A DNA stretch of 64,000 nt, taken from the NCBI GenBank assembly GCA_902620405.1, contig CACNIC010000004.1, positions 1 to 64,000 of the forward strand. The letters run 5' to 3'. Under the pieces are notes generated by a model that saw only the letters and a list, made by a program, of their open reading frames with translations, did no database searches and was not told the DNA's origin. This document shows positions 1-64,000 of this stretch, in pieces (within the stretch, counting starts at the first letter, position 1; each line of letters starts with the position of its first letter). Origin of the DNA: an uncultured SAR202 cluster bacterium (GTDB lineage: Bacteria; Chloroflexota; Dehalococcoidia; Lucifugimonadales; Lucifugimonadaceae). Position numbers and translations under genes: made by a program.

Positions 1-301
1 AAGAAAAGATTTTGAAAAAGAAAAAAATATATTATCAGATAAGTCATTTGATAGCTTAGATAATGAAATTTTTGAATTTTTGTATGGAAATTCAAAAATA
101 AAATTATGGAAAGATTTTGCTTTAAATTTTAGACTTAAAAATAAAAGTTATTATGTTCCAAGCAAAATTTATTGTAATGAATCGGATAATTTTGATTATT
201 GGTTATCAAAAATGAGGATAATTAAATGTACTCGAGAACTAAATGCCAGCTTACTTTCAAGAGGGCTACAGCATATAAGAGGATTAGGAATTTATGAGTA
301 A
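1..301 (+). CDS. 3' end of an unrecognised gene (partial)
   Basis: The reading frame is open from the left edge (codons from base 2) to the TAA at 299-301, giving about 99 C-terminal residues. The visible part is lysine- and aromatic-rich and ends in residues SRGLQHIRGLGIYE. The internal TTG at 80 is unlikely to be the start because the frame stays open upstream of it. The stop overlaps the valS start by 8 bases, so the two genes are probably translationally coupled. I see no domain I can name, so the product is unknown. Confidence 0.55.
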   Translation, partial: RKDFEKEKNILSDKSFDSLDNEIFEFLYGNSKIKLWKDFALNFRLKNKSYYVPSKIYCNESDNFDYWLSKMRIIKCTRELNASLLSRGLQHIRGLGIYE

Positions 302-2876
302 AAAAGAGCTTAATTTTGAAAAAAATTATGATCATTTAGAAGTAGAAAAAAGAATTGTTCGCAATTGGGAAGATAATAAAATATTTTATGGAATTAATCT
401 AAATAATAAAAAATTATTTTCAATAGACACTCCTCCTCCTACAGCAAGTGGACACCTACATATTGGGCATGTTTTTTCATATACCCATCAAGATATATTA
501 GCAAGGTTTAAAAGAATGAATGGATATGAAATATTTTATCCAATGGGCTGGGATGATAATGGATTGCCTACTGAAAGAAGAGTGCAGGATTATTTTAATG
601 TAAGATGCGACCCGGATGAAAAAAGTGTTAATAATATACAAGAATTTATAAAAAAAATAGATAGAAAATCAAATCCGGTTAAAGTTTCCAGAAAAAATTT
701 TATTGAATTATGTCATATTGTTACTACTGAAGATGAAAAAGTATTCAAAGATTTATTTATGAAAATAGGGTTGTCAGTTGATTGGGATCAAGAGTACGCA
801 ACAATTCAGGAAGTTCCCCGTGAAATAGCGCAAAGAAGTTTCATTGATTTATATAACAAAGGTCATGTCTATAATGTTCAAAGCCCATCATTATGGGATC
901 CTGAATTCCAAACTGCCGTGGCACAAGCTGAAATAGAGGACAGGGAAGTTCCAGGAGCTTATCATGATATTGAATTTGAAGCAGATGATGGTAATAGCTT
1001 TATTATTTCAACAACTCGGCCAGAATTACTTGCAGCTTGTGTAGGAATTGCTGCACACCCTGACGATAAAAGATTTATAGATTTAATTGGCAAAACTGCC
1101 ATAACACCATTATTTGAAGTTGAAGTCCCGATTTTTTCAAGTGAACTTGTTGATAAAGATAAAGGGACAGGAATTTTAATGGTCTGTACATTTGGTGATA
1201 ATGTCGATGTTCAATGGTGGAAGGAAGAAAGACTTAAAACAAGAATAATAATTAATAAATATGGCAGATTAAAAGAGATTGATTTTAATAGTGATGGATT
1301 TAAATCAAAACAGCCTGAAAAAGCCAATCAAATATACAAAACCATAGAGGGAAAAAATCTAAAACAAGCAAAAAGAATTATTGTTGACTTGCTTTCTGAT
1401 CCTTCAAATTTTAAAAAGAAGGCTGCACTAGTATCTAATCCAAGAGAAATCATGCATAGCGTTAGATTTTATGAAAGAAGCAAAACCCCGCTTGAAATTT
1501 TAAGCACAAGGCAATGGTTTGTTAAATTGCTGGATAAGAAAAAAATGCTTTTAGAAAAATCGAGCCAAATTGACTGGCACCCAAGTTTTATGAGTAAAAG
1601 ATTTGAAAATTGGACAGAAAATTTAAATATGGACTGGTGTATTAGTAGGCAAAGATTTTTTGGTGTACCATTTCCTGTCTGGTATAAACTTGATGAAAAT
1701 TCTGAACCGAATTACAACAACCCTATATTCCCAGATGTATCTGAATTGCCAATTGACCCTTCTGAAGATACACCTAAAGAATTTGAAGAAAATCAAAGAG
1801 GCGAACCAAACGGATTTATTGGTGAAAAAGATGTGTTTGATACATGGTTTACAAGTTCAATGACGCCTCAAATTGGTGGTAAATGGGGCACAAGTGAAGA
1901 TTTTTTCGATAAAATTTTACCTTATGATATCAGGCCTCAAAGTCATGAAATTATAAGAACTTGGGCATTTTATACTGTAGTGAAATCAGTTCTTCATCAT
2001 AATGAGATTCCTTGGAAAAATGTAATTATTAGCGGATGGGTTCTTGACCCTGATAGAAAAAAAATGAGTAAAAGTAAAGGTAATGTTGTTGTTCCTAATG
2101 ATTTAATTGAAGAATATAGTGCAGATGCTGTGCGTTATTGGTCTGCAAATGCAAGATTAGGAGCAGATACTGCCAATGATGAGCAAGTGTTCAAAGTAGG
2201 TAAAAAATTAGTAGTAAAAATATTTAATGCAAGTAAATATGTACTTAACAATTATCATGAAGTAGATATTTTGGACAAATCCAACATAAAAAATCCTTTA
2301 GACATTTCAATAGTCATCATATTCAATAGTTATTTACAAAAAATTTCTAAAAGATTAAACAATCACCAATTTGCTGAGGCTCTAAATATTCTTGAAGATT
2401 TTTTCTGGAATTATTTCACAGATAACTACATTGAATTAGTTAAAAATAGAAGACAGAGTGCAAGTACAGTTGATTCTTTATCTGCATCAACAACATTGAT
2501 TCTAATTTTACAAAATATTCTAAAATTATTTGCACCATTTGTTCCAATGATTACAGATGAAATATGGTCTATTATGAAGCCTAACGAAGAATCGATTCAT
2601 CTTTCAAAATGGCCTGAAGTAATAGATATTGAAATAAATACTATTTCAACTAACGAATTTGAGGTAGCTAAAGAAAGTATTGCAAGTGTAAGAAAAGAAA
2701 AAACTTCAAAGGGAATCGGCTTAGGAAAAGAGGTTGATGAAATTACAATTACAATCAACAGTGAAAAAAGTAATTATTTAAAACAAGTTTTAAATGATGT
2801 CAAAGATGCATCAAGGGCAAAAAAAATTACGATAAATCTATCTGAAGAAAAAGATGAAATAAGTGCAGAAATTTAG
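294..2876 (+). CDS. valS: Valyl-tRNA synthetase
   Basis: Charges tRNA-Val with valine in the cytoplasm. This is a class I synthetase of 860 residues. The HIGH signature is at residues 56-59 in the context PPPTASGHLHIGH, and KMSKS is at 590-594. The editing domain (CP1) lies between them, with the TTRPE motif near residue 240, and an anticodon-binding helical domain follows KMSKS. The stretch DNGLPTERRVQ with VRCDP nearby is, from memory, typical of actinobacterial and Chloroflexi ValRS rather than the E. coli form. There is no long C-terminal coiled coil, so it is shorter than the 900-950 residue type. The ATG overlaps the upstream stop. The 3' end overlaps the convergent 83-residue gene by 4 bases. 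Confidence 0.96.
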   Translation: MSKKELNFEKNYDHLEVEKRIVRNWEDNKIFYGINLNNKKLFSIDTPPPTASGHLHIGHVFSYTHQDILARFKRMNGYEIFYPMGWDDNGLPTERRVQDYFNVRCDPDEKSVNNIQEFIKKIDRKSNPVKVSRKNFIELCHIVTTEDEKVFKDLFMKIGLSVDWDQEYATIQEVPREIAQRSFIDLYNKGHVYNVQSPSLWDPEFQTAVAQAEIEDREVPGAYHDIEFEADDGNSFIISTTRPELLAACVGIAAHPDDKRFIDLIGKTAITPLFEVEVPIFSSELVDKDKGTGILMVCTFGDNVDVQWWKEERLKTRIIINKYGRLKEIDFNSDGFKSKQPEKANQIYKTIEGKNLKQAKRIIVDLLSDPSNFKKKAALVSNPREIMHSVRFYERSKTPLEILSTRQWFVKLLDKKKMLLEKSSQIDWHPSFMSKRFENWTENLNMDWCISRQRFFGVPFPVWYKLDENSEPNYNNPIFPDVSELPIDPSEDTPKEFEENQRGEPNGFIGEKDVFDTWFTSSMTPQIGGKWGTSEDFFDKILPYDIRPQSHEIIRTWAFYTVVKSVLHHNEIPWKNVIISGWVLDPDRKKMSKSKGNVVVPNDLIEEYSADAVRYWSANARLGADTANDEQVFKVGKKLVVKIFNASKYVLNNYHEVDILDKSNIKNPLDISIVIIFNSYLQKISKRLNNHQFAEALNILEDFFWNYFTDNYIELVKNRRQSASTVDSLSASTTLILILQNILKLFAPFVPMITDEIWSIMKPNEESIHLSKWPEVIDIEINTISTNEFEVAKESIASVRKEKTSKGIGLGKEVDEITITINSEKSNYLKQVLNDVKDASRAKKITINLSEEKDEISAEI

Positions 2877-3124
2877 TTATCTGATATTTCTAAGTCAACT
2901 CCAAAAAAATCAACCCATGGCTTAAATTGTTCAACGAAACTTTTTCCATCTTCAATTGTGGTTAGTCCTTTAATTGCTCTTCCTGGATCATAACCTTGAG
3001 CCTTTGCCATCGCTTCAATGCCTCTTTTAGTTAATCTAACACCACCGACAACAAACTCATCTTCGTTGTCGTCAAGAACAACCAAATCAAGGCCCTTACT
3101 TTTTTCTTTCCAAAATAACTTCAT
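2873..3124 (-). CDS. Conserved-looking small protein of unknown function, last gene of the CoA operon
   Basis: An 83-residue soluble protein with no signal peptide or membrane segment. It is mixed charged and hydrophobic, with the pattern GGVRLTKRGIEAMAKAQGYDPG in the middle and an aromatic patch (FKPWVDFFGVDL) near the C terminus. Its ATG begins 1 base after the coaBC stop, so it is the fifth gene of the acpS-nnr-coaX-coaBC run. It overlaps the end of convergent valS by 4 bases. I do not recognise the family. Compact spacing and normal composition argue that it is real. A link to CoA metabolism is suggested by position only. Confidence 0.7.
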   Translation of the reverse strand: MKLFWKEKSKGLDLVVLDDNEDEFVVGGVRLTKRGIEAMAKAQGYDPGRAIKGLTTIEDGKSFVEQFKPWVDFFGVDLEISDN

Positions 3125-3125
3125 A

Positions 3126-4322
3126 TCAATTAATAATTGTTTTTAATTTATCAATGATATTGGATGCAATAATTTTTTTATTTTCAATATCACTTTTAAA
3201 TATATCACCTTTTTTCGTAATTATCTTAACTTGATTATAATCAGACTCAAAACCAATTTGGGAATTAGATACATCATTAATTACAATCATGTCTAGGTCC
3301 TTAGAATTTAATTTGTTTACACCAAATTCATCATGATTGGATGTTTCAGCAGCGAAACCTATTTTGATACATTTAGAATCTTTAATTAAATTCAAAATAT
3401 CATCGTTTTTAACTAAATTTAATTCCATTTTTTCTATACCATCTTTTTTTACTTTTCCTTCATTGAAAATTTCTGGTTTAAAATCAGCAACAGCTGCAGC
3501 CATAATGATGCAATCCATAGAATCAATCAAATTTATTATTTCTACTTTCATTTCTTCAGCAGTTGAAACTGATATTTTTTTTATTCCGTTTGGAACAAAT
3601 AAATTTGATGTTGTCACTAAAGTAACATTTGCGCCTCTTTGCGAGCATATTTCTGCTAAAGAATGCCCCATTTTTCCTGATGATCTATTTCCAATAAACC
3701 TAACTGAATCAATAGGCTCTCTTGTTCCACCAGCTGAAATCAAAATATTTTTTCCTTTTAAGTCATCAGCAATTGATAAGACCCTCTCAACTTCGGCAGT
3801 AATTTCTTCTTGATTTCTTAGTCGTCCTTTTCCTGTCAAACCTGAAGCTAAATAACCTGATTCAGGCTCAAGAACAATGACACCATTTTTTTTCAATAAT
3901 TCAATATTTTTTTTCACAGCAAAATGGTCATACATGTTTCCATCCATTGCTGGTGCAATAATTATGGGTTTTTCTGTTGCTAATAATGTTGTAGAAATTA
4001 TGTCGTCAGATACTCCATGAGCTATTTTAGATATCATATTAGCTGTTATTGGAGAAACAATCAGAAGGTCTGAATTTTTCGCGATATCCAAATGATCAAT
4101 ATTCAAATCAGACTCATTATTCCATAAATCATCGACAACTTTATTATGAGTTATGCCTTCAAAAGTAGCTTTTCCAACAAATTTTTGTGCAGATTTGGTC
4201 ATAAGTACTTTTACATCTGCTCCTTGTTGAACCCATTTGCTAGCTAAATCGACTGACTTGTATGCAGATATACTCCCGCAAACGCATAAAGCAATTTTTT
4301 TATTTTTTAATATATTTTTCAT
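3126..4322 (-). CDS. coaBC: Bifunctional phosphopantothenoylcysteine decarboxylase/phosphopantothenate-cysteine ligase
   Basis: Carries out two consecutive CoA steps: ligation of cysteine to 4'-phosphopantothenate, then FMN-dependent decarboxylation to 4'-phosphopantetheine. The protein has 398 residues, the usual Dfp length. The N-terminal flavoprotein half begins with KIALCVCGSISAYK and contains the PAMDGNMY motif. The C-terminal CoaB half begins near residue 190 with ILISAGGTREPID and contains IGNRSSGKMG and AAAVADFKP. It overlaps coaX by 4 bases, consistent with co-translation. Confidence 0.96.
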   Translation of the reverse strand: MKNILKNKKIALCVCGSISAYKSVDLASKWVQQGADVKVLMTKSAQKFVGKATFEGITHNKVVDDLWNNESDLNIDHLDIAKNSDLLIVSPITANMISKIAHGVSDDIISTTLLATEKPIIIAPAMDGNMYDHFAVKKNIELLKKNGVIVLEPESGYLASGLTGKGRLRNQEEITAEVERVLSIADDLKGKNILISAGGTREPIDSVRFIGNRSSGKMGHSLAEICSQRGANVTLVTTSNLFVPNGIKKISVSTAEEMKVEIINLIDSMDCIIMAAAVADFKPEIFNEGKVKKDGIEKMELNLVKNDDILNLIKDSKCIKIGFAAETSNHDEFGVNKLNSKDLDMIVINDVSNSQIGFESDYNQVKIITKKGDIFKSDIENKKIIASNIIDKLKTIIN

Positions 4323-5086
4323 TTCTTATTAAGATTGTAAATTATTCTCATTCCATCCAAAGTTAAATTTTGATCTATTTTATCAAAAATTGGAATTTGA
4401 TTATTAATAATTTCAGCAAACCCTCCAGTGCCAATAATAATATACTCACTTTCTTTTAATTTTAATTCTTCAATAATTCTTTTAACAATACCTTCAGTCA
4501 GCGAAATATATCCCCAATAAATCGATGATTTAAGAGCTTCATCTGTATTATTTCCTAAAACTTTTTGATTATTGCTCCATTCATCAAAATTTATTTCACT
4601 TAATAAAGATGCTTTAAGAGCTAAAGCTTTTGAGGCAACTTCAAGCCCAGGGAATATAGAACCACCTAAAAATTCGCTATTATTTGAGATTACTTCAAAG
4701 ACTGTTGCAGTTCCAAAATCAACAACAATTTTGAACTTTTTTTTATCATAATTATTGTTTGCTGCAACGCAATCGGCTATCCTGTCGGGACCAATATCTG
4801 AAATTGGTGAATAATTAAAGTTGATTCCAGTAATTAAATCAGAATTAATAAAAGTTGGTGTAATTTTTAAACTATCTTCAATAATCTTGATTACATTTTT
4901 ATTAACCTCTGGGACAACAGACGATACTAAAACAGAATCGAATTTAGATATGCCTACTTCTTTTAAAACTGAATTAATTTTTTTAATGTTATCGCAATAA
5001 AAAACATCAATTTTATTTTTAATATTTGGATTTTTACATAATCCAATTTTTATTCTGCTATTACCTATATCTATTAAGAGAATCAT
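4319..5086 (-). CDS. coaX: Type III pantothenate kinase
   Basis: Phosphorylates pantothenate, the first committed step of CoA synthesis. It is 255 residues, typical of CoaX and unrelated to the CoaA type. Visible ASKHA-fold motifs are the N-terminal phosphate loop LLIDIGNSRIKIG, then GPDRIAD near residue 99, VDFGTATVFE near 122, and GGSIFPGLE. A type III kinase is normally insensitive to CoA feedback. It overlaps both neighbours (nnr upstream and coaBC downstream) by 4 bases, placing three cofactor genes on one transcript. Confidence 0.95.
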   Translation of the reverse strand: MILLIDIGNSRIKIGLCKNPNIKNKIDVFYCDNIKKINSVLKEVGISKFDSVLVSSVVPEVNKNVIKIIEDSLKITPTFINSDLITGINFNYSPISDIGPDRIADCVAANNNYDKKKFKIVVDFGTATVFEVISNNSEFLGGSIFPGLEVASKALALKASLLSEINFDEWSNNQKVLGNNTDEALKSSIYWGYISLTEGIVKRIIEELKLKESEYIIIGTGGFAEIINNQIPIFDKIDQNLTLDGMRIIYNLNKK

Positions 5087-6591
5087 ATTTCTATACTTTT
5101 AAATACTTGAGGAATGAAAGATATCACATCAGATGCTGTCATTGAAGTACTTCCTTTACAATCTCTAGATAACTTTCCTGAATTAGAGTGTATATATGTG
5201 GCTATAATTGCGGCATCTTTAATTTTCATTTTAGGGTAAGATGCTATTCCTCCAATAAGCCCAGTAAGTACATCGCCCATTCCAGGCTTAGACATTCCGC
5301 CATTTGGTGATGTATTTATGACCATTTCTTTCCCATTAGCAATAAATGTAGAAGGGCCTTTTAACAACAAGCACATATTAGTTTTTTTAGTAAAATTTAG
5401 GATTTTTTTGAAAATGTCTTCATAATCTTTAAATTTATAAATTTTATTAAATTCGCCAAGATGAGGTGTAAGAATTGTTGTCGATGGTAATTTTTCCCAC
5501 CAATATTTAATCTCACTTAAGATATTTAGTGCATCTGCATCAATTACGATGTTATGTCTGTTTTTTGTATTATTAATGTAATTCAAAAAACTATTAATAA
5601 TTTCTTTGGATTTTTCATCCTGACTTAACCCAACTCCTAAAGATATTGAAGAAAACCTTTTAAAATATTTCTCTTCGCTAAAAGAAGATGTAAATAAAGT
5701 TATTTCTGGTGACTTTTCTATTATTTTCTTGGCAATTGAACCTTCAGTTAAAACTGCTGTATGGCCAGTGCCAGACATGTTTGATGACTTTGAGCATAAT
5801 AATGCTGCTCCTGGATACTTATTTGAACCACCAATTATCAAATGAGAACCAAATTTATTTTTGTACAATGTTTCAGGTCTTTTTGGAAACTTCTCTTCGA
5901 TTATATTAGGGGTAAGTGCCTCAAAATTAAAATTTTGTTTTTTTAATTCACTTCTTTTAAAACCAATATCAACATAATTAATTTTTTTGAAAGTTTCAGG
6001 ATTTAATATGCTTTTTTTTAACTGTGATCCAAGAATTATTATTTCGTCTGAGATAAATGTATTTTTATCTTTTAATCCACTTTCAGGATCAAAACCTGTT
6101 GGAATATCAAGTGAAAAAATTGTTACTTTGTCATTTTTTTTGCATAAACTATTTAAAAATTTAATTTTTAAACTTAATTCCGGTTTCAAATTGCCTCTTG
6201 AAGAAATACCAATTATTGCATCAAGAATTATTATGTTGTCTTTGTTTTCTTTAATTTCTTTAGTTAATAATTTTTTATCAAATTCTTTGACATTTATGTT
6301 TTCATTTTTTGAAAAAATTAAGTTCTTGTTTGACGAATTTTTTTCGATACACGACACAAATTGAACATTTTCACTTCCAATCTCTTTTTGAATCAATTTT
6401 CCAGCAATTAATCCGTCTCGACCATTCATCCCTGGTCCAAAAAAAATGAATACCGCGGAAGGATTTTTTTCAATAATTAACTGACTTATTCCTCTTGCGG
6501 CTCTATGTTGAAGAATGCTTTTATTATTACTTTTAATAAGGTATTTTTTTTCAACCCTTTTAATTTCTTTTGGCGACAGTATTGGTATCAT
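5083..6591 (-). CDS. nnr: Bifunctional NAD(P)H-hydrate epimerase/ADP-dependent dehydratase
   Basis: Repairs hydrated NADH/NADPH: the N-terminal YjeF_N domain epimerises and the C-terminal ribokinase-like domain dehydrates using ADP or ATP. The 502 residues match the fused bacterial form. The N domain shows FFGPGMNGRDGLIAG near residue 51. The C domain begins near 240, with IGGSNKYPGAAL, LTPHLGEF and the catalytic NGGMSKPGMGDVLTG. It shares a base with the acpS stop and overlaps coaX. Clustering with acpS and coaX is commonly seen in bacteria. Confidence 0.94.
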   Translation of the reverse strand: MIPILSPKEIKRVEKKYLIKSNNKSILQHRAARGISQLIIEKNPSAVFIFFGPGMNGRDGLIAGKLIQKEIGSENVQFVSCIEKNSSNKNLIFSKNENINVKEFDKKLLTKEIKENKDNIIILDAIIGISSRGNLKPELSLKIKFLNSLCKKNDKVTIFSLDIPTGFDPESGLKDKNTFISDEIIILGSQLKKSILNPETFKKINYVDIGFKRSELKKQNFNFEALTPNIIEEKFPKRPETLYKNKFGSHLIIGGSNKYPGAALLCSKSSNMSGTGHTAVLTEGSIAKKIIEKSPEITLFTSSFSEEKYFKRFSSISLGVGLSQDEKSKEIINSFLNYINNTKNRHNIVIDADALNILSEIKYWWEKLPSTTILTPHLGEFNKIYKFKDYEDIFKKILNFTKKTNMCLLLKGPSTFIANGKEMVINTSPNGGMSKPGMGDVLTGLIGGIASYPKMKIKDAAIIATYIHSNSGKLSRDCKGSTSMTASDVISFIPQVFKSIEI

Positions 6592-6965
6592 CAGTGCATA
6601 ATCACCATTGCTGTTGCTAATTCTTTTGAATGACTAATGCTAAGCTCAATTTTTTTTATACCAATAAAATTAGCTCTTTCTTTCGCTCTACCATGTAATT
6701 TTATAAATGGTTTTCCAGATGGTAATCTTTGAACTTCAATTTCTTTCCATGCAACTCCTCTAGTACCTGTTCCTAAAGCTTTCATTGTAGCTTCTTTTGA
6801 TGCAAATCTAGCAGCTAATTGGGTAGCTCTACCTCTACAATAATTTCTTTCATATTCGGTAAAGATTTTTTCAAGGAATCTTTTTGGATGTTTAGTCAAG
6901 ACATGTTTAATTCTATTAATTTCAATTATGTCTATTCCGCTGTGTATTTGATTGTTATCGTCCAT
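6591..6965 (-). CDS. acpS: Holo-[acyl-carrier-protein] synthase
   Basis: Transfers 4'-phosphopantetheine from CoA to acyl carrier protein, linking this CoA operon to fatty-acid synthesis. It has 124 residues, normal for AcpS. Diagnostic motifs are GIDIIEINRIK near the N terminus (metal-binding Asp), FASKEATMKALGTG (catalytic Glu/Lys) and SISHSKELATA near the end. It is the first gene of the minus-strand operon. Its ATG faces folD across a 44-base intergenic region that must hold both promoters. Confidence 0.95.
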   Translation of the reverse strand: MDDNNQIHSGIDIIEINRIKHVLTKHPKRFLEKIFTEYERNYCRGRATQLAARFASKEATMKALGTGTRGVAWKEIEVQRLPSGKPFIKLHGRAKERANFIGIKKIELSISHSKELATAMVIMH

Positions 6966-7009
6966 TTTAAGTTGTAATATAAAAATCTGTTAAAACTAAT
7001 TTAATTCAG

Positions 7010-7876
7010 ATGTTAATTGATGGAAAAGAAATTTCAAAACTAGCTTATAAAGATATTGTTAATGAAATTAAAATAATAACAAAAAAAATTAAAAGACCTC
7101 CAACATTAAATATTATTTTAATAGGTGAAAATCCATCCTCATTGACATATGTGAATAATAAATTGAAAAAGTGCGAAGAAATTGGCATTAAAGGAAATTT
7201 AATCAAAAAACCTAACAATATAGGACAAAAGGATGTTTTGAGCATTATTAGTGAGTTAAATGCAGATAAAAGAGCCGATGGAATTATTCTTCAGTTGCCA
7301 ATACCAAATCATTTAAATGAAAGAATTTTAATTGAGAGCATAAATCCATTAAAAGATGTTGATGGCCTTACAGCAACAAATATAGGTCTTTTGAGTATCG
7401 GTAATCCAAGATTTATACCTGCAACTGCTTATGGAATTATGGAGATATTAAAAAAAGAAAAAATTAGTTCTGAAGGTAAAAATATTGTTGTTATTGGGAG
7501 AAGTAATATTGTTGGTAAGCCTATGGTGGCTTTATTGAGTGGGAAAAGTGAAAATGCTACTGTTACTGTTTGTCATAGCAAAACAATTAACTTAGAGCAG
7601 CATACAGTTAATGCTGACATTATAATTGTTGCAGTTGGGAAGCCAAATGTTCTCGATGGCTCAATGGTTAAGAAAGGAGTAATAGTGATTGATGTTGGAA
7701 TTAATAGAATAGAAAATAAGGAAAATTCAAAAGGGTTTTCAATAGTTGGAGATGTTGAATTTAATTCGATTTCGAAAAAAGCATCTTTAATTACACCTGT
7801 TCCGGGAGGTGTTGGTCCAATGACAATAGCTATGTTGATGAAAAATGTGTGTGAGGCTGCGAAATTAAATATATAA
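7010..7876 (+). CDS. folD: Methylenetetrahydrofolate dehydrogenase/methenyltetrahydrofolate cyclohydrolase
   Basis: Interconverts 5,10-methylene- and 10-formyl-tetrahydrofolate for one-carbon metabolism. The 288-residue length is standard. Visible motifs include the catalytic Tyr/Lys region SLTYVNNKLKKCEEIG, DGIILQLPIPNH, KDVDGLT, the nucleotide-binding VVIGRSNIVGKPM and the C-terminal TPVPGGVGPMTIAML. It is transcribed divergently from acpS. A 47-base AT-rich gap separates it from pdhA, so the two may or may not be co-transcribed. Confidence 0.96.
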   Translation: MLIDGKEISKLAYKDIVNEIKIITKKIKRPPTLNIILIGENPSSLTYVNNKLKKCEEIGIKGNLIKKPNNIGQKDVLSIISELNADKRADGIILQLPIPNHLNERILIESINPLKDVDGLTATNIGLLSIGNPRFIPATAYGIMEILKKEKISSEGKNIVVIGRSNIVGKPMVALLSGKSENATVTVCHSKTINLEQHTVNADIIIVAVGKPNVLDGSMVKKGVIVIDVGINRIENKENSKGFSIVGDVEFNSISKKASLITPVPGGVGPMTIAMLMKNVCEAAKLNI

Positions 7877-7923
7877 AATTATTTTTTATACTCTCAATTC
7901 TGTTGTAATATTATAAATGAATT

Positions 7924-8880
7924 ATGAATAAAGAAGATCATCTAGATTTATATAGAAAAATGTACTTGATAAGGCTCTTTGAAGAGTCTTGTGGTGAAAA
8001 CTATTCAAAAGGTTTCATTAGAGGTTTTTTGCATCTATACATAGGGCAAGAAGCAGTTGCAGTTGGGTCTATCGACTCTTTAGAAGAAAAAGATTATATA
8101 GTTACTCACTATCGTGATCATGGCCACGCAATTGCAAGGGGACTCAGCACAAATGGATTAATGGCTGAATTGTTTGGTAAAGAGACAGGGGTCAGTAAAG
8201 GTAAAGGTGGTTCAATGCACCTGTTTGATTCAGAAAAAAACTTTATGGGAGGGCATGCTATTGTTGGTGCCCAAATGCCTTTAGCAGCAGGTTTTGCTTT
8301 GGCATCTCAATATAGAAAAGAAGATTCAGTTACTATGGTTTACTTTGGAGACGGAGCTACTAATCAAGGCACATTTCATGAAACAATGAACCTTGCAAGT
8401 GTATGGAAATTGCCAATTGTATTTTTCCTTGAAAACAATTTTTATGGTATGGGGACAAGCGTTGAAAGAATAAGATCAAATGGAAAATCCTTTTCTAATA
8501 TGGCAGAAGGATATGGAATTCCAAGTACAATTGTGGACGGAATGGATGTTATTGCTGTAAAAGAAACAACAAAGGAAGTTGTTGATAAAGTAAGAAGTGG
8601 AAATGGACCCGCTTTAATTGAAGCAACAACATTCAGATTCCAAGGTCATTCAATGGCAGATCCTGCAAAATATAGAGAATCGAGTGAAGTTGATGAGTGG
8701 AGAAAAAAAGACCCAGTTGAGTCTTTTCCTGAATACATTATTTCAAGTAATATTGCATCAAAAGAAGAGATTGAGGATGTAAAGAAATCTGTTGAAGATG
8801 AGATGAATGCTGCTGTTAAATTCGCAACGGAAAGCAATGAACCTGATTTAGAAAGTTTGAGTAAGGACGTGTACCTATAA
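7924..8880 (+). CDS. pdhA: Pyruvate dehydrogenase E1 component, alpha subunit
   Basis: Thiamin-diphosphate-binding alpha subunit of the heterotetrameric E1 that decarboxylates pyruvate and passes the acetyl group to E2. It has 318 residues. The TPP/Mg motif starts with GDG at residues 142-144 and continues to an Asn (GDGATNQGTFHETMN). The phosphorylation-loop-like RFQGHSMADPAKYR is also present. Its stop shares a base with the pdhB start (TAATG). Acetoin dehydrogenase E1 is nearly indistinguishable by sequence. PDH is preferred because this appears to be a core-metabolism locus, but no E3 gene is adjacent. Confidence 0.9.
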   Translation: MNKEDHLDLYRKMYLIRLFEESCGENYSKGFIRGFLHLYIGQEAVAVGSIDSLEEKDYIVTHYRDHGHAIARGLSTNGLMAELFGKETGVSKGKGGSMHLFDSEKNFMGGHAIVGAQMPLAAGFALASQYRKEDSVTMVYFGDGATNQGTFHETMNLASVWKLPIVFFLENNFYGMGTSVERIRSNGKSFSNMAEGYGIPSTIVDGMDVIAVKETTKEVVDKVRSGNGPALIEATTFRFQGHSMADPAKYRESSEVDEWRKKDPVESFPEYIISSNIASKEEIEDVKKSVEDEMNAAVKFATESNEPDLESLSKDVYL

Positions 8881-9857
8881 TGGCTGAAATAACACTAAGA
8901 CAAGCTTTGCAAAAGGGGTTGAGTGAGGCAATTGAAAATGACCCTGATGTATTTATTATGGGTGAGGATATTGGAGCTTATGGTGGAGCATATGCAATAA
9001 CTTCTGGTTTTTTAGAAAAATATGGCCCAGATCGTATTAAAGATACTCCAATTTCTGAAGCTGGATTTATTGGTGCTGGGATAGGGAGTGCAGCTGCAGG
9101 TTTAAAACCTATCGTAGAATTGATGTCAATAAGTTTTTCTCTTGTTGGATTTGACCAAATTGTCAATATGGCAGCAAACATAAGATATATGTCTGGAGGG
9201 CAAATTAATGTTCCTATGGTAATTCGTGCACCCACAGGTGCAGGAATGCAATTGGGTGCTACCCATTCTCAAAGTTTCGAAACTTGGCTATGTGAAGTAC
9301 CTGGCCTAAAAGTTGTTGCACCTTCAAACCCGAAGGATGCTCTTGGGTTATTAAGATCTTCAATCAAGGATCCAAATCCAGTTATATTTGCTGAATCAGC
9401 AGGACTGTATGGAACCAAAGGTGAAGTTTCTGAAGAATATTATGAAATAGAAATTGGTAAGGCAGAAATTAAACAAGAAGGCACAGACATAACTCTAATA
9501 TCTTATGGTCATGGCATCCCAATGATTAATAAAGTTTCTGAAGAACTTGCTAAGAAAAATGTAAGTTCAGAAATAATTGATCTAAGAAGTTTGAGTCCAA
9601 TTGATTATGATTTAATTAATAATTCCGTTCAAAAAACTGGAAGGGCACTTCTTCTTGATACAGCAAGAAAGAATGGTGGGGTTATGGCAGAAATTGCTAC
9701 AAACATAAATGAAGATAGTGGTGACTATTTAGATGGACCAATTTTGAGGGTTGGAAGTGAAGATGTTCCATGGCCTTATAATAGAAAGCTTGAACAGCAT
9801 GCAATGTCTAGCGTCCCTAAAATTATGAACAAAATTGAACAAGGCTATAGTTTATAA
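8880..9857 (+). CDS. pdhB: Pyruvate dehydrogenase E1 component, beta subunit
   Basis: Beta subunit of the alpha2beta2 E1. It has 325 residues, matching the family. It begins with ITLRQALQKGLSEAIENDPD and contains GEDIGAYGGAYAIT, DTPISEAGFIGAGIG and the C-terminal transketolase domain with VIDLRSL-type residues (IIDLRSLSPID). Together with PdhA it forms two TPP sites at the subunit interface. It overlaps pdhA by one base and is followed after 14 bases by E2, preceded by a strong Shine-Dalgarno sequence. Confidence 0.92.
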   Translation: MAEITLRQALQKGLSEAIENDPDVFIMGEDIGAYGGAYAITSGFLEKYGPDRIKDTPISEAGFIGAGIGSAAAGLKPIVELMSISFSLVGFDQIVNMAANIRYMSGGQINVPMVIRAPTGAGMQLGATHSQSFETWLCEVPGLKVVAPSNPKDALGLLRSSIKDPNPVIFAESAGLYGTKGEVSEEYYEIEIGKAEIKQEGTDITLISYGHGIPMINKVSEELAKKNVSSEIIDLRSLSPIDYDLINNSVQKTGRALLLDTARKNGGVMAEIATNINEDSGDYLDGPILRVGSEDVPWPYNRKLEQHAMSSVPKIMNKIEQGYSL

Positions 9858-9871
9858 CCAAGGAGGTTAAA

Positions 9872-11068
9872 TTGATTTCAGAAGTTACAATGCCTAGCAT
9901 GGGTGCAGATATGTCTGAGGGAACAATTGTAAAGTGGCTTAAAAAAGAAGGCGATCAGGTCAAAAGGGGAGATAAGTTAGCTGAAATCGAAACCGACAAA
10001 ACAGTTGTTGAAATGGAGTGCTATAACGATGGAATTTTAAAAAAAATTATTGTTCAAGAGGGTCAAGCGGTCCCAGTTGGAGATTTAATAGCATTTATTG
10101 GCGATGAAAGTGATGAGGTTCCTGAAGCCTCTTCTTCACAAAGTGCACCTATTGAATCAAATGCAAATGATTCATCTCAAGTTGAAAATAAGCCTGAACC
10201 AACACCTTCTCAAAGTAATGTAAAAGTAAAAGCTAGCCCAATTGCAAAAAAATTAGCCACTGAATTAGGGGTTGATCTTGGTGCGATAAATGGAACTGGT
10301 CCTGGAGGAAGAATCACAAGAGAAGATGTTGAGGCAGCCGCAAAAGGAGGTTCTTCAGTAGGGGATTCAAATGAAGCAAGTGGTGAATCTAAAAACATTC
10401 CTCTGACTCCAATGAGGAAAGCAATTGCTGGTGTTGTTTCTAAAAGTAAGTCTGAGATACCACATTTTTACATAAGTAATAGTGCAAATATGACTGAAGT
10501 GATCAAGAAAAGATCAGAATTTAACGAAAAAAATAATGTCAAAGTATCTGTAAATGACATAATATTATTTGCTGTTACACAAGCTTTAAAGAAATTCCCT
10601 AAATTTAATTCTTCATTTAATCAGGATAGTTTAATTGAGCATAAAAATATAAATATTGGTATGGCAATTGCTTTGCCTGTTGGACTAATTGTTCCTGCAG
10701 TTCTAGGCTGCGAAGAAAAAAGTTTGATGGAAATATCAAATGCTGCAAAAGATCTTGCAAGCAGGGCTAAAGGAAGTGGATCACCATTAACTCAAGAAGA
10801 AAATAATGGGGCAACATTTAGTGTCAGCAACTTAGGGATGTTTGATATAGATGAATTTGTGGCAATTGTTGTTCCACCTCAATCAGCAATATTATCTGTC
10901 GGTAAAGCAAACGATGAAGTAATAGTTGAAGATGGAAACATGGTTATATCAAAAATTATGAAGATGACACTTTCTGTTGACCATCGAGTAAATGATGGTG
11001 CTGAAGCAGCAATGTTTTTAGGTGAATTGAAACAAATACTAGAGAACCCAGATCAAATTTTTGGGTAG
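9872..11068 (+). CDS. pdhC: Dihydrolipoamide acyltransferase (E2), pyruvate dehydrogenase complex
   Basis: Transfers the acetyl group from E1 to CoA and forms the complex core. The 398 residues comprise one lipoyl domain (residues about 1-77, lipoyl lysine K43 in ETDKT), a Ser/Pro/Glu-rich linker, an E3-binding domain (about 113-150, motif GPGGRITREDVEAA) and a catalytic domain ending in DHRVNDG (D370, H371). The start is TTG at 9872, chosen because AAGGAGG sits 6-7 bases upstream and the first residues match lipoyl domains. LipB at 34437 could supply the octanoyl precursor for K43. Confidence 0.92.
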   Translation: MISEVTMPSMGADMSEGTIVKWLKKEGDQVKRGDKLAEIETDKTVVEMECYNDGILKKIIVQEGQAVPVGDLIAFIGDESDEVPEASSSQSAPIESNANDSSQVENKPEPTPSQSNVKVKASPIAKKLATELGVDLGAINGTGPGGRITREDVEAAAKGGSSVGDSNEASGESKNIPLTPMRKAIAGVVSKSKSEIPHFYISNSANMTEVIKKRSEFNEKNNVKVSVNDIILFAVTQALKKFPKFNSSFNQDSLIEHKNINIGMAIALPVGLIVPAVLGCEEKSLMEISNAAKDLASRAKGSGSPLTQEENNGATFSVSNLGMFDIDEFVAIVVPPQSAILSVGKANDEVIVEDGNMVISKIMKMTLSVDHRVNDGAEAAMFLGELKQILENPDQIFG

Positions 11069-11069
11069 T

Positions 11070-12653
11070 ATGTATTTTCAAGAAGAATTTACAACAGAAG
11101 AAAAAGATATCTTATTAAACCACTTTTCAAATATAGATAAGCCTGTTTTTTGCTTAATTAATATGCCAGAAGTTGTAAAAGGAGCACTTTACGCAAGATA
11201 TAGCAGGTCTTCTAAATCTTTAAGGAGATTATTTTTGGATGAATTTTGGAGTGAAGGTAATCTGGGTGACTCAATTGAAATAGACAGTTCAAAGGCAGAA
11301 AGTTTATATGAAAGGGTTTTTACTCAATATGGTGATGACTCTGTTGCTCAACTAGGTTCAGCTCATTTAGCTTGCGAACAGGCATCAAACATTCTAACTA
11401 AAATTCTTGAGTGGGGAAGAATTGCTTCTTATTTAGAACAAAGTACAAGATATATCTATTATGATCAAAAAATTGGAGACAAATTTAGGTATATAACTCC
11501 ACCTGAACTAAATAAATCAAATTTAAAAAAAGAATATGAAGAAACAATGGATACTATTTTTGAAACGTATTCAAAAGTTGTTCGGAGTCTTGTTGAAATT
11601 TACAAAGTTGAGTTTCCCAAAGAAGAATCAGTTTCATTGCAAGCATACAATGGCACTATCCGTGCTAAAGCTTGTGATGTTGCAAGGTACTTTTTACCTT
11701 CTTCTACAATTTCAAATGTTGGTATATTTGCCAGTGGGCAAGCATATGAACACATGTTGATGAAAATGAGAATACATAAATCAGAAGAAGTAAGAAATTA
11801 TGCAGATATGATTCTAGTTGAATTAAGAAAGGTCATACCCTCTTTTTTGAAAAGAGTTGACGTTGAAAGCAGGGGCGTGGAGTGGTCAAATTATCTGAAA
11901 AATAACCAAGACAACATAGATAATTATGTTCTAGAAAATTTAAATAATTCACCGTCTGTGGCTCCAGAAGTAAATCTTGTAGAGTTTGAAAATGATGCTG
12001 AAAGAAAAATTGCTGCTTATTGCTTGTATTCATCTTCTCAAAAATCAATTGAAGATTTAAAGCAAATTGTTAATAAAATGCCTGATGATGAAATAAAAAA
12101 TATTCTAAATAAATATACTGGAGTCAGGAAAAATAGGAGGCATAAACCTGGAAGAGCGTTTGAAAATTCTTATTATACTTTTGACATACTGTCTGATTAT
12201 GGATCATTTAGAGACCTTCAAAGACATAGGTTAATGACAATAGAATGGCAAAAAATGAATCCTGAATTAGGATTTAATTTCCCTGATGAAGTAAAAAAGA
12301 CTCCTTATGAAAATGAGTGTAAAGAGTTGATAGCTAAATCAAAAGAACTTTATAAAAAACTTGAAGCAAATTTCCCTCATCTTAAAGAATACTCACTATT
12401 ATTTGGCCACAATATTAGGTATTCAATGACAATGAATGTGAGACAAGCATTTCACTTAATTGAGTTAAGAACTGCCAAACAAGGGCACATCTCTTACAGA
12501 AAAGTTTGTATGAAAATGCACGATCAAATAAAAGATATTGCAGGTCATTCAAATTTTTATGAGTTGATGAATTTTACTGACCACGAAGAATATGAATTGC
12601 AAAGATTAGACAGTGAAGTAAAACAAGCTAAAAAAAAGGAAAATTTTAATTAA
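11070..12653 (+). CDS. thyX: Double-length ThyX-like flavin-dependent thymidylate synthase
   Basis: Predicted to make dTMP from dUMP using methylene-tetrahydrofolate and FAD. ThyX is normally about 220-250 residues, whereas this protein has 527 and looks like two ThyX halves. The first half has WGRIASYLEQSTRY (residues 115-128), which fits the ThyX signature RHRxxSxNExSxRY except that Arg-His-x is lost at its start. The second half has RHR at 385-387 followed by a divergent tail (LMTIEWQ) lacking the S..NE.S.RY part. I place the start at ATG 11070, just after the pdhC stop, rather than TTG 11061. It overlaps the convergent MFS gene by 4 bases. Confidence 0.78.
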   Translation: MYFQEEFTTEEKDILLNHFSNIDKPVFCLINMPEVVKGALYARYSRSSKSLRRLFLDEFWSEGNLGDSIEIDSSKAESLYERVFTQYGDDSVAQLGSAHLACEQASNILTKILEWGRIASYLEQSTRYIYYDQKIGDKFRYITPPELNKSNLKKEYEETMDTIFETYSKVVRSLVEIYKVEFPKEESVSLQAYNGTIRAKACDVARYFLPSSTISNVGIFASGQAYEHMLMKMRIHKSEEVRNYADMILVELRKVIPSFLKRVDVESRGVEWSNYLKNNQDNIDNYVLENLNNSPSVAPEVNLVEFENDAERKIAAYCLYSSSQKSIEDLKQIVNKMPDDEIKNILNKYTGVRKNRRHKPGRAFENSYYTFDILSDYGSFRDLQRHRLMTIEWQKMNPELGFNFPDEVKKTPYENECKELIAKSKELYKKLEANFPHLKEYSLLFGHNIRYSMTMNVRQAFHLIELRTAKQGHISYRKVCMKMHDQIKDIAGHSNFYELMNFTDHEEYELQRLDSEVKQAKKKENFN

Positions 12654-14113
12654 TTTTTAATTGACGTCATGATGTAGCCAATAGGAATTGAAATTATGCA
12701 AATTATTAATCCTATTAGAAAAAATTCCTGAAATACTTGTAACCCAGAATTTAGAGTTACATCAGTCAATTCTTGTTGTGCTAAAGGGTCAAGTGAAAAA
12801 CCTTCTAGATCGCTTGTAAGTTGAGAAAATCTTGTAGTTCCCCATGCAGTAAGGGAAGACAAGCCAATTGTCATTCCAAGCATTCTTGATAAAGTTAGTA
12901 TCGATGATGCTGACCCTCTTTCAGTGTCTTGAATATTTTTCATTGCACAGTAAGTAATTGGAGAAATGCAAACTCCAAAACCTAACCCAAGAAGAGATAG
13001 ATGTATTGTCATACTTGGGTCTTTAATATCTAAGCCCCACCCATACATAAAATAAAAACCAATCGAAATTAATATAAATCCAATCATCAGAGGAATCTTA
13101 GAATTAATTCTTTCAGTTAAAATTCCACCTAAAAAAGCCCCTATTGAAAGAGCGATAGTCAATCTCAGAAGCCTTAAGCCGCCTTCCAATGGTGACGCTC
13201 CCATAATTGTTTCGGCCATTACTGGAACAGTTATTATAGCTATAATTAATCCAATACCAATAAAGAAATGGGTAAGATTTGAAATTAAAAATAATTTATC
13301 TTTTATTATTTTTCTTGGGACAATAAATTCACTTCCTGATTTATACCTCAACACTCCAAAAATTATAAATATTATGCTTGCTATTAAGAATAAAATTAAT
13401 AGGCTATTTGATTTTGATATCTGAGCACATGCGATAGTTATTGAGGATATGATAATAAAGAAAATAAAAGATCCTAGATAGTCAATTTTTATATTTTGAA
13501 CTTTATTTTTTGGTATCCAAATTATTAAACTTATCATTATTAATAAAGTTGGAGGAATATTTATCCAAAAGGCCCATTCCCAAGATGATATTTGAGTAAT
13601 GAAACCGCCTACTAAAGGTCCAAATACACCTCCAGCTTCAGCACTTGCACCTATAATACCGTATGCAATTGGAAGCTTTCTTCTAGGTAACAAGAATCCT
13701 GCAGCAGCGATTGAAATAGGTACTAATGCTCCTCCACCAATAGACTGAATAAACCTTGTAGCTAAAATCCAATTTACATTTGGTTCTCTGTGAAAAATTT
13801 TTGAAATTTCTGGGCTCAATGCAGTCAAAATGGAACCTATTAAAAAAATAATTAATGAAGCTAAAAATAAATTCCTAAAACCAAATTTATCTGAAAGCCT
13901 TCCAGTTAAAGGCATAATTGCGGTATACCCAATTAAATAAATTGTTATAAGCCAGGATGCAATATCTAAACTAGTTACAGGAATTTCAAAATCAATCATA
14001 ATCTGAGGAAGAATAGTTACAACCTTTGTTTGATCGTCAGCTCCAAGAAAAACACCTGCGCAAAATGGCAACAACAAAACATAGTCAGAAAAATATGAAT
14101 ATATTTTTTTCAT
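12650..14113 (-). CDS. MFS transporter, 14-helix DHA2-type, partner of the LprG-like lipoprotein
   Basis: A 487-residue integral membrane protein with about 14 hydrophobic segments. The MFS loop 2-3 motif is GRLSDKFGFRN (residues about 76-86), and GASAEAGGVFGPLVGG resembles the drug/H+ antiporter motif C. The family exports drugs or lipids by proton antiport. The gene starts on the last base of the preceding lipoprotein gene. The order lipoprotein then MFS transporter matches the mycobacterial lprG-Rv1410c (P55) operon, which moves lipids outward, so lipid export is a better guess than drug export. The substrate is not shown by the sequence. Confidence 0.85.
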   Translation of the reverse strand: MKKIYSYFSDYVLLLPFCAGVFLGADDQTKVVTILPQIMIDFEIPVTSLDIASWLITIYLIGYTAIMPLTGRLSDKFGFRNLFLASLIIFLIGSILTALSPEISKIFHREPNVNWILATRFIQSIGGGALVPISIAAAGFLLPRRKLPIAYGIIGASAEAGGVFGPLVGGFITQISSWEWAFWINIPPTLLIMISLIIWIPKNKVQNIKIDYLGSFIFFIIISSITIACAQISKSNSLLILFLIASIIFIIFGVLRYKSGSEFIVPRKIIKDKLFLISNLTHFFIGIGLIIAIITVPVMAETIMGASPLEGGLRLLRLTIALSIGAFLGGILTERINSKIPLMIGFILISIGFYFMYGWGLDIKDPSMTIHLSLLGLGFGVCISPITYCAMKNIQDTERGSASSILTLSRMLGMTIGLSSLTAWGTTRFSQLTSDLEGFSLDPLAQQELTDVTLNSGLQVFQEFFLIGLIICIISIPIGYIMTSIKN

Positions 14114-14802
14114 TAGAATGGAGGATTTACTTCAAATTCAGAATCAACATCCCAAATTTCGATAATTCTTATTACGTTATCTTCATCTAAAGGATTAACT
14201 TTTCCTTCAATTCTAGCAGAGAGAACATTCATGTTATTTAAGTCTATTTCAAGTACAACATCAGCAATTTTTGACTTATCAGATACTCCAACCAAAGGTT
14301 CAAAAACCATAGCAGCAACTTTTCCAGATATTTTTATTTTACTTCCTGATTGTGCGCCTAAAATAGGATTATTTATGTTTGTTAATATATCTTTTACTAC
14401 TTCACCTACATCAAATGTCCCAAAAGGACTTTGGCCTTGAGGAATTTCACTCCACTTTTGATTAATAGGGTTTGTCCAATAACTTCTTTCATTAATTAAT
14501 ATAACGTCCAATTTGATTAATTGGCCTAACGTGATTGCATTTGTTTCTAAGCTAACTCTTCTTGGTAAAATTATTTCTCCTCTTGCAGATTTAAGTTGAT
14601 AAGAACCACTTGCAAGACTAGTTAATCCTTCTTCGTGTTCTAAACTGAATCTAAATGAATTCCATTCAGATACTCTTGAAGAAGAATTTGTAATAATTTC
14701 ATTTGCAGTTAAGTTATTCTCAACTTGATCAGAACAAGATATTAAAAATAAAAAAAGTATTGTCAAAATAGTTTGGTATTTATTTTTAAAAATTAATTTC
14801 AT
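14113..14802 (-). CDS. LppX/LprAFG-family lipoprotein (LprG-like)
   Basis: A 229-residue lipoprotein with a positively charged, hydrophobic signal and lipobox LISC (lipidated Cys23). The mature part, with alternating beta-rich segments and regions such as NSFRFSLEHEEG and GKVAAMVFEPLVG, resembles the LppX_LprAFG fold, a half-barrel that holds acylated lipids. In mycobacteria LprG passes lipids from the adjacent MFS protein. Here the MFS gene follows with a 1-base overlap. The family assignment rests on my reading of the sequence and the operon partner, not on a search. Confidence 0.72.
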   Translation of the reverse strand: MKLIFKNKYQTILTILFLFLISCSDQVENNLTANEIITNSSSRVSEWNSFRFSLEHEEGLTSLASGSYQLKSARGEIILPRRVSLETNAITLGQLIKLDVILINERSYWTNPINQKWSEIPQGQSPFGTFDVGEVVKDILTNINNPILGAQSGSKIKISGKVAAMVFEPLVGVSDKSKIADVVLEIDLNNMNVLSARIEGKVNPLDEDNVIRIIEIWDVDSEFEVNPPF

Positions 14803-14803
14803 T

Positions 14804-14923
14804 TTAAGGATCCGAACAATCTCTTATATAGCCACAATTTTGACATTTGATTTTACAGTGTACATCTAAAATTTTAGCACCACATATGATGCATGTATGC
14901 TCTTTTTCATCTTTATTAAACAT
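14804..14923 (-). CDS. 39-residue zinc-ribbon microprotein
   Basis: A short ORF starting at ATG (complement of 14921-14923) and ending TAA one base before the LprG-like gene. The product is only 39 residues, with CIICG near residues 11-15, a Cys-containing HCKIKC stretch in the middle and CQNCGY near 28-33. The CxxCG and CxxCGY pair is the classic knuckle layout of a small zinc ribbon. It has no membrane segment. The tight spacing suggests it is the first gene of the lipoprotein-MFS operon. Its role is unknown; nucleic-acid or protein binding is a general expectation for such ribbons. Confidence 0.68.
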   Translation of the reverse strand: MFNKDEKEHTCIICGAKILDVHCKIKCQNCGYIRDCSDP

Positions 14924-14945
14924 ATTTTTAGTTTATTTTTCTCCC

Positions 14946-14974
14946 TTGATATTACAAATAATATAAAATAATAT
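14946..14974 (+). promoter_or_regulatory. Predicted sigma70-type promoter for the thiamin-precursor transporter
   Basis: TTGATA at 14946-14951 and TAATAT at 14969-14974 are separated by exactly 17 bases. The expected transcription start is near 14981, a few bases before the first conserved G-run of the TPP riboswitch. This position fits an aptamer-led transcript. Confidence 0.65.
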
Positions 14975-14982
14975 TGCATTAG

Positions 14983-15073
14983 TTTAAGGGGGAGCACATT
15001 GCTGAGAGGGTAAAGTAAATCTTTACCGACCCGTAATACCTGATTTCTGGATAATGCCAGCGAAGGGAAAATT
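14983..15073 (+). promoter_or_regulatory. TPP (thiamin pyrophosphate) riboswitch, THI element
   Basis: The conserved THI-box blocks appear in order: GGGGGAGC (14988-14995), GCTGAGAGG (15001-15009), a short extra hairpin GTAAAG/CTTTAC (15010-15026), ACCCGTAATACCTGAT (15029-15044), CTGGATAATGCCAGCG (15047-15062) and GAAGGGA. The terminal AAGGG doubles as the Shine-Dalgarno sequence for the TTG start at 15076. TPP binding should therefore occlude the ribosome site directly and shut off translation; no separate terminator hairpin is evident. There are two extra T residues between CCTGAT and CTGG compared with the usual consensus, and the closing stem P1 looks AT-rich and weak. Confidence 0.95.
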
Positions 15074-15075
15074 TA

Positions 15076-15792
15076 TTGAATTCGATTCTAAAAGTTAAAA
15101 ACCTAAAGAAGTCTTATCAAGATAAAGTAATCTTTGAAAAAATTAGTTTTGACCTTCATGAAAACCAAATAATTTCAATATTGGGCCCCAGTGGTATTGG
15201 AAAAACAACACTTTTAAATGTAATTTCTGGAATCGACAAAGAATTTGATGGAAGTATTAATTTGAATTCTAAAATCCACCATGCAAAAGAAAATTTTGCT
15301 TTTTCTCAATCAAAAGATTTATTAATTCCTTGGAAAAACGTGATTGATAATGCTGTTTTTTCACTTGAATTATCTGGTGTAAAAAAAGAAAAGTCTTATC
15401 CGGTTGCAAAAAAACTTATGTCAGACTTTTTCTTAAAAGGTTCTGAATTCAAATACCCTCATCAGTTATCTAAAGGGATGAAACAAAGAGTTTCACTAAT
15501 CAGGTCATTTTTAACTGGTAGACCAATATTGCTACTTGATGAACCTTTTAGCCCTCTTGATTCAATAACAAGAGACGATTTGCAAGATTGGCTAATTGAT
15601 ATCTTAAAAAAACATAATAAATCTGTTGTTTTAGTTACACACGATATTGATGAGGCATTGAAGATTTCAAATAAATTGATCATCTTAAATGGTGAACCGG
15701 CAAAAATTGTTGATGAAATAGATATTAATAAAAAAACAAACCATAAAGAATTGAAAGTAAAAATTAGAAGCCTTCTAAAAAGAAATGAATAA
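15076..15792 (+). CDS. thiZ: ABC transporter ATPase for thiamin pyrimidine precursor (ThiZ-like)
   Basis: Cytoplasmic ATPase of an importer, 238 residues. Walker A is GPSGIGKTT near residue 42. The ABC signature is the variant LSKGMKQR near 138 rather than LSGGQ. Walker B is ILLLDEPF near 157, and the H-loop is THDIDEAL near 193. The start is TTG, set by the AAGGG that ends the riboswitch 8 bases upstream. The gene overlaps the permease by 8 bases. The nitrate/taurine/aminopyrimidine ABC subfamily is indicated. The TPP riboswitch and the ThiY-like binding protein narrow this to hydroxymethylpyrimidine or a related thiamin precursor. Confidence 0.88.
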   Translation: MNSILKVKNLKKSYQDKVIFEKISFDLHENQIISILGPSGIGKTTLLNVISGIDKEFDGSINLNSKIHHAKENFAFSQSKDLLIPWKNVIDNAVFSLELSGVKKEKSYPVAKKLMSDFFLKGSEFKYPHQLSKGMKQRVSLIRSFLTGRPILLLDEPFSPLDSITRDDLQDWLIDILKKHNKSVVLVTHDIDEALKISNKLIILNGEPAKIVDEIDINKKTNHKELKVKIRSLLKRNE

Positions 15793-16546
15793 ACTAAATT
15801 TACAATTTATACCATCTATGTTTTTAATATTTATTTTATTTATTTTATGGGAAGTATTGGTAAGGGCATTTAATGTGGAAGAATGGTTTCTTCCGCCTCC
15901 GTCACTAATTTTTAATGAATTATTTTCATCTTATAAAATAATTTTTGATCATTTTTTAACAACATTTACTGAAGTAGTAGTTGGCCTTATTTTATCTGCA
16001 GTTATAGCAATAAATATTGCAATAGTAATTTTCTTTTTTAAAAATTTAGAAAAAAGTATTTATCCTTTGCTTATTGCTAGTCAAACAATACCTGTAATCA
16101 CACTTTCACCTTTATTACTTGTTTGGTTCGGACCGAATATACTTTCAAAAATTATTATTGTAATTATTATTTCCTTCTTTCCAATTATTGTTAATTTCTT
16201 AGATGGATTAAAGTCAGTGGATGCAGAAATGATAAAAATGTCTGAACAATTTGGTGCTTCAAAATTACAAATATTTTATAAAATTCAAGTTCCTTATTCT
16301 TTCCCTTATTTTATTTCGGGAATGAAAATAGCATCAGTATCTTCAGTAATTGGTGCAGTAGTAGGCGAATGGGTAGGAGCAAGTAGTGGACTAGGTTGGT
16401 TAATAAAAATTTCATCGCCTCAATTTTTAACTGAAAGGGTTTTTGCATCTATATTTGTTCTCTCTTTTTTGGCGATAGCATTATTTTTATTTTTTTATTA
16501 TTTAGAAAAATTAGTATTAAAAAAGTATCCGATTAGAGGAGGGTAG
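15785..16546 (+). CDS. thiX: ABC transporter permease for thiamin pyrimidine precursor (ThiX-like)
   Basis: A 253-residue integral membrane permease with about six helices. The coupling EAA-type loop reads MSEQFGASKLQIFYKIQVP near residues 155-175. It belongs by appearance to the SsuC/TauC/ThiX class: a short N-terminal helix, a WFLPPPSLIF segment after it, and GAVVGEWVGASSGLGWLI late in the protein. It overlaps the ATPase gene by 8 bases and ends 1 base before the binding-protein gene. It forms the membrane channel of the TPP-regulated importer. Confidence 0.88.
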   Translation: MNKLNLQFIPSMFLIFILFILWEVLVRAFNVEEWFLPPPSLIFNELFSSYKIIFDHFLTTFTEVVVGLILSAVIAINIAIVIFFFKNLEKSIYPLLIASQTIPVITLSPLLLVWFGPNILSKIIIVIIISFFPIIVNFLDGLKSVDAEMIKMSEQFGASKLQIFYKIQVPYSFPYFISGMKIASVSSVIGAVVGEWVGASSGLGWLIKISSPQFLTERVFASIFVLSFLAIALFLFFYYLEKLVLKKYPIRGG

Positions 16547-16547
16547 A

Positions 16548-17483
16548 ATGAAAAAATTATTATTGATAATTGTGTTTACTTTAATTTCTTGTAGTAACGA
16601 ACAAGAATTAATTGATATTTCACTGGCATTAGATTGGTATCCAAATTCTAATCATGCAGGAATATATTACGGTATTGAAAATGGCTATTTTGAAGAAAAT
16701 GATATTAATGTAGATGTGTATACACCTTCTGATCCAGCTTCAATTCTTCAAACTGTTGCATCAGGAAGAGATGAGTTTGGAATAAGTTATCAACCCGATT
16801 TACTCCTAGCTAGAAGTGAAGGTATTCCAGTTGTTGCTGTTCACTCTATTGTGAAGACACCTCTAAATTCCATTATGACATTAGGAGATTCTGGTATAGA
16901 TAATCCATCCAAACTAAAAAATAAAACAATTGGATATCCAGGTATACCGTTAAACATCGGTATATTAAGTTCAATTCTTGAAGAGCAGAGCTTAACAATT
17001 GATGATGTTGAATTGGTAGACGTTGGATTTGACCTTGTCCCAGCATTATTAAGTGAAAGAGTAGATGCAATAATAGGTGCATTTTGGTCTCATGAATCGA
17101 TATTGATTGAACTAGAAGGAAGGGAAGTAAATATTCTAAAATTTGAGGAATGGGGCATTCCAAAATACCATGAACTTGTTCTTGTAACTAGTGAAGAATA
17201 TTTAAAAAATAACAAGGAAATTGTTGAAAAATTTGTTGATGCTTTTTCACGAGGTTATGAAAAATCCATAGAAAATAATGATGAATCAATGAAAGCATTG
17301 ATTGCTGCATTCCCTGAAGTGAATGTTGAACTAGAAACTCAAGGAATTAAATTATTGTCTCCGTTATGGCAAGAAAGCTTTGATTCTGATGGAATGGACA
17401 GCTGGAATAAATTTGGAGATTGGATGAAAGATAAAGGGCTTATTAGTGAAAGCCTAGATGTTGAAAAATCTATTATGAAATAA
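16548..17483 (+). CDS. thiY: NMT1/THI5-like substrate-binding lipoprotein (ThiY-like)
   Basis: A 311-residue lipoprotein with lipobox LISC (Cys15). The mature part is an NMT1/THI5-like periplasmic-binding fold. It contains LDWYPNSNHAGIYYGIENGY, the typical ThiY/THI5 opening, then a region with QPDLLLARSEGIPVVAVHS. ThiY proteins bind formyl-aminopyrimidine or related hydroxymethylpyrimidine precursors salvaged from thiamin breakdown. The TPP riboswitch and the ThiZ/ThiX genes upstream support this ligand class. The last 30 bases overlap the convergent mocA-like gene. Confidence 0.9.
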   Translation: MKKLLLIIVFTLISCSNEQELIDISLALDWYPNSNHAGIYYGIENGYFEENDINVDVYTPSDPASILQTVASGRDEFGISYQPDLLLARSEGIPVVAVHSIVKTPLNSIMTLGDSGIDNPSKLKNKTIGYPGIPLNIGILSSILEEQSLTIDDVELVDVGFDLVPALLSERVDAIIGAFWSHESILIELEGREVNILKFEEWGIPKYHELVLVTSEEYLKNNKEIVEKFVDAFSRGYEKSIENNDESMKALIAAFPEVNVELETQGIKLLSPLWQESFDSDGMDSWNKFGDWMKDKGLISESLDVEKSIMK

Positions 17484-18053
17484 TTCGTAATCTTCAGATG
17501 TATTAATATCTATATTTGATGAAAAGTCAGTCGTTTTAAACCTAATAATTGACTCTGAGTTGTTTTTGATAATTTCTCTTATTCCAAATGATTCTTCTTT
17601 AATATTAGATAAATCATCTAAAAATAAATTTGAAAAAATTATTGGGTGACCTCCATGACCTTCTTTGTAGGGCATCGATATCTTTTTATTTAATGGGTTA
17701 GTAATGTGGAAATTGACAACTTTATTAATAAGGTCCTCTGTTCTTGGCTGGTCTACTGCTATGAGTAAAATGTCATTTTGATCGTTCCCAATATAAGAAA
17801 TTCCTTTCTTTATTGAAGATGTTTTTCCGCTTAAGTAATTATTATTTTCTGCAATTTTAATTTCATTTTTGAAAATAGACTTTTTAACTTTTTCTGATTC
17901 TGATCCAACAACTACAATTTTTTCAGTAATACTCTTGTGACTCAAAGAATTTATTTGATAGTTAATTAGGTTTTCATTTCCCCAATTAAGCAAAGCCTTT
18001 GTAGACCCAATTCTTTTTCCTTCACCTGCCGCCAGAATAATAGCTGAAATCAT
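17454..18053 (-). CDS. MobA/MocA-like nucleotidyltransferase
   Basis: A 199-residue cytoplasmic protein with the nucleotidyltransferase start IILAAGEGKRIGSTKALL and the metal-binding region LLIAVDQPR near residue 100. GHGGHPIIF near 137 is typical of MocA, which adds CMP to molybdopterin. The gene begins 3 bases after the xdhC stop. The XdhC-MocA pairing implies production of the cytosine-dinucleotide Mo cofactor used by xanthine/CO dehydrogenase-family enzymes. No such enzyme gene lies in this window. A different NTP-transferase role is possible. Confidence 0.83.
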   Translation of the reverse strand: MISAIILAAGEGKRIGSTKALLNWGNENLINYQINSLSHKSITEKIVVVGSESEKVKKSIFKNEIKIAENNNYLSGKTSSIKKGISYIGNDQNDILLIAVDQPRTEDLINKVVNFHITNPLNKKISMPYKEGHGGHPIIFSNLFLDDLSNIKEESFGIREIIKNNSESIIRFKTTDFSSNIDINTSEDYELFHNRFFNI

Positions 18054-18056
18054 TTA

Positions 18057-19169
18057 TTACTTTGAATTACTAATAATTTTCTTAAATAATTTTTCATCAA
18101 GTTTCATAGGCATTGAAGAAGAGTTATTTCTAAAACTTATCATCTCAGCGACAATGCTAACGGCTATTTCATTTGGAGTTCTAGCTCCAATATCTAAGCC
18201 TGCAGGAGAACGAACTTCTCTTAATCTTTCTTCAGAAATACCTTTTTTCAATAGAGATTCATAAATTAATATTGCTTTTCTTTTACTGCCCAGCAAGGCA
18301 ACATATTTTGCATCTGTTTTTACTGCTTTTTCAAGCACTATATCATCAAAATTATGACCTCTTGTAGCTATGATAATAAATGTATTTTTTCTAATAGGCA
18401 GTTCATCAAATGCATTGTCAAAATCGGAGTTTACTATTTTTTCGGCTTCGGGAAACCTTTCACTGTTAGCAAAATCTTTCCTGTCATCTACCACCCAAAC
18501 ATTAAAGCCAGATGCTTTTGCAAGTGGCGCAATGGCTTTACCGACGTGTCCGCCTCCAGCAATTAATATAGCTGGGTCTGTCGTAATACCTTCAACGAAT
18601 ATTTTTGTTTCATCTAGTTCGATTATTTTATTATTTCCAAAAGTCATTAATTCATTTGAAATATCTGAAATTTCTTTTATAAATTTTTCATTACTGATAT
18701 TTCCAAAAACCTCACCATTATCTTTAATAATTAACTTATTACCAATTTCATTTTTTTCTTTTGAATCAACTATTGTTGCAGAGGCTAAAGAAAATTCACC
18801 TTTATAACCTTTTTCGATCTCACATAATATTTTTTCATTGATTTTGACATTAGATTTTCTGTATGGGTCGATTAAAAAATACATTGTTCCGCCGCATACT
18901 AATCCATCATTTGCAGCCAGATCTTCATTTAAAACATAATCTTGATACTTTGATTTGCCGCCCTTTTCAAGAATTTCTTTTGATGCAAACCAAATATCTC
19001 CTTCAACGCAGCCACCACCCAAAGTTCCAATAGTTTTACCATCGGTCTTTACTAAAAGTTTTGATCCAGGCTTTTGGGGAGTTGAGCCAGAGGTCTTCAC
19101 AACTGATGCAACAACAAACTCATTGCCACCATTTAATTCTTCTAATGCTTTATTAAATACTTCTTTCAT
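18057..19169 (-). CDS. XdhC/CoxI-family molybdenum-enzyme maturation factor
   Basis: A 370-residue protein of the XdhC family, which binds molybdenum cofactor and helps insert the sulfurated cofactor into xanthine-dehydrogenase-type apoenzymes. The N-terminal XdhC_CoxI domain shows VVKTSGSTPQKPGSKLLV and GGGCVEGDIW. The C-terminal Rossmann domain, from about residue 205, has ILIAGGGHVGKAIAPLAK, DDRKDFAN and the late motif RSPAGLDIGARTPNEIAVSI. It is transcribed together with the MocA-like gene. Confidence 0.92.
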   Translation of the reverse strand: MKEVFNKALEELNGGNEFVVASVVKTSGSTPQKPGSKLLVKTDGKTIGTLGGGCVEGDIWFASKEILEKGGKSKYQDYVLNEDLAANDGLVCGGTMYFLIDPYRKSNVKINEKILCEIEKGYKGEFSLASATIVDSKEKNEIGNKLIIKDNGEVFGNISNEKFIKEISDISNELMTFGNNKIIELDETKIFVEGITTDPAILIAGGGHVGKAIAPLAKASGFNVWVVDDRKDFANSERFPEAEKIVNSDFDNAFDELPIRKNTFIIIATRGHNFDDIVLEKAVKTDAKYVALLGSKRKAILIYESLLKKGISEERLREVRSPAGLDIGARTPNEIAVSIVAEMISFRNNSSSMPMKLDEKLFKKIISNSK

Positions 19170-19210
19170 ATTTATAATTTTACTCTAGAAATATGTATTG
19201 TAGAAGTTGC

Positions 19211-19238
19211 TTGCAAATTTCTATATTGTGTTTAAGAT
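19211..19238 (+). promoter_or_regulatory. Candidate promoter for the tRNA gene
   Basis: TTGCAA at 19211-19216 and TAAGAT at 19233-19238 are 16 bases apart. The predicted transcription start is about 10 bases before the tRNA 5' end. The -10 matches only four of six consensus positions. Confidence 0.4.
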
Positions 19239-19254
19239 ATTGTTAGCATGTTTC

Positions 19255-19330
<76 letters not shown>

Positions 19331-19345
19331 TGTTAAAATAATTTC

Positions 19346-20551
19346 ATGAGAAAGTTGATATACATAATTTTTATATTTTTGCTACTTTCTTGTGCATCTG
19401 ATGATAATGAATCTAATGAAAATTTTTCTGATTCACAAAGCAACAACCAAAGTGAAGAATTAATTTTTTCTAATACTGAAATTTTAAATACTGACGTTAA
19501 ATGTGAAGAATTTGATACACACGTATACTGCATATCAAAATCTGCTCAAGTTGCTAAAAAATATCCAAAATGGGGAACTTTAACTGGTTATTCACCAGAA
19601 GTATTTTGTTCAACTGACCTTCCATTGCTTGTATGCACTGAGACAACTAAGTCTTTGCTGGCAGCAATGATGGAGTGGGGTAGTTATGGAAATGCAGAAT
19701 ATTGGATTATAGGTTCAGATAAAACAGCTGCAAAGAATTTAACAGACCTAAATTGTCAAAGAAGAAAAGAAAAAGATCAAATGAGGCTTGAAGACTGTGA
19801 ATGGAAGCATGGGCCAAATGGAGATCACGGGTTTGAATCTTATAGGCTAATTGGAGAAGAAAGTATAAAAACTAATCAGCCTAGTGGCAGTGCTGGCCTT
19901 AATGGTGATAGGGGATGGGGATTTCATTATTTTACTTCTTCAATACCAATTGGTTTAACTGATTACTTTCCATACATTGAACCTTGGCAAGAACAAAAGC
20001 TTGCATTTCATGAATATTTTCATGCTTTCCAACATTCATTTATTGAAACTGAAGATTATGACATAAGAGACAAGCTTCTCGGTCCTGTCTGGTTTAATGA
20101 AGGGGGGGCAGAATACATGGCCCATATAGGATTTAAAAAATCATTTGATGAAGGCATTTTATCAACTCCAATTAAAGAAGACACAACTAATCCATATGAC
20201 TTTAAAGAAGCTATGAGAAATAAATTGGAATATGCCAAGATGAGTAAAAAAGAGGTATGCCCAAACTTAGATATTGGTGATATGTCTTATCAAAATGATT
20301 GTAATGGTGCTAGTTATGATCTTGGAACTTGGGCACATATATTACTTGAAAGTAAAACTACAATGCCAAATCTATTAGTTGATAAATTTTACCCAATATT
20401 AGAAGAAAATGGCTGGGAAGAAGCTTTCAATAAAACATATGGAATATCTCCAAAAGAATTTTATAGTGAATTCAACCAATTTATTAATCAATCAACTGAT
20501 GATCAATTAAAGCTCCTAGATAAAATTTTTGAAAATTATAATTTAAATTAA
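19346..20551 (+). CDS. Predicted zinc metalloprotease lipoprotein (HExxH gluzincin-like)
   Basis: A 401-residue exported protein. It has a signal with lipobox LLSC (Cys16), then an Asp/Asn/Ser-rich linker typical of surface lipoproteins. The key motif is HEYFH at residues 222-226. It is followed about 26 residues later by NEGGAEY (Glu252, Glu256), the spacing expected for a gluzincin whose third zinc ligand is glutamate. Several paired cysteines in the mature part suggest disulfides. I cannot place it in a named peptidase family. The ATG is only 16 bases after the tRNA, so it probably shares that transcript. The outward location suggests degradation of external peptides or an envelope role. 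Confidence 0.75.
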   Translation: MRKLIYIIFIFLLLSCASDDNESNENFSDSQSNNQSEELIFSNTEILNTDVKCEEFDTHVYCISKSAQVAKKYPKWGTLTGYSPEVFCSTDLPLLVCTETTKSLLAAMMEWGSYGNAEYWIIGSDKTAAKNLTDLNCQRRKEKDQMRLEDCEWKHGPNGDHGFESYRLIGEESIKTNQPSGSAGLNGDRGWGFHYFTSSIPIGLTDYFPYIEPWQEQKLAFHEYFHAFQHSFIETEDYDIRDKLLGPVWFNEGGAEYMAHIGFKKSFDEGILSTPIKEDTTNPYDFKEAMRNKLEYAKMSKKEVCPNLDIGDMSYQNDCNGASYDLGTWAHILLESKTTMPNLLVDKFYPILEENGWEEAFNKTYGISPKEFYSEFNQFINQSTDDQLKLLDKIFENYNLN

Positions 20552-20553
20552 TT

Positions 20554-22545
20554 TCAATTTTTTAATTGTTTTAATAATTCTTCTATTGACTCAGATGGCA
20601 ATTCGCAATGATAGTTTTTGCAGAAATATGCCAAATTCTTATTTTCTACGTATTTATTATCTGAGATGTAGAAAGATTTATTTCCATTATTAAAACCAAA
20701 TGTTGTGGTCGGCATAAATTCAGAACTTATTGCTCGAATAAAATTATTAATACTATTTCCAGTTAAAACTATTTGAGAAGAATAGTTTTCAAAATTCAAA
20801 AGTTTTATCCAATTGCAATGAGCTGCTGGAAACCTTCCAATATCATTGCTGGCATTTTTTAATTGTTTTTCAACAATTTCTTTATATTCTTTATTATTTG
20901 TAATTACGCTTAATTTAATTAGGACTTCGCATGCAACAGAGATGCCTGAAGCAGTAATATTATCTTGAGTGGTACTAGGCCTAACTAGAGTGTCGGTGCT
21001 ACTTTTCCCTGAATCATAAAATTTACCTTCTTTTTCTGACCAAAATTCATCAATCATTTTTTCCGCAAAAAACATTGCTTTTTCAATCCATTTATTTTCT
21101 CCAGAAGATTCATTAAGCTCTATTAAAGCTTGGATAAAGTATGAATAGTCTTCAAGTTGCCCATGTATATTTGAAGGTGTATTTTCATATGATGCACGCT
21201 GTATTTTATTATTTAAAATATTATTTTTAAGTAAGTATTTAGCATTTTTTTCTGCAATTTCTATCCACTTTTTATTTTCAAAAATTGCACCAGCTTTAGC
21301 AAAAACTTTAAGTGCCATTGAGTTCCATGAAGTTATAACCTTTTTATCAGTTAGTGGAGGTACTCTTTTAGATCTTTCATCGTATAATTTTTTTAGTGCT
21401 TCAGAAATAATTTTTTTATCTTCATTATCAATATCTTCATTTTTAAATAAAATATTTTTTCCTTCAAAATTACCTTCTTTAGTTAAATTAAAATTAGAAA
21501 TAATTTTTTCTGCCTCTTCTTTATTTAAAACAGAATTAATTTCATCGATTGACCAGGTGAAAAACTTTCCCTCAACGCCTTCACTATCTGCATCTTGAGC
21601 AGAATAAAAGCCACCGTTTTCTGAAAACATTTCTTTTGATAAGTAATTAAGTGTTTTTTCAACTGTATCTTTATATTTTTCTTTCTTTGTAATTCTGTAT
21701 GCATTTAAATAAAGGTAAGCAAGTGAAGTATTGTCATAAAGCATTTTTTCAAAATGTGGAACAAGCCACTTTTCATCTACTGAATATCTATGAAATCCTC
21801 CGCCAACTTGATCATGGATTCCGCCTTTTTCAATTGCATCTAAAGTCTCGAGTGAAATATTTAAAAAATCTTGATCTTTAGTTTTTGAATAGTGTTCTAG
21901 TATAAATTCATGAAGAATTGGTTGTGGAAATTTAGGGGCCTTTCCAAATCCTTTATTTGTTTGGTCAAAGTCGTTTTCAAGATTGTTTTTTATATATAAT
22001 CTTGCAGTATTTTCATCGTTTTCAATTTCTTCCTTATTGCTTTCAAATTGCTTTTTTAATATTTCAGTTATTTCAGTTGAGGATTTTTCAATGTCATTTC
22101 TCTTGGTTGCGTAAAGCAATGTTATTTTCTTTAATACTTCTATAAAACTCGGGATGCCGTGTCTTCCCTCTTTTGGAAAATATGTGCCAGCAAAAAAAGG
22201 CTTTCCTTCTGGAGTCAAAAAAGAACTCATTGGCCAACCTCCGTGTCCTGCAATAATTTGAACACTAGTCATATACACGGAATCTACATCTGGTCTTTCT
22301 TCACGATCAACTTTTATTGAAACAAAGTTTTTATTTAAAAAATCAGCGGTTTCCTGATCTTCAAAACTTTCCTCCTCCATAACATGGCACCAATGACATG
22401 CGGAATACCCGATACTTAAAAAAATTGGTTTGTCTTCATTTTTAGATTTTTCAAAAGCTTCTTTTCCCCATGGGAACCAATCAACAGGATTGTCTTTATG
22501 CTGCAAAAGATATTCACTTTTTTCATTTTGAAGTCTATTTGGCAT
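20554..22545 (-). CDS. DUF255 thioredoxin-like protein (YyaL/SPATA20 family)
   Basis: A 663-residue protein with the N-terminal DUF255 thioredoxin-like domain: [15 protein letters not shown], then [20 protein letters not shown] with the CHWC pair near residue 49, and [11 protein letters not shown]. It is followed by an (alpha/alpha)6-like domain that includes [20 protein letters not shown] and [13 protein letters not shown]. The family is widespread, with no firm biochemical role. It shares a base with the end of the upstream molybdoenzyme gene, so the two are co-transcribed on the minus strand. Confidence 0.9.
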
Positions 22546-23144
22546 TAGTCATACCAAAATCTTTGCTCTTTCCAGGGGTCACCATACATATGATATCCGT
22601 ATTGTTCCCAGTATCCTGGCCTGTCAGATTCTCCTAAATGGATACCTTTAACCCATTTAGCAGATTTCCATAAATAAAGATGAGGCACCAATAATCTTGC
22701 AGGACCTCCATGATCCTTTTCAAGATCTTTTCCATCAAAGGTTGTGACCACAGACCCCTTTTTATCTAATAAATCTACAAGAGGTAAATTTGTTGTATAT
22801 CCGCCAAAACAATATGCCATAATAAATTTATGCTTTTCTTTATCAATTATTCCATCTAAAAGATCTTCTATGTATACACCAGTCCAAACAGTATCTAATT
22901 TTGACCACCTAGTAACACAATGTATATCGGTCTCAATAGTTTCTTGTTTTAGGTTATTAAATTCTTCCCAATTAAATGATCTTAGTAATTCATTTTCATA
23001 CTTTATTTCAAATACCCATTCTGATGTTTCTACTGTTGGAGCTGGTCCATCAGTTAGCACAGGAAACTTGTCAGTCACAGTTTGACCAGGCGGAACTCTG
23101 TTGTTCTCGTCTTTCTCAACTTTTAATGGTTTTTTAAAAAACAT
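22545..23144 (-). CDS. Small molybdopterin-dependent oxidoreductase (YedY/sulfite-oxidase-like)
   Basis: A 199-residue protein consisting essentially of the Moco-binding domain of the sulfite oxidase superfamily. The Mo-ligating cysteine is expected in HCVTRWS near residue 96, with the cofactor-pocket segments GGYTTNLPL and [20 protein letters not shown]. There is no twin-arginine or Sec signal, so this member looks cytoplasmic. It also lacks the C-terminal dimerisation domain of true sulfite oxidases. These cytoplasmic single-domain members have unknown substrates. It is transcribed upstream of the DUF255 gene. Confidence 0.88.
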
Positions 23145-23197
23145 GCAATTTAAACTAATATATAACTATTAAATATATTATCATTCGGGGGTTTAAC

Positions 23198-23968
23198 ATG
23201 GGAAAACTAGATAACTTAGGTGCTATTGTAACTGGTGCAGCAGAAGGAATTGGAGAAGCAATCGCTTTAGAACTTGCTTCAAATGGGGCAAAAGTTGCAT
23301 GCATAGATTTTAATGAAGAATCCGGGAGTGACACTGCAAAAAAAATAATTGATAGTGGGGGAGAAGCAGTTTTTATTAAAACAGATATTTCTGACCCTGA
23401 TCAAGTAAAAAAAATGGTTGATGGATCAGTTGAATATTTGGGATCTATTGATATTTTAGTAAATAATGCTGCTAAATTTACTTTTGGTGCAGTAGAGGAT
23501 GTTTCTCAAGAGGAGTGGGAAGATATTTTAAAAGTTAATGTTATTGGTTATTCGACATGTGTAAAAGAATCTCTTCCTTATCTAAAAAAATCTGGGAAAT
23601 CTGCTGTAGTGAATCTAGCATCAGTAAGCTCAATAATTGCAGGACCAAAATTTGTTCCATACAATACAAGTAAAGGAGCAGTGTTAATGCTTACAAGATC
23701 TCTTGCTGTAGATTTAGCTGAATATGGAATAAGAGTAAATGCAGTATGCCCAGGCTCGATTCATACCTCTGCAACTTATAAACATATTGCTCACATGGGA
23801 ACTGATGTTGAAAAGACATTAAAGGAATTTCAAGAAGGATCTTTACTGAAAAGGCAAGGAAAACCTGAAGAAGTTGCTAAAGCTGTATTATTTTTAGCAA
23901 GCAACGAAGATTCTTCTTTTATTACTGGTGAAAATATCATTGTTGATGGAGGGTTGATATATACATAA
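23198..23968 (+). CDS. Short-chain dehydrogenase/reductase (classical SDR)
   Basis: A 256-residue NAD(P)-dependent oxidoreductase. The cofactor motif is TGAAEGIG (residues 12-19), with an acidic residue (CIDF) at the end of beta-2 favouring NAD. NNAAKF, the catalytic Ser in NLASVSS and YNTSK follow in order. The C-terminal GENIIVDGG is typical of the classical family. A GGGGG run lies upstream of its ATG. It ends 4 bases before nurA, so it appears to lead the NurA-HerA-methyltransferase transcript. Whether that is meaningful or simply genome compaction is unclear. The substrate is unknown. Confidence 0.88.
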   Translation: MGKLDNLGAIVTGAAEGIGEAIALELASNGAKVACIDFNEESGSDTAKKIIDSGGEAVFIKTDISDPDQVKKMVDGSVEYLGSIDILVNNAAKFTFGAVEDVSQEEWEDILKVNVIGYSTCVKESLPYLKKSGKSAVVNLASVSSIIAGPKFVPYNTSKGAVLMLTRSLAVDLAEYGIRVNAVCPGSIHTSATYKHIAHMGTDVEKTLKEFQEGSLLKRQGKPEEVAKAVLFLASNEDSSFITGENIIVDGGLIYT

Positions 23969-23972
23969 AAAT

Positions 23973-25130
23973 ATGGATGAAAAACTTGAAAAACATGTAG
24001 ATAAATTAATTGAAGAGAATCTTAAATTTAATAAAAAAAGTTTAGATGCAAAGAGGCAAGCTGCAAAAAAACTAAAAAGAAAAGTTAGGTCATTAAAAAA
24101 TTTAGATGCACCAGATAACGTGGCAATTTATGGTACTGACGGAGGAAATAATACTTTTAATTTTGATGCTGCTGGACTAAAAATTGTAAGAGTTAGTGAC
24201 AATAATAATAATTTTGAAGAAATAGACATAATAACTGATGCGGATAAAAGGCGAGACGCACTTGATAGAAAACACTTGAACTCTAGGGGTGAACCAATTA
24301 AAAATCCATACACAGGAAAAACAACATCAATTGGAAAGTTAATGTATGAGATGGGGTTTTCCTCAATTGAAGAATTTACTCTAATTACACAAAAAAGACT
24401 TGAAGAAGGTTCATCTTGGCTAACTGATTACAGAGAACTTATGGAATGGGCAGTTGTTTATGATTTCCTAGATCATGAATTTTTAAATGATACTGTCATT
24501 CTTAGAGAAGGACAACTAAGGTCAAAGATATTCAGAGGGGAATATTTAATAAAAATTGGTGAGAAAATGAATGAAAAAATTGAGAATCAATATAAGAAAA
24601 GAAAGAAAAATATATTTCTTGCGGCAGTTGCAAAAAGTAGTAGCTTTATTGATATGAACAGAATGGCCTTAAATGAAGAAGGCGTAATGGTAATAGATAA
24701 GCCAGCATGTGTTTATCTCCCTGAAGACCTTGAGCAAAAAGCATTAAATTATGGTGAGTGGGGTATGAGAATAAATTCTTGGGATGGAAAAGGTGAACAC
24801 CCAAAACAAAATTTGTCTGAAGCATATTTGGCAAAATTTGGACCAAGAAAGTATGACAAAGTCTATCCTGTTGATATTTTTTATACTCAACAAAGTAAGG
24901 CAGAAAGGATAATAAGCACTATAGCAAAAGATTCAGAAGGTTCTTATCCGATTCCTTCTTTCCCGAAATCATTACAAAGAGCCCATGACAAATCTGCTAT
25001 AACAGGGCTATTTAAAGATGAATTGAATGCTAAATATATGCAGGGGGTAAGAAAGTATTTAGGTTCCGAAGGATTTGCAATTAATAAGCTTTTAAATGTA
25101 GATTATGAATCAAGGAGGTATGGCTCATGA
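23973..25130 (+). CDS. nurA: NurA-domain nuclease
   Basis: A 385-residue protein with a NurA-type nuclease core. The N-terminal 45 residues are a Lys/Glu-rich helix. The metal-binding motif GTDGGN follows (Asp56), with further acidic residues downstream and SSSFIDMNRM near 219. In archaea NurA is a 5'-3' nuclease that works with the hexameric ATPase HerA to resect DNA ends. It overlaps herA by 4 bases (ATGA), matching an obligate partnership. The ORF begins just after an SDR gene. Confidence 0.82.
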   Translation: MDEKLEKHVDKLIEENLKFNKKSLDAKRQAAKKLKRKVRSLKNLDAPDNVAIYGTDGGNNTFNFDAAGLKIVRVSDNNNNFEEIDIITDADKRRDALDRKHLNSRGEPIKNPYTGKTTSIGKLMYEMGFSSIEEFTLITQKRLEEGSSWLTDYRELMEWAVVYDFLDHEFLNDTVILREGQLRSKIFRGEYLIKIGEKMNEKIENQYKKRKKNIFLAAVAKSSSFIDMNRMALNEEGVMVIDKPACVYLPEDLEQKALNYGEWGMRINSWDGKGEHPKQNLSEAYLAKFGPRKYDKVYPVDIFYTQQSKAERIISTIAKDSEGSYPIPSFPKSLQRAHDKSAITGLFKDELNAKYMQGVRKYLGSEGFAINKLLNVDYESRRYGS

Positions 25131-27139
25131 AGTTTTTAGATCAAAAAAAGTTAGCAGGGTATTTTAAGGGTTATGATGATCAATATGTAGCTAATTTAGT
25201 CTTGCCATATGGACTACAGGATAATCCCACAGAATTGCATGACATTCCAATTATTGGACAATTTATATTAATTGAGCTTCCAAATGATTCAATTACTCTT
25301 GGAAGGATATCAACATTTAATGCAGGCGGCAGGTTAACACAAGCTGATGCTGAAGATACAACCCTTATAGAATTGCAAGAAAGAAGAAATTTACCCACTA
25401 ATATGCTTGATCACTTCCTTAAATTTCATTCAAGAGTCCACATACTTGGGACAATAAAAAATATTTCAACTAGTCCTATCTTTGTTCCAACTCAAAGAAG
25501 AATTCCACCATTTGGTAGCTGGGTATATTTTCCTAGTGATTCCGCACTACAGTTTTTGGCTGGAGAAATTAACAATGATCCAAATGAATTAGGCGATTTA
25601 GCTTTTGGAGACTTTATTCATTCGGATGATACAGAAGTTCATGGAGAGCTTTTTGAAATTATTGATCCAAATATAAAAGTAAAGTTTGATATTAATAACT
25701 TAGTTTCAAAAAGATCGTTTGTTTTTGCGAGAGCAGGTTTTGGGAAATCTAATTTAACAAAGAAGTTATTTAGCGATCTATATGAAGATGATTCAGATAG
25801 TATTGGGACGATAATTTTTGATCCAGAAGGAGAGTATTTTTGGCCTGACAATAAAGGAAGGCCCGGATTATGTGATGTACCACACCTTGAAGATAAATTA
25901 TTAATTTTTACAGATCGAAAAAGCGATAGCGAGTTCTATTCGTCCTTTATTGGTGGAGGTTTATCTTATAATTTTAATGAGTTTTCAGCTTCAGAAATCT
26001 TATCAATTTACTTACATCCTGAGATATTAGATCAGGCTTGGGTAAGAAATTTTATGGATTTGGGGCAAAGAAACTGGACAGAAATAATTGAATTATACCA
26101 AAATAACCCCAATGCAAACGTGCAAGATTTAAAAAATATAATTCAAATTGTAGGTGCTAATCCAGATGCACAATATGCTGCTGCGCACAGTAATCTTAAG
26201 CGTATTTTTAGGAACCATGATTCAAATAATAATTTAATTACCTACGTTTTAGATGCAATGTCCGAGGGAAAAATATGCATTATTGATATATCTATGTTGA
26301 GCTCTTCAAATGGCATGAGACTAATTGGTTTAGTGTTGAGAAATATATTTAATATGGCACAAGAAAGATTTACAAATACTGATAGCGAGCCATTGCAGGT
26401 GATTGCAGCTATTGAAGAAGCTCAGTCAGTTTTGAATTCTTATGGTACGACAGCAGTACCAATTATTGAATGGGTTAAAGAAGGCAGAAAATACGGACTT
26501 GGTTCATTTTTAATCACTCAGCAGCCGGGTAGCATTGATCAAGAAATTTTGAGTCAAGGCGACAATTGGTTTGTTTTCCATCTTTTATCAAAAACTGATT
26601 TAAATGTTTTAGGTAATGCCAATTCAAATTTTTCAGATGATATTCAATTTTTAATTTCAAAAGAGTCTCTTCCTGGAAATGGATTTTATTGGAGTTCTAG
26701 CTCTAATAGACAATACCCAATAGGTTTTAGGGGAAATAATTTTGGAGAAAAAATAAATAATAATTACATTGGTCAATATAAGCCAATTGATCCTGAAAAT
26801 ACTAAAAAGGCTGCTAATACTTTTGCTTCTAAGTTAAAAAAAAGAAAGTCTCCCCAGGAAAGAAAAAAAGGAAAATCAGAAGAAACTATCAATGGGGCCA
26901 ACAATGAAATTAGCAATGATAGCTTTTCAAATGAAAAGTGGACCAATGAAGACTGGGTAATTCAAAGTAAAAAAGGATTAATATTTTCATACAGAGCATC
27001 TAGATACAAAAATTGGTTAGTTGAAGATGTTTATAATGAAGATAAAACTTATATAACCAAATGGTTAAAAAAAATGGATGATGAGGGAGAACTTCCAGCA
27101 TTTTCAAAAAAACAATTAAAAAAATATTTTGAAAAGTAA
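25127..27139 (+). CDS. herA: HerA-like DNA-translocating ATPase
   Basis: A 670-residue HerA/FtsK-superfamily motor that would translocate DNA for NurA. The N-terminal HAS-barrel-like part (about 1-185) precedes Walker A at 201-208 (ARAGFGKS), where the usual first Gly is Ala. Walker B is IIFDPEGEY (Asp232), and the downstream catalytic strand has AAIEEAQ (Glu430/431). VKEGRKYGLGSFLITQQP near 448-465 is typical of HerA. After about residue 565 comes a Lys/Ser-rich linker and an extra C-terminal domain of roughly 60-70 residues not needed in archaeal HerA. It overlaps nurA by 4 bases and the methyltransferase gene by 11. Confidence 0.88.
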   Translation: MKFLDQKKLAGYFKGYDDQYVANLVLPYGLQDNPTELHDIPIIGQFILIELPNDSITLGRISTFNAGGRLTQADAEDTTLIELQERRNLPTNMLDHFLKFHSRVHILGTIKNISTSPIFVPTQRRIPPFGSWVYFPSDSALQFLAGEINNDPNELGDLAFGDFIHSDDTEVHGELFEIIDPNIKVKFDINNLVSKRSFVFARAGFGKSNLTKKLFSDLYEDDSDSIGTIIFDPEGEYFWPDNKGRPGLCDVPHLEDKLLIFTDRKSDSEFYSSFIGGGLSYNFNEFSASEILSIYLHPEILDQAWVRNFMDLGQRNWTEIIELYQNNPNANVQDLKNIIQIVGANPDAQYAAAHSNLKRIFRNHDSNNNLITYVLDAMSEGKICIIDISMLSSSNGMRLIGLVLRNIFNMAQERFTNTDSEPLQVIAAIEEAQSVLNSYGTTAVPIIEWVKEGRKYGLGSFLITQQPGSIDQEILSQGDNWFVFHLLSKTDLNVLGNANSNFSDDIQFLISKESLPGNGFYWSSSSNRQYPIGFRGNNFGEKINNNYIGQYKPIDPENTKKAANTFASKLKKRKSPQERKKGKSEETINGANNEISNDSFSNEKWTNEDWVIQSKKGLIFSYRASRYKNWLVEDVYNEDKTYITKWLKKMDDEGELPAFSKKQLKKYFEK

Positions 27140-28220
27140 TAAATTTTCTTTAAATTCAATCTCTCCATACTACACCATGTTCCCTGTTGAATTTCCTTCA
27201 AGAATCATTAAAAGATATGTTAAAAAAAATTTAAATATTTTAGATCCATTTTGCGGTAGAGGTACAACAAATTTTGCTGCTTCAAAACTTGGATATTACT
27301 CAACAGGGATTGATTCAAGTCCAGTTGCAACTGCCATTTCAGAATCAAAGGTAACTTATGTATCCTCTAATAAAGTAATTAAAGAAGCAGAAAATATATT
27401 AAATAAAAATAAAAACATGAAAGTTCCAAAAAATGATTTTTGGAATCTTGCTTATCACCCTGAAGTACTAAATCAGATTTGTTTGCTTCGAGAAGAATTG
27501 CTAAATAAATGTGACACACCTGAAAGAAAAGGACTTAGGGCAATAATTTTAGGTTCTCTTCATGGGCCAAAATTAAAATATGAACAAAGCTATCTTTCAA
27601 ATCAATGCCCGAGAACTTTTGCTCCAAAACCAAAATATGCAAGCAATTTTTGGAAAAAAAGAGGACTTCTGCCTGACAATGTAGATGTAATTCAAGTTAT
27701 CCAAAAAAGAGCACTTAGATATTTTAATGATGAAATAAAAGTTGAAGGCATGATAATAAAAGGGGACAGCAGGGATAAAAATTTATTTAAAAAAATAAAT
27801 AAAAAATTTGATTGGATTATCACTTCACCCCCTTATTTTGGAATGAATACTTACATTCAAGATCAATGGATTAGGAATTGGTTCGTTGGTGGTAGTCATG
27901 AAGTTGATTACACTTCGCCAGATCAGATAATGCATTCAAATGAAGAAATGTATTTGGAAGATTTATCTTCAGTTTGGAAGAATATAGAAAAAGTTTCAAA
28001 TAATGGTGCGAGGCTAATAATAAGATTTGGAGACCTTCCTTCAAAAGAATCAAATGCAAGAGATTTAATTAAAAGGTCTTTAATAAATACAAACTGGAAA
28101 AACATCAGAGCATATAAAGAAGGTTTGAGCTCAAAAGGCAGAAGGCAATCTGATTACTTCTTAAAAAATAGCTCGCAACCTAAGCAAGAATATAACGTTT
28201 GGGCTACTTTAAAAGTTTAA
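27129..28220 (+). CDS. DNA methyltransferase (amino-MTase, N4-cytosine or N6-adenine) in the HerA-NurA cassette
   Basis: A 363-residue S-adenosylmethionine-dependent methyltransferase. Motif I-like LDPFCGRGT is at residues 38-46 (Asp39), and the catalytic motif IV TSPPYFG is at 232-238. About 185 residues lie between them, where target recognition could sit, an alpha-like motif order. SPPY is usual for N4-cytosine but also occurs in N6-adenine enzymes, so the modified base is open. I take TTG 27129 as the start, overlapping herA by 11 bases; ATG 27177 is an alternative that loses only 16 residues. No matching restriction endonuclease gene is adjacent. Confidence 0.83.
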   Translation: MKSNKFSLNSISPYYTMFPVEFPSRIIKRYVKKNLNILDPFCGRGTTNFAASKLGYYSTGIDSSPVATAISESKVTYVSSNKVIKEAENILNKNKNMKVPKNDFWNLAYHPEVLNQICLLREELLNKCDTPERKGLRAIILGSLHGPKLKYEQSYLSNQCPRTFAPKPKYASNFWKKRGLLPDNVDVIQVIQKRALRYFNDEIKVEGMIIKGDSRDKNLFKKINKKFDWIITSPPYFGMNTYIQDQWIRNWFVGGSHEVDYTSPDQIMHSNEEMYLEDLSSVWKNIEKVSNNGARLIIRFGDLPSKESNARDLIKRSLINTNWKNIRAYKEGLSSKGRRQSDYFLKNSSQPKQEYNVWATLKV

Positions 28221-28221
28221 T

Positions 28222-29397
28222 TTACCAGTTAGTAAAGGCTCCATCATTTCTTGTTAGGAAAGGTGGGAATCCATCTAAAGTTGCATGATATTTTTCTGCA
28301 ACTTCAGAATCAAATTCGATTCCAAGTCCCGGTAAATCATTACACCATGCATACCCATCTTCCCAAGAAATTTGAACTGGAAAAATATCATTTGCAGTCG
28401 TTCCAGGTTTCTTAGGCATTTCTTGAACCCCAACATTTGTGGATGCCATACAAAGTGAAACGCATGCAGCAGCACTTATTGCTCCCAATGGATTATGAGG
28501 CACAATATCTATGTAATGGGTCTCTGCCCAATTAGTTATTTTTTTTGATTCAGTAATACCACCTGCTATACAGAAATCAATTCTTGCATAATTAATTAAA
28601 TCTTCTTCAATTACTTGCCTGAATTGCCATTTACTAGACCATTGCTCTCCGGCAGCAATTGGAAGTGAAGTGTGTTTTGAAAGATTTCTATATGCATGAG
28701 GACTTTCAGACCTTAAAGGGTCTTCAATGAAAAATGGGTTAAACTCTTCAAGTCTTTTACATAAATCTATTACGTGAGCAGTATCAAGCCTGGTATGCAC
28801 ATCGAGGCAAATATTTATGTCATCTCCAACTGCATCCCTGATTTTTGCAAACTGCTCAGTTGTTAATTTAACTGATTCTGTTGGTTCTAAAATTCCAGGA
28901 TTCTTATATGTTGTTTGATCAGTTTTTACTGCATCATGAGTTTCTAATAATCCAAATCTAACAAATTTCCATCCTTCATCAGTTGTTTTTTTGCAATTTT
29001 CAACTAAAGCATCAGTCCCTCTTCCAAAATTATGAGGATAGCAAACTACTTTTTCTCTAACTGCTCCACCAAGTAATTTATATAGAGGCATATCAACTGA
29101 CTTTGCTTTCAAGTCCCAAAGTGCAATATCTATTGCGGCAATTGCAGATGAATAGATTACTCCAGGTGGAAAAAAATTTCCTCGAAACATTATTTGCCAT
29201 AATTTTTCAGATTCCCAGGGGTCTTCTCCAATAAGTCTTTTTTCAAGGTGTTCAATAGCAGAAATTACTGTTTTTCCCATATTTGGAACACCAACTTCAC
29301 CAAGCCCTTTAAGTCCATTATCAGTACATACTTCAATATATAAAGAAATTCTTCCATCGTGAGAAAGAGGGTATTTTTTTATCTCTGTAATTTTCAT
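28222..29397 (-). CDS. Enolase-superfamily sugar-acid dehydratase (mannonate dehydratase/RspA-like)
   Basis: A 391-residue member of the mandelate racemase/muconate lactonizing group. The acid-base strand reads KFVRFGLL instead of the KxK motif, resembling ManD/RspA rather than mandelate racemase. Metal and catalytic residues are seen in CLDVHTRLD, IEDPLRSE, AAGEQWSS and VPHNPLG. I set the start at ATG 29397 because AAGGAG lies 7 bases upstream; an in-frame ATG at 29436 would add 13 residues overlapping the SDR gene. Last gene of a four-gene minus-strand operon. A galactonate- or gluconate-type acid is an alternative substrate. Confidence 0.85.
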   Translation of the reverse strand: MKITEIKKYPLSHDGRISLYIEVCTDNGLKGLGEVGVPNMGKTVISAIEHLEKRLIGEDPWESEKLWQIMFRGNFFPPGVIYSSAIAAIDIALWDLKAKSVDMPLYKLLGGAVREKVVCYPHNFGRGTDALVENCKKTTDEGWKFVRFGLLETHDAVKTDQTTYKNPGILEPTESVKLTTEQFAKIRDAVGDDINICLDVHTRLDTAHVIDLCKRLEEFNPFFIEDPLRSESPHAYRNLSKHTSLPIAAGEQWSSKWQFRQVIEEDLINYARIDFCIAGGITESKKITNWAETHYIDIVPHNPLGAISAAACVSLCMASTNVGVQEMPKKPGTTANDIFPVQISWEDGYAWCNDLPGLGIEFDSEVAEKYHATLDGFPPFLTRNDGAFTNW

Positions 29398-29410
29398 TTC
29401 TTTGCTCCTT

Positions 29411-30169
29411 TTAGACAGTGAAGTAGGATCCTCCATTTGGAGAAATTATTTGGCCTGTTAAATAGTTTTGATCATCTGATGCAAGCATTAATGCAATTGA
29501 TGCAACATCTTTTTCTACACCAGGTCTTTTAAGAAGAGTAAGATTAACTACCAATCCTCCACCACCTGATTTTAATTCTTCTCTTGTAAGATCAGTTTCA
29601 ATAATTCCAGGAGAAATGCTGTTAACAAAGATATTGTGTTCTGCTCCATAGCGAGCTAAATTTTGAGTTATTGAATGAAGTCCTGCTTTTGATGCTGCAT
29701 AATGCGGGGTAGTTGGTCCACCATAAAGACCTGATACAGAACCAATATTAATAATTCTTCCACCACCATTTTTTTTCATTATTGGAAATACTTCTCTTGA
29801 GCAAAAGAAAGGACCTTTAAGGTTAACAGCCATTATGTCATCCCAGTCTTCTTCTTTTACGTCATCCATTTTAGCTTGCCTATTTATTCCGGCATTATTT
29901 ACAAGAACATCTATTTTAGAAAATTCATTTTCTACATTAGAAACCATTTTTTTGATTGAATCTAGATTTGAAGCTTCTAAATGAATAGCCATAGATTTAG
30001 AACCGTGAATCTCTATGTTTTTACATACTTCAATGGCTTTATTTTCATCGCTATTGTAAGTAATAATCACTGCTTCTGCTCCAGATTGAGCAAAAGTAAG
30101 AGCCATTGATTCTCCAAGACCTCTACTGCCTCCAGTAACAAGACATACTTTTCCGTTAAGTTCAAACAT
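29411..30169 (-). CDS. Short-chain dehydrogenase/reductase in the sugar-acid operon
   Basis: A 252-residue classical SDR with TGGSRGLG (residues 12-19), NNAGINRQ, the catalytic Ser in NIGSVSG, YAASK, and NSISPGIIETDL. It lies between two enolase-superfamily genes with gaps of 2 and about 13 bases. It likely oxidises a hydroxyl or reduces a keto group of the same sugar acids, in the manner of gluconate or fuconate dehydrogenases. The exact substrate cannot be read from the sequence. Confidence 0.88.
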   Translation of the reverse strand: MFELNGKVCLVTGGSRGLGESMALTFAQSGAEAVIITYNSDENKAIEVCKNIEIHGSKSMAIHLEASNLDSIKKMVSNVENEFSKIDVLVNNAGINRQAKMDDVKEEDWDDIMAVNLKGPFFCSREVFPIMKKNGGGRIINIGSVSGLYGGPTTPHYAASKAGLHSITQNLARYGAEHNIFVNSISPGIIETDLTREELKSGGGGLVVNLTLLKRPGVEKDVASIALMLASDDQNYLTGQIISPNGGSYFTV

Positions 30170-30171
30170 TT

Positions 30172-31326
30172 TTAATCTTTCTCTAGGGGTTTAATTATTA
30201 ATCCTGCACCTTCTCTTCTTGGAAAAGGGTAGGATTCGTGTTTTGGAGTTGAGTGCTTTTCAACTTTTAATTCGTTTAATTTATCGAAATCAACATCTAT
30301 TCCAAATCCAGGTTTATCGCCAAGTATTATTTTTCCATCAGCGATGTGATGATCAGTATTAAAAAATAATTCTCTTCCATTATCTACAACTTCCATCATC
30401 ATGTGATTTGGAAGATTTGTAGCCAGGTGAGCCATGGTATTTCCAGGGCAATTCATCATAGCAACAGGAAGCTCATATGCGTATGCCATATTTGCAACTT
30501 TCATTGCGCCTGTAAGACCTGTTGTTCCCATTCCAACTTCAACTATATCAACAGCACCGTTATCAATTAATGGCATAAACTCAGCTAAATCATTAATGTT
30601 TTCGCCAGTCGCAACTGCAGCTTTTATATTGTCTGACACTTTTTTTAGCCCATTATAATCCCATCTTCTCGCAGGCTCTTCAGCCCAAGTAATATCAAAT
30701 TTTTCTTCAAGTTTGCTGATAAATCTTATTGCTTGTTTTGGAGACCAGTATTCATTGCTATCTATGCATAGCAAAGGTCTGTCACTTGCTTTTGAAAGAG
30801 CATCTTTTACTATCCCTAACCTTCTTTCATCTGAATCTAAATCTAGACCAACTTTTAATTTTCCTGCATCAATCCCCACATCAGCCATTCTTGAATAAAA
30901 TTTGTAAATTTCATCATCTGTTAAATTCAAATCTATTCCTGATGCATATGCCTTTACTGAATTAGTAGACGACCCAAGTAATTTCCATAGTGGTTGGTCT
31001 GCAATTTTTGCTTTAAGGTCCCATAATGCTAAATCTATTGCTGAAATTGCATCACATCTTTCGCCTTCATTTCCGCCTTTAAAAACAAGGTCATTCATTT
31101 CTTTCCATAATCCAATAACTGACCTAGGGTCTTTCCCTTCTAGTAATGGGAATAATTTTTCAACGTATCCATTTCCAATTAATGAATAACCAGTTATGCC
31201 TTCATCAGTAAATATTTCTAAGAAACTTCCAGGGAGCCTTTTACTTCCATATGGTCCATTCGCATCACCAATAGCTCTCTCAGCTTCACCTTCCCAATAT
31301 GTAATTTTAAAATCAGTTATTTTCAT
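30172..31326 (-). CDS. Enolase-superfamily enzyme (mandelate racemase-like), paralogue A
   Basis: A 384-residue enzyme with the MR-type active site. KLKVG (second-strand Lys-x-Lys) is near residue 157, metal ligands are expected from IDSNEYW, EEPAR and TGENI, and the late strand has NCPGNTMAH. It is closely similar to the neighbouring protein encoded at 31323-32516: both share DANGP/DANSP near residue 20, the block SNEYWSPKQAIRFIS and TWAEEPARRWD. They therefore look like a tandem duplicate that diverged in the pocket-lining late strands. Probable role: dehydration or racemisation of a sugar acid. It overlaps the upstream paralogue by 4 bases. Confidence 0.87.
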   Translation of the reverse strand: MKITDFKITYWEGEAERAIGDANGPYGSKRLPGSFLEIFTDEGITGYSLIGNGYVEKLFPLLEGKDPRSVIGLWKEMNDLVFKGGNEGERCDAISAIDLALWDLKAKIADQPLWKLLGSSTNSVKAYASGIDLNLTDDEIYKFYSRMADVGIDAGKLKVGLDLDSDERRLGIVKDALSKASDRPLLCIDSNEYWSPKQAIRFISKLEEKFDITWAEEPARRWDYNGLKKVSDNIKAAVATGENINDLAEFMPLIDNGAVDIVEVGMGTTGLTGAMKVANMAYAYELPVAMMNCPGNTMAHLATNLPNHMMMEVVDNGRELFFNTDHHIADGKIILGDKPGFGIDVDFDKLNELKVEKHSTPKHESYPFPRREGAGLIIKPLEKD

Positions 31327-32516
31327 TGGTTTAATCTTTCTGAATTTGCTATCTCTTCTTTGCTTGGTGCAACTTGGTACAATCCTGCTCCAGGCCTTCT
31401 TCCAAAAGGACTTGATTGAGTTGATGGAGACGTTTTTTCTACTTTTATTTTTTCTAAAATATCAAAATTTATTTCCACTCCAATTCCAGGTTTATTTCCA
31501 GGAATTGCATAACCATTTTCAAATGTAACATCCCATGTCATGCAAGGATCTGGTTCTTCTTGGGTAATTTCCATGATCATAAAGTTTGGAATCGCGGTTG
31601 CCATATGTGCATGGACATGCCCAAAAGATCCACCCAAAGTTACAGGTAATTCAAAACCATATGCTGCATCTGCTAATTGCATTGCTGTAGTCACTCCGCC
31701 CATTCCTGAGCTTACCTGAATAACATCTGCTGATTTGTAATGAAAATAAGGAAGAAAATCTCCCATTGTTTTCAGATTTTCTCCAGCACAAACTGCAGTT
31801 TTAATTCCATCAGATACTTTTTTTAATCCAATAAAATCCCACCTTCTTGCTGGCTCTTCAGCCCAAGTAAGATCAAATGTTTGTTCTATTTCAGAAATAA
31901 ATCTAATTGCTTGTTTAGGTGACCAGTACTCATTGGAATCGATCATAATTAATGGGTTATCACTATTTACCTTTAAAGCATCTCTCATAATTCCAATTCT
32001 TCTGATATCGTCATCTTGATTAAGCCCAACTTTAAGTTTACCTCCGTCAAATCCCCAGCTTGCCATTTTTTCATACCATTCTTTTAAATTTTCATCGTTC
32101 ATAGGAATGTCTAATCCGCTTGCATAGGCTCTTACTTTAGGATTTAATCCTCCAAGAGTTTTCCATAAAGGCTCATTGTTTGATTTTGCTTTCAAGTCCC
32201 ATAATGCGATATCTAAAGCAGAAATTGCCTCATTTATCATTCCTCCATGCCCACCTTTAAATGCAAAATCCATCATTTGCTTTGTGATACCTTTCACATT
32301 CGATGGATCTTTACCTTTTACTGCTCTATTAAACATGGATTCAACCAAGGGTTTTGCTGCAGCCCCAGATGATGAATAACCTGTTAATCCTTCATCAGTT
32401 TTTACTTCAATGAGAAGGTTAGATTGAAGCTTTCTTCCTGCAGGCGAATTTGCATCCCCAACAACTCTGTTATTTTCAAATTCATACAAATGAGTTTTTA
32501 ATTCAGTAATTTTCAT
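31323..32516 (-). CDS. Enolase-superfamily enzyme (mandelate racemase-like), paralogue B
   Basis: A 397-residue paralogue of the downstream gene and the first gene of the operon. It has KLKVGLN near residue 157, IDSNEYW, EEPAR and AGENL. Its late strand is GGSFGHVHAHMAT instead of NCPGNTMAHLAT, which supplies extra histidines near the expected base. Such a difference often changes substrate or stereochemistry within this superfamily. The 97-base gap to the divergent secreted-protein gene should contain the operon promoter. No regulator gene is adjacent. Confidence 0.87.
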   Translation of the reverse strand: MKITELKTHLYEFENNRVVGDANSPAGRKLQSNLLIEVKTDEGLTGYSSSGAAAKPLVESMFNRAVKGKDPSNVKGITKQMMDFAFKGGHGGMINEAISALDIALWDLKAKSNNEPLWKTLGGLNPKVRAYASGLDIPMNDENLKEWYEKMASWGFDGGKLKVGLNQDDDIRRIGIMRDALKVNSDNPLIMIDSNEYWSPKQAIRFISEIEQTFDLTWAEEPARRWDFIGLKKVSDGIKTAVCAGENLKTMGDFLPYFHYKSADVIQVSSGMGGVTTAMQLADAAYGFELPVTLGGSFGHVHAHMATAIPNFMIMEITQEEPDPCMTWDVTFENGYAIPGNKPGIGVEINFDILEKIKVEKTSPSTQSSPFGRRPGAGLYQVAPSKEEIANSERLNQ

Positions 32517-32613
32517 TTAACCCTCGATTTAATTGATTTTAGTTGAAAATTACTTTTTTTTGAACCTTAAATTATTGAAATTCAGCTAAGTGAATAAATA
32601 AAATAATTTGATA

Positions 32614-33804
32614 ATGAAAAAATTGTTAAAAAATTTAATACATTTAACAGTACTTTCAACTTTAATAATTTTGCCCTCCAGTTATTTAAGTGCTGATGAA
32701 AATGATTTAGTAATTGTAGATATGATTTCGTCAAAAACCATACCTGGATCAACTGTAGTTCCTATTGAGATAAAAGTTGAACATCAAGATAGCTCTTTAA
32801 AACAATTTATAAATGTTGGATTAGAAATGAGATGGAATTCAGGAGTGGTGCAAAATTACACCATGAAAGATGATGGGATTTCAGGAGATAAAGTTGAGGG
32901 AGACAATATATATACAGCTTTAATATCTGCAGATTCAAGCTTAGGTGAAAATGTAGCTTTGGTAAAAATTGGATGGAAAAACAGTGAAATTGAGTACCCT
33001 GTTGAATTTAAAATTAATACGCAACAATTCCCTAAAATGTTTTTGATGTCCAATTTAGATATTGTCGGAAGCGAGAATATGGAGAATGTTGTTGGGTTTG
33101 TTAGGACTGAAGTCAATGGTATTCCTTACGAAGTAGGTTCAGATGATTTAAATATTAAATTAACTGATAAAGATGGTTTTAATCGTGAAATTATTATTAC
33201 TTCAAAAAATAAAATTGGAAATAATAATGACTATGAATTTTTTATCTCCACTAAGGAATATATCGAAGAAGAATTTAATTTATCTGCAAATTTAAGTATT
33301 GAATTTTTAGGCGATATTTATGATTCTCCTGTTCAACAAGTGACAGTAATAAGACCAAAATCAAACTTCTGGACAATTTTTTATATTTCTATTTCAATAA
33401 TTGCATTCTTTATAATTTTGATATCTTTTTATTTGTTGAAAAAATGGAATGATAAAGTCAAGCCACATGGATTTTTATTAGATTCTGGAAGAAATTTTAT
33501 TATCGATTTTTCAGAAGTAGAAAAAAGTTTATTTTCAAAGATATTAAATAAAAATTCTTTACTTCCTTCAGAATTAAAAAAATACAATTTTGGTAATTTT
33601 AAACTTGAATTTTTTAAAAACTATATTGTTATTAATTCTATAAATGCTAATCACACGGTAAGGGTAGACGGAAAACCAATTAGTGGATCATACGTCATAA
33701 AAAATGAATCATCGGTAGGTTTCGAAGGAAAGCTATTTATTGTTTGCTGTAAGGAAAATCAGTTAGTTTTTCCAGTCAATAATGCAGCAAGCGAATTAGC
33801 CTAA
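32614..33804 (+). CDS. Secreted, membrane-anchored protein of unknown function with a possible FHA-like C-terminal domain
   Basis: A 396-residue protein beginning with a signal peptide (residues 1-28, ending LSADEND). The external part is beta-rich and carries DDGISGDKVEGDNIYTA, like calcium- or Ig-type repeats with DDGxxGDxxxGDGxY. A single membrane helix at roughly 250-275 is followed by a cytoplasmic part. The last 50 residues (HTVRVDGKPISGSYVIKNESS) are reminiscent of an FHA or similar beta-sandwich, but I do not see the canonical GR..S..N motif. I chose ATG 32614 over TTG 32608 because it gives a cleaner signal. Function unknown. Confidence 0.6.
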   Translation: MKKLLKNLIHLTVLSTLIILPSSYLSADENDLVIVDMISSKTIPGSTVVPIEIKVEHQDSSLKQFINVGLEMRWNSGVVQNYTMKDDGISGDKVEGDNIYTALISADSSLGENVALVKIGWKNSEIEYPVEFKINTQQFPKMFLMSNLDIVGSENMENVVGFVRTEVNGIPYEVGSDDLNIKLTDKDGFNREIIITSKNKIGNNNDYEFFISTKEYIEEEFNLSANLSIEFLGDIYDSPVQQVTVIRPKSNFWTIFYISISIIAFFIILISFYLLKKWNDKVKPHGFLLDSGRNFIIDFSEVEKSLFSKILNKNSLLPSELKKYNFGNFKLEFFKNYIVINSINANHTVRVDGKPISGSYVIKNESSVGFEGKLFIVCCKENQLVFPVNNAASELA

Positions 33805-34388
33805 TTTTCTCTTATTTCAATTCCAACCATTTTTACTGATGGATCATTTATCATAGATGGGTCTCTAGGTGGAATTGCTTCGATTAATTCAAGGCCTTCT
33901 ACGACCTTTCCAAAAACTGAATGCATGTTATCTAGATGAGGCTGAGGTCCATATGTTATGAAGAATTGGCTTCCATTTGTGTTTGGACCTCTATTTGCCA
34001 TAGAAAGTATTCCTGCAGAGTCATGACTTAATGATGGATGAAATTCGTCTTCAAAAGTATACCCAGGCCCCCCAGAACCTGTGCCATCTGGATCTCCTGT
34101 TTGAGCCATAAAGCCTGGTATCACTCTATGAAATATGATTCCATCATAAAATCCCGAATTACTAAGATCTATGAAATTTTGAACTGTTTTTGGAGTTTTA
34201 TTTGCATACAATTCAATCTTAACTTTGCCCATAGTTTCACCATTTTGGTCTTCAAGTTCAATAAAGGCATAATATTCCGTGCTCATATTTAGCTCCTCTG
34301 AGGATTCATTCGTACTTTCACCGCAAGCAATACCAAATGGAATTAAAAGCAATAAAATAAGATAGAATGTTAATTTATTAATCATCAT
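33801..34388 (-). CDS. Peptidyl-prolyl cis-trans isomerase lipoprotein (cyclophilin type)
   Basis: A 195-residue lipoprotein (lipobox GIAC, Cys22) with a cyclophilin domain from about residue 38. Characteristic elements are GKVKIELYANKTPKTVQNF, FHRVIPGFMAQTGDP (catalytic Arg in the FHRV region) and NTNGSQFFIT. It would catalyse proline isomerisation to assist folding of exported proteins. The start is ATG at 34388, though ATG at 34385 (one residue shorter) is equally possible. It overlaps the 3' end of the convergent secreted-protein gene by 4 bases. Confidence 0.93.
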   Translation of the reverse strand: MMINKLTFYLILLLLIPFGIACGESTNESSEELNMSTEYYAFIELEDQNGETMGKVKIELYANKTPKTVQNFIDLSNSGFYDGIIFHRVIPGFMAQTGDPDGTGSGGPGYTFEDEFHPSLSHDSAGILSMANRGPNTNGSQFFITYGPQPHLDNMHSVFGKVVEGLELIEAIPPRDPSMINDPSVKMVGIEIREN

Positions 34389-34436
34389 AGTTAATTTATT
34401 AGAAAATTAAATTATGTCAACATTAAATTATTAAAT

Positions 34437-35096
34437 ATGACGCAAAAAAAAATAAAAATAATTGATCTTGGAATGGTTGATTATAATGACGGTATTTCTT
34501 ATCAAAAAAAAATTCATAATAATACTTCAGATAATGCTAATGTAATTTTGCTTGAACATGACAAAGTGATAACGATTGGAACAAAAGGCAACAAAAATGA
34601 TCTTTTAGCTCCTGCAAATCAACTTAAAAAAGAAGGTTTTTCAGTAATTAATTCAGATAGAGGAGGGCAAGTAACTATTCATAATAAAGGACAAATTGTA
34701 TGTTACATCGTGATGCCAATTTCGAAATATAATTTAAAGCCAGTAGACTTTGTAAGAAAAATAGAAAGTTTGATTATAAATATACTTAAATACTTTGATA
34801 TTTCATCATACACCATAAAAGGAAAAACAGGAGTTTGGGTTAAATCAGATAATATTGAAAAAAAGATTGCTGCTATTGGAGTAAGAATAAGTAATGGAAT
34901 CTCAATGCATGGTTTTGCTTTAAATATTAACAATAACTTAAATGACTTTAATTTTATTGTTCCATGTGGAATTCAGGGCAGCGTTGTAACATCTATTCAG
35001 GAGGAGTCAAAAAAAGAGGTTATAGTGAATGATTTAAAAATAATTTTACAAAAAGAATTAGAAAATAATTTTGATTGTGAGGTTGTATATGATTAG
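34437..35096 (+). CDS. lipB: Octanoyl-[acyl-carrier-protein]:protein N-octanoyltransferase
   Basis: Moves octanoate from acyl carrier protein to lipoyl-domain lysines, such as the PDH E2 Lys43 encoded at 9872-11068. It has 219 residues, the usual LipB length. Motifs: VITIGTKGNKNDLLAP, DRGGQVTIHNKGQIVCYIVMP (the RGG..T.H.PGQ.. signature), KTGVWV, KKIAAIGVRIS (catalytic Lys) and PCGIQGSVVTS (catalytic Cys). lipA, needed for sulfur insertion, is not in this window. It overlaps the downstream threonine synthase gene by 8 bases. Confidence 0.94.
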   Translation: MTQKKIKIIDLGMVDYNDGISYQKKIHNNTSDNANVILLEHDKVITIGTKGNKNDLLAPANQLKKEGFSVINSDRGGQVTIHNKGQIVCYIVMPISKYNLKPVDFVRKIESLIINILKYFDISSYTIKGKTGVWVKSDNIEKKIAAIGVRISNGISMHGFALNINNNLNDFNFIVPCGIQGSVVTSIQEESKKEVIVNDLKIILQKELENNFDCEVVYD

Positions 35097-36282
35097 CACA
35101 GGTTCAATGTTTTCTCATATCGAATGCACAAGTTGTAAGAAGACATTTTCAAAAGACGAAATTTTAAAATTATGCCCAGTTGATGATTGCGGAAAAGTTC
35201 TATTTCCAAAATATGATTTGAATTTTGATAAATCAAGAAAATCTATTGATGATCTTAAAAATAGAGAACCAAATATGTGGAGGTATAAAGAATTTTTACC
35301 AGTTAATTTTGAAGAAAATATCATTACTCTAGGAGAAGGATTTACACCAATTTTGGACGCTAAAAATTTAGCTTTAGATCTTGGAATTAATAAAGTATTA
35401 ATTAAGGATGAAAGTTTGAACCCAACATCTTCTTTTAAAGCTCGAGGTTTGTCAGCTGCAGTTTCAAAAGCAAAGGAATTTGGAATAAAAAAGTTCTCAA
35501 TACCAACAGCTGGTAATGCTGGTGGAGCTTTGTCAGCTTATGCAGCAAAGGGTAATTTGGAATCTTATGTTTTTATGCCAAAAGATGCGCCGCAGGCTAA
35601 TAAAACTGAAGTGAAGTACTTTGGGTCAAATTTAGAATTAATTGATGGATATATCAATGATGCTGGTAAAAGATCATTAGAACAGTCATCAAATTTAAAT
35701 CTTTTTGACGTTTCAACACTAAAAGAGCCGTATAGGGTTGAAGGAAAAAAGACAATGGGCTACGAAATTGCTGAACAACTTAATTGGAATTTACCAGATC
35801 ATATTATTTACCCAACTGGTGGCGGAACAGGAATAATTGGTATTTGGAAAGCTTTTCAAGAGTTATCTGAAATTGGAATGATCGAATCTGGTCTACCTAA
35901 AATGATTTGCGTCCAAGCAGATGGTTGTAGTCCAGTTGTAGATGCATATCTTAAAGGAAAGAAATATGCTGAATTATTTAAAAAACCTGCCACAATTGCA
36001 GCTGGAATGAGAGTCCCCATTGCAGTTGGTGATTATTTGATAATTAATTCTGTGAATCAAAGTAATGGAACTGCATTAAAAATTAATGATAAAGACATGG
36101 TTGAAGGAGTTAAAAAAATGTCATCAAGAGAAGGTATTTTTTGTGCTCCTGAAGGAGGCTCTATAGTTTCTGCTGCGATTAAATTGATAAGTAGTAATTT
36201 TATCAAATCAAATGAAACCGTTTTGCTACTCAATACCGGTTCAGGTTATAAATATCTTGAAGAATTGACTGATGCTATTTAA
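35089..36282 (+). CDS. thrC: Threonine synthase
   Basis: PLP enzyme converting O-phosphohomoserine to threonine. It has 397 residues. The N-terminal rubredoxin-like zinc ribbon (CTSCKKTF and CPVDDCGK) is characteristic of one threonine synthase class. The PLP lysine is in SFKARG near residue 120, GNAGGALSAYAA follows, and the phosphate loop is YPTGGGTGIIG. I set ATG 35089 as the start because GAGG lies 7 bases upstream; several upstream TTG/GTG codons would extend further into lipB. It is closely packed with lipB, although the two pathways are unrelated. Confidence 0.9.
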   Translation: MISTGSMFSHIECTSCKKTFSKDEILKLCPVDDCGKVLFPKYDLNFDKSRKSIDDLKNREPNMWRYKEFLPVNFEENIITLGEGFTPILDAKNLALDLGINKVLIKDESLNPTSSFKARGLSAAVSKAKEFGIKKFSIPTAGNAGGALSAYAAKGNLESYVFMPKDAPQANKTEVKYFGSNLELIDGYINDAGKRSLEQSSNLNLFDVSTLKEPYRVEGKKTMGYEIAEQLNWNLPDHIIYPTGGGTGIIGIWKAFQELSEIGMIESGLPKMICVQADGCSPVVDAYLKGKKYAELFKKPATIAAGMRVPIAVGDYLIINSVNQSNGTALKINDKDMVEGVKKMSSREGIFCAPEGGSIVSAAIKLISSNFIKSNETVLLLNTGSGYKYLEELTDAI

Positions 36283-36874
36283 ATAGTTTTTCTAAATCCT
36301 CACCATAAATCTGAACAAATTCATTTTTAAGCATGCCCATAATTGCAGAATTATGTCTTGCTCCATGATGAGGGCGACTTTGCCTTAGAGTTCCTTCGTG
36401 CTGAAATCCTAGGCTCTCAAACATATTCCGTGCATGAGTGTTATACTCTGGAATATCTACCCAAACCCTGTATAGATCAAGTTCTTTAAACGCGTGGTCC
36501 ATAAGGGTTATAACTGAAGAAGAACCATAACCCAAATGCCATAAATCTTTTCTTCCAATTAGTACAGATAATTGAGCATCGCCTAGTGCATCATCAATAA
36601 ATAGTTGTGCTTCGCCTATATGCTCATTTTCGCTAGAATTAATTATAGAAAAAAATGTCCTATGTGGTTCAGGATTTTTATCATCAAAAGTTCTTTCCCA
36701 CTCTTCGTTAGAACTTGTTAACATTTTTTGAGGATCATAACCTAAATGCGCAGCATCGCCATATGAATATCTTCCGAACCACAACTCAGCAACTTCATCA
36801 TCCTTAATCCATTCTACGACCCTTTTAACGTCTTCTCTGGTTATTCTATTTAATTCTATCTTTGGATATTTCAT
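36275..36874 (-). CDS. GNAT-family N-acetyltransferase (RimJ/RimL-like)
   Basis: A 199-residue acetyltransferase. The acetyl-CoA loop reads IGRKDLWHLGYGSSSVITLMDHAF around residues 105-130, and ARNMFESLGFQHEGTLRQ follows, typical of RimJ/RimL/SpeG-type GNATs. Targets may be a protein N terminus, an antibiotic or a polyamine; the sequence does not say which. It overlaps the convergent thrC end by 8 bases. Confidence 0.85.
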   Translation of the reverse strand: MKYPKIELNRITREDVKRVVEWIKDDEVAELWFGRYSYGDAAHLGYDPQKMLTSSNEEWERTFDDKNPEPHRTFFSIINSSENEHIGEAQLFIDDALGDAQLSVLIGRKDLWHLGYGSSSVITLMDHAFKELDLYRVWVDIPEYNTHARNMFESLGFQHEGTLRQSRPHHGARHNSAIMGMLKNEFVQIYGEDLEKLFK

Positions 36875-36949
36875 AAATTAAATTTATTTTACGATTCATT
36901 GTAATATATTTAATAACAAAACTTAATGACTTAAAAATGAGAGGCTATT

Positions 36950-38050
36950 TTGAAAGCAGCAGTATTGTACGAAGTTGGAAAAAAATTAGAAATCATAGAC
37001 TTAAGTATAGGCAAACCTAAGCAAGGTGAAGTATTAGTAAATATGAAAGCTGCTGGAGTATGTGCTAGTGATCACCATGTGATTCATGGTCAGATTCCTT
37101 ATCCAACGCCAATAGTATTAGGGCATGAAAATGCCGGAGTTGTTGAAGAAATTGGTGAAAACGTGCAAGGTATAAAGCCTGGTGATTCGGTTATTATGTC
37201 ATTTGTTTCAAGCTGTGGAAATTGTAATTATTGCAGAACGGGTCTTGCAAACCATTGTTCAAGACATTATTCAGACCCTAAAGTTCAGCATAAATTATTT
37301 GATAACACTTTTAGAATACATGACCAAAAAGACAATGGTATCTTTCAAATGAATAAGTTGGGAGGTTTTGCTGAAAAGCAAGTTGTTCCTGAAGATTCAT
37401 TGCTTGTAATACCAAATGAAGTTCCTCCAGAAGTTGCAGCTCTTATTGGATGCTGCGTAACAACTGGTTTTGGAGGAATAGTGAATCTTGAGAATATTAA
37501 AACAGGTTCGACAGTTGCAGTTTTTGGCTGCGGAGGAGTTGGGTTAAATATTTTAGAAGGGGCAAAGTCTCTGAATGCAAATAAAATAATTGCTGTTGAC
37601 ATATCTGACCATAAATTAGAATTTGCTTATAAATTTGGAGCAACTCATGTTATAAATGCAAAAAACGAAGATCCAGTTGAAAAAATAAAGGAAATTACTG
37701 ATGGTGGTGTAGATTATTCATTTGATTCATTTGGGAGCTCAATGATAATGAAGCAAGCGGTCGAAAGCCTAGGTAGAAGAGGAACTGCATCTTTAGTAGG
37801 TCTTGCTCATCCAAAATCTGATGTAGATTTAAATATGGTGGATCTTGTTAGGAATGAAAAAAAAGTAGTTGGTAGTTTTTATGGATATGCATCACCCTTG
37901 GTTACTATGAAAAAAATTGTTGACATGTATTTAACAGGAAAAATAAATATTGAGCCTTTAATAAGGAAAAAATTTATGCTATCCGAGATTAATGAGGCAT
38001 TTGAAGATATTGATAAAGGAGAAGATGGAAGAGGTGTAATAGTATTTTAA
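36950..38050 (+). CDS. Zinc-dependent alcohol dehydrogenase (MDR family)
   Basis: A 366-residue medium-chain dehydrogenase. The catalytic zinc site is expected from CASDHHV and GHENAGVVEEIG, and the structural zinc from the four cysteines in CGNCNYCRTGLANHC. Rossmann motif: GCGGVG near residue 188. The late part, PLIRKKFMLSEINEAFEDIDKGEDGRGVIVF, is typical of this family. The start is TTG with GAGG 6 bases upstream. There is no obvious operon partner upstream. It is the last gene before the nuo run, from which it is separated by 51 bases. Confidence 0.88.
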   Translation: MKAAVLYEVGKKLEIIDLSIGKPKQGEVLVNMKAAGVCASDHHVIHGQIPYPTPIVLGHENAGVVEEIGENVQGIKPGDSVIMSFVSSCGNCNYCRTGLANHCSRHYSDPKVQHKLFDNTFRIHDQKDNGIFQMNKLGGFAEKQVVPEDSLLVIPNEVPPEVAALIGCCVTTGFGGIVNLENIKTGSTVAVFGCGGVGLNILEGAKSLNANKIIAVDISDHKLEFAYKFGATHVINAKNEDPVEKIKEITDGGVDYSFDSFGSSMIMKQAVESLGRRGTASLVGLAHPKSDVDLNMVDLVRNEKKVVGSFYGYASPLVTMKKIVDMYLTGKINIEPLIRKKFMLSEINEAFEDIDKGEDGRGVIVF

Positions 38051-38064
38051 CTTTTAAAAGGGGA

Positions 38065-38095
38065 TATAATTAAAATATAATATTACTGATAGGAG
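38065..38095 (+). promoter_or_regulatory. Candidate -10 elements and ribosome site before nuoA
   Basis: Two TATAAT hexamers occur at 38065-38070 and 38076-38081 in the short gap between the alcohol dehydrogenase and nuoA. No strong -35 element is obvious. AGGAG at 38091-38095 lies 6 bases before the TTG start and supports that start. This would be the main promoter of the complex I operon. Confidence 0.4.
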
Positions 38096-38101
38096 AATCA
38101 T

Positions 38102-38497
38102 TTGCTTGAAAATTATTTTGAAAATTATGCAATACTAGGCTTTTATTTGTTGGTAGCAATTACAGTGCCAATTGGAATGATAACTCTTTCAAAATTAGCT
38201 CAATTTATTAAAGTAAGACCAAGTAATCCTTCTGAGCTCAAAGAAAGCATGTACGAATGTGGCATGAAGCCTGAAACAGAAAGATGGCAAGGATTTAATA
38301 TTAAATATTATTTTTATGCTTTAATGTTTGTTATTTTTGACGTCGAGACAATATTTTTATTTCCATGGGCTTCTAAATATGGAATATGGAGCAAAGAGTT
38401 TGGCATTGCATTTTTCTTATCAATGTTCATTTTTTTATTTATTGTAACTATCGGCTATGTATATGCATGGAAAAAAGGAGATCTTGAATGGAATTAG
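38102..38497 (+). CDS. nuoA: NADH-quinone oxidoreductase subunit A
   Basis: A small membrane subunit of respiratory complex I, 131 residues with three helices. It contains [32 protein letters not shown], the conserved loop segment of NuoA/ND3 (Cys-containing YECG and the acidic FDVE). The TTG start is supported by AGGAG 6 bases upstream. It overlaps nuoB by 10 bases and opens an operon in the order ABCDHIJK-x-LMN. Confidence 0.94.
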
Positions 38498-39111
38498 AAG
38501 ATAAAAATTTTAATTTCCCCTTACATTCTCAAACTTCTGAAATAGATTTTGAAGAAGGCGATGTAATCAATAAAATGAAGAAAGAAAACATCAATGAAAT
38601 ACCTGTTGATGATCTAGCTAGCAATGATGAATTGAAAAAATCAGCTTTCGTTACTTCAGTAGATTTTTTATTAAATTGGGCAAGAAAATCATCACTTTTT
38701 CCAGCACAATTTGGATTAGCATGTTGTGCATTTGAGATGATTGCTTCTGCAGCTTCAAGATTTGATCTTGCAAGATTTGGTGCTGAAAGATTTTCAGCAT
38801 CTCCTAGGCAAGCTGACTTGATGATTGTTGCTGGGACTGTCACCTGGAAAATGGCTCCAGCAATAAGAACAATGTATGACCAGATGTCTGATCCAAAATG
38901 GGTTATCAGTATGGGGGTATGTGCAACAAGTGGAGGACCTTATTATGATTCTTATTCTGTTGTTCCTGGTGTAAACAAGATCGTCCCTGTAGATGTATAT
39001 GTCCCAGGTTGCCCTCCACGCCCAGATGCTCTTTTGTACGGTTTAATGCAGTTGCATGAAAAAATAAAAAGATACTCTCTCAAAGGGAAGTCCGCAGGCA
39101 ATAATGACTAA
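38488..39111 (+). CDS. nuoB: NADH-quinone oxidoreductase subunit B
   Basis: A 207-residue peripheral-arm subunit carrying the N2 [4Fe-4S] cluster, the last electron carrier before quinone. The cysteine ligands are in [17 protein letters not shown] and [14 protein letters not shown]. The N-terminal 50 or so residues are an acidic extension beyond the core. It overlaps nuoA and nuoC. Confidence 0.96.
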
Positions 39112-39550
39112 AGAGTTGACAGGAAACGAAATTAAATCTGCAATTAATGCCAAATTTAACGATCTTATAATAAGCGTTGAACATGATCATTTAGTAATAA
39201 AAAATAATAAAGAAAAATTATTAGATTTTTTTAACAGCTTAAAAAAAGAAAATAAATTCAATTTGTTAAGTTCTGTGACTTCTGTTGATTATATGAGTAA
39301 ATTCGTTGTTGTTTATCACCTTACTTCAATTGATAAGAATGAATCATTGATTATAAAAATACCCTGTGGTGAATCTCGTAAAGAGCCATCCATAATTAGT
39401 GTAACTAGTGTTTGGAGAGGTGCAGAACTACAAGAAAGAGAAATTTATGACTTGATGGGCATTTACTTTCACGATCATCCTAATATGAAAAGGTTGTTAC
39501 TTTGGGAAAATTTTGACGGACATCCGCTCAGAAAGGACTTTGTAAGCTAA
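39104..39550 (+). CDS. nuoC: NADH-quinone oxidoreductase subunit C
   Basis: A 148-residue peripheral-arm subunit (30 kDa family). The characteristic C-terminal block is [25 protein letters not shown]. It is shorter than many NuoC proteins but contains the conserved core, and is not fused to NuoD. It ends directly before nuoD. Confidence 0.94.
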
Positions 39551-40651
39551 ATGAGTACTGAGTTAGTTACAATGAATATTGGTCCAATACATCCAAGCAC
39601 TCATGGTGTGTTCAGGATGAGAGTGACTTTTGACGGTGAAACAATTATTGACGCCGAGCCGATAATTGGCTATTTGCATAGAGGTTCTGAAAAGTTAGCT
39701 GAAGAAAGAACATATACACAAATAGTTACTTTAACTGACAGAATGGATTACACAGCATCTATGACTAATAACCAAGCATATATATTGTCAGTAGAGAAAT
39801 TAGCTGGCATTAAGCCTGCAGAAAGAGGCGTCTGGCTAAGAATGATAGCTGCTGAATTGCAAAGAATAGCTGCTCATTCTGTTGCAATAGGATTTTTAAT
39901 CAATGATCTTGGTGCCTGGCACACCCCTCTTCTCTATTTGTTAAGAGAAAGAGAGAAAATACTTGAATTATTTGAGATGATGTGCGGAGCCAGAATTACA
40001 AATAGTTATTTAAGGCCCGGTGGTGTTTTTATGGATGCACCTGATGAATTTTGGCCATCATTGAACAGATTTTTAGACGAAATGCCCGAAAGGCTAAATG
40101 ATATAGAAAATTTACTTACTGATAATGAAATTATTGTGTCCAGAACTCAAAATGTAGCTGTATTAAACAAAGAGGATGCTATCAATGCTTCTATTACAGG
40201 ACCAATGTTAAGGGCATCGGGTGTAGATTGGGATCTAAGGCACAGAAATCCATATGATTTTTACGATAAAGTTTCATTTAGGAGACCTTTGGGAACAGTT
40301 GGTGACAATAATGATAGATATCTTGTGAGATTGCAGGAAATTAGAGAGAGTTTAAAAATCATTGAACAATGCTTAGATCTTATAGAACCTGGACCAATTA
40401 AACCTGAGGAAGTTCCCTTTTTAGTAAGGCCTGGTGAGGGTGATTCCTATGTACCTATTGAAGCTCCTAAAGGTGAACTTGGGTTTTATCTGGTAAGCGA
40501 TGGAGGGATTTCTCCTTTCAGGTGCCATGTAAGAGCGCCATCATTAATGAATTTAACTTTACTTAGAGACATGGTAATCGGATATAAAATCGCTGATTTA
40601 TTTGTTACATTTGGCTCTGTTGATGTAAATATGGGAGAGGTAGATAGGTAA
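39551..40651 (+). CDS. nuoD: NADH-quinone oxidoreductase subunit D
   Basis: The 49-kDa subunit, 366 residues, lining the quinone-binding pocket with NuoB. It opens with NIGPIHPSTHGVFR, containing the conserved His/Thr quinone-site loop. EPIIGYLHRGSEKLAEERTY and TDRMDY follow, and the C terminus is SVDVNMGEVDR. The stop and the nuoH start share a base (TAATG). Confidence 0.96.
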   Translation: MSTELVTMNIGPIHPSTHGVFRMRVTFDGETIIDAEPIIGYLHRGSEKLAEERTYTQIVTLTDRMDYTASMTNNQAYILSVEKLAGIKPAERGVWLRMIAAELQRIAAHSVAIGFLINDLGAWHTPLLYLLREREKILELFEMMCGARITNSYLRPGGVFMDAPDEFWPSLNRFLDEMPERLNDIENLLTDNEIIVSRTQNVAVLNKEDAINASITGPMLRASGVDWDLRHRNPYDFYDKVSFRRPLGTVGDNNDRYLVRLQEIRESLKIIEQCLDLIEPGPIKPEEVPFLVRPGEGDSYVPIEAPKGELGFYLVSDGGISPFRCHVRAPSLMNLTLLRDMVIGYKIADLFVTFGSVDVNMGEVDR

Positions 40652-41874
40652 TGGGGCCAGCAAGAGATAGCTTCCTATTTGAGATTGTTTATTGTCATTT
40701 ATCGAAAGATCCTTCTTGTGATTCAGTTAGGTACATTAATCTTTCATTCATTCCAGTAGAACTAAATTGGTTATCATTTAGTTTAACTGCATTTTTTTGG
40801 ATTTTTGCATTCGTTAATGCAGCACTTATCAGTGTATTAATGCTTATTTGGGGCGAGAGAAGATTGATTGGAAAGTTTCAAGCAAGGCTTGGGCCTAATA
40901 GGTGGGGTCCTTTAGGTTTGTTTACCCCAATTGCCGATGCAATTAAAGTTATGTTTAAAGAAGATGTTGAACCTACCTTATCGGATAAACTTATATACGT
41001 TCTTGCACCAATTTTAATGGTCGTGCCAGTATTTATGATATTTCCAGTAATTCCTTATGGCGCAAAGTCTTTTTTAACAAACATCAGTGTAGGCGTTGTA
41101 TTTGTTTTAGCTATTACCTCAATCAATAGTCTATCAGTACTGATGGCTGGCTGGGCATCTGGTAATAGATTCGCAATTATAGGCGGCATAAGGGCAGTGG
41201 CAATGCTATTAAGTTATGAAATTCCTATGGGAATTTCCGCAGCGGGAGTTGTTATTATTGCTGGCTCATTATCTTTGAGTGAAGTTGTAGAAGCACAAAT
41301 TATTCCCAATGCTATTTTTCAGCCCTTAGGTTTTTTAGTTTTTCTTGTTGCTTCAACCGCGGAACTAAATAGAAGCCCTTTTGACATAACTGAAGCTGAG
41401 TCTGAATTAGTTGCAGGTTATATGACAGATTATAGTAGCATGAAATTCGGACTTTTTTACTTAGGAGAATTCATGGCAACAATTGCATCCTCTGCAGTGA
41501 TAGTAACTTTTTATTTATCAGGATGGAGAGGTCCATCATTCCTTCCAATACCTGGTGAATTCTGGTTTTTTGCAAAATGGATAGGAGTTATAGCTATATT
41601 TATATGGTTCAGGGCAACGTTCCCAAGATTAAGAATTGACCAAATAATGTCATTGGCCTGGAAAGGATTATTCGAATTAAGTCTTATTAATATTCTTGTT
41701 ATAGCTTTAACAATGGCCATATGGCCAGACCCAACTTCAACACAATTGTTGTTCATGACTGGTATAAATTGGGTTGTATTTTTAGGTTCCGTATATATTT
41801 TTGGAAAAATATTGAGTCCTAATCTTACAGGTAATAAAATAGATAAAAGAAAAGTAATTTACGGATTAGATTAA
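40651..41874 (+). CDS. nuoH: NADH-quinone oxidoreductase subunit H
   Basis: A 407-residue membrane subunit (ND1) that forms the quinone tunnel and links the arms. About eight or nine helices are visible. Conserved loops include GERRLIGKFQARLGPNRWGP, FTPIADAIKVMFKED and ELNRSPFDITEAESELVAGY. The first 45 residues (including cysteines near 15 and 22) extend beyond the usual start. The TAATG junction with nuoD supports the long start. A later internal start is possible. Confidence 0.95.
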   Translation: MGPARDSFLFEIVYCHLSKDPSCDSVRYINLSFIPVELNWLSFSLTAFFWIFAFVNAALISVLMLIWGERRLIGKFQARLGPNRWGPLGLFTPIADAIKVMFKEDVEPTLSDKLIYVLAPILMVVPVFMIFPVIPYGAKSFLTNISVGVVFVLAITSINSLSVLMAGWASGNRFAIIGGIRAVAMLLSYEIPMGISAAGVVIIAGSLSLSEVVEAQIIPNAIFQPLGFLVFLVASTAELNRSPFDITEAESELVAGYMTDYSSMKFGLFYLGEFMATIASSAVIVTFYLSGWRGPSFLPIPGEFWFFAKWIGVIAIFIWFRATFPRLRIDQIMSLAWKGLFELSLINILVIALTMAIWPDPTSTQLLFMTGINWVVFLGSVYIFGKILSPNLTGNKIDKRKVIYGLD

Positions 41875-41875
41875 G

Positions 41876-42547
41876 ATGTTTGGTATTGGATTATTAAAAG
41901 GACTTTTTACAACTTTAAAAAATTTATTTGGACCTGTCTTTACAGTTCAGTACCCAAATAAAAAAGTTGGTCTTTTAGGGGCATTAAAATTTCACAAAAA
42001 AACTCCTGCCAATTTTATAAAAACTCAGCCTAAAGATTTTGTAAAGTCTCTTGCAGGTTTGCATGAAGTTCCTGAGTACCCTGATCAAGCTACAAGATTT
42101 AGAGGACAAGATTTTAATTGGTTTGAAGACAGATGCACAGGTTGTGCAAGTTGCGCTAAATATTGTCCACTTGGAATAATCAAGATAGAAACAAAGCCTA
42201 GTGTTAGAGATGCTAAAGAAGGTTCATCTTATGATATTGATGTATTTGATATTGATATTGGTAGGTGTATGTTTTGTGGCCTATGCGTTGAGGCATGCCC
42301 ATTTGATGCATTGCATATGGGGAGTGGCTTTGAAAGAGCAAATGAAAAAAGGGATGGGTTAGTAATTCCTGTTGATGAATTGAGGACAGCCATAAAAACA
42401 CCTAGTACTTGGTTTAGGCCACAAATGGAAAATAAAAATTATAAGCCTAAGGAAATTGATGCTGAAATTAAAGACTATAGAGATATAGGAAGGCACGAAA
42501 AGCCATCTGATGACGAATTGACAGAGAGATGGGTTGATGAGAGATAG
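41876..42547 (+). CDS. nuoI: NADH-quinone oxidoreductase subunit I
   Basis: A 223-residue ferredoxin-like subunit with two [4Fe-4S] clusters: CTGCASCAKYCPLG near residue 84 and CMFCGLCVEACPFDAL near 132. It hands electrons to N2 in NuoB. In complexes lacking NuoEFG, this is where electrons from ferredoxin or another donor would enter. A charged C-terminal tail of about 60 residues follows the clusters. Confidence 0.96.
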   Translation: MFGIGLLKGLFTTLKNLFGPVFTVQYPNKKVGLLGALKFHKKTPANFIKTQPKDFVKSLAGLHEVPEYPDQATRFRGQDFNWFEDRCTGCASCAKYCPLGIIKIETKPSVRDAKEGSSYDIDVFDIDIGRCMFCGLCVEACPFDALHMGSGFERANEKRDGLVIPVDELRTAIKTPSTWFRPQMENKNYKPKEIDAEIKDYRDIGRHEKPSDDELTERWVDER

Positions 42548-42549
42548 AG

Positions 42550-43104
42550 ATGCTGGTTGATGTAGTTTTTTATATTGTGGCATTACTTTTACTTGGATCT
42601 TCTTTTTTAGTACTTTTTTCATCAAATATTTATAGATCAGCAATTTTTTTAGCTTTCTCGATGTTAAGTTTCGCAAGTTTATATTTTTTATTAAGCGCTG
42701 AATTTATAGGTGTAGTTCAAATATTAGTGTACGTAGGTGCTGTTTCAGTATTAATTGCTCTTTCAGTAATGTTGGTTAGAGATATAGAAAAAAGCACACA
42801 AGGTAATAGATATCGATTCATTTCTAATATATTAATTTCATTGACAATAATTTTAATCGCATCATTTTTTATAAATTATGACTGGAATTTATATAGTGAC
42901 AATATTCTAAATTCTTCAAAATGTTTACTTTCTGAATGTAAAAATGAATCTGGGATTTTGATTTCTAGTACAGATTGGATTGGAAAGTTAATAACTGCAG
43001 ATTTCATTATTGCATTTCAATTGACTGGACTTATTTTGCTTGCATCACTTATTGGTGCATTGGCATTATTAAGGATAAGGATGGGTAATAATGACTCTAA
43101 GTAA
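42550..43104 (+). CDS. nuoJ: NADH-quinone oxidoreductase subunit J
   Basis: A 184-residue membrane subunit (ND6) with five predicted helices. It contains the conserved VVQILVYVGAVSVLIALSVML-like helix with the pi-bulge region. The stretch between helices 4 and 5 is an extended hydrophilic loop with two cysteines. It overlaps nuoK by 14 bases. Confidence 0.92.
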   Translation: MLVDVVFYIVALLLLGSSFLVLFSSNIYRSAIFLAFSMLSFASLYFLLSAEFIGVVQILVYVGAVSVLIALSVMLVRDIEKSTQGNRYRFISNILISLTIILIASFFINYDWNLYSDNILNSSKCLLSECKNESGILISSTDWIGKLITADFIIAFQLTGLILLASLIGALALLRIRMGNNDSK

Positions 43105-43435
43105 TTTAATATTATTATCTTGGATTATTTTTTTTATTGGGTTATATGGTTCACTTACAAAAAAGAGTGCAGTTTTAGTGGTCATTAGTCTTGAATTAAT
43201 GTTCAACGCAGTAGCTTTAAACTTTGTAGCCTTTTCAAGATTTGCTCCGGGTGGATTAATAGGGTCTACAGACATAGCAAATGTGCTTTCTGGACAAGTA
43301 ATGGCTATTTTTATTATAGCAATTGGTGCAGCTGAAGCTGCACTTGCTCTTTCAATTGTAATCGCAATGTATAAGGAAAAAAATACTATCGAATTTAGTG
43401 AAACTATTGAAATAAGGGAAAAAGATGTGGATTGA
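43091..43435 (+). CDS. nuoK: NADH-quinone oxidoreductase subunit K
   Basis: A 114-residue three-helix subunit (ND4L). Its second helix starts VISLELMFNAVALNF with the conserved Glu, and the third has IAIGAAEAALALSIVIAMY with the second conserved Glu. These are proton-path residues. The short acidic tail after helix 3 overlaps the next small gene by 11 bases. Confidence 0.95.
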   Translation: MTLSNLILLSWIIFFIGLYGSLTKKSAVLVVISLELMFNAVALNFVAFSRFAPGGLIGSTDIANVLSGQVMAIFIIAIGAAEAALALSIVIAMYKEKNTIEFSETIEIREKDVD

Positions 43436-43619
43436 TTATAAGGAAGTAGAAAATTTACTTACTGCTGAAATGTGGAAATCATTACTTGAGGGTGAAGGGC
43501 TTCCTGCGAAAATACTACCCGTTGAAGGAATACTTGAATGGTCAGAAACTGCAAAATTTAGATTGATGGTTCCTAAGGGAAGGGAACATGTTGCAGATGA
43601 AATACTTAGGAAGTTGTGA
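43425..43619 (+). CDS. Small DUF2007-like protein encoded inside the complex I operon
   Basis: A 64-residue soluble protein with no membrane segment. The layout resembles DUF2007 (putative signal-transducing) proteins: an N-terminal helix with AEMWKSLLEGEGLPAKI, then two strands and LMVPKGREHVADEIL. It overlaps nuoK by 11 bases and shares a base with the nuoL start. It is therefore translated in the middle of the nuo operon, where subunits L, M and N normally follow K directly. The function is unknown; an assembly or regulatory role for complex I is an inference from position. Confidence 0.72.
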   Translation: MWIDYKEVENLLTAEMWKSLLEGEGLPAKILPVEGILEWSETAKFRLMVPKGREHVADEILRKL

Positions 43620-45538
43620 TGTCTAATAACGAAGTTGTTTGGTTAATATTACTGCTTCCTTTGGCAGCTTTCTTTGTGAATGGTTTTATCGCATTATTTA
43701 CAAGCTATAAGAATTCAAAATTTTCCGGCTATCTTAATGTAACAGCAATCGGCGTATCATTTATTTTAAGTTTATATCTTGCAATTATCGGATTGGATAA
43801 AAATTTCGATTATCAATCAGCTTCTTTTCAGTGGATTTCATTTGGAATTTTTGAAATAACCATGGCAATTATGCTTGATGAACTTACTCTGATTATGATT
43901 TCAGTGGTAACTGCAATCAGTTTCCTTATTCAAATTTATTCTCTTTCATACATGGAGCACGATGATGGGTATTCAAGATATTTTAGTTATATGGGTCTTT
44001 TCACAACTTCAATGCTAGGCCTTGTTACAGCAAGAAACTTAATTCAATTGTTTATATTTTGGGAATTAGTTGGGGCTACATCATACCTACTTATTGGTTT
44101 TTGGTATAAGAAACAAAGTGCGATAAAGGCTGCAAAAAAAGCTTTCCTTATGACAAGAGTTGGAGATTTTGGATTAATTGCCGGAATACTATTAATTGCT
44201 AAACAAGGTTCTCAATATTTGGATATAACACAATTTTATTTGGGCATCCAAAGCGGCCTTTTTTCTGAAAGCCTAATTTTTATTGTGGGGCTTTTAATTG
44301 TGATTGGTGCAATTGGAAAATCAACTCAATTTCCATTACATAATTGGCTACCAGATGCAATGGAAGGCCCAACGCCAGTTTCAGCTTTATTACATTCTGC
44401 AACAATGGTTACTGCAGGAGTATTCATTATTGGAAGAATATATCCAGCTATAGGGTATTCAGAAAATTTAGGATTAATAATTAGTTATGTAGGAGCTTTC
44501 ACTCTAATTTTTGCAGCATCAATGGCCATCGTGAGCAATGATATTAAAAAAGTTTTAGCTTATTCTTCTATAAGCCAACTCGGATATATGTTCCTTGCAT
44601 TAGGTGTAGGGTCATATGGAGCTGCTATACTTCATCTATTTGCTCATGCATGGTTTAAAGCATTATTGTTTCTGGGTGCTGGCTCTGTTGGCCATGCTGT
44701 CCACACTTTTGATATGAAATTGATGGGTGGAATGAGAAATAAAATGAAAAAAACCTACTTAACTATGTTGGTTGGAACAATAAGTTTGATTGGAATATTT
44801 CCATTGTCAGGTTTTTGGAGCAAAGATGAAATTTTGATTGGTGTTAAATCTGAATCTACATTTTTGTTGGTTATTGCTTTAATTGGTGTGGTTATGACAG
44901 CTTTCTACATGACTAGAATGATGGCTATGACTTTTTTTGGTGACTTTAAAGGTGGTCATGACAATATTAAATATGATGATATTCACGAAAGTCCTAATCT
45001 AATGACCATCCCAATGATTATTTTGGCAATTCCTTCAGTAATAATTGGTGTAATTTTTAGCTCTCCTATTGATTTAGGATTTATAGAAAAGCATGCTATG
45101 GTCTCATTTCTTGATCACAATAAATTAGTCTTTCCAAATTATGAATATCATGAATTTAAATTTGATATTATGATTGCTTCTGTTTCTACAATTCTTGCTT
45201 TAATAGGAATTTCATTTTCAATTTTAAATTTCAAAAAATATAAATTTAATATCAATTTCCTTAACAAGTTAATTTCAAATAAATACTATTTAGATTATTT
45301 ATATGAAACCCTAATAACTGAAAAATTATTTTATAAATATTTCTCAAAATTATTTAGTGTTGTAGAAGAAAAATTAATTGATAATTTTAGTTATAAATTA
45401 ACAGCAAGTTTAAGATGGATGTCAAATAAAATTTCTGTTTCTCAGAATGGTCAACTTCAACTTCAAAGTATTACATTTGTTCTTGGATTTTTAATTATTT
45501 TAATATCCTATCTAGTCTATTTAGGGGCAGGGGGTTAA
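43619..45538 (+). CDS. nuoL: NADH-quinone oxidoreductase subunit L
   Basis: A large antiporter-like proton-pumping subunit (ND5) of about 639 residues with roughly 14-16 helices. The conserved core includes FWELVGATSYLLIGFWY, KSTQFPLHNWLPDAMEGPTPVSALLHSATMV and the lateral-helix region late in the protein. I choose ATG 43619, which shares a base with the previous stop, over GTG 43616. It is 3 bases from nuoM. Confidence 0.95.
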   Translation: MSNNEVVWLILLLPLAAFFVNGFIALFTSYKNSKFSGYLNVTAIGVSFILSLYLAIIGLDKNFDYQSASFQWISFGIFEITMAIMLDELTLIMISVVTAISFLIQIYSLSYMEHDDGYSRYFSYMGLFTTSMLGLVTARNLIQLFIFWELVGATSYLLIGFWYKKQSAIKAAKKAFLMTRVGDFGLIAGILLIAKQGSQYLDITQFYLGIQSGLFSESLIFIVGLLIVIGAIGKSTQFPLHNWLPDAMEGPTPVSALLHSATMVTAGVFIIGRIYPAIGYSENLGLIISYVGAFTLIFAASMAIVSNDIKKVLAYSSISQLGYMFLALGVGSYGAAILHLFAHAWFKALLFLGAGSVGHAVHTFDMKLMGGMRNKMKKTYLTMLVGTISLIGIFPLSGFWSKDEILIGVKSESTFLLVIALIGVVMTAFYMTRMMAMTFFGDFKGGHDNIKYDDIHESPNLMTIPMIILAIPSVIIGVIFSSPIDLGFIEKHAMVSFLDHNKLVFPNYEYHEFKFDIMIASVSTILALIGISFSILNFKKYKFNINFLNKLISNKYYLDYLYETLITEKLFYKYFSKLFSVVEEKLIDNFSYKLTASLRWMSNKISVSQNGQLQLQSITFVLGFLIILISYLVYLGAGG

Positions 45539-45541
45539 CTT

Positions 45542-47095
45542 ATGCCAGGCGGAATATTATCATTTTTAATCTTTTTTCCAATATTTGCTGGAATATTTAT
45601 TGGCATAGGATCTGCAAGCAATGCTATAAAAAAAAGAATAAAGTTTTTTGCATTACTTTTTACACTTATCGAAATGCTTTTATCGATACTTCTTTATTTT
45701 AACTACGATAAGGAAAATGGCGGATTTCAATTTATAGATTATTTTGATGCATGGATTCCTTTTGAATCATTTAGAGCACAATATCTTGTTGGTATAGATG
45801 GATTAAGTACTCCCTTAGTTTTGCTAACAGGAATTTTAGGCTTTTGTGCTGTTATCGCATCTTTAAAAATATCATTTAGAGAGCGAGAATATTTCATGTG
45901 GCTGTTAATTTTGCAAGGTGTTGTTACTGGAGTATTTTCTTCATTAGATATGCTACTTCTGTTTGTATTTTGGGAAGCAGAATTAATTCCAATGTATTTC
46001 TTGATATCTATTTGGGGCTCGGGAAAGGCTCAGTATTCAGCAATGAAGTTTTTAATTTTTACTTTAACATCAGGCGCATTCTTTTTAATTGGAATTCTAT
46101 CAATTTATTTCGCAACTGGGACTTTCGTTATGTATGATATAGCAGAATTGAATTTAATTGGTGTATCAGGTTCAGCATTTAATATTATAATTCCGTCTTT
46201 ATTAATTTTCTTAATTTTCTTTATTGGTTTTGCAATTAAATTGCCATTATTTCCGCTACATAGTTGGCTTCCTGATGCACATACTGATGCTCCAACTGCA
46301 GTAAGTATTATGCTTGCAGGTGTGCTTTTAAAAATGGGAGGATACGGTTTATTGAGAATAAATGTTGACCTATTTAATTCGATAGATCCAACAATATTAT
46401 TTGATTTATCCCCTTATATTGCTTTAATTGGTGCTATCAGTGTTATTTATGGTGCAGTTTTAACAATTAGGCAAACTGACCTTAAAAGACTAATTGCTTT
46501 TAGTAGTGTGAGTCATATGGGATACATTATTTTAGGACTTTCATCATATAATGCATACTCAAATTTGGGCTCTAGCGAAGGTCTTGGAGGTACTGCGCTC
46601 CAATTATTTACCCATGGAACAATTACTGGATTAGCTTTTTATTTAGTAGGCTTAACTTACGAAAGAACTCATACAAGACATATTCCACACTTAGGAGGAT
46701 TGGCTATAAAAATGCCATTAATAGCAACATTTTTTGTCATAGCAGGATTTGCGAGTTTAGGCTTGCCTGGTTTAAGTGGATTTGTTGCTGAATTAATGAT
46801 CTTCGTTGGAACATTTAAGTTAGGTGGTTTATGGGCATTTTCTACAATTTTATCAGTTTTTGGTGTTGTTTTAGCTGCAGGATATACATTATGGATGATT
46901 CAAAGGTCATTTCTTGGAAGTGGCGTATCAAATGATAGTCCTGTAGCCAAAGAGTATGACAATTTAAATGATATGGATAAAATTGAGCTTATAGGAGCAA
47001 TTATATTGACTATTACTATAGTTGCAGTGGGAGTTTATCCATCAATTGTGACAGACTTATTTAATATTGGTATTGGTGAGGTGTTTTCAAGATGA
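45542..47095 (+). CDS. nuoM: NADH-quinone oxidoreductase subunit M
   Basis: A 517-residue antiporter-like subunit (ND4) with about 14 helices. Signature residues: DGLSTPLVLLTGILG, FWEAELIPMYFLISIWG, KLPLFPLHSWLPDAHTDAPTAVSIMLAGVLLKMGGYG and LKRLIAFSSVSHMGY. It overlaps nuoN by 4 bases. Confidence 0.96.
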   Translation: MPGGILSFLIFFPIFAGIFIGIGSASNAIKKRIKFFALLFTLIEMLLSILLYFNYDKENGGFQFIDYFDAWIPFESFRAQYLVGIDGLSTPLVLLTGILGFCAVIASLKISFREREYFMWLLILQGVVTGVFSSLDMLLLFVFWEAELIPMYFLISIWGSGKAQYSAMKFLIFTLTSGAFFLIGILSIYFATGTFVMYDIAELNLIGVSGSAFNIIIPSLLIFLIFFIGFAIKLPLFPLHSWLPDAHTDAPTAVSIMLAGVLLKMGGYGLLRINVDLFNSIDPTILFDLSPYIALIGAISVIYGAVLTIRQTDLKRLIAFSSVSHMGYIILGLSSYNAYSNLGSSEGLGGTALQLFTHGTITGLAFYLVGLTYERTHTRHIPHLGGLAIKMPLIATFFVIAGFASLGLPGLSGFVAELMIFVGTFKLGGLWAFSTILSVFGVVLAAGYTLWMIQRSFLGSGVSNDSPVAKEYDNLNDMDKIELIGAIILTITIVAVGVYPSIVTDLFNIGIGEVFSR

Positions 47096-48579
47096 TTAGT
47101 CTAAATGAAATTTTAATCATAACTCCTGAATTATTTATTGTTGGATTTTCTCTAATAATACTTTTATCTGACCTTATATTTGGAAGTAAATTTAGATCCT
47201 CTGACATTGCTTCTTTAGGAATATTAGCCTCATTAATTATTACAATATTATTATTTTTAGGAGTAATAAAAATTAATGATATTTCAAGTATTTCAATCCT
47301 AAATATTATTTCTGTTGATAAATATTCATTATTACTCAAAATAGTCGTTTTATTGCTTTCATTATCAATTTCAACTGTAGGAAAAGAAGTGATAAGTGAC
47401 ACTTTGAAGTTGCGCTCAGAATTCTGGACCTTATTTATGATTTCTCTTGCTGGAATGATGATGTTGACATCAGTTACAGAAATGATTACTGCATGGGTAG
47501 CACTAGAGCTTACATCATTACCTCTTATTGGAATGCTTTCTTTAAATAAAAAGAGATATTCATTAGAAATTTCATTTAAATACTTAATTCTTAGTGCAAC
47601 AAGTTCAGCAATAATATTGATGGGCATATCTCAACTTTATGGATTGTCAGGTTCAACATTTTTTAACGACATAATGCCACTAAAAGATGCTCTTGGTGGA
47701 AGATTTATTTTTGAAGATTCAACACAATTATTAATTATATTTTCATTAATATTAATAATATCTGGATTTTCATTTAAGATTGCATCATTTCCATTCTTTA
47801 CTTGGGTTCCAGATGTATATCAAGGATCACCTTCTTTAGTTACTTTATACTTATCTGTTGTAAGTAAAATAGCAGGTTTTTCAATATTAATTAGATTTTT
47901 ATTTGAGTCGGTTAATATCGAGGTTTATTCAAATATATCCCTATTCATTGCAATTATTTCATCAATATCAATGTTTTATGGAAATATTATGGCATTAAGG
48001 CAAAATGATTTAAAAAGACTTTTTGCATATAGCACCATTGCACATGCAGGTTATATTTTAATTGGAATTGCTTCATTACAAATAAATGATGCAAGTTTTT
48101 CAGGTATAAATTCTACAGTATTTTATCTAATTGCTTATGGCATAACTAATTTAACTGCATTCTTGAGTATGATCTCATTATCAAGGTATGTAGATTCATA
48201 TAATATGTTAGATTTTAAAGGGCTTGGAAGCTCACAAAGATATCAGTCGATAATATTTTCAATTTCTTTAATATCATTATTAGGTATTCCTGCAACTGTT
48301 GGTTTTATGGGTAAAGCATTTATTTTTAGTGGTGCCATATCTAATGATTATTTTTGGTTGGCATCATTTGGGATAATTAATTCATTAATTTCTGCCTATT
48401 ACTATATGAAAATAATTAAAATTATATTTGTTGAAAAAAGTGATAAGCCATATCCTGAAATTACCTTCCCTAGATTGAAAGTTATTACAACAATTGGAGC
48501 AATATTAATATTAGTTTTAGGGTTGGCTCCAGTAGCATTATTGAGTATAGTTGAAAGCGCTTTAAATACAATTATATAA
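47092..48579 (+). CDS. nuoN: NADH-quinone oxidoreductase subunit N
   Basis: A 495-residue antiporter-like subunit (ND2) with about 14 helices. Conserved blocks: TAWVALELTSLPLIGML, SFKIASFPFFTWVPDVYQGSPSLVT and LKRLFAYSTIAHAGYILIG. It is the last complex I gene: no nuoE, nuoF or nuoG is found before or after it. NAD kinase follows 1 base later. Confidence 0.95.
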   Translation: MISLNEILIITPELFIVGFSLIILLSDLIFGSKFRSSDIASLGILASLIITILLFLGVIKINDISSISILNIISVDKYSLLLKIVVLLLSLSISTVGKEVISDTLKLRSEFWTLFMISLAGMMMLTSVTEMITAWVALELTSLPLIGMLSLNKKRYSLEISFKYLILSATSSAIILMGISQLYGLSGSTFFNDIMPLKDALGGRFIFEDSTQLLIIFSLILIISGFSFKIASFPFFTWVPDVYQGSPSLVTLYLSVVSKIAGFSILIRFLFESVNIEVYSNISLFIAIISSISMFYGNIMALRQNDLKRLFAYSTIAHAGYILIGIASLQINDASFSGINSTVFYLIAYGITNLTAFLSMISLSRYVDSYNMLDFKGLGSSQRYQSIIFSISLISLLGIPATVGFMGKAFIFSGAISNDYFWLASFGIINSLISAYYYMKIIKIIFVEKSDKPYPEITFPRLKVITTIGAILILVLGLAPVALLSIVESALNTII

Positions 48580-48580
48580 A

Positions 48581-49444
48581 ATGGAAAAATTCTACAAGCC
48601 AAATACAATTGCAATATTGTTTAATGAGAAGTTAAATGAATCTGAAAATTTAGCAATTAAAATAAAAAATGATATAAGTGATGATTTTGAAGTATTTGTT
48701 CAAAGCGTTGCTGTTGCTCTTCAAAATAATTTACCTTCAAACCCAGACCTTTTAATATCAATTGGTGGAGATGGAACTATACTCAGATGTGCAAAAGTTC
48801 TTAATGGTACCAACTGTCCAATTCTAGGCATAAATATGGGTAACCTTGGATTTTTATGTGAGATTGACTCGAGTGATGTTGATTCAAAACTCCAAAAATA
48901 TTTGAGTGGTGATGCAGTAATTGAAACTAGAAACAAATTGAAAATAAATCTAGTAAGTTCAAATTTAAAAAAAGAATATTCTGCTTTAAATGATCTAGTT
49001 ATTTCAAGAGGATCAAAAATTAGAGTAGTTAATGTAGAGGCATTTATAAATGGAAATCATTTTGCAACATACAAAGGGGATGGAATAGTCATATCAACTG
49101 CAACTGGCTCAACAGCATATTCATTGTCATTGGGGGGAGCAATTTTATCTCCATCTAGCAACAATATGATTATGAAACCAATTGCTGCACATACTAGTTT
49201 AATGGGTGGCCTTGTAATTGAGAAAGACGTAGTGATTTCACTTAAAGCGTCTTCAAATGAAGACTTGTCAATTAGTGTCGATGGATTCATTGATAATTTG
49301 ATTGAAGACTTTGATCAAATAGATGTTGAGATTGACAATGAAAATAAAGTATTTTTTATAAGATCAGAAAATTTTGAAAATTTATACTGGAATTCTTTGG
49401 CACAAAAACTTGATTTAAGAAAAGGGGATTCAATAAATGGATAA
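48581..49444 (+). CDS. nadK: NAD kinase
   Basis: Phosphorylates NAD to NADP. It has 287 residues with the catalytic SIGGDGTILRCAK near residue 62, NMGNLGFLCEID, and the conserved YKGDGIVISTATGSTAYSLSLGGAIL. The gene follows nuoN by 1 base and overlaps the Nudix gene by 8. It is thus likely co-expressed with complex I and may couple NAD(P) pool size to respiration. Confidence 0.95.
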   Translation: MEKFYKPNTIAILFNEKLNESENLAIKIKNDISDDFEVFVQSVAVALQNNLPSNPDLLISIGGDGTILRCAKVLNGTNCPILGINMGNLGFLCEIDSSDVDSKLQKYLSGDAVIETRNKLKINLVSSNLKKEYSALNDLVISRGSKIRVVNVEAFINGNHFATYKGDGIVISTATGSTAYSLSLGGAILSPSSNNMIMKPIAAHTSLMGGLVIEKDVVISLKASSNEDLSISVDGFIDNLIEDFDQIDVEIDNENKVFFIRSENFENLYWNSLAQKLDLRKGDSING

Positions 49445-50009
49445 AAATAATCTTATTGAAAGATCTAGTTCTCAAATTATTCATAATGGTGACTATATTA
49501 ATCTTAGGAAAGACAGTTTAACCAAAAACGGAAATGTTATTGCTGAAAGAGATGTTGTCGAGCATGTAGGGTCAATAGTTGCTGTGCCATATGAAATTAT
49601 AAATAGTGAAATATATTTTTATTTAGTAAAGCAATGGAGAAATCCGGTTGAGGAATGGTTAATTGAATTTCCAGCAGGAACTTTAAATGAAAATGAAGAT
49701 CATGAACTTGCTCTTATTAGAGAACTTCAGGAAGAAATTGGCATGATTCCAAAAAGCATAAATTATTGGTCTTATTTTTATGTAGCTCCTGGTTGGTGTG
49801 ACGAGAAAATTCATTGTTATTTTGCAGGTAATTTAGAAAAATCCGAACTTGAAGGAGATATTGACGAACAAATTGAGGTTTTAAAAATAACTTATGATGA
49901 AATGGTTGATAAGATCAAGAACTCAGAAATAATTGATTTGAAGACAATATCAGCTTTCAACGTCTTTGATAATCATTTCAAAAATGATTTACTAGAATTT
50001 AACAATTAA
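49437..50009 (+). CDS. Nudix hydrolase (ADP-ribose pyrophosphatase-like)
   Basis: A 190-residue hydrolase with the Nudix box G(x5)E(x7)REUxEExGU in order: G and E in FPAGTLNENEDHE, then the catalytic block RELQEEIGMIP. Overall layout resembles ADP-ribose or NADH pyrophosphatases (VKQWRNPVEEWLIEFPAG). It overlaps nadK by 8 bases, which suggests roles in NAD(P) turnover. The exact substrate is not determined. Confidence 0.87.
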   Translation: MDKNNLIERSSSQIIHNGDYINLRKDSLTKNGNVIAERDVVEHVGSIVAVPYEIINSEIYFYLVKQWRNPVEEWLIEFPAGTLNENEDHELALIRELQEEIGMIPKSINYWSYFYVAPGWCDEKIHCYFAGNLEKSELEGDIDEQIEVLKITYDEMVDKIKNSEIIDLKTISAFNVFDNHFKNDLLEFNN

Positions 50010-50063
50010 TGAATTATTTTAACCAAAAAATGCTAAAATAAAACAAGTAAGAATACAAAAATT

Positions 50064-51737
50064 ATGAGCAAACACGATTTATTAATTATAGGGGCTGGTT
50101 TAGCTGGTTTAAGAGCAGCTGTTGAAGGCGTTAGACAAGGCCTTAACGTTGCAGTTATAACTAAAGTTCATCCAGTTAGAAGTCATTCAAATGCAGCTCA
50201 AGGTGGTATAAATGCCGCTTTAACTGACAGAGGAGATGATTGGAGAGATCATGCATTCTCTACAATCAAAGGAAGTGATTACTTAGCTGATCAAGATGCA
50301 GTAGAAGTTATGTGTAGAGAAGCAGGTGACGCAATCATTGAACTTGAAAATATGGGTGTTATTTTCAGTAGAGACGATGAAGGTAAATTGGGAACAAGAG
50401 CCTTCGGTGGACAAAAAAAAGCAAGAACATACTTTGTTGGTGCAATTACTGGTAGTGCATTATTACACGTTTTATATGAACAATCAGTTAAATATAATTT
50501 ACACATTTATGAAGAGTGGTTTGTCACAAAATTAATTAAAGAGGATGGTCGAATAGCTGGAGCTATTGCATTTGACATTAAAACAGGACAAATGGAAATG
50601 ATAAGTGCTAAAGCCGTTGTTTTAGCTACTGGTGGGGCAGGAAGAGTTTTTGAGCCTTCAACTAATGCTTTAATTTGCACTGGGGACGGATTAAGTCTTG
50701 CTATGCAAGCTGGAGTACCTTTAATGGATACTGAAATGATTCAATATCATCCTACAACTTTAGCAGGCAACGGAATATTATTATCTGAAGCTGCTAGAGG
50801 GGATGGTGCTTATTTAATAAACTCTGAAGGTGAAAGATTTATGGAAAAATATGCTCCTGAGTACATGGAGCTGGCTTCACGAGACGTTGTTTCTCGTGCT
50901 GAACAAACTGAAATTGATGAGGGCAGAGGTGTAGATGGGTGTGTCTTTCTTGACTTAAGGCACCTAGGCAAGAAATTTATTGAAGATAGATTAGGTTATT
51001 TACAAGAAGTTGCACTTGAATTTAGAGGAATAGATCTATCTGAAAAGCCTATACCAATAAAACCTGGAATGCACTATATAATGGGCGGAATTAAAACCGA
51101 CTTAAACGGAGCTACAAATGTTCCTGGTCTTTATGCTGCTGGTGAATGCGCTAATGTAAGTGTTCATGGCGCTAATAGATTAGGCGCAAACTCTCTTCTT
51201 GATACAATTGTGTTTGGAAGAAGGTCTGCTATTGAGAGCGTTGAATATATTAAATCTGTGAAAGATGTTGAAATTGATCCTAAAGAATTATCAAGAGAAA
51301 AATCTCGTATTCAATCAATTTTAGACAGACCTAAAGGAATGAGATCTGCTGAATTAAGAGATAAAATGGGCTCAACAATGACTAAGGGCATTGGAGTGTG
51401 GAGAGATACTGAAAGTATTAAGTATGCAATTGAAGGCATGAAAAGCATTAGAGGACAACTGCCAAATGTGTATGTTGAAAATAAAGGCAAAGTTTTTAAT
51501 ACTGACCTTACTTCATATTTAGAATTAGAATTTATGGTTGATGTTGCTGAATCAATTTGCCAAGGTGCAAATGCTAGATTTGAAAGCAGGGGTGCTCATT
51601 TTAGAACTGATGTTACTACCAGAAATGATAAAGACTGGTTAAAACATACGATTGTTGAATATAATGGAGAAGAATTAAATACATCCAGTGAAGATGTGAC
51701 TATAACTGACTGGGAACCTACTGAAAGAGTATATTAA
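50064..51737 (+). CDS. sdhA: Succinate dehydrogenase/fumarate reductase flavoprotein subunit
   Basis: A 557-residue FAD subunit that oxidises succinate. The N-terminal dinucleotide-binding motif is GAGLAGLRAAVEG. SHSNAAQGGINAAL holds the covalent-FAD histidine. Substrate-site residues are in MIQYHPTTLAG and MEKYAPEYMELASRDVVSRA, and the C-terminal FAD domain contains GECANVSVHGANRLGANSLLD. sdhB starts immediately after the stop. It lies 54 bases after the Nudix gene. Confidence 0.95.
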   Translation: MSKHDLLIIGAGLAGLRAAVEGVRQGLNVAVITKVHPVRSHSNAAQGGINAALTDRGDDWRDHAFSTIKGSDYLADQDAVEVMCREAGDAIIELENMGVIFSRDDEGKLGTRAFGGQKKARTYFVGAITGSALLHVLYEQSVKYNLHIYEEWFVTKLIKEDGRIAGAIAFDIKTGQMEMISAKAVVLATGGAGRVFEPSTNALICTGDGLSLAMQAGVPLMDTEMIQYHPTTLAGNGILLSEAARGDGAYLINSEGERFMEKYAPEYMELASRDVVSRAEQTEIDEGRGVDGCVFLDLRHLGKKFIEDRLGYLQEVALEFRGIDLSEKPIPIKPGMHYIMGGIKTDLNGATNVPGLYAAGECANVSVHGANRLGANSLLDTIVFGRRSAIESVEYIKSVKDVEIDPKELSREKSRIQSILDRPKGMRSAELRDKMGSTMTKGIGVWRDTESIKYAIEGMKSIRGQLPNVYVENKGKVFNTDLTSYLELEFMVDVAESICQGANARFESRGAHFRTDVTTRNDKDWLKHTIVEYNGEELNTSSEDVTITDWEPTERVY

Positions 51738-52697
51738 TTGGAAGCTTTAATTAAAGTTAAGAGATACAACCCTGAAGAGAGTGAAGAAACTTATTTTCAA
51801 GATTATTCTATTAATGTTGCTGAAGACTCAACTATATTAGACAGCCTAATCAAAATTAGAGAAGAACAAGATGGAACGCTTAGTTTAAGGTGCTCATGTA
51901 GAGCTTCGATTTGTGGATCATGTTCCATGAGAGTAAATGGATCTGCAAAGTTAGTTTGTAAAACAAGAGTTAAAGAAATATCTCCAGATGGTGAATTTAT
52001 AACCATTGAGCCAATGGGAAATTTTAAAGTAATTAAAGATCTCGTTACTGAGATGGATTCTTTTTGGTCAAAAATGAAAAGTGTTGATCCATATGTAAAA
52101 ACTTCATTCGAACCTGAAGCTGAGCACATAGCATCGAATGAAAGCATGACTCATCTTTTAGGAGTTATGAATTGTATAATGTGTGGAGCATGTGTATCTG
52201 AATGTACTGCAATGGAAGTTGATCCTACTTTTACTGGACCTGCTGCCCTTGCTAAAGCTTACAGATTTGTAGCTGATCCAAGAGATGAAGAAGCTAACTC
52301 ACGTCTTGGAAAATTAAATGAAAATACTGGTGTTTGGGACTGTACAAGATGTTTAGCTTGTGTTGAAGTATGCCCAAAAGATGTTGCTCCAATGGAGAGG
52401 ATAGTTAAAATGAGAGATTTGGCTATTGAAGAAGGTTATACCAATACAAGTGGTTACAGACACACTGAAAGCTTTAATGATTCAATTAAAAAGCATGGCA
52501 GGTTAGACGAAACCAGATTGGCACTTGAGAGTACAGGCCTACTTAACATTTCTGGATTAATAGATTTAGCAAAAATTGGTATTAAATCTCTTATGAGAGG
52601 AAAACTTCCTCCGATTCTTCCGCATAGACCTAAAGATATGAAGAAGGTAACATCTATAGCAGAGAGATTGGATAATCAAGGAAAAGAGGAAGAATAA
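51738..52697 (+). CDS. sdhB: Succinate dehydrogenase/fumarate reductase iron-sulfur subunit
   Basis: A 319-residue three-cluster subunit. The [2Fe-2S] ligands are in CSCRASICGSCSMRVNG, followed by [4Fe-4S]/[3Fe-4S] motifs CIMCGACVSEC and CTRCLACVEVCPK. It is longer than the usual 240-260 residues, with a C-terminal extension of about 60. The start is TTG directly after the sdhA stop; no better start is nearby. It shares a base with the next gene, the HdrB-like subunit. Confidence 0.94.
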   Translation: MEALIKVKRYNPEESEETYFQDYSINVAEDSTILDSLIKIREEQDGTLSLRCSCRASICGSCSMRVNGSAKLVCKTRVKEISPDGEFITIEPMGNFKVIKDLVTEMDSFWSKMKSVDPYVKTSFEPEAEHIASNESMTHLLGVMNCIMCGACVSECTAMEVDPTFTGPAALAKAYRFVADPRDEEANSRLGKLNENTGVWDCTRCLACVEVCPKDVAPMERIVKMRDLAIEEGYTNTSGYRHTESFNDSIKKHGRLDETRLALESTGLLNISGLIDLAKIGIKSLMRGKLPPILPHRPKDMKKVTSIAERLDNQGKEEE

Positions 52698-53587
52698 TGA
52701 AGTTTGCATTCTACCCTGGATGCGTTGCAAGAGGAGCTGCTCCAGAATTATATAAATCAACAATGATGGTGGTTGATAAGCTCGGAATAGAACTTGAAGA
52801 GATTGAAAAGGCAGCTTGTACAGGCGCTGGAGTATTGCAAGAAAAAAATCAAAAGCTTGGTGATGTACTTAATGTAAGGACGCTTGCCCTTGCTGAACAG
52901 ATGGGCCTCCCTATAATGACAATATGTTCAACTTGCCAAGGTGTTATTTCTCAAGCCAATCACAGAGTAGTCAATGATCAAGATTACTTAGACGAAATTA
53001 ATGAAGAGCTCGCTAAGGAAGATTTACATTATTCAGGTAAAACCGAAGTTAAGCATCTTTTATGGATCTTGCTTGAAGATATAGGTGTTGAGCCTTTACA
53101 GAAAATGTTTAATATTGATTTATCTGGATTTAACTTCGCACCATTTTATGGCTGTTATTTAATAAGACCATCAGATGCACTAGGAATGACAAAAAATCCA
53201 AAAAGAAAACATTCACTTGATATTGTAATTGAATCTACAGGAGCTAAATCAACAGATTATGAAGGTAAAACACGGTGTTGTGGATTTCCAATTCTTTTGA
53301 TCAATCAAAAAAATTCACTCAAAATGGTAGCAAAGCATACAGGTGATGCAAAAGATAATGGTGCAGATGCAATGGTAACCCCTTGCCCATTATGTCATTT
53401 AAATCTTGATGGCTATCAAGCTAAAGCAAGAAAGCAAAATAAAAGAGGCAAGGCTGATTTGCCAATACTCCATCTCCCTCAATTAATTGGGATGGCGATG
53501 GGCCTAGATCCTAAAGAGCTTGGTGTAAATAAACATTTAGTTTCAACGGCAAATTTTATTAAATCTATCAAATCAAAAGTAGCTTAG
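52697..53587 (+). CDS. sdhE: HdrB-like (CCG-domain) third subunit of the succinate dehydrogenase
   Basis: A 296-residue soluble-looking protein with the CCG architecture of heterodisulfide reductase HdrB and SdhE-type subunits. The second CCG motif is complete: GCYL, RCCGFP and CPLC. The first is altered: YPGC, then ACTGAGV where CC is expected, then CSTC. There is no long membrane helix, so attachment would be peripheral or by amphipathic helices. This matches type E succinate:quinone reductases (SdhABE). No haem-b anchor or SdhF-like partner follows. Confidence 0.85.
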   Translation: MKFAFYPGCVARGAAPELYKSTMMVVDKLGIELEEIEKAACTGAGVLQEKNQKLGDVLNVRTLALAEQMGLPIMTICSTCQGVISQANHRVVNDQDYLDEINEELAKEDLHYSGKTEVKHLLWILLEDIGVEPLQKMFNIDLSGFNFAPFYGCYLIRPSDALGMTKNPKRKHSLDIVIESTGAKSTDYEGKTRCCGFPILLINQKNSLKMVAKHTGDAKDNGADAMVTPCPLCHLNLDGYQAKARKQNKRGKADLPILHLPQLIGMAMGLDPKELGVNKHLVSTANFIKSIKSKVA

Positions 53588-53607
53588 TTTTAAATCATAT
53601 CAGTTAA

Positions 53608-54333
53608 TTAAATTATCATTCCACCATCAATAATATGGGCAACACCAGTAGTGTACTGGGATTCATCAGATGCTAAATATAAAGCTAAATTCGCTATTTC
53701 TTCCGGCTGACCCAATCTACCCATGGGCTGTCTTGCAATAAAGTCCTTTTTTGCTTGCACTGGGTCATCTTCCGCATTAATTCTGTCTTGTAAAGAAGGT
53801 GATTCTACTGTTGCCGGCGCAATAGCATTACACCTAACACCTTTTCCGACAAAGTCTTTTGCAACAGACTTAGTAATGCCAATTATTGCAGCCTTGCTTG
53901 CAGAATAAGAAAATCTATTTACAACACCTGCTAAACTCGATGCTACAGAAGACATATTTATTATTGATCCGGAACCTTTTTCGATCATGTATGGAAGGTA
54001 AAGCTTAATAATTTGATACATTGATTTTACGTTTATATCAAATGCTTGATCCCATTGGTTTTCATCACACTCTAATATAGTTCCTCCATGAACAAAACCT
54101 ACTCCATTAAAAAGAACATCAACCCCACCTGTGATTTTAAAAATATTTTCAATATTGCTGTATTTAGTTACATCAGCCTGTATTGTTTTCATTCCACTGA
54201 GGGTATCTAAAGTTTCTTGATTAATATCACATGCATAAACTTCAGCTCCACTTTCTGCAAAAAGTTCAGCAGTTGATCTTCCAATCCCTTGGCCGGCTGC
54301 AGTTACTAAAGCTTTTTTACCTTTAAGTTTCAT
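53608..54333 (-). CDS. Short-chain dehydrogenase/reductase
   Basis: A 241-residue classical SDR. The cofactor loop is TAAGQGIG (residues 11-18). YSASK follows a catalytic Ser in NMSSVAS, and an NGVG motif replaces the usual NNAG, which may loosen the structural Asn region. The acidic CDIN at beta-2 suggests NAD. It is located just after malate dehydrogenase with no gap, on the same strand. The substrate is unknown; a 3-hydroxyacid-type dehydrogenase is one option. Confidence 0.85.
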   Translation of the reverse strand: MKLKGKKALVTAAGQGIGRSTAELFAESGAEVYACDINQETLDTLSGMKTIQADVTKYSNIENIFKITGGVDVLFNGVGFVHGGTILECDENQWDQAFDINVKSMYQIIKLYLPYMIEKGSGSIINMSSVASSLAGVVNRFSYSASKAAIIGITKSVAKDFVGKGVRCNAIAPATVESPSLQDRINAEDDPVQAKKDFIARQPMGRLGQPEEIANLALYLASDESQYTTGVAHIIDGGMII

Positions 54334-55266
54334 TTACGATTGACCTTTCATTACTTCAATTAGTTCTTCTACAGCTCTAGAAGATGCAGTAAGTCCGTCT
54401 TTTTCACTTTGACTTAAGCTTAGGTTAACTATTTCTTCTATACCTGAACTTCCAAGTTTAACTGGAACACCTGCATAAACTCCACTTATTCCATATTCTC
54501 CATCTAGCATTGCAGCACATGGAAATACCTCTTTGGTATCAAATATAATTGCATCTACCATTTGAGCTACTGCAGCAGAAGGGGCATAATAAGCACTTCC
54601 TGTTTTTAGATGAGCAACAATTTCAGCTCCACCATCTCTTGTTCTTTGAACAATTTCTTCTAATCTATTTTTTTCAATTAATTCTTCTACTGGGACTCCA
54701 CCAATTGTGGTAGCTTTGAGTAGTGGAACCATTGAATCTCCATGTCCACCTAATACGTATGCGTCGATGCTGTTTACAGAAACATCTAATTCCTCAGCTA
54801 GAAAAGTTCTAAATCTTCCTGTATCTAAAATTCCAGCCATTCCTATAACTCTTTCCTTAGAAAGACCACTTTTTGAAAAACTGTGCTGAACCATTGCATC
54901 AAGAGGATTGGAAACAACAATAATTATAGGGTTTTTAGAATACTTCATTATGCTTTCAGTAACTGAACCAACAATATTCATATTAGTTATTAATAAATCA
55001 TCTCTGCTCATTCCAGGTTTTCTTGCAATTCCAGCAGTGATTACAACAATGTCAGAATCTTTAGATTCTTCATAAGTGTTTGTTCCAACAATTTTTGCAT
55101 CAGATTTTACAATTGGACCACTTTCTAAAATATCTAGAGCTTTTCCCTGAGGGATTCCTTCTACTACATCAATTAGAACAACATCACTATGACCCTTTTC
55201 AAAAATTCTTTGAGCGGTTGTTGCTCCAACATTTCCTGCGCCTACAACTGTAACTTTAGATTTCAT
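54334..55266 (-). CDS. mdh: Malate dehydrogenase
   Basis: A 310-residue NAD-dependent malate dehydrogenase of the LDH-like type. It starts with [17 protein letters not shown] and has [17 protein letters not shown] (substrate-loop Arg), VVSNPLDAM and the catalytic His region [12 protein letters not shown]. The Arg in ARKPGM fits malate rather than lactate. It works with SDH and PDH in central carbon metabolism. It directly follows a 455-residue unknown gene. Confidence 0.93.
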
Positions 55267-55281
55267 TTATTTTTTCCTTTC

Positions 55282-56649
55282 TTATGCTCCCCATGGGATA
55301 ATTTGTTCTTTTAATTTCTTGTATCCATCTAAAAATCCTGGTCTTTCACCAGAATAAATTTCATCAAATTTATTTAAAGCATGGTCTAGCCATGAACGAA
55401 GTTCTTTATTCTCAGGGTTTGCATCGATGTATGCATCTCTAATTAAAACAAAATGGATTCTTGGATCATAAGGTTGCTTAGTTCCTCCAACCCATTCATC
55501 TCCATCTAATAATCTAAGTAGCATTGCATCAGCTGAGCCCAATGTCTGCTCATGAATTGGTGGGCCCTCCATTCTATACATTACAGATGTCATATCTCTC
55601 CCATTTCCTGTTGTATATCCCATCTTGTTCCATAGATTATTTGTATCAACATTATTACCTAGTTCTTTTGCAACCATTCCTGAATAAGTTCTTAGGGGAT
55701 CAGATATGTCTGCAAGAAGGTCAGTAAGCCTGTCTCCGTCTAGATCGGTAGAAAGTACAATAGTATCTTGCTTATTTATAAGATCCCAAACTAAAAGTCC
55801 ATAATTTGTATCTGCTATGTGTTGTTCTATTTTTCCAGACCAATTTTCCATTCCATCTTTAAAATCAGGTGGCAATAATTTAATTATTTTTTCGATACTT
55901 TCTCTGTGTTCCTCATATGGATCAACTGCATATTTTCTACCAATTTCAAACTTTGTATCTTTTATTAACCAAGAATGAATCCCGGCATTTATTCCATCTT
56001 CCATTGCTTGAGTAGGTTTCATTGCAATTCTACCGATTGAACCGCTTTCGTTAACCATTTTTAAAAATAGTCTGTTCGCATAAGCCATTTGCACCCCAGG
56101 TGAGTTCATTTCTGAATGAATTACACCCGAATCGTCTACATTAAATTTAGGTTTATTTTGAGAATAGGGAAGACAAGGCATACTTCTTACTACTGTTATA
56201 GGTCCGTAAGGCCTTACATTACAATAAACTCCAGCCTGCGTTCTTAAATGAGCGTTTCCAGATTTTCCCATCACAACAACTTTGTTGCCATTACCATCAT
56301 TTACATATGCATCACCTGCAGTAGACCATTTAATTGAAGTTGCAGGAATATTTCCAAACCAAGCCAATGCCTCTAGTTTTGTGTCATGCCTGAATTGTGA
56401 CCACATAGGAACCGCATAAAAAGGTAGCCCTAAAATATCAACCGCAGCAATTGTTCCAAGTAGGGCATACGCATCAGTAAGTGAGTGAGCTATAGGATTA
56501 ATAATCCCGTCATGATTTCCACCTTCCCATACTACTGCTTCAGGATACCCATTGGGCTTAATATCTGAATCTCGGTATAAATTAGATAACTCTTCAAATA
56601 AATTTCCGCCATCTGCTTCTGTCTTTGCTATTTTGAGCAAGTCAATCAT
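55282..56649 (-). CDS. Unrecognised 455-residue protein in a central-carbon gene run
   Basis: A long, soluble protein without signal peptide or membrane helix. It contains polar and aromatic stretches such as EAVVWEGGNHDGIINP near the N terminus, VMGKSGNAHLRTQAGVYCNVRPYGP near residue 128, DLDGDRLTDLLADISDPLRTYSG near 305 and RMEGPPIHEQTLGSADAML near 358. The acidic DLDGD and the HD/RT residues could be metal or phosphate ligands, but I can name no family. It sits between mdh and the acyl-CoA carboxylase beta gene, with gaps of 15 and 17 bases, so it is probably co-expressed with them. Composition matches its neighbours. Confidence 0.75.
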   Translation of the reverse strand: MIDLLKIAKTEADGGNLFEELSNLYRDSDIKPNGYPEAVVWEGGNHDGIINPIAHSLTDAYALLGTIAAVDILGLPFYAVPMWSQFRHDTKLEALAWFGNIPATSIKWSTAGDAYVNDGNGNKVVVMGKSGNAHLRTQAGVYCNVRPYGPITVVRSMPCLPYSQNKPKFNVDDSGVIHSEMNSPGVQMAYANRLFLKMVNESGSIGRIAMKPTQAMEDGINAGIHSWLIKDTKFEIGRKYAVDPYEEHRESIEKIIKLLPPDFKDGMENWSGKIEQHIADTNYGLLVWDLINKQDTIVLSTDLDGDRLTDLLADISDPLRTYSGMVAKELGNNVDTNNLWNKMGYTTGNGRDMTSVMYRMEGPPIHEQTLGSADAMLLRLLDGDEWVGGTKQPYDPRIHFVLIRDAYIDANPENKELRSWLDHALNKFDEIYSGERPGFLDGYKKLKEQIIPWGA

Positions 56650-56666
56650 TTAGTTATCCTTTCAAT

Positions 56667-58262
56667 TTAAAGAGGAATATTTCCGTGTTTTTTTGGAATA
56701 TTTTGATCTGTTTTATTTTCAAGCATATTTAGGCTTTTCAGAATTAAATCTCTTGTTTCAGAAGGTTTGATAACGTCATCTAAAAATCCTTTTTCTGCTG
56801 CAACAAATGGGTTAGCGAATTTATCTCTATAGTTTTGAAGAAGTTCTGCTTTTTTCTCATCTTTATTTTCAGCAGCAGCAATTTCTTTTCTACCAATTAT
56901 ATTTACTGCACCTTCTGGTCCCATTACTGCTAGCTCTGCTGATGGCCATGCAACGTTTATATCTGCTCTTAACTCCTTCGAACCCATAACAATATATGCA
57001 CCACCATAAGCTTTTCTTAAAATAACAGTAATTTTAGGAACTGTAGCTTCAACAAATGCGTAAAGAAGTTTCGCACCATGCCTAATAATTCCTCCATATT
57101 CTTGTATAGTGCCAGGCATGAAACCAGGTACATCAACTAATGTAACTATTGGAATATTAAATGCATCACAGAACCTAACAAACCTGGCAGCTTTTGAAGA
57201 GGCATTGATATCTAATACTCCAGCCATATGATCAGGTTGATTTGCAACAATACCTACTGTCCTTCCATTAAATTTAGAAAATCCAACAACTATATTTTTG
57301 GCATATTCACTTTGAACTTCGATAAATGAATTTGTATCAATAATAGTTTCTATAACTTCAAAAACATCGTAACTTTGATTTGGATTTTCGGGAATTAATT
57401 TATTCAAATCTTCTTGATTTACAGTTTCGACAGAACTATCTGATGCTTTCATATCAACATTATTAGCTGGAAGTGTATCGATAAGCTTTCTTACGCTTTC
57501 AAAACAATCTTCTTCGCTTTCTGATGCAAAATGAGCAACACCACTTTTACTTGCATGTGTAGTCGCTCCTCCAAGGTCTTCGTGACTTACTTCTTCACCA
57601 GTAACTGCTTTAACAACTTCTGGACCAGTTATATACATCTGGCCAACACCCTCAACCATAAAAATAAAATCTGTTAGTGCAGGGGAGTAAACCGCACCAC
57701 CAGCAGAAGGCCCTACAACAACTGTGATTTGAGGAATAACACCTGAGGCCATAGTATTTCTTTTAAAAATTTCTCCATAACCAGAAAGAGAATCAACACC
57801 TTCCTGAATTCTTGCCCCACCAGAATCATTAATTCCAACAATAGGACATCCTGTTTTAATAGCAAGATCAAAAACTTTACATATTTTATTAGAAGCAACT
57901 TTAGAGAGCGATCCTCCAAGAACCGTAAAGTCTTGAGAAAAAGCAAACACTTGCTGGCCGTTTACTGTTCCGTATCCAACAACAACTGAATCTCCATCAA
58001 TTCTTGATTTATCGAGACCAAAATCATTTGAAAAATGCTTTACGTATGGATCAATTTCAGTAAACTCGCCATTATCAAATAATAATGACAATCTTTCTCT
58101 AGCAAGTTTTTTACCTTTTGATTTTTGAGATTCTTGTCTTTCTTTGCCACCACCAAACTTGGTATTGGCTCTTCTCTCTTCTAAATTTTTAATTTTAGAA
58201 GCAATATCTTTAGGCGAATTTTCTTCAGAATTTGTATTTTTCGAATCTTTACTCATTTTCAA
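56667..58262 (-). CDS. Acyl-CoA carboxylase carboxyltransferase (beta) subunit, PccB-like
   Basis: A 531-residue carboxyltransferase that moves CO2 from biotin to propionyl- or acetyl-CoA. The crotonase-like CoA site contains GINDSGGARIQEGVDSLSGYG and the oxyanion-hole glycines GPSAGGAVY. The second half has DVPGFMPGTIQEYGGIIRHGAKLLYA, and RKAYGGAYIVMGSK. The biotin carboxylase/BCCP subunit is not in the window. In this lineage it could serve propionate assimilation or malonyl-CoA supply. The upstream intergenic gap to divergent folP is 91 bases and should hold both promoters. Confidence 0.92.
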   Translation of the reverse strand: MKMSKDSKNTNSEENSPKDIASKIKNLEERRANTKFGGGKERQESQKSKGKKLARERLSLLFDNGEFTEIDPYVKHFSNDFGLDKSRIDGDSVVVGYGTVNGQQVFAFSQDFTVLGGSLSKVASNKICKVFDLAIKTGCPIVGINDSGGARIQEGVDSLSGYGEIFKRNTMASGVIPQITVVVGPSAGGAVYSPALTDFIFMVEGVGQMYITGPEVVKAVTGEEVSHEDLGGATTHASKSGVAHFASESEEDCFESVRKLIDTLPANNVDMKASDSSVETVNQEDLNKLIPENPNQSYDVFEVIETIIDTNSFIEVQSEYAKNIVVGFSKFNGRTVGIVANQPDHMAGVLDINASSKAARFVRFCDAFNIPIVTLVDVPGFMPGTIQEYGGIIRHGAKLLYAFVEATVPKITVILRKAYGGAYIVMGSKELRADINVAWPSAELAVMGPEGAVNIIGRKEIAAAENKDEKKAELLQNYRDKFANPFVAAEKGFLDDVIKPSETRDLILKSLNMLENKTDQNIPKKHGNIPL

Positions 58263-58353
58263 AAGTAAATGCTATATCACTATACAATTTCTATCAAATA
58301 AAATTTGTTATAAATTAAATATTAATAATTTATAAATTAAAAGATTTTGAATA

Positions 58354-59154
58354 GTGAAATTAAACTTATTTAACAAAAATATTGTTATGGGCATTCTTAA
58401 TGCTACTGATGACTCATTTTCTGGCGATGGAGTTGGGAATAACATTGATAAGGCATTGCAATTAGCAAAAGGGTTTGTAGATGCTGGAGTTGATATTGTT
58501 GATGTTGGCGGTGAATCTACTAGGCCAAAAAGCATTTATGAAGGAGTAAATGAGGTAACATCTGATGAGGAATTATCAAAAGTAATTCCAATAATTGATG
58601 CAATTAGATCAAATTTTGATGTAACCATTAGTATTGATTCAAGAAAATCTGATGTAGCTAAAGAAGCAATTAAACATGGTGCAAATATAATTAATGATAT
58701 TTCTATGCTTAGTTACGATGAAAATATGATCGATTTATTAAAAAAAACGGATAACCATTACATTCTTACTCATAATAAAAAAATCAATTCTGGCAAAGTC
58801 ATTGATCAGGTTGTAAATGATATTAATAAAACGATTAATAATCTTGAAAAAGAAGGCATTGATAGAAAAAGAATAGTTATTGACCCAGGGTTTGGCTTTA
58901 ATAAATCTATTGAGCAGAATATAGAGCTTCATAATGATTTTGGAAGTGAAAAATTTAATAATTTTCCAATATTAATTGGGACATCAAAAAAATCTTTTCT
59001 TGGTGAAATTTCAAATAATAAAGACATTGATTCTCGTACAGAAATTTCTATAGCTTCTGCCTTAGATTTAAAAAATAAGGGTGCAAATATATTTAGGATG
59101 CACGATGCAATTTTATTTAAAAAAATAATAAGTTATTTAGATTTACTAAAATAA
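58354..59154 (+). CDS. folP: Dihydropteroate synthase
   Basis: A 266-residue folate-pathway enzyme that joins p-aminobenzoate to dihydropterin pyrophosphate. TIM-barrel motifs are MGILNATDDSF (the usual text is MGILNVTPDSF, so Val and Pro are changed), DVGGESTRP, DPGFGFNKS and GTSKKSFLG. The start is GTG at 58354. The TAA shares a base with the folK start (TAATG), so the two are one operon. The sulfonamide target loop is present. Confidence 0.92.
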   Translation: MKLNLFNKNIVMGILNATDDSFSGDGVGNNIDKALQLAKGFVDAGVDIVDVGGESTRPKSIYEGVNEVTSDEELSKVIPIIDAIRSNFDVTISIDSRKSDVAKEAIKHGANIINDISMLSYDENMIDLLKKTDNHYILTHNKKINSGKVIDQVVNDINKTINNLEKEGIDRKRIVIDPGFGFNKSIEQNIELHNDFGSEKFNNFPILIGTSKKSFLGEISNNKDIDSRTEISIASALDLKNKGANIFRMHDAILFKKIISYLDLLK

Positions 59155-59645
59155 TGGAAACTATTGTTATTTCGTTAGGCTCAAATTTAGGCAATAGAGA
59201 ATTGTATTTAAATTCATCAATAAGACATTTATCAAAGAAACTTAAACATATTTATTGCTCATCAACATACGAATCTGAAGGCATAGGTGTCTTTAATCAC
59301 CCAAGTTATCTTAATAGAGTAATTTATTGCAAAACAAATTTATCATTTACGTCTCTTCTAAATTACACAAAGAAAATTGAAAAGATTATTGGTAGAAAGA
59401 GTAAAAATGACCTCTCTCCAAGGGTTATTGATATTGATATTATTTTTTATGGAGAAAGAAAAGTTCATAGGAAAAATTTAATATTACCCCATATTAATTT
59501 TGCTATGAGACCATTTGTAGTGGTCCCAATTAATGAGTTGGATAAAAAGATGAAAAGGAAATTAACAAAGAAATTTAAAAATTTTTTAATTCATACAAAT
59601 ATTTCAAGCAAGTTATCAGGCAATATTGTTCAAAAGGTCAGCTAA
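59154..59645 (+). CDS. folK: 2-amino-4-hydroxy-6-hydroxymethyldihydropteridine pyrophosphokinase
   Basis: A 163-residue kinase that activates the pterin used by folP. It opens with SLGSNLGNRELYLN and contains the catalytic DIDIIFYGERKVH and LPHINFAMRPFVVVPINEL. It is co-translated with folP. It overlaps the convergent membrane-protein gene by 30 bases. Confidence 0.93.
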   Translation: METIVISLGSNLGNRELYLNSSIRHLSKKLKHIYCSSTYESEGIGVFNHPSYLNRVIYCKTNLSFTSLLNYTKKIEKIIGRKSKNDLSPRVIDIDIIFYGERKVHRKNLILPHINFAMRPFVVVPINELDKKMKRKLTKKFKNFLIHTNISSKLSGNIVQKVS

Positions 59646-60053
59646 AAGGAAAATTAAAACACCCCATATTGAGAATGAGTTATAACCCAAGACCCATTCT
59701 TTAAGCCTTGATCCGTATTTAGGATAACCAGTATTTCTAAACTGCCATATCCTAAATAATATTCCAATACTAATTAATATTTTTACACCAAGTATTATTG
59801 CGTAATTTATATCAGTTTGAACAAGAGATAATTTTTGAATAGTCATTATTATTCCTGTTAAAAAAATTAAAATCATTGAGCCATTTACAATTTCCCTTAA
59901 AGTAGATGAAATAATTATAAATACTTTGTTTGAGTTATCTAGAATTTTAAAGTCATCATTTAAGGTAATTCCTATCATAAACACGCACCCTCCTAGCCAT
60001 ATTGAAGCAGATATTGAGTGAAATAAATTTACTATGAAAATCAGTATATCCAT
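59616..60053 (-). CDS. CopD-like four-helix membrane protein
   Basis: A 145-residue membrane protein with about four helices. LFHSISASIWLGGCVFMIG near the N terminus resembles the CopD-domain pattern with an early histidine and WLGG. It directly follows the thioredoxin-like lipoprotein gene (start one base after its stop). This pairing could mean copper or haem-related electron transport. The similarity is weak, so unknown-function membrane protein is an equal reading. Confidence 0.55.
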   Translation of the reverse strand: MDILIFIVNLFHSISASIWLGGCVFMIGITLNDDFKILDNSNKVFIIISSTLREIVNGSMILIFLTGIIMTIQKLSLVQTDINYAIILGVKILISIGILFRIWQFRNTGYPKYGSRLKEWVLGYNSFSIWGVLIFLLADLLNNIA

Positions 60054-60554
60054 TTAATTATTTATTTTTTTAAGTTGTTCAATAAGGTTTTCTTCATCAA
60101 GATATCCAGTCCATTTTTTTGAAAGTTTATGATTTTTATCGAAGAAAAGAGTTGTTGGAAATCCTAAAACATTAAAATCATTAACTAAATCACCATTTTC
60201 ATCATAAATATTTTGGTATTTGATATTAAATTTATCAATTAATCTTATTGAGTCTTCTTTTTTATCAACTAAAGAATTATGAACAATTCCTAAAAATTTA
60301 ACTTTATATTCATCTTGATTATCAAATTTAACTAATGTTGGTAATTCCTTTGCGCATGGAGGGCATGATGGATACCAAAAATTAATTACTATTGGAGTTC
60401 CTATAAATTCTTCTGAATTAAATTCACCGCCATTAATTAGTTCAGCTTTAATTGGTAGAAAACTATCATCTGGTCCAGAACAGCTTGCAGTAAATAAAAT
60501 AAATATAAATAAAAGCTTAAAGTTAAAAACTTTTAAGCATTTTCGAAATTTCAT
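60054..60554 (-). CDS. TlpA/ResA-type thioredoxin lipoprotein
   Basis: A 166-residue exported thiol-disulfide oxidoreductase. The lipobox is FTASC (Cys25). The redox motif CPPC lies in FWYPSCPPCAKELPTLVKF, typical of TlpA/ResA proteins that reduce cytochrome-c haem-site or CuA-site cysteines. The start is ATG 60554, giving MKFRKC and a good signal; ATG 60566 would add four residues. It overlaps the end of the upstream glyS gene by about 32 bases, and no internal start avoids this. Confidence 0.86.
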   Translation of the reverse strand: MKFRKCLKVFNFKLLFIFILFTASCSGPDDSFLPIKAELINGGEFNSEEFIGTPIVINFWYPSCPPCAKELPTLVKFDNQDEYKVKFLGIVHNSLVDKKEDSIRLIDKFNIKYQNIYDENGDLVNDFNVLGFPTTLFFDKNHKLSKKWTGYLDEENLIEQLKKINN

Positions 60555-61830
60555 TTTTAATATCATCTATTTTGACTCTTATCTGGTCCATTGTGTCTCT
60601 ATGTCTAAGTGTAACGCAGTTATCAGTTTCAACAGTATCAAAATCTATTGTTAAGCAAATTGGTGTACCAATTTCGTCTTGCCTTCTATATCTTTTGCCA
60701 ATACTTTGGGTGTTATCAAACTGCGCCCTAAACTCACTTTTAAGACTCTTGTATATTTCCTCACTAGTTTCAGCTAATTTTTCATTTTTACTTAGGGGCA
60801 AAATAGCTACTTGTACTGGAGATATTTGCGGTTTAAATCTAAGTACAGTTCTTTTATCTCCATCAACTTCTTCTTCCCTATATGCATCACATAAAATAGC
60901 TAGAACGGTTCTATCTGCTCCCATGGCTGGTTCTATAACGTAAGGAATATATCTTTCTTTAGTGCTTTCGTCGAAATAACTTAAGTCTTTTCCGCTCTTT
61001 TCTGAATGACTTTTTAAATCGTGATCACTTCTATTATTTATAGTCTCAAGTTCACCCCAGCCCCAAGGAAAATTATATTCAATATCTAATGCTGCTTTTG
61101 CATAATGCGGTTTTTCATCATCAGTATGAGCTCTTTTTCTCAGTTTATCTTCACTTAAACCTATATTAATGAACCACTCTTTACTAAAATTTATCCAGTA
61201 TTCGAACCATTCATCTGCCTTGTCAGGTTCACAAAAAAACTCCATCTCCATTTGTTCAAATTCTCTTGTTCTAAAAATAAAATTCCCCGGAGTTATTTCA
61301 TTTCTAAATGATTTACCAATTTGCCCAATTCCAAAGGGAATTTTTTTTCGTGTTGAGGTCATCACATTCTCAAAATTAACAAATATTCCTTGAGCAGTTT
61401 CTGGTCTTAAATATATTTCAGAGCCCTCTTTTTTAACTGGTCCCATATGAGTTTGAAACATTAAATTAAATTGTTTGGATTCAGTTAAATCGCATTCACT
61501 TTTACTTAAAGGGCAATTTCTTTCTTCAATTTGATCTTCTCTGAATCTATTGTGGCATGCTTTGCATTCTACTAATGGATCAGTAAAGCCGGATATATGG
61601 CCACTTGCTTCCCATACACTTGGGTGCATCAAAATTGCAGAATCAATTCCTTCAATATCTTCTCTTTCTTGAATCATGTGGTGCCACCACATTTCTTTTA
61701 CTCTTCTCTTTAATTCAATTCCTAGTGGTCCAAAATCCCAGACACTTCTTAATCCACCGTAAACTTCACTTCCTTGGAAAATAAATCCCCTTCTTTTAGT
61801 TAAAGAAACTATTTGATCTAAAGTTGGCAA
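60523..61830 (-). CDS. glyS: Glycyl-tRNA synthetase (dimeric, archaeal/eukaryote-like type)
   Basis: A class II synthetase of 435 residues that charges tRNA-Gly. It has motif 1/2 features (LKRRVKEMWWHHMIQ, FRNEITPGNFIFRTREFEQMEMEFF) and motif 3 near VIEPAMGADRTVLAIL. A zinc-binding insertion with CKACHN...CPLSKSEC is visible. It is the alpha2 form found in actinobacteria, Thermus and archaea, not the alpha2beta2 form. The start is TTG at 61830, with GAGGTG 5 bases upstream; the longer reading from 61911 would add 27 hydrophobic residues. Gene symbol follows the one-gene naming. Confidence 0.94.
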   Translation of the reverse strand: MPTLDQIVSLTKRRGFIFQGSEVYGGLRSVWDFGPLGIELKRRVKEMWWHHMIQEREDIEGIDSAILMHPSVWEASGHISGFTDPLVECKACHNRFREDQIEERNCPLSKSECDLTESKQFNLMFQTHMGPVKKEGSEIYLRPETAQGIFVNFENVMTSTRKKIPFGIGQIGKSFRNEITPGNFIFRTREFEQMEMEFFCEPDKADEWFEYWINFSKEWFINIGLSEDKLRKRAHTDDEKPHYAKAALDIEYNFPWGWGELETINNRSDHDLKSHSEKSGKDLSYFDESTKERYIPYVIEPAMGADRTVLAILCDAYREEEVDGDKRTVLRFKPQISPVQVAILPLSKNEKLAETSEEIYKSLKSEFRAQFDNTQSIGKRYRRQDEIGTPICLTIDFDTVETDNCVTLRHRDTMDQIRVKIDDIKNEISKMLKSF

Positions 61831-61900
61831 ATCAGCACCTCGTTTATGTATTATATAAATAATAAATATTAAGTTTACACATAAATAGTTTAAAAAAGCA

Positions 61901-62668
61901 TTGAATTCCAATCAATTAAGAGAAAAAATTAGAAATAATCAATTTAATGAGCCCACTTGTGGCTACGCAAAAGGTTTTATTCAAACAAATCTTGTAATAA
62001 TTGAAACTAAATATGCCGATGATTTTAATAAGTTTTGTGATAGTAATCCTAAGCCTTGCCCAATTGTAGAAAGGCTTGAAGGTGGCTCTTTTAATCCAAA
62101 TTCTGCAAAAAATTCAGACTTGAGAACCGATATTGTTCTTTACAGGAAGTTTATTAATGGGGATTTTGATTGTGAATTAAATAATTTAACTGATGAATTA
62201 TCTTCCGAATTCACTGCATTCCTTCTTGGTTGCAGTTTTTCTTTTGAAAATGCATTAACCGACTCGGGTATTTATCTTCCTCATTTTGAAAAAAAAGGAA
62301 ATGTAGCTATGTATTCTACATCTTTAAATACAAGGCCTTCTAAATATTTTTCAGGACCTTTGGTAGTTTCAATGAGATGGATACCTGAAGATAAAGTGGA
62401 TCAAGCAGTTAAAATAACCGAAAAATATAAAAAAAACCATGGTGGACCAATCCATATAGGTGATCCGTCTAAAATCGGAATAAATTCAATTGAATCACCT
62501 GATTTTGGAGAATATTGGAGTCCATTAAATAAAAATGACGTACCTGTATTTTGGGCTTGTGGTGTAACACCTCAATTATCACTTCAGAAGTCAAAATTAC
62601 CATTAGTTTATACACATTCACCAGGATATATGTTTGTTACTGACCTAAAAGAAAATGAATACTCATAG
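61901..62668 (+). CDS. DUF1445-family protein (first half of a split D-glutamate cyclase pair)
   Basis: A 255-residue protein resembling the bacterial DUF1445/putative hydro-lyase family: CGYAKGFIQTNLVI, FCDSNPKPCPIVERLEGG, LRTDIVLYRKF, FLLGCSFSFENALTDSG and GPLVVSMRWIP are all present. In the mammalian D-glutamate cyclase DGLUCY, a DUF1445-like domain is fused to a DUF4392 domain. The next gene here matches DUF4392. It starts with TTG, 70 bases from the divergent glyS start, and overlaps the next gene by 14 bases. Catalytic duty of this domain alone is uncertain. Confidence 0.87.
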   Translation: MNSNQLREKIRNNQFNEPTCGYAKGFIQTNLVIIETKYADDFNKFCDSNPKPCPIVERLEGGSFNPNSAKNSDLRTDIVLYRKFINGDFDCELNNLTDELSSEFTAFLLGCSFSFENALTDSGIYLPHFEKKGNVAMYSTSLNTRPSKYFSGPLVVSMRWIPEDKVDQAVKITEKYKKNHGGPIHIGDPSKIGINSIESPDFGEYWSPLNKNDVPVFWACGVTPQLSLQKSKLPLVYTHSPGYMFVTDLKENEYS

Positions 62669-63512
62669 ATCAATAGAAAAAATAGTATTGCAGAACGATA
62701 CTAGAAATATTTCAAGTTTAGAAATTTTTTTAAAACCAAACTTTATAAATTCAGCTGCAAAAATAATTCTTAAGAATAAAGGAACAGTCTTTATAACTAC
62801 AGGTTTTTATATTGTTTATGCTAAAGCTTCCGAGACCGATGGCCCACCAGGCGCAATAGCTCTAGGTAATGCGTTAAAAAAAATAGGCTATAAAGTTGTA
62901 TACATAACTGATAAATGGTCTCTTGAAATATTAAAAGGTATGACTAATGACTTAATCATCGATTTTCCAGTTAATGATCATGAAAATTCAAAAGAGTTTG
63001 CTATTAATTTAATAAATGAACTAAAACCTTCAGTATCAATAAGTATTGAAAGGGCTTCATTAATGGAAGATGGGACTTATAGGAATTGGAAAAACCAAAA
63101 TATATCCGAGTATAATGCGAAACTAGATTATATTTTCAGTAACACTTCAAATACTATTGGAATAGGAGATGGCGGAAATGAAATTGGTATGGGGAACCTA
63201 TTTAATGAAATAAAAAAAACGGATGGCCTTCCTGATAAACCTGCAGTAACAAAGGTTGATGAGCTTATTGTTTCAAGTTGCTCAAATTGGGGAGCTTTTG
63301 GATTAATATGTTCAATCTCAGAAATTAAGTCAATTAATTTATTGCCAAGCCTTGATGACGCCAAAAATTTGATAAAAAAAAGCGTTGATCTTGGCGCAGT
63401 TGAAGGTTTAACCGGTGAAAAAAAGTATGCCGTCGATGGAAGAGATCTTGATGAAGATTCAATTTGCCTCAACAATCTTCATGAATATTTGAAAAATAAA
63501 TCTATTCTTTAA
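62655..63512 (+). CDS. DUF4392-family D-glutamate cyclase-like protein
   Basis: A 285-residue protein matching the C-terminal DUF4392 domain of D-glutamate cyclase. It shows VFITTGFYIVYAKASETDGPPGAIALGNAL near residue 51, SIERASLMEDGTYRNW near 134, GIGDGGNEIGMGN near 169 and EGLTGEKKYAVDG near 253. D-glutamate cyclase turns D-glutamate into 5-oxo-D-proline, allowing removal of D-glutamate from cell-wall debris. It is translationally coupled to the DUF1445 gene by a 14-base overlap. The 3' end overlaps the convergent MFS gene by 11 bases. Confidence 0.88.
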   Translation: MNTHRSIEKIVLQNDTRNISSLEIFLKPNFINSAAKIILKNKGTVFITTGFYIVYAKASETDGPPGAIALGNALKKIGYKVVYITDKWSLEILKGMTNDLIIDFPVNDHENSKEFAINLINELKPSVSISIERASLMEDGTYRNWKNQNISEYNAKLDYIFSNTSNTIGIGDGGNEIGMGNLFNEIKKTDGLPDKPAVTKVDELIVSSCSNWGAFGLICSISEIKSINLLPSLDDAKNLIKKSVDLGAVEGLTGEKKYAVDGRDLDEDSICLNNLHEYLKNKSIL

Positions 63513-64000
63513 GAGTTTCTGGCAATAAAAAGCTAAAAATAATTACCCCTATTCCGCCTATCATTGAAATTGATAATGCTGAAGCAGTATTACCAACAGT
63601 TTGTGCAATAGCTCCGCTTATTGGTCCTCCAGCAGAATTTCCAGACCAACCAAACAATCTCCATATTCCCAAAAAGGATCCAGGCTGATTTTTTGGAGAA
63701 AGATCTGAACCCAAAGTTAACATTGCACCTGAACCTAAACCATTTGCAAATCCAAGAAGCAATCCAACTAGCATTAGTCCGTAGAAAGTATTTACGTATG
63801 TCATAAATATAAAACCAGAAGATAAAAGTATTATGCTAGGTACTGAAGTCCATTTTCTGCCATATTTATCCATAATTAACCCAACAGGGTAAAATAATGT
63901 CATGTCAATTGCTGCAGATATACTTTGAATTAATCCTAATTCTTCAACTCCTAAACCTATACTAAATGCCCAAATTGGTATTAATACATGTCTGCATTGA
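63502..64000 (-). CDS. MFS transporter, C-terminal part (partial at right edge)
   Basis: The frame is open from the stop at 63502 to the right edge of the window, so the ATG at 63903 is internal. About 166 C-terminal residues are visible with five or six helices. The cytoplasmic MFS motif GLIMDKYGRKW appears near the cut end, and GFANGLGSGAMLTLGSDLSP and ETLKE are typical of the superfamily's second half. The substrate is unknown. It lies convergent to the D-glutamate cyclase genes. Confidence 0.83.
   Translation of the reverse strand, partial: QCRHVLIPIWAFSIGLGVEELGLIQSISAAIDMTLFYPVGLIMDKYGRKWTSVPSIILLSSGFIFMTYVNTFYGLMLVGLLLGFANGLGSGAMLTLGSDLSPKNQPGSFLGIWRLFGWSGNSAGGPISGAIAQTVGNTASALSISMIGGIGVIIFSFLLPETLKE

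Follow-up and report, generated by a model that had tools for sequence, protein, structure and literature searches.

The last two kilobases of the analysed window (the whole 64-kb stretch of DNA) encode a DUF1445 protein and a DUF4392 protein in consecutive, overlapping reading frames, and this pair was found to be conserved as a two-gene unit throughout the order to which the host bacterium belongs. Given the domain identities, the conserved adjacency and gene order, the conserved metal ligands and the presence of pxpABC in the host genome, we lean towards reading the pair as a translationally overlapping module for the use of exogenous D-glutamate. The features of the region are as follows.

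60523-61911, minus strand: glycyl-tRNA synthetase reading frame, divergent from the pair
61836-61900, no strand: short gap between the pair and the divergent glycyl-tRNA synthetase gene, expected site of the pair's promoter (position inferred)
61901-62668, plus strand: DUF1445 / PF07286 D-Glu_cyclase protein (UPF0317, YcsI-like), 255 aa, TTG start
62655-62668, plus strand: overlap of both reading frames, 14 bases
62655-63512, plus strand: DUF4392 / PF14336 GLUCM-like_C protein, 285 aa, ATG start
63502-63999, minus strand: MFS transporter gene, converging on the pair

Identification of the gene pair

The original prediction of DUF1445 and DUF4392 as consecutive overlapping genes was confirmed by Pfam, and its coordinates and 14-base overlap were exact. 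The first protein matched PF07286 at residues 106-248 (E=1.2e-56, 191 bits against a cut-off of 25), and nearly its entire length was matched by the PDB relatives PSPTO_5379 (2PIF) and Atu3911 (3DB9). Its alignment to nearly the full NCBIfam profile NF003969 ('putative hydro-lyase') scored 321.8 bits, slightly below the cut-off of 324. The TTG at 61901 is the sole ATG, GTG or TTG start for this frame, and three cysteines (Cys53, Cys111 and Cys220) were invariant in all 47 aligned DUF1445 sequences.

The second protein matched PF14336 at residues 21-275 (E=2.3e-63, 214.8 bits against a cut-off of 27.9), and nearly all of it was matched by TON_0340 in the PDB (4DWZ, 5GL2-4 and others), whose metal-binding acids are E59, D61, E115, D157, E161 and D246 (PMC5132392). 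The predicted metal ligands E60, D62, E132, D172, E176 and D261 of the window protein correspond to these six and did not vary among the 47 aligned DUF4392 sequences. Structure prediction from two-row alignments gave mean pLDDT values of 30.5 and 37.6 for the two proteins, too low for a usable model.

A contig scan with tight patterns yielded a single relative, PBWZ01000023.1 ('Chloroflexi bacterium isolate RS659'), in which both reading frames are present with the identical overlap and 91-92% amino acid identity to the window pair. This contig places the window in Chloroflexota and, together with the AT-rich, small genome and its gene content, suggests that the order is SAR202. The dN/dS ratios between the two contigs were 0.119 and 0.112 for the two frames, indicating purifying selection on both genes, and a chance overlap or a spurious reading frame was thereby ruled out.

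The 14-base overlap fits translational coupling, and the two genes probably form a single transcription unit. No sigma-70 match was found in 61836-61900, and a scan for promoters and terminators gave fewer matches than in shuffled sequence. The listed TTG start of the glycyl-tRNA synthetase frame overlaps the DUF1445 start, and its true start probably lies about 25 codons further in. An MFS gene was present downstream of the pair in most sampled members of the window's family. Elsewhere in the window, two proteins without a Pfam match were noted on the minus strand: one of 455 aa at 55282-56649, which adjoins an acyl-CoA carboxyltransferase gene, and an apparent membrane protein of 145 aa at 59616-60053.

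Conservation of the pair in the order and across Chloroflexota

Among 147 genomes of the order, DUF1445 was found in 116, DUF4392 in 118 and both in 114 (Fisher p=5e-23, uncorrected for kinship). In 105 of the 114 genomes holding both, the genes lay on one strand at most 3 kb apart with DUF1445 always first; the reverse order was found in none of the 147 genomes. Such adjacency in constant order in 105 of 147 genomes argues that the pairing did not arise by chance. Genes in high-GC relatives were called with a codon model, since shadow reading frames displaced the real genes. Across the 39 loci sampled, which represent 28 or more families of the order, the pair was constant while its neighbours varied, and a larger operon of fixed composition was ruled out because the neighbours differ between families. 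Separately, in five of the families sampled, DUF4392 was followed directly, on the same strand, by a 477-aa protein without a Pfam match (L059:9466-10896; also L036, L045, L049 and L056).

Both families were rarer in 251 genomes from across the phylum, with DUF4392 in 29 and DUF1445 above the cut-off in 42. In another Chloroflexota family, the genes are adjacent in the opposite order, DUF4392 then DUF1445, with a 4-base overlap at locus L087 (5001-5897 / 5894-6706). The adjacency thus survives rearrangement, which points to a functional tie between the two genes.

The window pair consists of two reading frames, and no polypeptide carrying both domains was found in the genomes examined, including the open frames reported for the order. 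Not one fusion was seen in some 390 Chloroflexota genomes, which is consistent with separate genes as the ancestral state that the original prediction had raised, though gene order differs between lineages. The fusion is found in vertebrates, while invertebrates have DUF4392 alone (PMC5339696); together with the separate genes in all bacteria examined, this distribution is likewise consistent with an ancestral split.

The pair had also been predicted to be a two-part enzyme, and in its obligate form this was not borne out: each family also occurs without the other, so that an obligate two-part enzyme is unsupported. DUF1445 occurs alone in B. subtilis and several Chloroflexota families, DUF4392 occurs alone in other Chloroflexota families and is present in archaea without DUF1445 (PMC5132392), and the genomes with either family alone include high-completeness ones. 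An obligate heteromeric D-glutamate cyclase with neither subunit active alone is therefore unlikely in our assessment, although the conserved adjacency, overlap and order and the vertebrate fusion would all suit it. Over 40 loci, the distances of one protein correlate with those of the other (r=0.67), as a heteromer would lead one to expect, but shared descent alone could yield that correlation. TON_0340, moreover, forms homodimers and has an active site of its own (PMC5132392), and pxpA separates the two genes in Pseudoalteromonas. Two proteins of one pathway, with or without a complex, is the more economical reading.

Association with 5-oxoprolinase genes

In the mouse, a single protein with the two domains fused forms 5-oxo-D-proline from D-glutamate (PMC5339696), and D-glutamate as the substrate of the bacterial pair is proposed by analogy with this enzyme. 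The host genome (0.97 Mb, 70% complete) encodes complete pxpA, pxpB and pxpC genes side by side at G000:C2:114625-117085, on a different contig from the pair. The pair did not adjoin pxpABC at any of the 39 loci sampled from the order. By genome content, PxpA was present in 78 genomes of the order, 76 of which also carry both genes (Fisher p=1.7e-10, uncorrected for kinship), while 38 genomes hold both genes without PxpA. In those 38 genomes, either the product must have another fate or PxpA was missed through incompleteness. As an observation on the pxp locus itself, pxpABC in the host is followed by genes for oxaloacetate decarboxylase gamma and beta, a biotin carrier, a DHDPS-family protein and a TauE exporter (L071:7626-13719, equivalent to G000:C2:114625-120718), and genes for oxaloacetate decarboxylase beta, the biotin carrier or both lie close to pxpABC in other genomes of the order (L072, L075, L076, L078, L079 and L080).

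An operon of Pseudoalteromonas with the architecture GH3 - DUF1445 - pxpA - DUF4392 - class IV aminotransferase provided the best independent evidence connecting the two families with 5-oxoproline and D-amino acids. The GH3 protein is N-acetylhexosaminidase-like (190 bits, under its cut-off of 207), and the aminotransferase is nearest to D-amino-acid transaminase (251 bits, under the cut-off of 277). This operon resembles the window in holding both families within one unit but differs in that pxpA lies between the two genes and that sugar and D-amino-acid genes are included. Plasmids of Klebsiella, Paracoccus and Roseateles carry operons of the form NRAMP - pxpA - DUF1445 - pxpBC. In B. subtilis, YcsG, encoded in the ycsI/pxp operon, is a Mn2+ importer (PMC10448178). 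We counted as support for the module that TON_0340 needs Mn2+ (PMC5132392) and that a Mn2+ importer is thus encoded with ycsI and pxp genes.

Source of D-glutamate

Above-cut-off matches to glutamate racemase (MurI) were found in 0 of the order's 147 genomes and to MurD in 1, and controls gave the expected positives. The lone MurD match (G083:C48 and C56, 405.8 bits) is probably contamination. SAR202, to which the order appears to correspond, reportedly makes no peptidoglycan (PMC10444878, PMC11994032), and as the order lacks MurI and MurD, any D-glutamate should be external. Scavenging from bacterial cell walls, as first suggested from the window, is therefore a sensible source, and the retention of the pair across a peptidoglycan-free order points to feeding on the D-glutamate of other bacteria. 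Within the window, the genes flanking the pair included none recognisable as serving D-glutamate uptake or wall breakdown.

Proposed pathway and alternative readings

In the module that we favour, the DUF4392/DUF1445 pair would act on D-glutamate set free from the peptidoglycan of other bacteria and cyclise it, yielding 5-oxoproline. DUF4392 would supply a two-Mn2+, carboxylate-lined active site, and DUF1445 would either assist the same reaction or handle the 5-oxoproline product. The lactam may then be opened to glutamate by the PxpABC encoded elsewhere, or 5-oxoproline may remain the end product. The substrate, the division of labour, any physical interaction and the processing of a D-configured product are all inferred here, and the literature found contained no D-glutamate cyclase assay on a bacterial member. 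Counted against the module were the solitary occurrences of each family, the location of the pair away from pxpABC, the 38 genomes without PxpA and the report of TON_0340 as a phosphatase.

PxpABC acts on 5-oxo-L-proline. Since the product of the mammalian cyclase is 5-oxo-D-proline, the pathway has a stereochemical gap. A possible though doubtful alternative is that the two proteins are sequential enzymes, in which DUF4392 would cyclise D-glutamate with Mn2+ and DUF1445 would be a cofactor-free 5-oxoproline racemase or epimerase, or another 5-oxoproline-handling enzyme, feeding 5-oxo-L-proline to PxpABC. A racemase in this position would bridge the D-to-L gap. Cofactor-free racemases often have two cysteines in the active site, and the invariance of C53, C111 and C220 in DUF1445 would suit such an activity, but the family has no racemase homology. 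The genomic context agrees with a role of DUF1445 in 5-oxoproline metabolism, as the gene lies inside pxp operons even without DUF4392 (in B. subtilis and on the plasmids described above), follows pxpC at locus L095 and is present in 77 of the 78 PxpA-bearing genomes of the order. 'Sequentially linked biochemical functions' have already been proposed for the two families (PMC5132392), but humans, who have both domains, excrete mainly 5-oxo-D-proline (PMC5339696), which argues against efficient racemisation there. In its fullest version, the pair and PxpABC would constitute a complete route from D-glutamate to L-glutamate in a peptidoglycan-free ocean lineage, and one member of the pair, in all likelihood DUF1445 in view of its invariant cysteines, would be a 5-oxoproline racemase that has so far escaped notice and enables the L-specific 5-oxoprolinase to complete the conversion; we regard this as an improbable conjecture.

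The D-glutamate name may also have been inherited from the mouse protein only, the true substrate being another small acid or a phosphorylated compound. The Mn2+-dependent phosphatase activity reported for TON_0340 would agree with this, but the activity was weak and unspecific (PMC5132392). The neighbours of the pair vary within the order, and rhizobial and Paraburkholderia DUF4392 genes adjoin genes for a PLP dehydratase, RidA or an 'alanine racemase', with DUF1445 not directly adjoining. Against these observations, DUF1445 turns up repeatedly with pxp genes, and in the Pseudoalteromonas operon both families are associated with pxpA and a D-amino-acid-transaminase-like gene; we thus consider a different substrate very unlikely, and the use of exogenous D-glutamate remains our preferred reading.

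Relation to known systems

Mammalian DGLUCY (C14orf159 / 9030617O03Rik) contains both domain families with DUF1445 N-terminal and DUF4392 C-terminal, matching the gene order of the window; the latter differs in having two separate overlapping genes, in being bacterial and in that its cyclase activity is putative. The split form is already known and ordinary in bacteria. DUF1445 and DUF4392 have been described as separate genes that are fused in higher animals (PMC5132392), and a survey of gut genomes listed GLUCM_HUMAN with 0 full-length and 6 split homologues (PMC11580864, Table 1). Those DGLUCY homologues share the split arrangement in nearby bacterial genes, but they come from gut genomes, whereas the present pair is kept order-wide in a marine Chloroflexota order without peptidoglycan genes. 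TON_0340 of Thermococcus onnurineus (4DWZ, 5GL4) shares all six metal-binding acids and about 36% identity with the window DUF4392 protein but is archaeal, has no DUF1445 partner and was characterised as a Mn2+ phosphatase. The window DUF1445 protein is 44% identical to 2PIF in the matched region and so resembles the YcsI / UPF0317 proteins; the members of that group in pxp operons lie among NRAMP-pxpABC genes, whereas the window gene adjoins DUF4392, away from pxpABC. What is new is that the pair is conserved order-wide, that it is tied to a lineage that lacks peptidoglycan and has pxpABC, and that a second Chloroflexota family carries the overlapping genes in reversed order.

Wall-derived D-amino acids are a poorly understood deep-ocean resource (PMC6946804), and the literature search found no paper that joined SAR202 with D-glutamate in substance. 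Both protein families are widespread and poorly characterised, and an order-wide two-gene unit in bacteria without peptidoglycan offers a clean setting for the role of each D-glutamate cyclase half. If the D-glutamate reading is true, the pair would provide a concrete gene pair for the use of wall-derived D-amino acids by marine SAR202-type bacteria.
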